Below, one piece after another: positions 1 to 29,868 of a DNA stretch of 29,868 bases. The stretch is taken from positions 1-29,868 of the IMG/VR virus record IMGVR_UViG_3300002835_007378. One strand, written 5' to 3'. The DNA is from a virus. A program made the translations under genes and the position numbers. Below the pieces are notes generated by a model. It did not search any database. It saw only the letters and a list, made by a program, of their open reading frames with translations, and was not told the origin of the DNA. Each line of letters begins with the position of its first letter. The stretch's first letter is position 1.

Positions 1-333
1 TTATTCTATTATTTTTTCAACATAAGTTGATGTCTCTCCTTCAGTAAATCCTTTTTCAATTAATAATGGTAATGAACCTGGTTTACACCAAGCATATACT
101 GTATACCCACTGTAACGAGTTTTAACATATTCCCATCTAGTGTCCCATAACTTTCTAAAAATACCTTTTAGTCTATGTTCTTCATGTACCCAAGCGTCTA
201 AGAATTTTATTTTATTACTTTCTTCTCGTTCCATATATATGTGTCCTACAATCTCACCATTTAACATAGCAATCCATGTTTCAAGTTGTTGAGCATTACT
301 CTTAAGGTGGATAACTTTAATATCTTCAATCAT
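1..333 (-). CDS. GNAT-family N-acetyltransferase, small
   Basis: This 110-residue protein resembles the GCN5-related N-acetyltransferase fold, which transfers acetyl from acetyl-CoA to an amine. The central strand IKFLDAWVHEEHRLKGIF reads as beta-4 followed by the acetyl-CoA loop region (normally R/Q-x-x-G-x-G/A; here HRLKGIF). The end VYAWCKPGSLPLLIEKGFTEGE matches the usual beta-5, alpha-4 and 'ekGF' tail. The substrate cannot be read from sequence. The stop codon is the first three bases of the window, so the gene is complete. It diverges from the gene at 445, and its own start lies in an AT-rich stretch without a clear TATTTAT box. The family call is moderately confident; no function is assigned. 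Confidence 0.75.
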   Translation of the reverse strand: MIEDIKVIHLKSNAQQLETWIAMLNGEIVGHIYMEREESNKIKFLDAWVHEEHRLKGIFRKLWDTRWEYVKTRYSGYTVYAWCKPGSLPLLIEKGFTEGETSTYVEKIIE

Positions 334-431
334 TTTTACATTGTTTATATAAAATAATAGTAATCATTTATAACTTAAACAATGTATTATTCGTAATAAT
401 AATAATAAAAAATGTTTTTTAATTTAATTGG

Positions 432-438
432 TATTTAT
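432..438 (+). promoter_or_regulatory. TATTTAT promoter-like motif
   Basis: TATTTAT followed by TAATAT and then the ATG at 445 (6-base spacing). This is one of 24 exact copies in the window that sit just upstream of starts, on both strands and always in the orientation of the gene. I read it as a phage promoter -10 element. Confidence 0.5.
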
Positions 439-444
439 TAATAT

Positions 445-2049
445 ATGTCAGAGGAGCACAAAATATCACCATTTTTTAAAAGAAGACTTGACCATCATAA
501 GTTTGAAAAAATGATGAGGTCAGGAATATCTTATATGTATTTTGAATCAAAAAACCTTGAGCAATTTAAATATAAGTTAGTTAAGGCGACCTTAGAAAAT
601 TATATACATTACAAATATAATCTTGATATGGAAAATTTACCTAAGGATGACGTGGATAATTTTATTAATTATATGATTGAGACTTACGATGCATTACTTA
701 AAATGTATTATTATAATGAAAGAAAAATAAGAGGTGGTATAAATGAAAATTATAATCCAGCAGGAAAAGAAATTACACCAAACAAAATTGTTATACATAA
801 ATCAAGTCCTGTATGGAGAGAAAGTATATTAAAGATAGGGTTACAAGCAAGTGCTGGTGATTGTTATAAAACTTATGTTGGTTATGGTGAAAAGTGTATA
901 CCAGCGATATTTGCAACTAACTCAACAAATAAAAGAGCGTGGTTTGACTCAACATATAATGATGATGTATGGGGAATTAATACGGAAATGATACCTGATG
1001 TTAAGTGGTACAAAGATAAACACTTTGAATCAAGTAAAAAACATATTGTAACGTTTGAAAACATTCCACCAAAGGCAATAAAATTAATACATGAAGGTAA
1101 TGGAAGAAGTTTATGGAGAGAATCTATTAATAACTCTGAAGACAAAAAACTTAAATTGTTGACAAAAATTATGGACAATATTATTTTTCCTGAATATAAA
1201 AATATTATTTGTGGTTATGATGTAAAAAATGATGAGGTTTTTAATGAACCCGTAGTTAATGTTACTTTTATTGGTGGGTATGGAACAAAACTTTGGCCTA
1301 CCACACAAGGAATTCAAAAAATGTATAGTGATGTTTTAGATGAAATTTGGAATACTATTTACAATTACATTAATATTCCAGTCGGCGTTACTATGGAAAC
1401 AACACCCAAATGTGATGAACAAGAAAACATTTATCTTAGAGAATCAGTTGACAAATCTGAAGACAAAAAACTTAAGTTGGTTACAAAAATGATTCATGAG
1501 TTTTTTGATGAGGTTAGTTTTATTAAAATTAAAAAATATGAAAATAAACCATTGATAAGAGTTTATTTTGATAACGATGAATATGCTGGTAATGAAGAGA
1601 CTTATTTTGCAGAACAAATACAAGATAAAATTTATAAATATACAGGTATTAAACTTATCCCGTATTGGCACATGATTCAGTATAACACTGATGCAGATTT
1701 TCGTTTGGACGCCATTAAACTAAAATACGATAACTTGGGAAATGTTATAAACGAATCAGAAGAAAAACAACCTAAGTATCTTAACGCAATAAAAAATCTT
1801 ATTGAACCATTCAAAAAAGAAGATTGTGTTTGCAATATTAAAGTATCATTTGATGACGATATGTATGACATTTATTTGGAATTTGGAACTGAAGAATTAA
1901 ATGATAAATTTTATTCTTCAGTTGGAAAAAATCATTATGTGAAAAATTTAAGAAATAACGTTAAAAACACTATTATAAATTATCTATCAATAGATAATTT
2001 ATATGTTGGGTCTTACGGAACACCAAGATGCGGTTGGACAAAAAATTAA
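445..2049 (+). CDS. ADP-ribosyltransferase-like protein with three C-terminal repeat domains
   Basis: This 534-residue protein looks composite. Residues 1-95 begin with FFKRRLD and a helical segment that resembles the RRR domains at 8900-10573. Residues 113-220 have the order of motifs seen in ADP-ribosyltransferase/Tpt1-like folds: IHKSS at 117-121, a following helix ending KIGL (133), AIFAT (154-158), DSTYNDDVW (168-176) and TFENIPPKAIKLI (203-215). Residues 225-534 hold three units starting near 226, 333 and 437 with (R/N)ES..SE-K; the first two share SEDKKLKL. The same unit ends the protein at 9629. T4-like phages package or express ADP-ribosyltransferases (Alt, ModA, ModB) that modify host proteins, which is a plausible parallel. 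The catalytic assignment is inference from motif order, not alignment. It is a long ORF behind a TATTTAT motif, so the gene itself is certain. Confidence 0.85.
   Translation: MSEEHKISPFFKRRLDHHKFEKMMRSGISYMYFESKNLEQFKYKLVKATLENYIHYKYNLDMENLPKDDVDNFINYMIETYDALLKMYYYNERKIRGGINENYNPAGKEITPNKIVIHKSSPVWRESILKIGLQASAGDCYKTYVGYGEKCIPAIFATNSTNKRAWFDSTYNDDVWGINTEMIPDVKWYKDKHFESSKKHIVTFENIPPKAIKLIHEGNGRSLWRESINNSEDKKLKLLTKIMDNIIFPEYKNIICGYDVKNDEVFNEPVVNVTFIGGYGTKLWPTTQGIQKMYSDVLDEIWNTIYNYINIPVGVTMETTPKCDEQENIYLRESVDKSEDKKLKLVTKMIHEFFDEVSFIKIKKYENKPLIRVYFDNDEYAGNEETYFAEQIQDKIYKYTGIKLIPYWHMIQYNTDADFRLDAIKLKYDNLGNVINESEEKQPKYLNAIKNLIEPFKKEDCVCNIKVSFDDDMYDIYLEFGTEELNDKFYSSVGKNHYVKNLRNNVKNTIINYLSIDNLYVGSYGTPRCGWTKN
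1441..1478 (+). repeat. 38-base perfect repeat shared with 10304-10341
   Basis: Encodes ESVDKSEDKKLK. The 38 bases are identical to 10304-10341, 8.9 kb away in another gene. A diverged third copy lies near 1123-1155. Confidence 0.9.
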
Positions 2050-2086
2050 AAGAACGTTTTACAACATCAATTAAAACTCTAAGACA

Positions 2087-2093
2087 TATTTAT
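2087..2093 (+). promoter_or_regulatory. TATTTAT promoter-like motif
   Basis: TATTTAT 17 bases before the ATG at 2111, in the 61-base gap after the ART-like gene. Confidence 0.45.
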
Positions 2094-2110
2094 AATAATA
2101 TACTCATAAA

Positions 2111-3070
2111 ATGACAAACAAATTAGGTGAACCCGATAGTAAAATAATCATTAAATTGTTTAAATTATTAAATGAGGAGAAAAAAAAGAATAAAACAAGA
2201 GAATCCCTTTTAAATGCAATAAGAAATTTTTCAACATATTTGAGTATTCCTAAAGACCACGAACGATATCTTTTGGAGTTATATGTTTTAAACTTTAAAG
2301 AAGACGGAGACTACTCAAATTTAACAAAGGATAATTTTATTGACCCTAGATATCAAAAAGGTAAAGTTATTTCTAATTCAAATGCCCGTTTATATACCAT
2401 AGCACAATTACCATTTAAGGGTTCAAATTTAACCGCATATTGGACCAAAGACCCAAAAGGTGTTCCATACTATAAAGTATCATCATACGAATGGTACCCT
2501 ATATACATATACAAAAATGATAAGTGGTATCAGACAACAAATTCTTATTCTAGTTCTACAGGTAGACAAATTAGCAATTCTAATCCCGTTGACTGGAGTA
2601 ATGATTTAAAAACTGTTTATACATTGACCTCGGATGAAATGAAGATGTTAGAAAGAGGAAATAGTCATGAAGAGATTATGAAGTATAAACGGTCTAAATT
2701 AAAAAGTATTGAGCCTGATTTGACAAAAAGACAAAAAACAGCAAAGATTGGTAATTCGTATCACGACAGAAATCTAACACCCACAAATATAAAATTTAAG
2801 GTTAATTCAATAGATACAGACGGTGATAAATCTACTGTAAATGTCGATGTATACGACGTAGTTAAAAGACAATCTGGTAAACAACAAGATACTCCAGAAA
2901 ACTATTTAAATAATGAGATACCTAACCTTACGACAACTAATGTGGAAGACGCAATTAAAATTAAATTGAGGAGAGAATTAGTGGATTATATTGGTACAAG
3001 ATTTAAAGATAATCTTGAAAATCCTGTAGGTGCAAAAATAGAGTTTAAATTTAACCATTTAAAAAAATAA
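2111..3070 (+). CDS. Hypothetical protein, 319 aa
   Basis: I do not recognise this protein. Residues 1-60 are helical and basic. Residues 90-160 are rich in Tyr, Trp and Ser and read as beta strands, with a short YKNDKWYQTTNSYSSSTG stretch that suggests a strand-rich or surface domain. Residues 185-215 are strongly basic. The C-terminal ~95 residues alternate hydrophobic and charged residues (KFKVNSIDTDGDKSTVNVDVYDVV) and look like a compact alpha/beta domain. No signal peptide and no leader peptide. It has its own upstream TATTTAT motif. It could be a virion protein, given phage context and beta content, but that is a guess. Confidence 0.85.
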   Translation: MTNKLGEPDSKIIIKLFKLLNEEKKKNKTRESLLNAIRNFSTYLSIPKDHERYLLELYVLNFKEDGDYSNLTKDNFIDPRYQKGKVISNSNARLYTIAQLPFKGSNLTAYWTKDPKGVPYYKVSSYEWYPIYIYKNDKWYQTTNSYSSSTGRQISNSNPVDWSNDLKTVYTLTSDEMKMLERGNSHEEIMKYKRSKLKSIEPDLTKRQKTAKIGNSYHDRNLTPTNIKFKVNSIDTDGDKSTVNVDVYDVVKRQSGKQQDTPENYLNNEIPNLTTTNVEDAIKIKLRRELVDYIGTRFKDNLENPVGAKIEFKFNHLKK

Positions 3071-3105
3071 GTTATTGATTGAACAAATACGCAAAATTGT
3101 TTTTG

Positions 3106-3113
3106 TATATTTG
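3106..3113 (+). promoter_or_regulatory. Host-type -7 box TATATTTG
   Basis: TATATTTG ends exactly four bases before the ATG at 3118, the same spacing seen before 4372, 16888 and 17673. No TTTG at the ideal -33 distance; ATTG lies slightly too far away. Confidence 0.45.
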
Positions 3114-3117
3114 TGTT

Positions 3118-3414
3118 ATGAAAAAACTACTAGCATCTTTATTTTTACAAATGGTTTTTAAAAATGTTAACACTACTAAAAAACTTATGGACATTATATT
3201 TGACGAAACAAAATCACCTAAAGTAGTTAAAACTAAAATTGTTAAAACTCCTGTAAATTTTAAAAAAGAATTTGTAATAAATCAAACTGAACCTGTTAGT
3301 AGTAAAAAACAAGAATTAATGGACGCAATACAATTTCTTAAAAATAAAACTATCAAAACAAAAGTTGATAAAGATAAAATTCAAATGTTAGAGGTAATTC
3401 TTAAATCAGTGTAG
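3118..3414 (+). CDS. Hypothetical basic protein, 98 aa
   Basis: Unrecognised. Residues 1-30 form an amphipathic or weakly hydrophobic helix (MKKLLASLFLQMVFKNV). The middle is Lys/Val/Thr-rich with short repeats (KVVKTKIVKTPV). The C-terminal 35 residues are helical (KKQELMDAIQFLKNK). I start it at ATG 3118 and not at the in-frame TTG at 3079, because a Bacteroidota -7 box ends four bases before this ATG and the upstream TTG would lie inside the promoter. Lack of a leader peptide and use of a host-type promoter suggest early expression. Confidence 0.7.
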   Translation: MKKLLASLFLQMVFKNVNTTKKLMDIIFDETKSPKVVKTKIVKTPVNFKKEFVINQTEPVSSKKQELMDAIQFLKNKTIKTKVDKDKIQMLEVILKSV

Positions 3415-3453
3415 AGGAATTGAACTTTAATGTAATGTTTTAGTTTTATTTTA

Positions 3454-3460
3454 TATTTAT
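3454..3460 (+). promoter_or_regulatory. TATTTAT promoter-like motif
   Basis: TATTTAT 13 bases upstream of the ATG at 3474, with the A/T-only spacer typical of type A leader genes. Confidence 0.5.
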
Positions 3461-3473
3461 TATAAAATTGTTT

Positions 3474-4298
3474 ATGAAAAGAATTATAAGGTTAACTGAA
3501 CAAGACTTAACTGGTTTACTTAAAGGGATTGTTGACTTAGCTTTAGGTGGTACTGCTAATAATAAAAAAGAACCAACTTCTAAAGATGAAAAAGAACCAA
3601 CATCTAAAGATGAAAAAAAAACAACTTCTACTGATGATAAAAAATCGGATACACCTAACTATAATGGGGATACAGGTAAAGTTTTTTTAAAAGGTAATTT
3701 TGACTCAACACAAAAAGCTAATATTGAGTTAATGATTAAATACATGAATAAATCAGGAATCAAAGACCCATTGACTCAAATTGGCGTTTTATCTGTAATA
3801 TCTAAAGAATCAAATTTTAAACCAAAATCTGAAGTATCTTATGCCAATACATCAAATTCAAGAATTAGAAAAATTTTTGGGTCTAGAGTTTCAAAATATT
3901 CAGATAGTGAAATGGACTCTCTTAAAAAAAACCCTGAAAGATTCTTCAACGTAGTGTACGCAAAGACAGTTGGAAACCAAGGTGGTGGTGATGGATGGAA
4001 ATACCGAGGTAGAGGATTTAACCAACTAACAGGTAAAAAAAATTACGAAAAATATGGTAATATGATTGGTAGAAACTTAGTAGGAAATCCTGACTTAGCT
4101 AATGACCCAACAGTTGCTGCGGAAATTGCTGTCGCATTTTTTACTAAAGGTAAACCAGGTAATACATTTCCTAAATTTAAAAATAAAACTGAAGCAGCTA
4201 CTCATTTTGCAGATATAAATTCTGGTGGAGGTGCTAGTCGTCATAGAGCAGATGCGATTGCCGCAGTTGACAAATTTGACATTAAAGATATTACTTAA
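3474..4298 (+). CDS. GH19-like endolysin with type A leader
   Basis: A 274-residue peptidoglycan or chitin hydrolase of glycoside hydrolase family 19 type, which cleaves beta-1,4 linkages by inversion using glutamates. Residues 1-20 are the type A leader (MKRIIRLTEQDLTGLL). Residues ~31-57 are a hydrophilic linker of three 8-residue units (EPTSKDEK, EPTSKDEK, TTSTDDKK; 24-base period). The catalytic domain spans ~70-270, with SKESNF carrying the likely general acid E112, YRGRGFNQLTG at 177-187, and the NPDLANDPTVAAEIA helix usual in phage GH19 endolysins. The start is ATG 3474; an in-frame TTG two codons upstream is less likely. There is no signal peptide or membrane segment, so release would need a holin or delivery from the virion. 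A leader plus linker is unusual for a cytoplasmic endolysin. Confidence 0.92.
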   Translation: MKRIIRLTEQDLTGLLKGIVDLALGGTANNKKEPTSKDEKEPTSKDEKKTTSTDDKKSDTPNYNGDTGKVFLKGNFDSTQKANIELMIKYMNKSGIKDPLTQIGVLSVISKESNFKPKSEVSYANTSNSRIRKIFGSRVSKYSDSEMDSLKKNPERFFNVVYAKTVGNQGGGDGWKYRGRGFNQLTGKKNYEKYGNMIGRNLVGNPDLANDPTVAAEIAVAFFTKGKPGNTFPKFKNKTEAATHFADINSGGGASRHRADAIAAVDKFDIKDIT

Positions 4299-4335
4299 CT
4301 TATCATTTAATAAAAAATTAAAAACAACCAAAAAG

Positions 4336-4367
4336 TTTTTTATAATATAATAAAATTCATATCTTTG
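4336..4367 (+). promoter_or_regulatory. Host-type promoter
   Basis: TATCTTTG at 4360-4367 ends four bases before ATG 4372; a T-run occupies the -33 position about 20 bases upstream. The transcript would start at or next to the ATG. Confidence 0.6.
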
Positions 4368-4371
4368 TGGT

Positions 4372-4824
4372 ATGAAAGTTTTTGATATTATATGGGACTC
4401 AATGTGGGATTTCCTTTTTGGAAACCAAATTACCGTTCACACACCTTTAAGAAGAATTAATGATTTTGAACTTCAAAAAATTTTAAAATTAACAAAAAAA
4501 TGGTGTATTAAAAACTTTGGTATTAGTCATAATAATCCAAAAGTTAAAATTTATATGACCAAACAAATTTATGGTCAAGTTTGTTACGGAGAATATAATC
4601 CCGATAGTAATATTATTTACATTTACAGTAATAATTGTGAAGATATAAAATGTTTGATTAAAACATTTATTCACGAATATGTTCACCACTTACAACCTAT
4701 CAAAAATTCATATAAAAAACTTTTAGAAAGTCATGGTTATAAAAAACACCCAATGGAAATTGAGGCGAGAAACATGGAAAGTTATTACATTGATGTTTGG
4801 GAAGATATAAAAAATAAATTATGA
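4372..4824 (+). CDS. Zinc metallopeptidase-like protein (HExxH)
   Basis: A 150-residue zincin. HEYVHHLQP carries the zinc motif H101-E102-x-x-H105 on a predicted helix (CLIKTFIHEYVHHLQ). A later segment HPMEIEARN (126-134) offers E129 or E131 as third ligand, the layout of small gluzincin-like phage and bacterial proteins. The substrate is unknown. Residues 1-20 contain a Trp/Phe-rich hydrophobic stretch (IIWDSMWDFLFG) that may be peripheral or membrane-associated rather than a signal peptide. It is driven by a host-type promoter four bases from its ATG and overlaps the downstream micropeptide gene by ATGA, so the two are probably co-translated. Fold confident, biological role open. Confidence 0.85.
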   Translation: MKVFDIIWDSMWDFLFGNQITVHTPLRRINDFELQKILKLTKKWCIKNFGISHNNPKVKIYMTKQIYGQVCYGEYNPDSNIIYIYSNNCEDIKCLIKTFIHEYVHHLQPIKNSYKKLLESHGYKKHPMEIEARNMESYYIDVWEDIKNKL

Positions 4825-4901
4825 GAAAGTTTTTATTATTTGGATTTTTAGTGTTTATATTAATTTGGATATTTAATATGGTGTTTAACGATAAAGATTA
4901 A
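4821..4901 (+). CDS. 26-residue single-pass membrane peptide
   Basis: ATG overlaps the stop of the metallopeptidase gene (ATGA at 4821-4824). The peptide is MRKFLLFGFLVFILIWIFN followed by MVFNDKD: a positively charged start, about 18 hydrophobic residues and an acidic tail. It ends just before the terminator at 4908. The coupling and clean membrane topology support a real gene, possibly a partner of the peptidase; function unknown. Confidence 0.6.
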   Translation: MRKFLLFGFLVFILIWIFNMVFNDKD

Positions 4902-4907
4902 ACAAAA

Positions 4908-4936
4908 AACCTCCACCTAAAATGGGGGTTTTTTAT
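4908..4936 (+). terminator. Rho-independent terminator
   Basis: Stem AACCTCCA / TGGGGGTT (one G-U pair) with loop CCTAAAA, followed by six T. Confidence 0.85.
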
Positions 4937-4944
4937 TATTAAAG

Positions 4945-4951
4945 TATTTAT
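4945..4951 (+). promoter_or_regulatory. TATTTAT promoter-like motif
   Basis: TATTTAT-TAAT-GTG: four bases before the GTG start at 4956, immediately after a terminator. Confidence 0.55.
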
Positions 4952-4955
4952 TAAT

Positions 4956-5294
4956 GTGAAAGAACTAATTAGGAATATATTAAAAGAAGAAACAGAAGAA
5001 AATGAACAAAAAGTTATGAATTTTCTTTTACGAAGATATCGTACTTCTGAAAGAGATTTTGGCGAAGAAGGACACCCAAGGATGTTTAAACAAATTACAT
5101 TTGAAATTGATGAGGACTTCTACGTTATTAATAATTTTCAAAACAAAACAGAACAAGTCCATAAAATATTTAATATGTTAGTCGATAACGATGTTATTAA
5201 AAAACCAATAGAGTTTTATGGAACAACTCTTGACCCATATAGACAAAAAGTTATTAGAACAATAAGGAAATTTTTAAATGACAAAATATCATAA
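4956..5294 (+). CDS. Type C leader protein, 112 aa (GTG start)
   Basis: The N-terminus reads VKELIRNILKEETEENE, the type C leader with the I/L-x-E signature (ILKEE). Residues ~23-30 (NFLLRRYR) match the RRR element of the proteins at 8900, 9268 and 9629, so this is a shorter relative. The remaining ~80 residues alternate acidic and hydrophobic stretches (FEIDEDFYVINNF) and end in a helix (VIRTIRKFLNDK). GTG at 4956 is chosen because ATG at 4954 runs straight into TGA, and because TATTTATTAAT abuts the GTG just as it abuts ATG elsewhere. Function unknown; five bases separate it from the next gene. Confidence 0.8.
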   Translation: MKELIRNILKEETEENEQKVMNFLLRRYRTSERDFGEEGHPRMFKQITFEIDEDFYVINNFQNKTEQVHKIFNMLVDNDVIKKPIEFYGTTLDPYRQKVIRTIRKFLNDKIS

Positions 5295-5300
5295 TTTACT

Positions 5301-5606
5301 ATGGATTATATTATTACACCTGAACAGTTAGACAAAATCACTAAACCTTTTTTTGATAAAGAATTTAAAGATGCTAAGTGGGGTGAACATGCCCAAGGGA
5401 CAGATGATGTATGGTATGGGCTTATTAATCAGGACGATGTTCTGTTAGTTGGTCATCCCGAGTTTAATGTTGATAATTACTACACTAATGGTCACCACTT
5501 TGAAAACATGTGGCATTATTTTAGTGTTAACCCTCGACAGTTCAGTCAATCAATTGGTAGATACATTAAGAAAAAATATGGTTGTGAATTTGAACAGATA
5601 TACTAA
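5301..5606 (+). CDS. Type B leader protein, 101 aa
   Basis: Begins MDYIITPEQLDKI, a variant of the type B leader. The body is rich in Trp, His and Asp (NGHHFENMWHYFSV) and ends QSIGRYIKKKYGCEFEQIY, the C-terminal signature (helix, then Y/W..K.YG-x-hydrophobic) shared by other type B proteins. It follows the type C gene by six bases with no promoter of its own, so the two form an operon. No enzymatic motif is recognised. Confidence 0.8.
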   Translation: MDYIITPEQLDKITKPFFDKEFKDAKWGEHAQGTDDVWYGLINQDDVLLVGHPEFNVDNYYTNGHHFENMWHYFSVNPRQFSQSIGRYIKKKYGCEFEQIY

Positions 5607-5611
5607 AAAAA

Positions 5612-5648
5612 AAATACCCAAATATAAAATAAAACAATGTATATGGGT
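5612..5648 (-). terminator. Possible leftward terminator
   Basis: TACCCA and TGGGTA arms flank an AT-rich loop, with a run of A on the left that becomes T on the minus strand. The arms are short and far apart. It could stop leftward transcription from 6952. Confidence 0.3.
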
Positions 5649-5694
5649 ACTTATAATGTACATTAAATACTAAACCATATAAATTAAAAAAAAA

Positions 5695-6303
5695 ATGAGT
5701 ATTAAAGAACAAAGATTACAAGAATTAACTAACATTGCTCCAACAGTATCAGTCAAAATGGATATGGAGTGGTTGAGTTCAACAACAAACACCGCAGACT
5801 TCCAAATTCGGTTAACAAACACTGGTACATCAGTAATTAAATTAAATGCTTTGATTATTCGTGGAGTTCATTCCCCAAAGATAACGACAGGAACTATAAC
5901 ATGGAAGGCGTTAAATGACAATACTATTCCAGAATGGTTAGGATGGCCTAAAAAAGGAACAACCAACTTACCATATATCTCAGGACAAAGGAAATTAAAT
6001 TTCTCTTCAGCAACAAATATCTTCACCAATGAAACATCTCCTATCATACCAACGGGAACAGGAGTAGTAGTTGGAACTTTTAGAGTTTCAACAACAACAA
6101 CATGGAACCCAAATAGTAACTTTGGTTTTGTATGGGAAATGACAACAGGTGGAGTTGTTGGTTATGTAAATTTTGAAACACAGTCTTCAACTACATCACT
6201 ACCAGTTGGTTTTATGCATTACGGACCAACAACAAATACAAATATAGGTAAATGTTTAACAGTAACTGCCCCAAGTGTGCAACTATTAAACCCAAACAAG
6301 TAA
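5695..6303 (+). CDS. Beta-rich protein without signal peptide, 202 aa
   Basis: Residues ~15-195 are dominated by alternating hydrophobic and Thr/Asn residues typical of a beta-sandwich. VSVKMDMEWLSSTTNTADFQ and IRLTNTGTSVIKLNALII resemble a cohesin- or Ig-like start, and later segments such as GVVVGTFRVSTTTTW read the same way. Bacteroidota secreted proteins contain domains like this, but here the first residues are MSIKEQRLQELTNIAP with no signal peptide, so an exposed virion component (fibre or decoration protein) is more likely than a secreted one. The start follows a run of nine A, the A-rich initiation context common in Bacteroidota. No leader peptide. The name is structural only. Confidence 0.85.
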   Translation: MSIKEQRLQELTNIAPTVSVKMDMEWLSSTTNTADFQIRLTNTGTSVIKLNALIIRGVHSPKITTGTITWKALNDNTIPEWLGWPKKGTTNLPYISGQRKLNFSSATNIFTNETSPIIPTGTGVVVGTFRVSTTTTWNPNSNFGFVWEMTTGGVVGYVNFETQSSTTSLPVGFMHYGPTTNTNIGKCLTVTAPSVQLLNPNK

Positions 6304-6317
6304 ACATACGAAGAATA

Positions 6318-6635
6318 TTAATCGGCTCCAAAGTCAGAATTATAGGATACAACATCAATACCAATTTTGGTTTCAACCCAATCAGATATAATACTAAGGG
6401 CATTATCAGGATGAAGGGAAAACAAAGAACATACATCACCAGCCAAAATGGAACTAATAAAACAATCTCCATCCATATCACATGATATTAGGAATTGACG
6501 ACTACCAACATCTGAAACGAAAGGGTGGATATAAAAATTATAAGCGACAGAAGTCTTTAATAATTTTAGACCTTTCATATCAAGATACTTGTATATGAAC
6601 GACTCTAATTGTGATTCGGAGATAATGATTTTCAT
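6318..6635 (-). CDS. Type B leader protein, 105 aa
   Basis: Begins MKIIISESQLESFIYKYLDM, the type B leader followed by a helix. A strand-rich middle (RQFLISCDMDGDCFIS) leads to the helix ALSIISDWVETKIGIDVVSY, matching the C-terminal W....G-x-hydrophobic element of its paralogues. It is the second gene of a leftward pair, two bases after 6638-6952, and shares that gene's promoter. Its 3' end lies 14 bases from the stop of the convergent beta-rich gene. Function unknown. Confidence 0.85.
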   Translation of the reverse strand: MKIIISESQLESFIYKYLDMKGLKLLKTSVAYNFYIHPFVSDVGSRQFLISCDMDGDCFISSILAGDVCSLFSLHPDNALSIISDWVETKIGIDVVSYNSDFGAD

Positions 6636-6637
6636 AT

Positions 6638-6952
6638 TTAATTAGTCACGTATTTTATTTTAACATTATACATATCTTCAAACCAATTCTTAATGAATTC
6701 TTTAATTTGTTCCATGTCAAGGGGAAACCAAATGGAAAACTTATTCAAGAAATCGTTATCAATATACAATCTACCATCACTACTATCATATTCCATAACA
6801 ATATCATCTATTGAATAAGGGTCAGGTATAGGATTATTATAGTCAATAACAATAAACCTATCAATTTCAATAACATTAAACTGATTAAGTAAATCATTAA
6901 GATATTCAGTCATAAACTTACGTAACTGAGGATGAGTAACAAGGTAATTCAT
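6638..6952 (-). CDS. Type B leader protein, 104 aa
   Basis: Begins MNYLVTHPQLRKFMTEYLND, a diverged type B leader (TH replaces TE). The middle has strands (RFIVIDYNN, GRLYIDNDF). The C-terminus MEQIKEFIKNWFEDMYNVKIKYV is the family's closing helix plus strand. It is the first gene of a two-gene leftward operon with a TATTTAT motif exactly four bases upstream on the minus strand. The sequence is acidic and Asn-rich with no catalytic pattern. Confidence 0.85.
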   Translation of the reverse strand: MNYLVTHPQLRKFMTEYLNDLLNQFNVIEIDRFIVIDYNNPIPDPYSIDDIVMEYDSSDGRLYIDNDFLNKFSIWFPLDMEQIKEFIKNWFEDMYNVKIKYVTN

Positions 6953-6956
6953 ATTA

Positions 6957-6963
6957 ATAAATA
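6957..6963 (-). promoter_or_regulatory. TATTTAT promoter-like motif (minus strand)
   Basis: Read on the minus strand: TATTTAT-TAAT-ATG for the gene starting at 6952. Position and orientation follow the gene, not the strand. Confidence 0.55.
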
Positions 6964-7037
6964 TAAGGTTTTAAATTATAAGGTAATATTGATTTTACAG
7001 AAGTTATTATGTATTATTATTAAAAAATATAAAACTT

Positions 7038-7577
7038 ATGAAAAAACTAAAACTATTATTAAGTGCTCTACTACTATTGGGCACAACTAACACATTCTCA
7101 CAAAACAACACAATTGAAGGCAAATGGAAAATGCTAAACTTCAACAATACGATGTTTATTTTTGAAAATGGTGAACGATTTACTTATTATTGTACAGCAG
7201 GAAATTGTGATTCTTTATACAACACCTTTGAGGCTGGAGATGGTAATCACATTCCAGGAACAGAAGAGTATACTGTGACTAACGATACAATTACTATGGA
7301 TTACAATTTTGGAAATATCTTAGTTACTAGTATGGTATTTAGTTGTGAAGGAAACATTGTCACATTCGTTGACCAAAATAATTTGAATTATGTTCGTTTA
7401 GGAACTAATCTTAACGACTGTAATTCGGCATCACTTACTGAACAAACTCAAAATTCATTATTAATGGATAACAAATACTATGACTTATTAGGTAGAGAAA
7501 TTAAAGACATAGCAACATACTCATTTAATTCTCTTTACATCAAGAACGGTAAAAAATATATTAAAACTCAACAATAA
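7038..7577 (+). CDS. Secreted protein with lipocalin-like start and T9SS-like tail, 179 aa
   Basis: A clear signal peptide (residues 1-22, MKKLKLLLSALLLLGTTNTF then SQ) is followed by NNTIEGKWKML, the usual opening of lipocalin-like barrels. Strands run through ~125 with a Cys pair region (YYCTAGNCDSLY). The last 40 residues, YYDLLGREIKDIATYSFNSL then YIKNGKKYIKTQQ, resemble a shortened C-terminal sorting tail of Bacteroidota (DLLGRE...G.YI). True type A tails are longer, so this is an inference. It is followed after two bases by another secreted protein with a related tail; the two were probably acquired together from a host. No TATTTAT or TAnnTTTG box is obvious upstream. Confidence 0.85.
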   Translation: MKKLKLLLSALLLLGTTNTFSQNNTIEGKWKMLNFNNTMFIFENGERFTYYCTAGNCDSLYNTFEAGDGNHIPGTEEYTVTNDTITMDYNFGNILVTSMVFSCEGNIVTFVDQNNLNYVRLGTNLNDCNSASLTEQTQNSLLMDNKYYDLLGREIKDIATYSFNSLYIKNGKKYIKTQQ

Positions 7578-7579
7578 CT

Positions 7580-8596
7580 ATGAAAAACTTAAAATTATTA
7601 TTACTTACGTTACTAAGCGTATTATCTTTTAACTTGTTCTCACAGACACAAGTATACACAACAAACACAACGGGACCAAACATTTGTGATGGTACTGCGG
7701 TATTGGACACAACCAATATTAATATGACATCAATCTATTGGCAAGGAATGGGGATGATTATTAATCAGGGAAGTTACATTGTAACAAACCTTTGTCCTGG
7801 CACATACGGTGTTACATTCATCAGCAACGGAACTTCGGTTACATTAACGTTTATTGTCATGGCAGGAAACTTTAATCCATGTTTAAACTTTGGTGGGTTT
7901 ATAACACCAACAAACTCTATTGACTCCACAACTTGTGATGGTATTGTAACGGCAACAGTAACAGGAGGACAAGCACCATACACATATCTATGGAGTAATG
8001 GTAATATGTTTCAGACAATCGATAACTTATGTCCTGGCACATATTGTTGTTATGTTACGGACTCATACGGTTGCACAATAACATTATGTGATACAATAGG
8101 AGTTCAATCTTCAAACTACGGAGATACATTATATATAACAAATGCGGGGATGTGTAATCTTCCTATTGGCACATTAGTTTCAACAATAGAAGATTGTAAA
8201 TTAAATTATAATTCTATTGGCGGTGCATTTATTTCAGATGTCACACCAATATCAGATACTCTTAATATTGTAATGGTTACTTGGATACTTGTAGATACTA
8301 ATGGTTTTAATTTGTCTACACCTCAGTATCAAACATATACATATATTCCTACAGTAGGATGTTATAACTTACAATTAATTATATTTTGTTATCAAAAATC
8401 TATGAACTATAACACTATCGTTATAAATCAAAATTGGTACGTAGGGTTCGCAGGTATTAATGAACTATCAGGTAATGGTAAACAACTTATCAGTGTGGTA
8501 GATTTAATGGGTAAAGAAACAAATATACAACCAAACAAACATTTAATCTATACATACAGTGATGGTTCTAAAGATATAAGATACATTAAAGAATAA
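7580..8596 (+). CDS. Secreted SprB-repeat protein, 338 aa
   Basis: The signal peptide (residues 1-21, ending NLFSQ) precedes two SprB-type repeats. A degenerate one spans ~30-95 (NLCPGTYGVTF). A canonical one spans ~113-172, with TTCDGIVTATVTGG, PYTYLWSNG and NLCPGTYCCYVTDSYGCT. SprB repeats occur in flavobacterial gliding adhesins and other secreted proteins. Residues ~180-295 form a third strand-rich region with several Cys. The end (LISVVDLMGKETNIQP, then HLIYTYSDGSKDIRYIKE) looks like a T9SS-type tail. In a phage it could be a surface decoy, a receptor-binding mimic or a host-modifying adhesin; the sequence does not decide. A terminator at 8621 closes this two-gene unit. Confidence 0.88.
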   Translation: MKNLKLLLLTLLSVLSFNLFSQTQVYTTNTTGPNICDGTAVLDTTNINMTSIYWQGMGMIINQGSYIVTNLCPGTYGVTFISNGTSVTLTFIVMAGNFNPCLNFGGFITPTNSIDSTTCDGIVTATVTGGQAPYTYLWSNGNMFQTIDNLCPGTYCCYVTDSYGCTITLCDTIGVQSSNYGDTLYITNAGMCNLPIGTLVSTIEDCKLNYNSIGGAFISDVTPISDTLNIVMVTWILVDTNGFNLSTPQYQTYTYIPTVGCYNLQLIIFCYQKSMNYNTIVINQNWYVGFAGINELSGNGKQLISVVDLMGKETNIQPNKHLIYTYSDGSKDIRYIKE

Positions 8597-8620
8597 TACA
8601 TTCCATTCACTCACTACAAA

Positions 8621-8647
8621 GGGAGACTCCATTCGGGTCTCCTTTTT
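8621..8647 (+). terminator. Rho-independent terminator
   Basis: GGAGAC / GTCTCC stem with loop TCCATTCGG and five T. Confidence 0.85.
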
Positions 8648-8899
8648 CGTTCATTCATGTATTGTATTATTTTAATATTATAATCGGAATATATCCGATT
8701 ATCTATAAGGTTATTTACAGTAAACTTTACCTTCGTATTAATAACAAGAGTAATGATTACCTTTGTATAAAGGATATGTGGTAATTATTGGGGCATATCA
8801 CAAACAGTAATGTAAAGATTTTATACCTGATTAGACTATCATGATAAGATACTGATATAGTTTAATTCTTCAAACTAAATAAACGGTATATTTATTAAT
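8648..8899. other. Intergenic region with a perfect 9-bp palindrome
   Basis: The 8597-8899 gap holds the terminator above, a perfect hairpin at 8680-8702 (ATAATCGGA, loop ATATA, TCCGATTAT) and the promoter motif at 8889. The hairpin has no T-run, so it may be an operator. Between 8703 and 8880 I see no gene: only short AT-rich frames. Confidence 0.5.
8889..8895 (+). promoter_or_regulatory. TATTTAT promoter-like motif
   Basis: TATTTAT-TAAT-ATG with four-base spacing, heading the three-gene run 8900-10573. Confidence 0.55.
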
Positions 8900-9271
8900 A
8901 TGAACCTACAAGAATCTATAAGAAGAGTATTAAGAGAGGAAACTCAGATACCTTTATCAATTAGAAGAAGGGTAAGCTATTCGGATATCGAAGAGGCGTT
9001 TCTAAATGCGTTAGATTCAATTGATTATTCTCGATTACACAATCAATTCTCGCCAATAAAGAATATATCGTTAAAGACATTTGCTAAACTTGTTATAGAT
9101 GAACTGAGTATGTATTTAGAGCAAGACTATTTTAGTGACGAGAATAGGATTTATTTTGATGACGAAATATATCACGAAAAAATTAGAGTTCCACTTATGA
9201 AGTATTTTGGTAATAGAATTAAAAAAAGATATAATAGTGGTGAATCAGAAGAAGAAGAAGAATTAATATGA
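8900..9271 (+). CDS. Type C leader protein with RRR domain, 123 aa
   Basis: Leader MNLQESIRRVLREETQ, then IRRRVSYSDIEEAF starting the RRR domain. The domain is ~90 residues, mostly helical, with a conserved pattern F....V.(D/N) in the middle and a closing helix (LMKYFGNRIKKRYNSG). The tail is poly-acidic (ESEEEEELI). It is the first of three tandem paralogues and overlaps the next by ATGA (9268-9271), implying coupled translation. Function unknown; the family may bind nucleic acid or protein through its Arg cluster, but this is speculative. Confidence 0.9.
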   Translation: MNLQESIRRVLREETQIPLSIRRRVSYSDIEEAFLNALDSIDYSRLHNQFSPIKNISLKTFAKLVIDELSMYLEQDYFSDENRIYFDDEIYHEKIRVPLMKYFGNRIKKRYNSGESEEEEELI

Positions 9272-9627
9272 ACCTACAGGAGAACATACAAAGGATTAAA
9301 TCAATGATGAATCTGAACGAGTCAGATAAAAATAAGATTTGGTTATTAAGAAGACTGGAAACCCAAGATATAAAAGGTTACCTAGATGAACAAATTGATA
9401 GTTTAACCAATCAAATTAGTCCTTGTGGTTATAGTACATATGAAGATTATAAAGATGTAATTTTTGAAGTTACAAGAGCTAATTTTATCAATCATTTTAG
9501 TGATGAACTTTATGTTAAACATGAAATGTCAGAAATTGAAGAATTTATCTGGAACTTATTAACTAAAAAATATGGTAATTACCTTATAAATCAATTTGAC
9601 GGTAGAATCTGTGATGATGAGTATTAA
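9268..9627 (+). CDS. Type C leader protein with RRR-like domain, 119 aa
   Basis: The start MNLQENIQRIKSMMNLNESD is a type C variant with a longer leader, followed by WLLRRLETQD, the RRR element with one Arg missing. The same helical pattern follows, ending EEFIWNLLTKKYGNYLINQF. It overlaps its upstream neighbour by four bases and is followed one base after its stop by ATG 9629. Divergence from its neighbours suggests old duplications. No enzymatic motif. Confidence 0.9.
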   Translation: MNLQENIQRIKSMMNLNESDKNKIWLLRRLETQDIKGYLDEQIDSLTNQISPCGYSTYEDYKDVIFEVTRANFINHFSDELYVKHEMSEIEEFIWNLLTKKYGNYLINQFDGRICDDEY

Positions 9628-9628
9628 T

Positions 9629-10573
9629 ATGAACCTACAGGAACACATAAGAAAAGTGTTAAAGGAAGATAGAAAACTATCTAATTTTCTTAGAAGAAGA
9701 TTGGAAAATTTGGATTATGAGGTTGAACGCTACAAAATATGGGGAGGTCATAATATATGTATATTTTTTAAAAGTGATATAGAATATTTTGAAACAATTA
9801 TGGAGAATGCAATTGATTTCATGTATTATAATTATTTTTCTAATATAGATGATAATTCAGGAGAATGGGCTCATATATATCTTGATATGGTTAATTATAT
9901 TAGAAAAAACTACCAATACAAAATAATGAAACATTACGACGATAATTGTGGTTCAGGTTTAATTCCTATAAAAGAATCAATAAGAAAAGTATTAAAGGAA
10001 GAACTTAATGAATCTACATATCTTCGTAGAAGAGCTGATATGAGTACAATAGATAAAAAATTCTTTACAAATTTAAATATTGTTACCGATAAATATTTAA
10101 GAAAACATAATAATGGACAATATTGTAGTTTTAATGTGTTTAGAACTACTGTTATATCATATCTTATTGATGATTATCGTGATAATTTATCTGATGAAGA
10201 TTATGATAATTTTCCAGGTGAAGAGGTTTATAATTTTCTTTTAAATCATTTTTATGATAAGATTAAAGATAGATATGACACTTTTTTTGGTAATAATATT
10301 AATGAATCAGTTGACAAATCTGAAGACAAAAAACTTAAGTTAGTTAAGAGTATTATATATAACATGTTTGATAATGTTAGTTTAGAATACGACTCTAAAG
10401 CAAATGAGATTTTGATTTACCATGATAAAGAAGAAAAGTTAGAGATTTCAGAAATATGTGACACTATAAATGATTTTACCGGTTTAAACGTTGTTCCTTG
10501 GTTTGAGTATGATAAAAATAGAATTGGAAAGGAACCTGATTTTTATTTAGATATTGAAGAATATGGGGAATGA
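9629..10573 (+). CDS. Tandem-domain type C leader protein (two RRR units plus one SEDKKLK unit)
   Basis: 314 residues made of three joined paralogous units. Residues 1-112: leader MNLQEHIRKVLKEDRK, FLRRRLENLD and a helical RRR domain. Residues ~114-227: a second, internal leader-like stretch (IPIKESIRKVLKEELNES), YLRRRADMS and another RRR domain. Residues ~226-314: NESVDKSEDKKLKLV plus an alpha/beta unit like those ending the protein at 445, with which it shares 38 identical bases. The internal leader carries L-K-E, so a processing protease could release the units separately. The in-frame ATGs at 9614 and 9617 lie inside the previous gene; ATG 9629 matches the leader. Confidence 0.88.
   Translation: MNLQEHIRKVLKEDRKLSNFLRRRLENLDYEVERYKIWGGHNICIFFKSDIEYFETIMENAIDFMYYNYFSNIDDNSGEWAHIYLDMVNYIRKNYQYKIMKHYDDNCGSGLIPIKESIRKVLKEELNESTYLRRRADMSTIDKKFFTNLNIVTDKYLRKHNNGQYCSFNVFRTTVISYLIDDYRDNLSDEDYDNFPGEEVYNFLLNHFYDKIKDRYDTFFGNNINESVDKSEDKKLKLVKSIIYNMFDNVSLEYDSKANEILIYHDKEEKLEISEICDTINDFTGLNVVPWFEYDKNRIGKEPDFYLDIEEYGE
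10304..10341 (+). repeat. 38-base perfect repeat shared with 1441-1478
   Basis: Identical to the earlier copy; marks the start of the third unit of the 9629 protein. Confidence 0.9.
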
Positions 10574-10654
10574 ATCATTAACACGGATTTGAAAAAAGAT
10601 TAAAACACACTTGTTATTGATTAAAATTGGGATTATAATTATATAAAAATATAT

Positions 10655-11371
10655 ATGTCATATCTTAATACACCAATTCCCGTAGTTGAAGCTTACATTA
10701 GAGGGAATTTTTTAAGAAACCAAGAAGATTCTCACGATAAAAAATTCCCTTGTTACATTTTTGGAATGTCTTCGATTCCAGCACAAGCACCTTTATTTCA
10801 TTTCATTATGGAGGATGGTGCATTATGGTGGAGAATGCCAATACAGGCATTTTGTTGGAAAGAAGACGCACCTGAACAAGAACTTGATGAATTAGTATTA
10901 TGGGATTCATTTTCATATCATGTTGGGGTAACGGCATTTCCAATGTTAAAAAACAAGACATGCAAATTCATATCAAGACGTAGAGTAGAATATACGGGCA
11001 AATATTTATTTACCTTAGATTGGGGTTCATCTTCAGACATGGGAGATACTGATTTCGGATTGAGTGAATTCCCATCCCAACACAAATGTGGGCATTTCAT
11101 TGCCATGGACAACGGAAACTTTGCAATACAACCAAATAATAGGTTTGTGCTTCATGACCCATCGTTCACGGTAAAAGATGAATTAGTTATACATAGAAAA
11201 TACAATACCACGTTATGGACTGCCGAAAGAAATGGAAGATGGGTTACACCTGATACTGACATTATGAATTATGACCATACCGATTTAGAAAAAGGTGAGA
11301 GCAATAAAGAACGGTCAGATGAATATAATAAACTTGATTCTGAACGTTTAAAAAATGAAGGTTCAGTTTAA
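10655..11371 (+). CDS. Conserved-looking hypothetical protein, 238 aa
   Basis: I do not recognise a named family. The protein is rich in Trp, Phe, His and Met and strand-like: YIRGNFLRNQEDSHDKKFPC, then PLFHFIMEDGALWWRMPI and FCWKEDAPEQELDELVLWDS. Several His/Cys/Asp residues could bind metal but form no motif I can name. The last ~35 residues are charged and probably disordered. No leader, no signal peptide. Its stop lies 17 bases inside the downstream transferase-like gene, so the two are coupled. The upstream region (ATATAAAAATATAT) lacks both promoter types. The composition suggests a structured, globular cytoplasmic or virion protein. Confidence 0.9.
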   Translation: MSYLNTPIPVVEAYIRGNFLRNQEDSHDKKFPCYIFGMSSIPAQAPLFHFIMEDGALWWRMPIQAFCWKEDAPEQELDELVLWDSFSYHVGVTAFPMLKNKTCKFISRRRVEYTGKYLFTLDWGSSSDMGDTDFGLSEFPSQHKCGHFIAMDNGNFAIQPNNRFVLHDPSFTVKDELVIHRKYNTTLWTAERNGRWVTPDTDIMNYDHTDLEKGESNKERSDEYNKLDSERLKNEGSV

Positions 11372-11972
11372 CCACCAAAACGGATTCCTTTTAGACGGCA
11401 GAGTATTTTGTGAAGTCTACGGTACATCAGAAAACGAATCAGATGATGAGCTATTAAATTTAGGATGGTTAAAGTCATTTACGGAAAAAAACACTTGGTA
11501 TCAATCAAGAAGTTATAGAATAGAATTATCTAATTTTGTAATATCAAAAAAACGAAGACACATTATTAAAAAGTTAAGCTGTGAAGTAAGTGATTATATT
11601 CAAAGCAAAGAAATAGATGACTTTTTTCAGGAATACTACAATGATAATAATTTTGATATCATGGATGAATATAATAACTGTTCAAAGTTTTTTAAGTTAA
11701 AAATAGTATACTTAAGATTAGATGGCAAATTGGTTGCAGTTGGAAGATACGTGGAAAATGAAATGTCTAATGTTTTTTTAAATTTCGCTTATAGTAAAGA
11801 TAATTTAAAGTTATCTCTTGGCACCAATTTATTTTATATACTCGCAGATATAACCAAGAAACAAAATAAAGATTATTTATATATATATGAATCATACGAT
11901 GATAACTTTTCATATAAACAAAAATTACCTAACTTAAATTTGTGGAATGGGGATAAATGGGTTAAAGGATAA
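11355..11972 (+). CDS. Aminoacyl-tRNA-protein transferase-like (ATE/Bpt) protein
   Basis: 205 residues whose order of motifs resembles arginyl-/leucyl-tRNA-protein transferases, which add an amino acid to protein N-termini and mark them for N-degron decay. Residues 36-73 (LGWLKSFTEKNTWYQSRSYR and NFVISKKRRHIIKK) match the family's GFRRS....YRP...V..F.PS+.QRR region. Residues 122-205 (LDGKLVAVG, VFLNFAY, LSLGTNLFYIL, YLYIYESY, YKQKLPNLNLWNG) match the acyl-transferase C-terminus with its SLG, YLYLGY, YK and G.W elements. The N-terminal Cys cluster and the C..C pair of the YRP region are absent, so activity may differ or be lost. The gene overlaps 10655-11371. A GNAT fold is the alternative reading; the two folds are related. 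Confidence 0.75.
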   Translation: MKVQFNHQNGFLLDGRVFCEVYGTSENESDDELLNLGWLKSFTEKNTWYQSRSYRIELSNFVISKKRRHIIKKLSCEVSDYIQSKEIDDFFQEYYNDNNFDIMDEYNNCSKFFKLKIVYLRLDGKLVAVGRYVENEMSNVFLNFAYSKDNLKLSLGTNLFYILADITKKQNKDYLYIYESYDDNFSYKQKLPNLNLWNGDKWVKG

Positions 11973-12138
11973 TATACCAATTACAACAATAGAAATTCAG
12001 ATTAAAGAAAAAAATGAAATCTTAAAAGGTCTTGAAAAAACGTACGAAACACTTTTAGAATTTAAGAAATCAAAAAATAGTGAGTTAGTGGTTTTACTTA
12101 ATAATAAGATTGTAAAAATAAAACCCACAACCTTATGA
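11947..12138 (+). CDS. Small coiled-coil protein, 63 aa
   Basis: Starts 26 bases inside the preceding gene. Residues ~15-50 (TTIEIQIKEKNEILKGLEKT, then TLLEFKKSKN) form a strong amphipathic coiled coil. It ends convergent with the minus-strand gene whose stop overlaps it by six bases. The start is uncertain, since the first residues overlap coding sequence in another frame. Real but low-information gene. Confidence 0.55.
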   Translation: MGINGLKDNIPITTIEIQIKEKNEILKGLEKTYETLLEFKKSKNSELVVLLNNKIVKIKPTTL

Positions 12139-12573
12139 TGTAAAATATATCAGGTCCTTAGCGTTAGTATTAAATACATTATTAATGATGGATAACAAAG
12201 GTTCCTTCCAAACATTAATATCATTAAAGAAATCATTAAGTCTTTCGGACATATCTTCAGATAATATAATGACATCAAAATTTTCATCCTCTACATCAGG
12301 TCTATTATAACAAGGCTCAGGTAAGTCACCTTTAATATTTGCGGGGTAATCACCATCATCATCATAGTTATTACCATCAACCAATTTGAATAAATAATCA
12401 TCATAATTATTTTTTGGAAGAACAAACCCAATAGCATATGGGTCACAACAAACTCCCATTCCACAATTATATTGAGCCCAATCATAATAGATATCATCAA
12501 ACCCTTCAAAAGACATATTAAGATATGTGTGAAGAACTTTAATAAATTTAGATTCTGTAATAGTTACATTCAT
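12133..12573 (-). CDS. Type B leader protein, 146 aa
   Basis: ATG at 12573 gives MNVTITESKFIKVLHTYLNM, a type B leader; the in-frame extension upstream would cover the promoter. The middle contains a Cys-rich patch (YNCGMGVCCDPYAIGFVLP) and a long acidic stretch (VDGNNYDDDGDYP). The C-terminus (EPLLSIINNVFNTNAKDLIY) fits the family's closing helix and strand. Four Cys close together could bind metal or form disulfides. Divergent from the gene at 12610, each with its own TATTTAT box in a 36-base gap. Confidence 0.82.
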   Translation of the reverse strand: MNVTITESKFIKVLHTYLNMSFEGFDDIYYDWAQYNCGMGVCCDPYAIGFVLPKNNYDDYLFKLVDGNNYDDDGDYPANIKGDLPEPCYNRPDVEDENFDVIILSEDMSERLNDFFNDINVWKEPLLSIINNVFNTNAKDLIYFTS

Positions 12574-12578
12574 ATGAT

Positions 12579-12585
12579 ATAAATA
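12579..12585 (-). promoter_or_regulatory. TATTTAT promoter-like motif (minus strand)
   Basis: Five bases before the minus-strand ATG at 12573; back-to-back with the plus-strand copy at 12599. Confidence 0.5.
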
Positions 12586-12598
12586 TATGTATATAATG

Positions 12599-12605
12599 TA
12601 TTTAT
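12599..12605 (+). promoter_or_regulatory. TATTTAT promoter-like motif
   Basis: TATTTAT-GATT-ATG with four-base spacing to the start at 12610, which argues against the ATG six bases earlier. Confidence 0.55.
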
Positions 12606-12609
12606 GATT

Positions 12610-13047
12610 ATGAACTACGATTATCAACATGGGCATTGTCACTATTTTGCGAACATCATTATAGATGAAATAAGAAAATTGGTCCCAAATGATTTCCCCA
12701 TTAACTATTACTTAATCCTTGCGGAAAGACATGATGACGAGGGGGAGACAATAGATGATGTTTTAATTCACGCATATATAAAGATAGGGAATTATTATTT
12801 AGATTCAGAAGGTTTCCATACTATAGATGATGTAAATAAAAGAGAACAAGAGTGGGTGGATATAGAAGAAACACTAACACCTGAAGACTATTCCTTTAAC
12901 TCATACCAAGAAGAAAGTGAGAACATACCCAATTACTTTTTTAATAGATTCTGTAAGAGAGATACAGTAAAGAAAGATATTAAAGATTTTATATCACAAC
13001 CACAGTTTCAAGACTTTATCACAAAACTACATAACAAAGATAGGTAA
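12610..13047 (+). CDS. Candidate Cys-His-Asp (papain/NlpC-like) protein, 145 aa
   Basis: Residues 7-14 (HGHCHYFA) place C10 at the start of a helix. LIHAYIKIG puts H54 on a strand and YYLDSEGF puts D65 on the next. This Cys, ~45 residues, His, ~10 residues, Asp/Glu-Gly spacing is typical of papain-like folds (NlpC/P60, transglutaminase and bacterial NAT families), where the triad cuts or transfers acyl groups. No family profile could be run, so the catalytic call is inference. Residues 70-145 are acidic, then helical (DIKDFISQPQFQDFITKLH). No leader peptide. ATG 12610 is preferred because of the promoter spacing. Confidence 0.7.
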   Translation: MNYDYQHGHCHYFANIIIDEIRKLVPNDFPINYYLILAERHDDEGETIDDVLIHAYIKIGNYYLDSEGFHTIDDVNKREQEWVDIEETLTPEDYSFNSYQEESENIPNYFFNRFCKRDTVKKDIKDFISQPQFQDFITKLHNKDR

Positions 13048-13104
13048 TGTTAAGATAAGGATTATAGATTAGTGAGAATGTGTAATTAACTCACTCACTC
13101 CATG

Positions 13105-13124
13105 GGTGTCTCCTTCGGGACACC
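13105..13124 (+). terminator. Hairpin terminator, weak T-run
   Basis: GGTGTC / GACACC stem with loop TCCTTCGG after the 12610 gene. Nearby bases (CACTCAC before, TTGTTCATT after) resemble those around the 8621 terminator. Confidence 0.55.
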
Positions 13125-13212
13125 ATTCCATTTGTTCATTAATTTCACATTCCCCCGCCCCAATAATAAGAAGTCCCCACCTAAATGACAAGACATAATG
13201 AGATGTGATTAG

Positions 13213-13288
13213 ATATCGGTTAATTAGACGATAAAATAGAATATCGTTTATACAAACGATAATGGGGAATATCGTAACGACCCGATAT
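13213..13288. repeat. Three tandem 28-bp-spaced palindromes
   Basis: ATATCG-N10-CGATAA occurs at 13213-13234 and 13241-13262, and ATATCG-N8-CGATAT at 13269-13288. Left half-sites are exactly 28 bases apart. The middle copy extends to an 8-bp stem (13242-13261). This looks like a set of protein-binding sites, either operators or origin iterons. Confidence 0.7.
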
Positions 13289-13293
13289 GTTAT

Positions 13294-13358
13294 GGACTTA
13301 TGTTACATATCATATTGATGAGGTTTCACCTCACTAAGATGATATAAATAATAAGTCC
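13294..13358. repeat. Nested inverted repeats
   Basis: GGACTTAT (13294-13301) and ATAAGTCC (13351-13358) enclose the hairpin TGAGGT-TTC-ACCTCA (13319-13333). Confidence 0.5.
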
Positions 13359-13691
13359 CACTTTTCTCCACTTATGTTGTCTCCACTACAAAAGGACATA
13401 GAGTAGTCACCTAACGAGGGGGTTAAATAACAACTCGGTTCTTCGTTGAAGGGGGATAAAATCCCTCTGAAACACTCCCTATGGTCGTTTCCCCGCACCT
13501 TATACTTAGTGTTCCTTTATTGTCTGGAAAACGTATATAGTAAAAAAGTGGTCTTCCTGATATCGTCAGGGGGAATAAAATGGTCATTAACATATTACCA
13601 TAACCATATCTGTGGTAAAAAGTGGGGGAACTTAGTATACAAGTGGGAGGACGAATATGGACGAGGGGATTATCCCCAATCCAACGGTCAC

Positions 13692-13705
13692 CTGACATTT
13701 TGACA
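13692..13705 (+). repeat. 14-bp inverted repeat, left copy
   Basis: CTGACATTTTGACA; its exact reverse complement is at 14922-14935. Confidence 0.65.
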
Positions 13706-13759
13706 TTTTCAAGTTTTTCCCCCTAAAGTTATTAACAATCCACATTAATTTTCCCCCTC

Positions 13760-13772
13760 TGACATAGTGTCA
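13760..13772. repeat. 13-bp palindrome TGACATAGTGTCA, copy 1
   Basis: Perfect 5-bp arms around TAG. The identical 13 bases recur at 14809-14821. Confidence 0.7.
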
Positions 13773-13781
13773 TGTGGATAA
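13773..13781 (-). promoter_or_regulatory. DnaA-box match
   Basis: TGTGGATAA is the exact complement of TTATCCACA, the consensus DnaA box, and directly abuts the palindrome at 13760. A single box could be chance in AT-rich DNA. Confidence 0.4.
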
Positions 13782-13856
13782 CTATATTTACGTGAACAAT
13801 ATTTTTATATGTTCCTAACCATAATTTATTCACTTTACTGTTAAGATGTTTATGAT

Positions 13857-14105
13857 ATGTCCATGGAATATGAAATCACACAGGTAGACGACAGAATTAG
13901 GGTGACCATCACAAAGGAAGGAAAAGAGGCGGGGTCATTATATTTTGAGAAAGCAAAGAAAGGTTTTACAAATAAACCATTAAGTATGGGGTCTTGGGCA
14001 TGTATAGATGCAAAGATAGAAGATGACACAATATTCAGTGAAACATTAACCCCCAAAGATATTGTCAATGAGTGTCAAGAATTAATAAAAGAAAATGGAT
14101 TTTAA
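13857..14105 (+). CDS. Hypothetical protein, 82 aa
   Basis: Unrecognised. Strand-like N-terminus (YEITQVDDRIRVTITKEGKE), a GSLYFEKAKKGF turn, and a C-terminal helix (PKDIVNECQELIKENG). It resembles a small beta-grasp or antiparallel sheet protein of cytoplasmic type. It ends three bases before ATG 14109. There is no leader and no TATTTAT box close to the start. G-rich codon choice (GGGGTC, GCGGGG) differs slightly from neighbours, like the surrounding region. Confidence 0.7.
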   Translation: MSMEYEITQVDDRIRVTITKEGKEAGSLYFEKAKKGFTNKPLSMGSWACIDAKIEDDTIFSETLTPKDIVNECQELIKENGF

Positions 14106-14108
14106 GTT

Positions 14109-14237
14109 ATGAGAAGAATTACCCTGTTATTTTTAGAGATACTATATAAGATATATCTTTCAGTTCCAAGTCTATTAATTTGGTACCCCTACTTTTTATG
14201 GTTACGTATAAATGACAAATTGTTTACAAAAAAATAA
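14109..14237 (+). CDS. Small hydrophobic protein, 42 aa
   Basis: MRRITLLFLEILYKIYLSVP, then SLLIWYPYFLWLRI: one long or two short membrane segments with a basic end (KLFTKK). Three bases after the 13857 gene, so probably co-transcribed. Its 3' end overlaps the candidate minus-strand RNA. Confidence 0.55.
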   Translation: MRRITLLFLEILYKIYLSVPSLLIWYPYFLWLRINDKLFTKK

Positions 14238-14306
14238 TTGTAGGTGGGAGTCTACCCTCTGCGACCCCCAATGTTTGTCGAACCCGTCTCGGACTTAACC
14301 ACCGAC
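14228..14306 (-). ncRNA. Candidate leftward non-coding RNA
   Basis: A consensus host promoter on the minus strand (14311-14342) would start a transcript near 14304-14306. It begins GUCGGUGG, contains CCGAGACGGGUU, and ends CCCACCUACAAUUA followed by a run of seven U (14227-14233). GGUGG near the start can pair with CCACC near the end, closing the RNA, and GUCG/CGAC can form an inner stem. No ORF. The T-arm-like GGGTAGACTCCC does not complete a tRNA. Confidence 0.4.
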
Positions 14307-14310
14307 AATA

Positions 14311-14342
14311 CAAAAGTACGGAATAATATTTAATCACACAAA
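14311..14342 (-). promoter_or_regulatory. Consensus host-type promoter (minus strand)
   Basis: TTTG (14339-14342), 20 bases, TACTTTTG (14311-14318): a full match to the Bacteroidota -33/-7 consensus, with no minus-strand gene downstream. Confidence 0.65.
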
Positions 14343-14354
14343 CAAATTAGAATA

Positions 14355-14361
14355 TATTTAT
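14355..14361 (+). promoter_or_regulatory. TATTTAT promoter-like motif
   Basis: 16 bases before the ATG at 14378. Confidence 0.45.
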
Positions 14362-14377
14362 TGTATATCTTTAAACA

Positions 14378-14839
14378 ATGCCAAAATACACACAAGAAGA
14401 ATTAGATAATAACTATACGTTTAAGATAATTCAAAAATCCCTTAAACAAGAATTCCCCTTTATTAAGAAGGTATATCTTAGAAACCCCAAAGATTTAGAC
14501 AAATGGTCCAATAATATATTTGTAGATGTGGACATTAATCCATATGAGATATCAGAAAGATATGGATTTCCTTTGGATGGATTGACAGAACGATACCTAA
14601 GACGGGGGCAAGAATATTGGTCACCTCATCTCTCCATGTTCTTTAAGCTCTATACAATTGAAGAACGTAGAATTATTGGAAATATTGTTAATGATACTAA
14701 TTACCTGATACATTCCATACAAGAGAATGCCGCTATCCCCAACCATCTTAAGTTCTTTAAGAAAGTTAATATAGGTGCTTGGTATGCCAATCCTGATACC
14801 GTACCCCATGACATAGTGTCAGGAGGGGAGGGGATATAA
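14378..14839 (+). CDS. Hypothetical protein, 153 aa
   Basis: Unrecognised. Residues 1-50 (helix, then FPFIKKVYLRNPKDLDKWSN) lead to a strand (NIFVDVDINPYEISERYGFP) and an Arg/Tyr-rich segment (LTERYLRRGQEYWSPHLSMF). The C-terminal half is helical and ends with loops. An alpha/beta protein with no leader or signal. Its last codons coincide with the second TGACATAGTGTCA palindrome, so the coding sequence carries that site. It lies between the two candidate RNAs. Confidence 0.85.
   Translation: MPKYTQEELDNNYTFKIIQKSLKQEFPFIKKVYLRNPKDLDKWSNNIFVDVDINPYEISERYGFPLDGLTERYLRRGQEYWSPHLSMFFKLYTIEERRIIGNIVNDTNYLIHSIQENAAIPNHLKFFKKVNIGAWYANPDTVPHDIVSGGEGI
14809..14821. repeat. 13-bp palindrome TGACATAGTGTCA, copy 2
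   Basis: Same 13 bases as 13760-13772. Both copies are near AAAGTTATTAACAAT (13723 region and 14837 region). Confidence 0.7.
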
Positions 14840-15007
14840 AGTTATTAACAATGGCTCCCCCCGGCATGGGGTCATACCCCCCTATGGGTACCCCCTCCCC
14901 CCCGTATCCCCCCTTATATACTGTCAAAATGTCAGATTAGGGGGGATAATCCCTTAGATAATGGAAATAAAATTTTGGGAAAAAATTGTTCCCTTTTTCC
15001 TCCCCTA
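14840..15007. other. C-run region with small hairpins
   Basis: Long C-runs, GGGGT-CAT-ACCCC (14868-14880), GGGTACCC (14886-14893), the right copy of the 14-bp inverted repeat (14922-14935) and GGGATAATCCC near 14942. No gene. Such composition is exceptional in this window. Confidence 0.55.
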
Positions 15008-15014
15008 TATTTAT
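15008..15014 (+). promoter_or_regulatory. TATTTAT motif before a candidate RNA
   Basis: Exact TATTTAT about eight bases upstream of the structured stretch starting near 15021, with no start codon in reach that opens a normal gene. Confidence 0.45.
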
Positions 15015-15020
15015 AATGTA

Positions 15021-15156
15021 AACGAGACGGGTTGAACCGAGATTACCCTTACAACTCGGCGGAATGAGACACGATGTTCTCTGGGTGAAAATCCCCAATC
15101 TTACTCATGAGGTAAGATGAAACTACACTCCCCCATTGGTACTAGTGGGGGTTTTT
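15021..15156 (+). ncRNA. Candidate structured non-coding RNA with own promoter and terminator
   Basis: Between the TATTTAT motif and a strong terminator are consecutive hairpins: CCGAG/CTCGG (15037-15059), GAGA/TCTC (15065-15080), GGG/CCC around 15083-15095, and a perfect ATCTTAC/GTAAGAT stem with a 7-base loop (15098-15118). The 5' part holds CGAGACGGGTT (15023-15033), also present in the candidate RNA on the other strand. An 18-codon frame (15064-15120) exists but runs through the hairpins. I do not recognise a known RNA family. Confidence 0.5.
15130..15156 (+). terminator. Rho-independent terminator
   Basis: CCCCCA / TGGGGG stem, 10-base loop, five T. Confidence 0.85.
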
Positions 15157-15320
15157 ATTTCCTGTAAGTACGTATTCTATATGATGACCCCTTCTTTTAA
15201 ATTGACCCCTATATGTAAAATAAAATTTTTGGAAATTTTTATGTAAAATGGAACTTTACTAATATGTAAAGTAAAACCCTTATAATATGTAAAGTGGGGA
15301 TTTATTATAATTAACTGTTG
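15157..15320. other. Intergenic with repeated TATGTAAARTR motif
   Basis: TATGTAAAATA, TATGTAAAATG, TATGTAAAGTA and TATGTAAAGTG occur near 15211, 15240, 15263 and 15287. TGTAAAGTAAAACCCTTATA (15265-) recurs with few changes at 17617 and 23142. No gene seen. Confidence 0.45.
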
Positions 15321-15327
15321 TATTTAT
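15321..15327 (+). promoter_or_regulatory. TATTTAT promoter-like motif
   Basis: 17 bases before ATG 15345. Confidence 0.5.
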
Positions 15328-15344
15328 CAGTAAAGAATATTATT

Positions 15345-15731
15345 ATGAAGTATATTATAACCGAGTCTCAGTATAAAATTTTGTTGGAGGATGATGACCG
15401 TCTGAACAGGATGGTGGAGAAGTATTTGAATACTGTGTTTGACAACTTAACTCAGGTTGATACAAAATTTGGTTCAGCGTATAAGTTTAATGATGACGAG
15501 GGGTATGCAATATTGGTATCTAAAACAAGTGACGGAAAACAATTGGCAATTGCATCTCCACTTATTAATAAAGTTACATCAATATTAAATACATTACTTG
15601 ATTTGGATAGAGTAGGTGTCGTTAAAACCATTGGTAAGTATTGTAGAGAAGTATTGGGAATCAATTATGACTATATTCGAACTTGGCCAATTAAAATACC
15701 AGGACCTGATGAAGACGAGGATAATTTTTAA
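15345..15731 (+). CDS. Type B leader protein, 128 aa
   Basis: Begins MKYIITESQYKILLEDDDRL, the cleanest type B leader. A helix (MVEKYLNTVFDNLTQ) and strand-rich middle follow (YAILVSKTSDGKQLAI), then the closing element (VVKTIGKYCREVLGINYDYI), all in the order seen in its paralogues. The tail is acidic (GPDEDEDNF). ATG 15345 is chosen over an in-frame TTG nine codons upstream, because the TATTTAT promoter motif lies between them. No known domain. Confidence 0.85.
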   Translation: MKYIITESQYKILLEDDDRLNRMVEKYLNTVFDNLTQVDTKFGSAYKFNDDEGYAILVSKTSDGKQLAIASPLINKVTSILNTLLDLDRVGVVKTIGKYCREVLGINYDYIRTWPIKIPGPDEDEDNF

Positions 15732-15765
15732 TGAAATTAACGTATTTATAATAAACTAAATTAAT

Positions 15766-15792
15766 CCCCCTCCAACAAAGAGGGGTTTTTTG
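15766..15792 (+). terminator. Rho-independent terminator
   Basis: CCCCTC / GAGGGG stem with loop CAACAAA and six T. Confidence 0.85.
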
Positions 15793-15801
15793 TTTCTTGT
15801 A

Positions 15802-15808
15802 TATTTAT
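15802..15808 (+). promoter_or_regulatory. TATTTAT promoter-like motif
   Basis: Six bases before ATG 15815, ten bases after the terminator. Confidence 0.5.
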
Positions 15809-15814
15809 TGTTGT

Positions 15815-16690
15815 ATGAAAATCATTATCACAGAAAACCAATTTAAATCTTTATTAACGGAATCAATTGCTGATGATTCGGAATTAAGAGATATTATAAA
15901 AAATTATGAATCCACTGTTGTTGATTCAAAAGGTAACCATTATGTATTTGATGATAAGGATTCAAAAAACCCAAAAACTTTTATTTCAAATAATAAACTA
16001 AAAAAGGGTGGAACATTAACAATTGGGTGGGGACATACAGGTAAAGAAGCGACAATAGGAAATAAGATATTAAATTCAAAGGCAGAAGAGTTATTAACAA
16101 AAGATATTATAGAAAAAGAAAATATTGCAAAGAAAGTATTATTTCCAAAATATGATAAGTACCCATTATATATACAAAGGGTATTAGTTAATACCGTGTT
16201 TAGGGGGGAGGCAAAAACATCTCACGAATGGGTAAAGGCAATAAATTCAGGTAATTGGAGTTTAGCTGCTAAAAAATATGTGGAAGGATGGAACATTAAT
16301 TTTTCTCAAGCAAAAGACCCCAAATATAAAGGTGGGGTTGCCAATAGAATGGTAAACAATCAAGAAGCATTTATTAAGTATGGTAATGAATTAAAAACAA
16401 AAAAACCTGTTGTTAAAAATTCCAAACCTGAAACCGAAAAACAAAGGTGTTTGAAAATGTTACCAAAGGAGTTGGCCTATAGACCTGAATGTGATAAGTA
16501 CTTTAAAAGTAATTACAATATGGATTATGGTTATGATTTTCCTGAAATGTTTTATACCGTAAAATCAGGTGATACTCTTTCGGGGATTGCATCAAAATAT
16601 GGTAAATCTGTTACTGTGGATAAGTTAAGAAAGTTAAATAATTTAACGTCAGATAATATCAAACCTGGACAAAGATTAAAAATAAAATAA
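15815..16690 (+). CDS. GH24 lysozyme with C-terminal LysM and type B leader
   Basis: 291 residues. Residues 1-18 are the type B leader (MKIIITENQFKSLLTES, with L-T-E). The catalytic domain spans ~22-200. ELRDIIKNYES places the likely catalytic Glu at 32, TIGWGHTG at 69-76 is the lysozyme strand with the active-site Thr, and RVLVNTVFRGEA and the NNQEAFIKYG helix match phage lysozymes that hydrolyse the MurNAc-GlcNAc bond. Residues 245-291 are a LysM wall-binding module (FYTVKSGDTLSGIASKYG ... NIKPGQRLKIK). The linker ~205-240 is basic with two Cys. A second, unrelated wall hydrolase with a leader (after the GH19 at 3474) suggests use in entry from the virion as well as lysis. Confidence 0.93.
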   Translation: MKIIITENQFKSLLTESIADDSELRDIIKNYESTVVDSKGNHYVFDDKDSKNPKTFISNNKLKKGGTLTIGWGHTGKEATIGNKILNSKAEELLTKDIIEKENIAKKVLFPKYDKYPLYIQRVLVNTVFRGEAKTSHEWVKAINSGNWSLAAKKYVEGWNINFSQAKDPKYKGGVANRMVNNQEAFIKYGNELKTKKPVVKNSKPETEKQRCLKMLPKELAYRPECDKYFKSNYNMDYGYDFPEMFYTVKSGDTLSGIASKYGKSVTVDKLRKLNNLTSDNIKPGQRLKIK

Positions 16691-16727
16691 TAATTAATTC
16701 TTCTTTTTAAATTGTGTCCGGAAACGA

Positions 16728-16748
16728 AACCCGACTTCGTCGGTTTTT
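16728..16748 (+). terminator. Rho-independent terminator
   Basis: CCGAC-TTC-GTCGG stem followed by five T. Confidence 0.8.
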
Positions 16749-16754
16749 CTGAGC

Positions 16755-16777
16755 GACCGAACCCTTCGGGTCTTTTT
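16755..16777 (+). terminator. Second hairpin terminator
   Basis: GAC-CGAA-CCC-TTCG-GGTC stem with one bulge, then five T. In tandem with 16728. Confidence 0.7.
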
Positions 16778-16851
16778 CATTCACTAAGTTGTCCATTATA
16801 GTTGGTCTCTCAGAAAATGTCGGATATCTAAAAAAAAATTTTTGGAAAAAT

Positions 16852-16883
16852 TTTGAACTATTGTATTATTATTATTACCTTTG
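16852..16883 (+). promoter_or_regulatory. Host-type promoter, full consensus
   Basis: TTTG (16852-16855), 20 bases, TACCTTTG (16876-16883), four bases, then ATG 16888. Confidence 0.75.
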
Positions 16884-16887
16884 TGGT

Positions 16888-17400
16888 ATGAGAATTGATA
16901 ACTTTTTAAAGAACCTTACTATTGAAGAACTGATTGAGGTACAATCTAAATCTTCGGGTATAATCCATGATTATAAAGATGGATATTTTTATATCTGTGA
17001 GGTACGTTCTTATGGACGTAATTGGAAGAATTCGGATATCTACAATACCCATACTCTTCAGGAGTTATGTTACCAATATGGTGGTGACGACGGTATTGTT
17101 GATGTATATTCCAATAACCCCGACTTGTCTGGTATTGATAACTATGGTGCCCTTAAGTTTATTCCATCCGTGGAGGACCATAACAAATGGAAGGAATATA
17201 TGTATCTTAAGAATTCTATTCCCCGACATGAGGTAGAACTTAAAGTGTGGGAAGAACGTGAAAATGTTCCATTCAGACAAAGACCGAGTTTCGCTCCGTT
17301 CTATACTCGTGAGGATATTGATGGACAAAAATTAAAGTTGGAAAACTTTGATATGAATTTTGTTGAACCTAAATCTTATATAAGTTATGATGAAGAATAA
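16888..17400 (+). CDS. Hypothetical protein, 170 aa
   Basis: Unrecognised alpha/beta protein. MRIDNFLKNLTIEELIEVQS is followed by strands (GYFYICEVRSYGRNWKNSD) and a Tyr/Asp-rich middle (CYQYGGDDGIVDVYSNNPDL). The C-terminal 60 residues are charged with an Arg/Glu-rich helix. The start is fixed by the promoter, whose -7 box ends four bases before ATG; in-frame codons upstream would place the promoter inside the gene. It leads a small operon with 17418. No leader; host-type promoter suggests early expression. Confidence 0.85.
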   Translation: MRIDNFLKNLTIEELIEVQSKSSGIIHDYKDGYFYICEVRSYGRNWKNSDIYNTHTLQELCYQYGGDDGIVDVYSNNPDLSGIDNYGALKFIPSVEDHNKWKEYMYLKNSIPRHEVELKVWEERENVPFRQRPSFAPFYTREDIDGQKLKLENFDMNFVEPKSYISYDEE

Positions 17401-17417
17401 TATTTCTTATTAAAGAT

Positions 17418-17570
17418 ATGTCTGAAGTAGACTTAATTGACGAGAATTTATGGGACCATTATAGTGGTCTTCCAAATCCTGCGTGGTATCAATATAAAAA
17501 AAAATTAAACAATGAGGAGGAAGATACGGATAGTAGTATTGATTTGGGAGTTATTGATGAAGAGGTTTAA
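17418..17570 (+). CDS. Small acidic protein, 50 aa
   Basis: MSEVDLIDENLWDHYSGLPN, then PAWYQYKKKL and an acidic tail (NEEEDTDSSIDLGVIDEEV). It starts 17 bases after the previous gene. Trp/Tyr-rich front and acidic tail resemble small phage inhibitors or DNA mimics, but there is no specific evidence. Confidence 0.6.
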   Translation: MSEVDLIDENLWDHYSGLPNPAWYQYKKKLNNEEEDTDSSIDLGVIDEEV

Positions 17571-17637
17571 ACGTAAAAGAAAAAGTATATGGGACTTATG
17601 ATTATTTTTTATAATCTGTAAAATAAAATCCTTATAA

Positions 17638-17668
17638 TTTGAAAAAATGAAAAATTCTATTATCTTTG
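17638..17668 (+). promoter_or_regulatory. Host-type promoter, full consensus
   Basis: TTTG (17638-17641), 19 bases, TATCTTTG (17661-17668), four bases, ATG 17673. Confidence 0.75.
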
Positions 17669-17672
17669 TTGT

Positions 17673-17897
17673 ATGAAAAATCTTATTACATATTATTGTC
17701 GTTTTCTATATGACATTTTTTGGGCTCAAATCCTTATTGTATGGTCAATTAAATCGTTTAACGACCAATCTATTTTTATGTTTATTTTGTTTATCACCTT
17801 TTTCTTTTGGGGACTTGAAGACCTTATCACGAGACACTCCAACTTTATGAAATATTATCCGTATTTTGACCATAAGTGGGATAGGCTTAGTTTTTAG
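17673..17897 (+). CDS. Small membrane protein, 74 aa
   Basis: Two hydrophobic segments, about residues 11-26 (LYDIFWAQILIVWSI) and 34-50 (IFMFILFITFFFWGLED), joined by a polar loop. The C-terminus is Tyr/His-rich (KYYPYFDHKWDRLSF). Fits a two-pass inner membrane protein; a holin role is possible but there is no direct evidence. Expressed from a full host-type promoter as a single gene. Confidence 0.75.
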   Translation: MKNLITYYCRFLYDIFWAQILIVWSIKSFNDQSIFMFILFITFFFWGLEDLITRHSNFMKYYPYFDHKWDRLSF

Positions 17898-17994
17898 TAA
17901 GAGTGGGGGTTTTTTTATGTTAACCAAAAGTTAAGGGTATTAGGGTTTCGTTAAATTGTGGTAAGTGAATTAATTTAACCTATTTGTTGGACTA

Positions 17995-18002
17995 TATATT
18001 TG
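17995..18002 (+). promoter_or_regulatory. Host-type -7 box TATATTTG
   Basis: 25 bases before ATG 18028, giving a short A-rich 5' leader. No clear -33 box. Confidence 0.45.
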
Positions 18003-18027
18003 TGTAATAAAAATAAAAAAATAAAAT

Positions 18028-19593
18028 ATGAAAAAAATTTACACAAGTATCTTAATGTTAATGTTTGTTTTTACAACAAACGCACAAAGTCAGTTTTGGA
18101 CTGAGACTGATTATAAGGGAGCATTTCCTGTAACAGACAATACACCACAAACAGATTGGACTTATGGGTGGTCTAATTTTGAACCAGAAAATACAAATTA
18201 CCCAACAACACAAACAACCGTTAGTACGGACATTACAACAAACACAACTTGGTCAGGAGTAATCAAACTTCAAAACAAGGTTTATGTTAAAAACGGAGCA
18301 ACTCTTACTATTTTACCGGGAACAATTATCAGAGGTGACTACGCAACACAAGGAACTTTGATTGTTACAAGAGGTTCTAAACTTATCGCTGACGGAGAAC
18401 AATTTAACCCAATTGTTTTTACATCTAACAATCCAATTCAACAAAGAACTGGTGGTGATTGGGGTGGTGTTATTATCTTGGGTAATGCTATTAACAACCA
18501 ACCTGGCGGTGTTGCAAATATCGAAGGACTTACAGCAACAAACTTTACGCAACACGGAGGCACTAACGATAACGATGACTCAGGTGTAATTAGATTTGTA
18601 CGTATTGAGTTTGCGGGTATTCCACTTGAACCAAACAAAGAGATAAATGGTATTACTTTTGGTTCTGTAGGTAATCAAACGTTGGTTGATTACATACAAG
18701 TAAGTTACTCTGGTGACGACTCTTTTGAGTGGTTTGGAGGAACTGTAAATTGTAAACACTTAATTGCATATTCATCAATTGATGATGACTTTGATACTGA
18801 CTTTGGATACAGAGGTAATGTTCAATTTGGTTTGTCGATTAGAAATGAAAATTTGTCAGACGCTCCTGGCGACTCAAATTGTTTTGAATCGGATAATGAC
18901 TCACAAGGTAGTGCGGCACAACCATTGACGGCACCTATTTTTTCTAACTTCACAATAATTGGGGCTAAAGCTAACGGGACGGTTTCCCTACCAATTGGTG
19001 AAAAATTTGAAAAGGCTTTCAGATTAAGAAGAAATACCGCAACTTCTGTTTTCAACACTATTGTTACTGGATGGGAAAAAGGATTATCCATTGAAGGTCT
19101 ACCTGTAGAAGATAATATTTTAGGAGACACAATGCATTTCCACAGTAACATTCTTTCTAACTTTAACCCTGGTACTGTATGTATTACAATAACACCTGGA
19201 TTATTATCATCGTATTTCTCACAAAACGCAAATGACTCAGTTTCAACACATTCAAACATCAATTGGGTAACACCATTTGTTCCACTTGGATTGACTCCTG
19301 ACTATAGATTACAAGAAGGTTCAACAGCTGCGGTTGGAGCAAGTTTTCCACAAGGAGTATTTGGTGATTTAGCATCGGTAAAAGAAAAATCAGATGACTT
19401 TATAATCTACCCAAACCCTGCAAGTGATGTGGTTTATGTTAGTAAAAAATCATACATGGAGATAATCAACCAAAATGGTCAAGTAATCAATACTGTAAAT
19501 GGTTATGAGATTAATTTAAGAAACATACCTTCAGGTATGTACTTTTTAAGAGTAAATAAAGTGAAAACTAAAAAATTAATAATTAAGAAATGA
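18028..19593 (+). CDS. T9SS type A-tailed secreted protein, 521 aa
   Basis: The signal peptide (residues 1-19, MKKIYTSILMLMFVFTTNA) is followed by a 420-residue beta-strand repeat region rich in Asn, Gly and Thr. Segments such as GATLTILPGTIIRG, LIVTRGSKLIADG and PIVFTSN read like right-handed beta-helix turns found in Bacteroidota secreted proteins. The end (residues ~456-521, FIIYPNPASDVVYV, IINQNGQVIN, NLRNIPSGMYFLRVNKVKTK) is a canonical type A C-terminal sorting domain: the host's type IX system would export and anchor the protein. This needs the host machinery, so it tells of a T9SS-bearing host. Codon use is richer in ACA/AAC than in the leader genes, consistent with acquisition. It overlaps the next micropeptide by ATGA. 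Confidence 0.93.
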   Translation: MKKIYTSILMLMFVFTTNAQSQFWTETDYKGAFPVTDNTPQTDWTYGWSNFEPENTNYPTTQTTVSTDITTNTTWSGVIKLQNKVYVKNGATLTILPGTIIRGDYATQGTLIVTRGSKLIADGEQFNPIVFTSNNPIQQRTGGDWGGVIILGNAINNQPGGVANIEGLTATNFTQHGGTNDNDDSGVIRFVRIEFAGIPLEPNKEINGITFGSVGNQTLVDYIQVSYSGDDSFEWFGGTVNCKHLIAYSSIDDDFDTDFGYRGNVQFGLSIRNENLSDAPGDSNCFESDNDSQGSAAQPLTAPIFSNFTIIGAKANGTVSLPIGEKFEKAFRLRRNTATSVFNTIVTGWEKGLSIEGLPVEDNILGDTMHFHSNILSNFNPGTVCITITPGLLSSYFSQNANDSVSTHSNINWVTPFVPLGLTPDYRLQEGSTAAVGASFPQGVFGDLASVKEKSDDFIIYPNPASDVVYVSKKSYMEIINQNGQVINTVNGYEINLRNIPSGMYFLRVNKVKTKKLIIKK

Positions 19594-19679
19594 TATATCT
19601 TTGGTTATTGTTAGGTATAATGTTACTTTTTATAATAAATAAGGATAGAAAAGATTATTTTAAATGGTCTGAAAAATAA
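19590..19679 (+). CDS. 29-residue membrane peptide
   Basis: Overlaps the preceding stop (ATGA). MIYLWLLLGIMLLFIIN is a membrane helix; KDRKDYFKWSEK is a charged tail. Terminator follows at 19684. Same design as the peptide at 4821. Confidence 0.55.
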   Translation: MIYLWLLLGIMLLFIINKDRKDYFKWSEK

Positions 19680-19683
19680 AATG

Positions 19684-19715
19684 AACCCCATCTTTAACAG
19701 GTGGGGTTTTTTTTT
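19684..19715 (+). terminator. Rho-independent terminator
   Basis: AACCCCA / TGGGGTT stem, 11-base loop, nine T. Confidence 0.9.
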
Positions 19716-19726
19716 GAACATAGAAG

Positions 19727-19733
19727 TATTTAT
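19727..19733 (+). promoter_or_regulatory. TATTTAT promoter-like motif
   Basis: 16 bases before ATG 19750; first of three near-identical GAAGTATTTATTAATAAA copies. Confidence 0.6.
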
Positions 19734-19749
19734 TAATAAAGAAAATATT

Positions 19750-20265
19750 ATGTCAAGAATTATAAGATTAACTGAGAGAGATTTAACAAGATTAGTTAAA
19801 AAAACAATTATGGAACTTGATAGGTCAACGTATGATAGAGCTGCAGATGTTGCGGGTGAAAAAGGATATAATAAATTGTCCGATAGATTTCGTGAACACG
19901 GAAAAGAATTTGGTTTAAATCAAGGAAAAACTGAGATTTTAATGGTGGCAGATATGGGAGGAGGTAATACGGGAACTTATCGAATAAGAATTACTAACAT
20001 CAAAGATGTTTCTCACTATGACATTGATTCTGATGATGTTGAGATAACTTTAAAAACAGAAGATATGGTTGTCGGAGAAGAAAAAACCATTATGATAAAC
20101 AAAAGGTCAGATAAATTAAAAATTTATATGCCTGGTATTCAATCAATGGCTTTACCGAAGACAAGAAAAGATGCAAACAAACTTTTAAACTACCTTGGAG
20201 ACAATGATATTGATGTAAGTAATATTGACCCAAGAGCAATATCATATGAGGACAGTAACTTTTAA
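19750..20265 (+). CDS. Type A leader protein, 171 aa
   Basis: MSRIIRLTERDLTRLVKKTI, then MELDRSTYDRA: leader with I-M-E. Residues ~30-60 are a charged helix. Residues ~65-140 form strands (KTEILMVADMGGGNTG, YRIRITNIKDVSHYDIDSDD, VEITLKTEDMVVGEE, KLKIYMPGIQSM) like a small beta-barrel or OB/SH3-like fold. The C-terminus is helical (ANKLLNYLGDNDIDVSNIDP). ATG 19750 is chosen because an upstream in-frame ATG (19681) lies before the terminator. Function unknown. Confidence 0.88.
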   Translation: MSRIIRLTERDLTRLVKKTIMELDRSTYDRAADVAGEKGYNKLSDRFREHGKEFGLNQGKTEILMVADMGGGNTGTYRIRITNIKDVSHYDIDSDDVEITLKTEDMVVGEEKTIMINKRSDKLKIYMPGIQSMALPKTRKDANKLLNYLGDNDIDVSNIDPRAISYEDSNF

Positions 20266-20287
20266 ATAATAAAGGAATTAATATAAG

Positions 20288-20322
20288 AACCCCATTCTCT
20301 AATACAGGTGGGGTTTCTTTTT
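20288..20322 (+). terminator. Rho-independent terminator (repeat copy 1)
   Basis: AACCCCA / TGGGGTT stem. Its first 29 bases are identical to 21679-21707. Confidence 0.88.
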
Positions 20323-20327
20323 AGAAT

Positions 20328-20370
20328 ATAGAAGTATTTATTAATAAATTAAAATATTATGGCAAGAATT
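20328..20370 (+). repeat. 43-base perfect repeat, copy 1
   Basis: Covers promoter motif (TATTTAT at 20335), spacer, ATG 20359 and first four codons; identical to 20732-20774. Confidence 0.88.
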
Positions 20371-20679
20371 GTAAGATTAACAGAAAGAGATTTGTCTAGA
20401 ATCGTTAGACAAGTTATTAGAGAATCATTATGTGATAAATTCGTAAAAGTGAGTAAATTAGACTTCGATGATGATGTTAAAAATATGGTATTTGGTAAAG
20501 ATGGTGATACCGATGAAGCAAAAAGCACAGTATCAAGAAGTAAAACCATTTACAGATTCTTGGGTACTACATCAGACGCCAATAAAAATTTAAATTGTAT
20601 TGGTTTAACAATGGGTAAAAGTAATTATGATTATTATGTCCCTAAAAATCAAAATTATTTTTATATAGGGATTTATTAA
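20359..20679 (+). CDS. Type A leader protein, 106 aa
   Basis: MARIVRLTERDLSRIVRQVI, then RESLCDKF: leader with I-R-E. Residues 30-60 are Lys/Asp-rich (VSKLDFDDDVKNMVFGKDGD). The C-terminal 35 residues look strand-rich (NLNCIGLTMGKSNYDYYVPK and YFYIGIY). Two Cys. It sits alone between a terminator and the next terminator, a one-gene cassette. No recognised domain. Confidence 0.85.
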   Translation: MARIVRLTERDLSRIVRQVIRESLCDKFVKVSKLDFDDDVKNMVFGKDGDTDEAKSTVSRSKTIYRFLGTTSDANKNLNCIGLTMGKSNYDYYVPKNQNYFYIGIY

Positions 20680-20686
20680 TTAAATT

Positions 20687-20727
20687 AACCACCCAATCTT
20701 TTAATTAAGAGTGGGGTTTTCTTTTTT
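20687..20727 (+). terminator. Terminator, imperfect stem
   Basis: ACCACCCA against TGGGGTT with a bulge, then a T-rich run. Confidence 0.7.
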
Positions 20728-20731
20728 GAAC

Positions 20732-20774
20732 ATAGAAGTATTTATTAATAAATTAAAATATTATGGCAAGAATT
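20732..20774 (+). repeat. 43-base perfect repeat, copy 2
   Basis: Identical to 20328-20370; TATTTAT at 20739-20745, ATG 20763. Confidence 0.88.
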
Positions 20775-21290
20775 ATAAGATTAACTGAACAAGATTTAGC
20801 TCGCATCGTTAGAAGAGTTATTAAAGAAAACGAAGATGAATATGAAGATTACACCTCTATGGACGATACCTCTATGGATGAACATATCAATTTTGATATT
20901 AAAACAACAGATTGTGAAGGTTCTAGTCTTGGTAATATGTCTTCAATGGGCGTTGATGAGGATGAGGACGGAAACATTGTTGTATTTATCAGATATTGTA
21001 AAGGTGACGACGAGGAATTAGAATATCTTAAAAGAAAGGCTAGATTGGAAATTAAATCAAATTATGGGTTAGGTAACATTATTGAAAATGACCTTGGACT
21101 TCCTCACCCAAATAAAACTGTATATAAAGAATTGTTTAATAGTAAACTATCAGAGGCAATCTCCGAAGTGGGTACAGACTCCGAAGCAATATATGACAGT
21201 CTATGTTTAAAACTTGATGATATTATGGAGAATTGGAGATATGAATCAGGTGACGGTGGGAGACACACATGGGGGGATGACGAAAATTAA
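20763..21290 (+). CDS. Type A leader protein, acidic, 175 aa
   Basis: MARIIRLTEQDLARIVRRVI, then KENEDEYEDY: leader with I-K-E. Strongly acidic throughout, with two copies of a YTSMDDTSMDE-like phrase (residues ~30-40). Middle strands (GNIVVFIRYCKGDDEELEYL) are followed by helices. No catalytic motif. First gene of a pair with 21302, 11 bases downstream. Confidence 0.85.
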   Translation: MARIIRLTEQDLARIVRRVIKENEDEYEDYTSMDDTSMDEHINFDIKTTDCEGSSLGNMSSMGVDEDEDGNIVVFIRYCKGDDEELEYLKRKARLEIKSNYGLGNIIENDLGLPHPNKTVYKELFNSKLSEAISEVGTDSEAIYDSLCLKLDDIMENWRYESGDGGRHTWGDDEN

Positions 21291-21301
21291 ATTAAAATAT
21301 T

Positions 21302-21655
21302 ATGTCAAGAATTGTAAGATTAACTGAAAGAGATTTAACAAGAATTGTTAAAAGAACTATTATGGAAATGGATAGAAGTGACCGCGAAAGAAACTATATT
21401 GAAGGTCCGTATAGTATGGGGAATGCCAACTATGAAAAAAATCATGAAAAATTTAATAAAGAAATGAGACAAAAAGATGAGGAAAGAAAGTTTCATGTCC
21501 CAGTGTATGATACAAGTTCTAGTAGTGGGTGGAATGATAAAACATTAAGAGCTTGGGTGGAAGAAAATTATGGTGTGAAATTACCTGACGATTTAAGGAT
21601 GTATCCAGGTATTGTATCTAATTGGTTAAAAGAAAAAGGATACGAAAGATTATAA
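21302..21655 (+). CDS. Type A leader protein, 117 aa
   Basis: MSRIVRLTERDLTRIVKRTI, then MEMDRSDRERNY: leader with I-M-E. The body is helical and charged (KNHEKFNKEMRQKDEERKF), then WNDKTLRAWVEENYGVKLPD and a closing helix (IVSNWLKEKGYERL), a possible small helical DNA- or protein-binding module. The start lacks a TATTTAT box; AATTAAAATATT remains, so it is probably transcribed with the gene upstream. Confidence 0.85.
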   Translation: MSRIVRLTERDLTRIVKRTIMEMDRSDRERNYIEGPYSMGNANYEKNHEKFNKEMRQKDEERKFHVPVYDTSSSSGWNDKTLRAWVEENYGVKLPDDLRMYPGIVSNWLKEKGYERL

Positions 21656-21678
21656 TAAACAAATCAATATTTAAACTT

Positions 21679-21710
21679 AACCCCATTCTCTAATACAGGT
21701 GGGGTTTTTT
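21679..21710 (+). terminator. Rho-independent terminator (repeat copy 2)
   Basis: Same 29 bases as 20288-20316, then six T. Confidence 0.88.
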
Positions 21711-21721
21711 GTTTTATATCA

Positions 21722-21728
21722 TATTTAT
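21722..21728 (+). promoter_or_regulatory. TATTTAT promoter-like motif
   Basis: Four bases before ATG 21733. Confidence 0.55.
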
Positions 21729-21732
21729 TTAT

Positions 21733-22260
21733 ATGAAGGAAACCAATATGATACCTCAGATAACCAAGTTATTAAAGAATTTTATTTTTAATGATTTTAA
21801 TTTGGACTTTAATATTAGTATTTCACCAAATCGTCATAGTAATTATCTCTTAACGGTTTATCTTGACCCTGAGGTTATGTGTATGTCGGGGGATAAGTAT
21901 AATCCTGATTCAGACTCATTCTTATATAAATTGGGGGAAAATATTGATGAAGTATTACCTTATATTGGTTTGACCGATGAAGACCTTATTTTACAATATA
22001 AGTTTCTAAATGAAGAAAAATTTTCAAATAAACTTAGGGGTATGATTAATGGGATTCTCCCCACCTTATATAATAGAATTGAAGGCTTGCCCAAATTGCA
22101 TAGTATTAATGTGGGCCAACGTTGGGAGCATTACGAGTTTGAGATGAACTTTAAATTTTATGAGGCTCCAAAGATGGGTAAAATAAGTAAGCTGTATGAA
22201 TACATCCACGAATTACTTCCAACATTTAGTGATGTATATATGGATTTTGGTGTAGAATAG
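21733..22260 (+). CDS. Hypothetical protein, 175 aa
   Basis: Unrecognised. MKETNMIPQITKLLKNFI is an amphipathic start not matching the three leader types. Strands (NISISPNRHSNYLLTVYLDP) and acidic loops follow, then helices, with aromatic-rich strands near residues 135-150 (WEHYEFEMNFKFYE). The closing helix YEYIHELLPTFSDVYMDFG vaguely recalls the C-terminal element of the type B family. The in-frame TTG upstream is excluded since the promoter motif lies between it and this ATG. Confidence 0.8.
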   Translation: MKETNMIPQITKLLKNFIFNDFNLDFNISISPNRHSNYLLTVYLDPEVMCMSGDKYNPDSDSFLYKLGENIDEVLPYIGLTDEDLILQYKFLNEEKFSNKLRGMINGILPTLYNRIEGLPKLHSINVGQRWEHYEFEMNFKFYEAPKMGKISKLYEYIHELLPTFSDVYMDFGVE

Positions 22261-22323
22261 TAAGTATCCAACATTGAACACATTGTCAATAAAATCGTTA
22301 GCGATATTTTATCAAAAAATTAA

Positions 22324-22356
22324 TTTGACTTATTAAATAATTTATTTTATAATTTG
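22324..22356 (+). promoter_or_regulatory. Near-consensus host-type promoter
   Basis: TTTG (22324-22327), 20 bases, TATAATTTG (one base longer than TAnnTTTG), then four bases to ATG 22361. Confidence 0.5.
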
Positions 22357-22360
22357 TCAT

Positions 22361-22717
22361 ATGAAAAAATATCTTACATTTAAAAACTTGGGGTGGTTGT
22401 TAACCGTCTTGGTTACGTTTATGTTAGGGATGTCTTCAGTTTCCAAAATTATTGGAACAGAAGAAATGGTTAAGAACTTCACATTTATGAATCTTCTTCC
22501 TTATCTTGCTTTGCTTGGTGTGGTTGAACTTGCTGGTGTGATATTATTTATCATCCCGAAAACGTCTAAGTATGGGGCCGTATTGCTTTCATCTTATTTA
22601 TCAGGCGCCGTGGCTATCCACATGGCAATGATGGGTGGGGTTGGAGTAATGGTACCTCTCACTCTAGGTTTGGCAGTATGGGGAGCATATTATTTGAGAA
22701 GTTGTAGTACCAAGTAA
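22361..22717 (+). CDS. DoxX-like four-helix membrane protein, 118 aa
   Basis: Four membrane helices at about residues 10-28, 43-63, 68-88 and 92-112. The pattern is DoxX-like: LGMSSVSKIIGTEEMVKNF after helix 1, then LLGVVELAGVILFIIPKTSK and GAVAIHMAMMGG. DoxX family members are small quinone- or thiosulfate-linked or stress-related membrane proteins; many have no known reaction. As an auxiliary gene in phage DNA it may alter the host membrane. Higher G+C than its neighbours and full-length match suggest transfer from a bacterium. No leader. Confidence 0.85.
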   Translation: MKKYLTFKNLGWLLTVLVTFMLGMSSVSKIIGTEEMVKNFTFMNLLPYLALLGVVELAGVILFIIPKTSKYGAVLLSSYLSGAVAIHMAMMGGVGVMVPLTLGLAVWGAYYLRSCSTK

Positions 22718-22736
22718 TAAAACCATATAATTAATT

Positions 22737-22770
22737 CCCCCATTCCCAATAAGAGTGGGGTTTTTGTTTT
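22737..22770 (+). terminator. Rho-independent terminator
   Basis: CCCCA / TGGGG stem, T-rich tail. Confidence 0.82.
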
Positions 22771-22776
22771 ATAAAG

Positions 22777-22783
22777 TATTTAT
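22777..22783 (+). promoter_or_regulatory. TATTTAT motif without an adjacent start
   Basis: Same terminator-then-TATTTATTAATA layout, but no ATG follows within 70 bases. It may be a remnant of a lost cassette or a distal promoter for 22863. Confidence 0.4.
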
Positions 22784-22807
22784 TAATATAATAAGATTTA
22801 CGGTATA

Positions 22808-22839
22808 TTTGTAAAATTTAAAATAATTTACTATCTTTG
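22808..22839 (+). promoter_or_regulatory. Host-type promoter, full consensus
   Basis: TTTG (22808-22811), 20 bases, TATCTTTG (22832-22839), 23-base leader, ATG 22863. Confidence 0.75.
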
Positions 22840-22862
22840 TCTTTATATAAAAACCCACTGTA

Positions 22863-23072
22863 ATGAAAGATATGTCTCAAAAAAACAAAAAATTTAGATT
22901 GCCACGAAAGATTAAAAAGAAATTAAAAAGTGATTTATTTACTTATCCAAAAAGTGAAAGAAATACTTACTTAATTGCTTGGCCATATAAATATGAAAAA
23001 GATTATGTTGCATACAAAAAAGGATTATTAAGAGGACTTAAAGAGGAATCAAGAAAATTTATTGTAGAGTAA
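22863..23072 (+). CDS. Small basic protein, 69 aa
   Basis: Very Lys/Arg-rich (KNKKFRLPRKIKKKLKSDLF, then YVAYKKGLLRGLKEESRKF). Likely binds nucleic acid or an acidic partner. A full consensus host promoter upstream indicates expression by host polymerase. Followed by a GTCGAA/TTCGAC hairpin near 23103-23118. Family unknown. Confidence 0.7.
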   Translation: MKDMSQKNKKFRLPRKIKKKLKSDLFTYPKSERNTYLIAWPYKYEKDYVAYKKGLLRGLKEESRKFIVE

Positions 23073-23175
23073 CGATTTACCGAGAGTCACAACAGATGAA
23101 CCAGTCGAAAAATTCGACCGGTTGATGGGTAAGTTATACAATGTAAAATAAACCCCTTATTTTAATTTTGTATTA

Positions 23176-23182
23176 TATTTAT
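23176..23182 (+). promoter_or_regulatory. TATTTAT motif, distant
   Basis: 32 bases upstream of ATG 23215, longer than usual. Confidence 0.35.
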
Positions 23183-23214
23183 ATTCAATAAACATATATT
23201 TTTATAATTTAATA

Positions 23215-23718
23215 ATGAGTTCTCCCTACCAAAACGCCAGAGCACCAACAGAGATTAGTAATTTTCCTGATAAATTATTGGTAAGATTAATAATATTAAT
23301 TTACGAAAAATTTGAAGAAATCGATATTGAGGAAATTGATATATCCGAGATTATTAATAATCTTGATTTGGTTAACCCAGCTTTGAGATATTTTGGAATT
23401 AGTAACCCCAATTTTAACGATTATAGTTATTTATGTGAATTAGTAAATTTAAATGTTAATCCTGAGATTCCAATTGAAAGACCAAAACTTAAAATATTAA
23501 AGGTACTTCATACTGAAGACTATCGTGAATCTGGAACAAGGTATTATGAAACAATAATACCTTCTTATTGTGTGTTAAATGACGATAATTTATCTGATAT
23601 GAGAGAAGATGAATTTTATCTGTATTGGGAAGGAAAACAATTGGATAATGAGGTTTACGATAGTGAAACAGATGATGATAGGGTTGTAGAAATAACTGTA
23701 GTTGGAACTGAAAAATAA
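23215..23718 (+). CDS. Hypothetical acidic protein, 167 aa
   Basis: Unrecognised. The first 14 residues look disordered (MSSPYQNARAPTEIS); a helix follows (LLVRLIILIYEKF) and then acidic Ile/Glu repeats (EIDIEEIDISEIINNL). The second half has strands (KLKILKVLHTEDYR, YYETIIPSYCVL, EFYLYWEGKQLD, RVVEITVVG). Likely cytoplasmic alpha/beta. It ends one base before the ATG at 23720, so the next two genes are probably in its operon. No leader. Confidence 0.82.
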   Translation: MSSPYQNARAPTEISNFPDKLLVRLIILIYEKFEEIDIEEIDISEIINNLDLVNPALRYFGISNPNFNDYSYLCELVNLNVNPEIPIERPKLKILKVLHTEDYRESGTRYYETIIPSYCVLNDDNLSDMREDEFYLYWEGKQLDNEVYDSETDDDRVVEITVVGTEK

Positions 23719-23719
23719 T

Positions 23720-24079
23720 ATGAAATATACCATCAACGAATCTAAATTTAAAAAAGTAGTCATTGATTATCTTAATGAACTATTTCCTGAAGATGAACTT
23801 CATTGGACTCACCCATTGGATGATTTTTACAATGAGGATGATAATGCATTACGAGCATATCTTGGTGATTCTGAGGATGAAAATGATTGTTTTTGGTGGT
23901 ATGGACCTGAATGGTTTAATGATGATGATGAAAACCTTACAAAAGATAGGGCACCCATTGTTGAGATTGAAAACAAATACTTACTGTCATTAAATGGATA
24001 TTTTGGTGATAAATGGCACGAAATATTTAAGGAGTGGTTTACTGAAAGGTTTGGCGTATCTGTGAAAACCATTGAATAA
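23720..24079 (+). CDS. Type B leader protein, 119 aa
   Basis: MKYTINESKFKKVVIDYLNE leader plus helix. Extremely acidic, Trp-rich middle (DCFWWYGPEWFNDDDENL). Closing WHEIFKEWFTERFGVSVKTI matches the family element. The TTG six codons earlier is rejected because the leader begins at this ATG. Acidic, aromatic composition resembles DNA-mimic inhibitors; that is only a hint. Confidence 0.85.
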   Translation: MKYTINESKFKKVVIDYLNELFPEDELHWTHPLDDFYNEDDNALRAYLGDSEDENDCFWWYGPEWFNDDDENLTKDRAPIVEIENKYLLSLNGYFGDKWHEIFKEWFTERFGVSVKTIE

Positions 24080-24098
24080 TCTGTAAAGTATCTGACAC

Positions 24099-24440
24099 AT
24101 GAATTATATTATTACTGAAAGTAAACTTGATAACATTATTGATAATTTCATTACAACTCAATTTGGTAAATTACATCATCAATTAGACGGTGATAAATTT
24201 ACGTTAGTTAATGATAATGGTGACACCATATTTATTGTTATTCTTACTGATTATGGTCAAGGGTATTATGCTTATGTGTTAGACGAAGCTTATGCTAGTA
24301 CAATCAACATGTTCTCTATGGTAGGATTTAAAGATATTCAGTCCGCGTTATCTAGATGGCTTTATAAACATTACAACTTACCTGTGAAAGAATCAAGAAT
24401 CACCACATTTTCCAGAGGTGAAGAAGAATATGCATACTAA
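24099..24440 (+). CDS. Type B leader protein, 113 aa
   Basis: MNYIITESKLDNIIDNFITT leader and helix; strands GDKFTLVNDNGDTIFIVILT and YAYVLDEAY; closing helix IQSALSRWLYKHYNLPVKES. It has the complete family topology. 19 bases after the previous gene, probably in the same transcript. Short Arg/Ser/Glu tail. Confidence 0.85.
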   Translation: MNYIITESKLDNIIDNFITTQFGKLHHQLDGDKFTLVNDNGDTIFIVILTDYGQGYYAYVLDEAYASTINMFSMVGFKDIQSALSRWLYKHYNLPVKESRITTFSRGEEEYAY

Positions 24441-24525
24441 TTGATTTCATTGCAACTTTTAAAACAAGGTAAGGAGAATAAATTTATTTTTTTAACCAGA
24501 ACGAGAAAACATTCGGTTTTTTTTA

Positions 24526-24532
24526 TATTTAT
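24526..24532 (+). promoter_or_regulatory. TATTTAT promoter-like motif
   Basis: 17 bases before ATG 24550, preceded by a weak hairpin and eight T. Confidence 0.5.
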
Positions 24533-24549
24533 AATAAACAAAATTAATT

Positions 24550-24786
24550 ATGGGAAAAGGTGCACAAACACGTAGAGCAGACAGAGAAACCGCTAGAGAA
24601 GAGAAAAAAACTGATATTCAGGATGGAGAATCTAGAAAAGAAGCAAGAGAAGATAAACATGAAACAAAGGCTCAAGATAGAACAGACTGGGATGGTGATG
24701 ATGATAGTATTGGACAATCTATTTCAGCTGCAGCGTCAGATGTTGGAAATGAAATAATCGATAACCCAGAACTTGGTTTGTTGTAA
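24550..24786 (+). CDS. Highly charged, disordered protein, 78 aa
   Basis: MGKGAQTRRADRETAREEKK: alternating Arg/Lys and Glu/Asp through residue 50, then DDDSIGQSISAAASDVGNEI. Probably disordered with one helix. Its MGKG.(T)R start is like that at 27167 and like ribosomal protein THX, though not homologous on this evidence. Followed 17 bases later by a type A leader gene. Confidence 0.75.
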   Translation: MGKGAQTRRADRETAREEKKTDIQDGESRKEAREDKHETKAQDRTDWDGDDDSIGQSISAAASDVGNEIIDNPELGLL

Positions 24787-24793
24787 TATTTAA
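24787..24793 (+). promoter_or_regulatory. Degenerate TATTTAA motif
   Basis: 10 bases before ATG 24804, overlapping the end of the previous gene region; may only support initiation. Confidence 0.3.
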
Positions 24794-24803
24794 TTAAAAT
24801 ACT

Positions 24804-25250
24804 ATGTCAAGAATTATAAGATTAACGGAATCAGATTTAACTAGAATTGTTAGACGAGTTCTAAGTGAAGAAAAAAATAATATAAATGAGGGAGCTGTCA
24901 TTAATGGTATTACCATTAATTCATCACCAGATGGTATGTTAAATGCGAAAAGTGTAAAAAACTTTTTAAATAATTATAAAGTAAGTGTTAACTGTGGTAA
25001 GAATGTTTTTGGAAAATTTATCTCAGCATATAAAGGACCTGTGGTGATATCAAAATTATGGAACAATAAAACAGATGGTGGTATTGCGGGAGTGGATAAT
25101 ACAAAGAAAGTATTTACTATCCCGTTAGACCAATCTAAAAGATTGGCGGGAGAAATGAAAGCCGGAAATGCAAAAATAGTTGCACAAGGTGAGGGAGAAA
25201 TTGCAGGAATTAGTGGTGTATGTTATGTAACATTAAATAAAAGAAGTTAA
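24804..25250 (+). CDS. Type A leader protein, 148 aa
   Basis: MSRIIRLTESDLTRIVRRVL, then SEEKNNINEGA: leader with L-S-E. The second half (PVVISKLWNNKTDGGIAGV, KKVFTIPLDQSKRLAGEMKA, GEIAGISGVCYVTLN) is Gly-rich and strand-like. Two Cys (one mid, one near the end). Function unknown; it ends 26 bases before a terminator. Confidence 0.87.
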   Translation: MSRIIRLTESDLTRIVRRVLSEEKNNINEGAVINGITINSSPDGMLNAKSVKNFLNNYKVSVNCGKNVFGKFISAYKGPVVISKLWNNKTDGGIAGVDNTKKVFTIPLDQSKRLAGEMKAGNAKIVAQGEGEIAGISGVCYVTLNKRS

Positions 25251-25276
25251 TAAAATCATATAATTTAAATTAATTT

Positions 25277-25307
25277 CCCCATCTTTCTAATAAGAGTGGG
25301 GTTTTTT
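25277..25307 (+). terminator. Rho-independent terminator
   Basis: CCCCA / TGGGG stem, T-run. Confidence 0.82.
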
Positions 25308-25326
25308 ATTTCATTTTATTTTTTTA

Positions 25327-25333
25327 TATTTAT
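25327..25333 (+). promoter_or_regulatory. TATTTAT promoter-like motif
   Basis: 14 bases before ATG 25348. Confidence 0.45.
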
Positions 25334-25347
25334 AAAAACTTTTGAAC

Positions 25348-25410
25348 ATGTTGTATAGACTACGATATAAATTATTAAAATACATTTTAAGAAACAAATT
25401 ATGGAAATAG
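25348..25410 (+). CDS. Possible 20-residue basic peptide
   Basis: MLYRLRYKLLKYILRNKLWK: amphipathic and strongly basic, with the usual promoter spacing and an overlap into ATG 25401. Could be a leader peptide or chance. Confidence 0.35.
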   Translation: MLYRLRYKLLKYILRNKLWK

Positions 25411-25547
25411 GAAAAATGACCCTTAATGAGGCTTACCCATACCTTAAATCGATTGCTGTTGCCTATGGGTTGAAGTTAAATCGTGTTAAAGATTTTAAAT
25501 TTGCAAGAGTTATATTGGCAAACCTTTATAGTAAAGAATTGGTTTAA
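25401..25547 (+). CDS. Small helical protein, 48 aa
   Basis: MEIGKMTLNEAYPYLKSIAV, then AYGLKLNRVKDFKF: reads as a helical, possibly DNA-binding module. Followed six bases later by another small gene. Confidence 0.55.
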   Translation: MEIGKMTLNEAYPYLKSIAVAYGLKLNRVKDFKFARVILANLYSKELV

Positions 25548-25553
25548 TATAAT

Positions 25554-25727
25554 ATGATACCTTTTATTTTAAATTTTGTGATGTGTGTTTCTCAGATTTT
25601 ATTAGTTTTATTTTTTGGGGACAACATGAATTCATTAATGATTTTTGGTTGTCTTGGAATATCATTTGGAACAGGGTTAACTGCCATTGTCGAATTTTTA
25701 AACTTGATGGATAAACGGGACATTTAA
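25554..25727 (+). CDS. Small membrane protein, 57 aa
   Basis: Two hydrophobic segments, residues 1-21 (MIPFILNFVMCVSQILLVLF) and 27-50 (SLMIFGCLGISFGTGLTAIV), charged tail MDKRDI. Two-pass topology, family unknown. Confidence 0.55.
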   Translation: MIPFILNFVMCVSQILLVLFFGDNMNSLMIFGCLGISFGTGLTAIVEFLNLMDKRDI

Positions 25728-25791
25728 TATGTAAAGAACAGAATCAAGGTCAATCTGTAAAAGCATAACCCCGACAAATATATTTTACATG

Positions 25792-25819
25792 ACAACACCC
25801 ACAAAGGTGTTGTTTTTTT
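25792..25819 (+). terminator. Rho-independent terminator
   Basis: Perfect ACAACACC / GGTGTTGT stem, six-base loop, seven T. Confidence 0.9.
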
Positions 25820-25830
25820 GTTCTATGTTA

Positions 25831-25837
25831 TATTTAT
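25831..25837 (+). promoter_or_regulatory. TATTTAT promoter-like motif
   Basis: 17 bases before ATG 25855, with the long shared AATAAATTAAAATACT spacer. Confidence 0.6.
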
Positions 25838-25854
25838 TAATAAATTAAAATACT

Positions 25855-26061
25855 ATGAAAAGAACTGTAAGATTAACAGAAAGAGATTTAACACGATTGG
25901 TTAGACGAGTAATTAAAGAAGACCAAGAAAGATTCACACTTAATGATGTTCAGGATGGAACGTGTGGAACTAGTGGAACATGGGAAGTTAGAAACGGTTC
26001 ATTAATATTAACCGATTGTAATATGAATGGTACTATGATTGACGCACAAATAACAATATAA
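25855..26061 (+). CDS. Type A leader protein, 68 aa
   Basis: MKRTVRLTERDLTRLVRRVI, then KEDQERFTLND: leader with I-K-E. The 40-residue body is strand-rich (GTWEVRNGSLILTDCNM) with two Cys. The smallest leader protein: nearly a third of it is leader, which makes it a good test for leader function. Five bases separate it from the next leader gene. Confidence 0.85.
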   Translation: MKRTVRLTERDLTRLVRRVIKEDQERFTLNDVQDGTCGTSGTWEVRNGSLILTDCNMNGTMIDAQITI

Positions 26062-26066
26062 ACACT

Positions 26067-26624
26067 ATGGCAAGAATTATAAGATTAACAGAGAGAGATT
26101 TGGTGAGAATTGCCAAAACAATAATAACTGAAAAAGAAAAAGAAAAAGGACTTATTCGAGGTTCTTTTGATAATTTTAAAAAAGCGGTTAATGCATCAAA
26201 AAATTTCTTTAAAAATGAAGTTTTTAGTGATTTAACTGACGCAGAACTATCAAAGATACTTAAAAAATCTAAAGAGGTTAATCTTGAAAAGATAATAAAT
26301 AAATTAGACGACGAAGAATCAAAATTAGTGGACGAAGGTTATCTAAATGAAGGTATTATCAGTAGAGTTAAAGATTTTATCTCAAATCTTGGAATTTATG
26401 CTGGAGGATTGGCAAGTGCAACAGGATTAATTAGTATTGCCGGTGAAGTATCAGGTTGGAGTCAGAGTGAATTTTTCACTAAAATACATGAGATAAACGA
26501 ACAATACATGGGTTTGGGTCGTGGTAATGCTGGTATGGCGTTATTAGTAATGGTTCTTGGTATTATATTGGCTTGTTTTTCTTATTCAAAAAGAGAAACA
26601 AATAGAGAAAGAAGTAAATCGTAA
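26067..26624 (+). CDS. Type A leader protein with two membrane segments, 185 aa
   Basis: MARIIRLTERDLVRIAKTII, then TEKEKEKG: leader with I-T-E. Charged helices at 30-90. Two hydrophobic segments at ~109-128 (GIYAGGLASATGLISIAGEV) and 156-174 (GMALLVMVLGIILACFSYS), and an Arg/Lys tail. A leader joined to membrane helices is unusual. If injected, this protein could act at the host inner membrane; holin-like roles are also possible. Convergent with the gene at 26991. Confidence 0.85.
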   Translation: MARIIRLTERDLVRIAKTIITEKEKEKGLIRGSFDNFKKAVNASKNFFKNEVFSDLTDAELSKILKKSKEVNLEKIINKLDDEESKLVDEGYLNEGIISRVKDFISNLGIYAGGLASATGLISIAGEVSGWSQSEFFTKIHEINEQYMGLGRGNAGMALLVMVLGIILACFSYSKRETNRERSKS

Positions 26625-26643
26625 TATAATACTAACTAATTTA

Positions 26644-26673
26644 AACCCCCTTTCATTTGATTGGGGGTTTTTT
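26644..26673. terminator. Bidirectional terminator
   Basis: CCCCC / GGGGG stem flanked by A- and T-runs; serves convergent genes and overlaps the minus-strand stop. Confidence 0.8.
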
Positions 26674-26991
26674 GTTTTTAATAAACTCATCCAAGAAAAC
26701 AATTACTTGTTCAATTTCTTCTCTGTCCTCATCATTAACTAGTTTAAATTTTTTATTTAATATAAGGTATTTCCAAAAGAAAAAATAATGAAAAATAACA
26801 AACAATGATGAAGTTAAAATATTTGCCTCATTAAAAAGGAAAACAAAAAACCCTAACACAAAAAAAGTAAAAAAAAAGTTTACATTATCTAAATTCGTAT
26901 ATGATAAAAAACGATAAATCATACGTACACTTTTTAATTTAATAAGGGAACAGTTTTTAAATTCACTTGCTTCTTTTTTTGCCTTTAACAT
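26653..26991 (-). CDS. Membrane protein, 112 aa
   Basis: Two or three hydrophobic segments: ~38-53 (VNFFFTFFVLGFFVFLF) and ~58-76 (ILTSSLFVIFHYFFFWKYLI), flanked by basic residues. The C-terminal ~35 residues are acidic then basic. Phe-rich. Family unknown. Its promoter region (27022-27029 on the minus strand) has TACATTTG with a ~30-base leader; the -33 box is not at standard distance. No leader peptide. Confidence 0.75.
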   Translation of the reverse strand: MLKAKKEASEFKNCSLIKLKSVRMIYRFLSYTNLDNVNFFFTFFVLGFFVFLFNEANILTSSLFVIFHYFFFWKYLILNKKFKLVNDEDREEIEQVIVFLDEFIKNKKPPIK

Positions 26992-27021
26992 AATTTCTAT
27001 TTTTTTTAGTTTAACTTATTA

Positions 27022-27029
27022 CAAATGTA
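27022..27029 (-). promoter_or_regulatory. Host-type -7 box TACATTTG (minus strand)
   Basis: Upstream of the gene at 26991; -33 spacing is shorter (16) than the usual 19-20. Confidence 0.4.
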
Positions 27030-27125
27030 CTAAGTTTAATTCAAACAAAAAAATATTTTTAACTATATAAATGACAATTTTTGTAAAAAAAAATAATATT
27101 AATGGATAGAATAAAAATAAATTAG

Positions 27126-27133
27126 TATATTTG
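27126..27133 (+). promoter_or_regulatory. Host-type -7 box TATATTTG
   Basis: 33 bases before ATG 27167; no good -33 box. Confidence 0.4.
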
Positions 27134-27166
27134 TAGAAGTATTAATTAAAACAAAAAAAAATAAAA

Positions 27167-27388
27167 ATGGGAAAAGGTTCAACAAGAGGTCGTTACATTT
27201 GTAAAGTTGGTTATTTAGATGTTTATGCCGTGGATGTTATGAGAAAACAACCAGGTAGAGGAGACAAAAAAGAGGTGGGGTCTACAGTTTATAATATTTA
27301 TCATTCTAAAAAATTGATTGATAAAGGATTTAAGACTAAAGATATCGCAGTTGAAAGGGCCAAAGAATTGGGTGTTATAAAGTCATAG
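27167..27388 (+). CDS. Small basic protein, 73 aa
   Basis: MGKGSTRGRYICKVGYLDVY, then strands and helices (KGFKTKDIAVERAKELGV). Basic, compact, perhaps nucleic-acid binding. The MGKG.TR start is shared with 24550. Family unknown. An A-rich stretch precedes the start. Confidence 0.75.
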   Translation: MGKGSTRGRYICKVGYLDVYAVDVMRKQPGRGDKKEVGSTVYNIYHSKKLIDKGFKTKDIAVERAKELGVIKS

Positions 27389-27393
27389 TTATT

Positions 27394-27543
27394 TTGGACA
27401 CATATATAATATATTGTATTATATTCTTATTTTTAGTTTTAATTATTTTAACTTCAAACTTCTCTAAACTAATTATTTTTAATATATTACTTCTTATTGT
27501 TATTTGGTACGATACGACTAAGGACATTAAAATAAAAAAATAA
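27394..27543 (+). CDS. Possible membrane protein, 49 aa (TTG start)
   Basis: LDTYIIYCIIFLFLVLIILT, then KLIIFNILLLIVIWYD: two membrane segments and a basic tail (TKDIKIKK). Starts with TTG five bases after the previous stop; no ATG is available. Located just before a strong terminator. Confidence 0.45.
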   Translation: MDTYIIYCIIFLFLVLIILTSNFSKLIIFNILLLIVIWYDTTKDIKIKK

Positions 27544-27547
27544 AATT

Positions 27548-27580
27548 AACCTCCACTTCCTTTATCAGGTGGAGGTTTTT
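27548..27580 (+). terminator. Rho-independent terminator
   Basis: Perfect 9-bp AACCTCCAC / GTGGAGGTT stem with T-run. Confidence 0.92.
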
Positions 27581-27591
27581 ATTTTATGTAA

Positions 27592-27598
27592 TATTTAT
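27592..27598 (+). promoter_or_regulatory. TATTTAT promoter-like motif
   Basis: 14 bases before ATG 27613. Confidence 0.55.
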
Positions 27599-27612
27599 TA
27601 ATAAATTAGAAT

Positions 27613-28224
27613 ATGTGTTATACAAAAGAACAAATCAAAACGGCAGTAAAATCAAAAGGATATAAATGGTTTGAGGACGCATCAAATAAAACTTACGATG
27701 TAAATATAGTGGGTGTAAGAAATAACACACCTGGTATATATAAAAAAGTGACTAATGTCTTTGATGATTGTTTAACAGTATCTTTTAAAGACGATAAATT
27801 AGTAGAACAATTTTATTGTTGGAAAGCAACCTGTGACCCAGGAAAAAAAGGAGTTGAACAATTCCATAATAAAAATGGTGTTGCAAGATTAGTGCCGGGA
27901 CAATATAGAGGGGCATACGCATTATCCTTACATCAAGGAAAATATGAGGCGGTTTGTCAAAGATTACAAGAAGTTACTGTGTGGAGAGATGACAATAAAG
28001 ATTTAACTTTTGATGAAGTTAAACAAGATACGGGAATGTTTGGTATTAATATACATAAATCTGGTGTTGATTCTACTTGGGTAGAAAATTGGTCAGAAGG
28101 TTGTCAGGTGTTTAAACGAGTAAAAGATTTTAATGAATTTATGTCTATTTGTAAAAAAGCTGCTAAAGTACACGGTAATCATTTTACCTACACATTAATT
28201 GAAAGTTCAGATATTAAACAATAA
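27613..28224 (+). CDS. L,D-transpeptidase-like (YkuD motif) protein, 203 aa
   Basis: FGINIHKSGV and WSEGCQVF place H148 and S161-x-G-C164, which matches the YkuD active site (H, ~13-17 residues, S/T-H-G-C). YkuD enzymes cross-link or trim peptidoglycan peptides with the Cys thiol. Upstream strands (YDVNIVGVRNNTPGI, VSFKDDKLVEQFYCW, ATCDPGKKG, LVPGQYRGAYALSLHQGKY) are consistent with a beta-rich domain. There is no signal peptide, so action would need virion or lysis delivery. The second His of the motif is replaced (SEGC for SHGC). It has a TATTTAT promoter but no leader: an exception to the trend. Catalysis is inferred. Confidence 0.85.
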   Translation: MCYTKEQIKTAVKSKGYKWFEDASNKTYDVNIVGVRNNTPGIYKKVTNVFDDCLTVSFKDDKLVEQFYCWKATCDPGKKGVEQFHNKNGVARLVPGQYRGAYALSLHQGKYEAVCQRLQEVTVWRDDNKDLTFDEVKQDTGMFGINIHKSGVDSTWVENWSEGCQVFKRVKDFNEFMSICKKAAKVHGNHFTYTLIESSDIKQ

Positions 28225-28245
28225 AAAAATATTTTTAACTATTTT

Positions 28246-28275
28246 AAACCCCATCCATAATAGGTGGGGTTTTTT
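28246..28275 (+). terminator. Rho-independent terminator
   Basis: AAACCCCA / TGGGGTTT perfect stem, T-run. Confidence 0.9.
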
Positions 28276-28286
28276 GTTTTATAGAG

Positions 28287-28293
28287 TATTTAT
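28287..28293 (+). promoter_or_regulatory. TATTTAT promoter-like motif
   Basis: Six bases before ATG 28300. Confidence 0.5.
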
Positions 28294-28299
28294 CATTAT

Positions 28300-29334
28300 A
28301 TGAAATACGTTATTACTGAATCACAATATAAAACTTTAATTGGGGAAGATGAAAATATTGAACCATCCAAGACCGCGGCAAAAAACATTTGTGACAGTGA
28401 AAAATTTTGTAAATCTCAAGGTAAAATTACTTTTGGTCAGTTAAAAGCATTAGTTCAAGAATCATCTAAAAATAGAATATATAAACATGTTGGTGAGGGT
28501 GGATTTAAAGCAACAATTAGATTAATTCCATTTTTTCTACCACAATTAATGATTCCTGGTATTATTGCGGGTGTTGCAAGAGCAATTAATAAAATATTAA
28601 AACCAAGTTTAACAGAAACTGAAAGTTATAAAACGTTTTGGGGTAAGGCAATTCTAAATTCATTTAAAATTGTTGAAGGTGAAATTAATTTTGATGACCC
28701 ATTCTCAAAAATATTCTTTATATCAGATGGTTTAATGACCATGTTGGATGATAAATATAAAATTAAATTTGCTAGACATATTGCCAATTTGGCGGATAGT
28801 ATGCCAAACAATCAGGAAGTTCCTGAATACTTTGTTGAAAATGAGTTAAGAAAATGGGTTAATGATAAATTTATATTGGACCCACCAATTCCACCAAAAA
28901 CATCTGACAATAAATTATCACCAATAGATGTTGATGACACTGAGAAAACTATAACAGAACAAAAGGTAAGTAAAAAAGAATTATTTCAGGAAATTATTGA
29001 TGATAATTTAGAATACATCAAAAAATATTGTAATGAACTTAATGCCGATAACTACGCAAGCCATATTAGTTTTAGTACTTGTGATTATGTGGACATAATT
29101 GATGGTATAAGTGTTGATGAGGTGGTTATGATTTCAGGAACAAGAACTGACATGGAACAAAAAATGTATGATACAACACCTGGAATTTATCTTAAATTAA
29201 CGATAAATTTACATTCGGCAACTAAAATGTCTGATTTTGATGAGTTAATTTACGACTTAAAACATATATTAAGAAAATCAACAGGATTATTGGTCGTATT
29301 TGATTACAGAATCAATAATACATTTACGGATTAA
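28300..29334 (+). CDS. Type B leader protein, 344 aa, hydrophobic segment and C-terminal family domain
   Basis: Leader MKYVITESQYKTLIGEDEN. Residues ~40-70 are helical (FGQLKALVQESSKNRIYKH). A hydrophobic stretch at ~76-97 (IPFFLPQLMIPGIIAGVARA) may insert in a membrane or core. A globular middle follows (DPFSKIFFISDGLMTMLDDK, YFVENELRKWVNDKF, then proline-rich LDPPIPPK). Residues ~240-344 contain VSKKELFQEIIDDNLEYIKK and end with IYDLKHILRKSTGLLVVFDY, the helix-plus-strand closing element seen in the small type B proteins. It looks like a fusion of an unknown protein with a family domain. Function unknown. Confidence 0.88.
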   Translation: MKYVITESQYKTLIGEDENIEPSKTAAKNICDSEKFCKSQGKITFGQLKALVQESSKNRIYKHVGEGGFKATIRLIPFFLPQLMIPGIIAGVARAINKILKPSLTETESYKTFWGKAILNSFKIVEGEINFDDPFSKIFFISDGLMTMLDDKYKIKFARHIANLADSMPNNQEVPEYFVENELRKWVNDKFILDPPIPPKTSDNKLSPIDVDDTEKTITEQKVSKKELFQEIIDDNLEYIKKYCNELNADNYASHISFSTCDYVDIIDGISVDEVVMISGTRTDMEQKMYDTTPGIYLKLTINLHSATKMSDFDELIYDLKHILRKSTGLLVVFDYRINNTFTD

Positions 29335-29337
29335 ACT

Positions 29338-29365
29338 ATACCCAATAACAATTTGGGTATTTTTA
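29338..29365 (+). terminator. Rho-independent terminator
   Basis: ATACCCAA / TTGGGTAT stem, T-rich tail. Confidence 0.85.
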
Positions 29366-29366
29366 C

Positions 29367-29373
29367 TATTTAT
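29367..29373 (+). promoter_or_regulatory. TATTTAT promoter-like motif
   Basis: TATTTAT-TATT-ATG: four bases before ATG 29378. Confidence 0.55.
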
Positions 29374-29377
29374 TATT

Positions 29378-29868
29378 ATGAATAAAAGACAAACTTTTAA
29401 TGATTTACTTATGAAGATAACTTCATGTAATACTCAGCATGAACTTAAGGGAATTATTAAAGATATTAATCATTTTATTGAGGATTATTCTATTTATGGT
29501 GATTCTAACGAGTATAAAAAACTTAATAACTCTGTTGGAATTATGAAGATGAAATTGAAACGTGATTTTAAAATTGAAGAATCAATTATTAGTACAATTA
29601 CGGAAGATGTTGACATATCAGGATATAGTGATGAAGATTTTTTGGAAGTTTTTGTCATGGAATTTAGAACTTGGATAAAAAAAAATCATGGTGATGAAAT
29701 TGGTGAATATCCTATGTCCTTATTAGTTAAAAAATATATCAAAGAATTCGGTACGGAATACGAAGTTTCTGATTATGATATTAGATATAATAATACATTA
29801 ACTCAAATGACAAATATTGGTCGTGTGTTAGTTAAGAAAGAAGTTAGAAAATTACCATCTCTTAAAAA
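29378..29868 (+). CDS. Hypothetical protein, partial at window end
   Basis: An open frame of 163 codons, with no stop before the end. MNKRQTFNDLLMKITSCNTQ and helices follow (ELKGIIKDINHFIEDYSIYG). Residues ~70-100 (IEESIISTITEDVDISGYSD) include I-T-E but are internal. Mostly helical and charged. No leader and no recognised domain. The 3' end is outside the window. Confidence 0.75.
   Translation, partial: MNKRQTFNDLLMKITSCNTQHELKGIIKDINHFIEDYSIYGDSNEYKKLNNSVGIMKMKLKRDFKIEESIISTITEDVDISGYSDEDFLEVFVMEFRTWIKKNHGDEIGEYPMSLLVKKYIKEFGTEYEVSDYDIRYNNTLTQMTNIGRVLVKKEVRKLPSLK

Follow-up and report, generated by a model that had tools for sequence, protein, structure and literature searches.

A tandem array of palindromes in a phage genome fragment resembles the predicted operator of the satD operon of Bacteroidota and may act as a decoy

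What is the role of three palindromes that follow each other at a period of 28 bp in a non-coding region of a phage? The palindromes are found in the IMG/VR virus record IMGVR_UViG_3300002835_007378; the whole stretch of 29,868 bases, which is the entire contig, was analyzed and is called the window here. An earlier note, made from the letters alone, had described three palindromes with left halves 28 bases apart and proposed either an operator array for a cooperatively binding dimer or the iterons of an origin. The spacing is exact, with left halves at 13213, 13241 and 13269. The right halves, read directly, are CGATAA ending at 13234 and 13262 and CGATAT ending at 13288.

13213..13234, no strand assigned: palindrome 1, ATATCGGTTAATTAGACGATAA, of the form ATATCG-N10-CGATAA (direct reading and pattern search of the window)
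13241..13262, no strand assigned: palindrome 2, ATATCGTTTATACAAACGATAA, of the form ATATCG-N10-CGATAA, 28 bp from palindrome 1
13269..13288, no strand assigned: palindrome 3, ATATCGTAACGACCCGATAT, of the form ATATCG-N8-CGATAT, 28 bp from palindrome 2
13213..13288, no strand assigned: predicted SatD-type operator array with three sites (pattern match to upstream regions of satD in Bacteroidota and to about 50 unrelated phage contexts)

A search of the whole record for ATATCG-N10-CGATAA, which the earlier note had recommended, found this pattern at the array only. In 300 dinucleotide-preserving shuffles of the window, palindromes of the form TATCG-N8..10-CGATA occurred with a mean of 0.023 per shuffled window, and a pair of palindromes 28 bp apart was never obtained (0/300). 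Palindrome 3 has N8 where palindromes 1 and 2 have N10; it is probably a weaker site.

The surroundings of the array are the following.

13048..13856, no strand assigned: non-coding region holding the array, GC 0.37, richer and more structured than its surroundings
13307..13345, no strand assigned: inverted repeat that follows the array, ATATCAT...TGAGGTTTCACCTCA...ATGATAT, forming a hairpin of its own that is kept in the relatives L003 and L006 and absent from L008
12604..13047, plus strand: upstream open reading frame of 147 aa, with its stop 165 bp before the array
13857..14105, plus strand: downstream open reading frame of 82 aa, with its start about 570 bp past the array
18028..19593, plus strand: phage protein with a C-terminal T9SS type A sorting domain (TIGR04183)

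The further inverted repeats that had been noticed just past the array do exist, the one at 13307-13345 being an example. Family searches with the two open reading frames that adjoin the array (147 and 82 aa) gave no match. Two endolysin-like genes are present in the window, a fragment of a phage genome. One of its proteins carries the T9SS type A sorting domain (TIGR04183), which marks the host as a member of the Bacteroidota. Comparison with known phages, by blastn of the region 12-15.5 kb and by tblastn of the RuvC-like neighbour, produced no match.

Other parts of the record also have unusual features. A non-coding block at 13468-13772 is 75% conserved in L008, while its flanks are not alignable; it is possibly a structured RNA, and neither this block nor the array region had a match in Rfam. 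The stretch 8581-8700, past an open reading frame of 338 aa, folds more strongly than any other part of the record on either strand (z about -6.8 and -6.5) and is probably a bidirectional terminator. Two non-coding stretches 0.7 kb apart, 14283-14292 (AACCCGTCTCG) and 15024-15035 (CGAGACGGGTT), are complementary over 11 bases. Finally, about 19 window proteins of different kinds, including the two endolysin-like ones, begin with one of three short common tags: tag set A, M-x-R-I-I-R-L-T-E-x-D-L-x-R-I-V-R-R-V-I; tag B, M-K-Y-I-I-T-E-S-Q-Y-K-x-L-L; and tag C, M-N-L-Q-E-x-I-R-R-V-L-x-E.

3474, 19750, 20359, 20763, 21302, 24804, 25855 and 26067, plus strand: tagged proteins, first group
5301, 15345, 15815, 24099 and 28300, plus strand, and 6635, 6952 and 12573, minus strand: tagged proteins, second group
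8900, 9268 and 9629, plus strand: tagged proteins, third group

These tags look like a targeting sequence or a cleavable leader. They can be likened to the capsid-targeting sequences that are carried by the internal proteins of phage T4.

The close relatives of the window phage show that hairpin modules in the non-coding region 13048..13856 are swapped or lost. The triplet is present in L003, palindrome 3 included. In L008, which has about 75% identity in the nearby conserved block, a pair at a spacing of 29 bp occupies the corresponding place. L006 is about 90-95% identical over the flanks and has a different hairpin in place of the array. This distribution of triplet, pair and other hairpin indicates that the array comes and goes as a whole, and its absence from a relative as close as L006 indicates that it is not essential. 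On alignment of L006:1500-1640 with window 13200-13290 the array is seen to be exchanged for the hairpin GGATTATA...TATAATCC, and L008 has both kinds; it is as if palindromic modules could settle in this non-coding region and be exchanged there.

The pattern TATCG-N10-CGATA-N8-TATCG-N10-CGATA was used to scan one genome per species from 84,980 species. The scan resulted in at least 120 loci, and among these matches listed all were from Bacteroidota, with arrays of 2-8 palindromes at the 28-bp period. In 106 of the 120 listed loci a SatD-like open reading frame (M-I-A-V-I-T-G-D-I-I-N-S-R...) starts within 300 bp of the array, mostly 8-40 bp past the last palindrome. The other 14 listed loci comprise seven that are cut by a contig end, two in which satD has an alternative start or a frameshift, and five without satD; hence about 108 of the 113 loci that can be judged, among the matches listed, have a SatD-like frame beside the array. 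One of the five real exceptions lies in a prophage-like region of Pedobacter terrae. A gene for a DUF3307 membrane protein (PF11750) follows satD in all 96 testable loci among the matches listed (Pfam). In 28 of 30 host genomes of 3-9 Mb the array was found at a single place, and this place was the satD promoter in nearly all genomes whose neighbourhood was read; among the exceptions are Chitinophaga fulva (L122), Olivibacter (L127) and L182. A second array, outside the satD locus and with a prophage-like neighbourhood, is found in two Pedobacter genomes, those of P. terrae and P. nototheniae. The Bacteroidota promoter motif TANNTTTG was present between array and satD start in 20 of 106 loci against 11 expected, an excess too weak to use.

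The array of the window has the features of these host arrays. Sites 1 and 2 have TATCG-N10-CGATA with flanking A/T exactly, site 3 has it with N8, and the copies are in tandem at a 28-bp period (13213/13241/13269). Palindrome 1 and the host satD operator TATCGKYTAWWTARMCGATA fall into one class, and the logos of phage and host sites agree in the preferred inner and flanking bases. The window array does not lie in a satD promoter; it is an operator type without its usual gene.

These host copies bear on the second proposal of the earlier note, origin iterons, and also on the idea that the array is a 28-bp, dif-like site of the phage for a tyrosine recombinase. The direct 28-bp period and the one site per genome would suit both; CGATAA-N6-ATATCG resembles the layout of a dif core, and a DnaA-like box lies 0.5 kb away. 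The box noted earlier is there (TGTGGATAA at 13773), but a second copy is found at 16615 and looser matches are scattered. The recommended check of strand skew revealed no reversal of GC skew at the array, and no replication gene adjoins it, so that the window has neither the nearby initiator gene nor the skew switch at the repeats that mark an iteron origin. In other phages the arrays lie between tRNA genes or convergent genes, and no recombinase or replication gene is consistently adjacent. The host copies stand in the satD promoter in 2-8 copies, and the close relative L006 lives without the array. Together, these results make an origin or a recombination site very improbable. As a Xer/dif-like site the array is rejected: the fixed 6-bp centre between two recombinase arms is missing, the gap between CGATA and TATCG can be 8 or 9, and host arrays have up to 8 sites.

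The SatD-like protein reaches the family PF16264 with 31 bits against a cut-off of 29. An AlphaFold model based on an alignment of 67 sequences has a mean pLDDT of 97.7. Its C-terminal half forms a helix-turn-helix that weakly resembles HipB. For the N-terminal domain, Foldseek finds similarity to class III nucleotide cyclases, Cas10 and GGDEF domains (best E about 0.001, probability up to 1.0, TM-score about 0.4-0.5). In the model, SatD of L099 and its 66 relatives would combine a class III nucleotide cyclase-like domain with a helix-turn-helix. Residues D8 and G43-D44 (of RGDSFQ) are invariant in the 67 sequences and may correspond to the metal ligands of the cyclases. Defence libraries returned weak helix-turn-helix matches for SatD and no match for DUF3307. 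A literature search found nothing on SatD regulators or their operators in Bacteroidota and no function for satD-DUF3307 in this phylum; the one description of SatD there is that of a family for secretion and acid tolerance (PMC10326533).

We also examined satD genes that were chosen irrespective of the array; the sample covers 47 of 198 genomes, and the best 30 of the upstream regions were read. Most of these 30 regions have palindromes at a 28-bp period, and several (L271, L286, L287, L290, L292) have no clear array. The half-site varies with the SatD clade and can be TATCG, TATCTG, TATATGC, TATTAC, GTTAC, TATTAG, TATTCC, TTCGA or TATAAC. Because the half-site differs between SatD clades while the 28-bp geometry stays constant, the array is predicted to be an autoregulatory operator of SatD. 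The first proposal of the earlier note, an array of operators to which dimers bind cooperatively, agrees well with these findings: the same array, period and base preferences are seen at the host satD promoter, and the half-site varies between clades. The regulator would be that of the host and is apparently not encoded by the phage, a point beyond the reach of the note.

The array is not a peculiarity of one phage. The strict pattern was found in 82 viral stretches, compared with 3 for a composition-matched control half-site. When the gap was left free (1-24), the new viral loci had a gap of 8 (n=30), of 9 (n=17) or another value (n=5). Of 30 phage records that were searched, 28 contained the palindromes, each as one tandem array, in records of up to 296 kb. 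The viral records are mostly fragments and their hosts mostly inferred. A profile search for SatD in the window and 28 other phage records detected no SatD gene, the single match being weak and confined to the helix-turn-helix, and a search for the SatD motif in the fetched phage loci found none. Two alternative half-sites are also present: TATTAC in 15 phage stretches, always with C although G was allowed, and TATCTG in 3, which equals the control count of 3 and is weak evidence alone. The occurrence of alternative classes in phages, mainly TATTAC (n=15), is what the SatD operator model predicted. In the cultured Olleya phage Harreka_1, whose host is flavobacterial, two degenerate palindromes lie between genes at a distance of exactly 28 bp. 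This pair was the one useful result from BLAST of 52-base arrays against phage records, which otherwise gave mostly chance matches (E about 4).

With mechanical calls of open reading frames, 147 phage loci were reduced to 52 flank clusters: 18 in which the array is less than 120 bp from a start codon, 12 of other kinds, 11 between convergent genes, 10 in tRNA spacers and 1 inside an open reading frame. The largest clade has 57 members, with the array past a 200-aa gene that is RuvC-like by eye; in the second, with 23 members, the array is directly beside tRNA-Met.

One alternative is that the element acts at the RNA level, as tandem hairpins that serve after genes as a terminator or between tRNAs as processing or spacer signals. 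Each palindrome can fold, and the array region of the window folds more stably than its shuffles (z -4.3 / -3.7). In the largest clade a T-run follows the array in 54 of 57 loci and the second palindrome is a perfect stem; many other phage arrays abut tRNA genes by 0-3 nt. However, a hairpin requires neither a fixed half-site sequence nor a period of 28/29 bp. Of the ten pairs in each arm only five are fixed, pairing at the inner positions barely exceeds the column expectation, and the same array stands upstream of satD in hosts, with a half-site that differs between SatD clades. T-runs are absent from nearly all other phage clusters; L035, with an array identical to that of the window, has none. 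In the window no palindrome is followed by a T-run, and the combination of a GC-rich stem and a T-run that defines an intrinsic terminator is not seen. An RNA element is improbable as the general explanation; in the clade with T-runs the array may plausibly serve as a terminator in addition. As a separate candidate, a structured RNA at the window array was rejected: there was no match in Rfam, the single moderately divergent relative (L008) offers little variation, and DNA sites explain the palindromes better.

The window triplet is very probably a SatD-type operator, as judged from the sequence comparisons, and we lean on balance toward the reading that it is in addition a titration decoy. 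By comparison, the physiological home of the array in Bacteroidota is the promoter of the satD-DUF3307 operon, normally the one chromosomal place with 2-8 palindromes at the 28-bp period. SatD dimers most likely occupy adjacent sites of the array and control their own operon, probably by repression. Phages of Bacteroidota carry one array per genome, apparently without satD, at places that vary from phage to phage and in most cases are not the promoter of a shared gene. The phage copy may then be a decoy: replicating phage DNA could titrate SatD and shift expression of satD-DUF3307 in favor of the phage, a reading that we hold with moderate confidence. Titration from two or three sites per phage genome is feasible only after replication.

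The main rival to a decoy is sensing of the host state, in which host SatD would control transcription of phage genes or of a phage non-coding RNA through the array. Down-regulation of phi29 genes by Spo0A of the host (mentioned in PMC10462132) provides a precedent. The array lies within 120 bp of a start codon in 18 of the 52 flank clusters and, in L301 and L041, 2-15 bp before an ATG, much like in host satD promoters. But no target gene is common to the phage arrays; in the two largest clades they lie where convergent genes end or immediately next to tRNA genes, and in the window the next downstream start codon is about 570 bp away. Control of phage genes is, in our view, unlikely. Since the distribution does not depend on position, a decoy is favored over the control of a particular phage gene. 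The further idea that Bacteroidota phages repeatedly acquire a protein-free counter-measure, a single array that would titrate SatD and disarm or misfire a widespread satD-DUF3307 membrane system of the host, active during infection, is tentative and rather doubtful. The literature search uncovered no direct precedent for decoy arrays.

The comparison gives this DNA element of phages a candidate cognate regulator and places it physiologically in the satD-DUF3307 operon. It also provides a first model of the operator for a regulator family that is widespread in Bacteroidota and uncharacterised. About 50 unrelated phage contexts have the same predicted host-regulator site, apparently without its gene. 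If titration is true, phages have a DNA-only route to manipulate their host, and satD-DUF3307 is a system that matters during infection.

Among known systems, the closest is the satD-DUF3307 operator itself, as defined here by comparison (PF16264, PF11750). The phage array shares with it TATCG-N10-CGATA, the 28-bp period and the inner and flanking bases; it differs in that the phages apparently have no controlled gene and that site 3 of the window has N8. The Spo0A boxes of phi29, which are located in early promoters, are likewise sites in phage DNA for a regulator of the host, with binding being a prediction in the present case. The phi29 sites lie in phage promoters, whereas SatD-type arrays mostly lack a shared promoter or target gene, and SatD belongs to another regulator family. 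Titration decoys in general are multicopy operator sites that sequester a repressor. The phage arrays would resemble them in placing extra copies of a host operator on replicating DNA, and differ from them in that the array recurs, apparently independently, in about 50 phage contexts.
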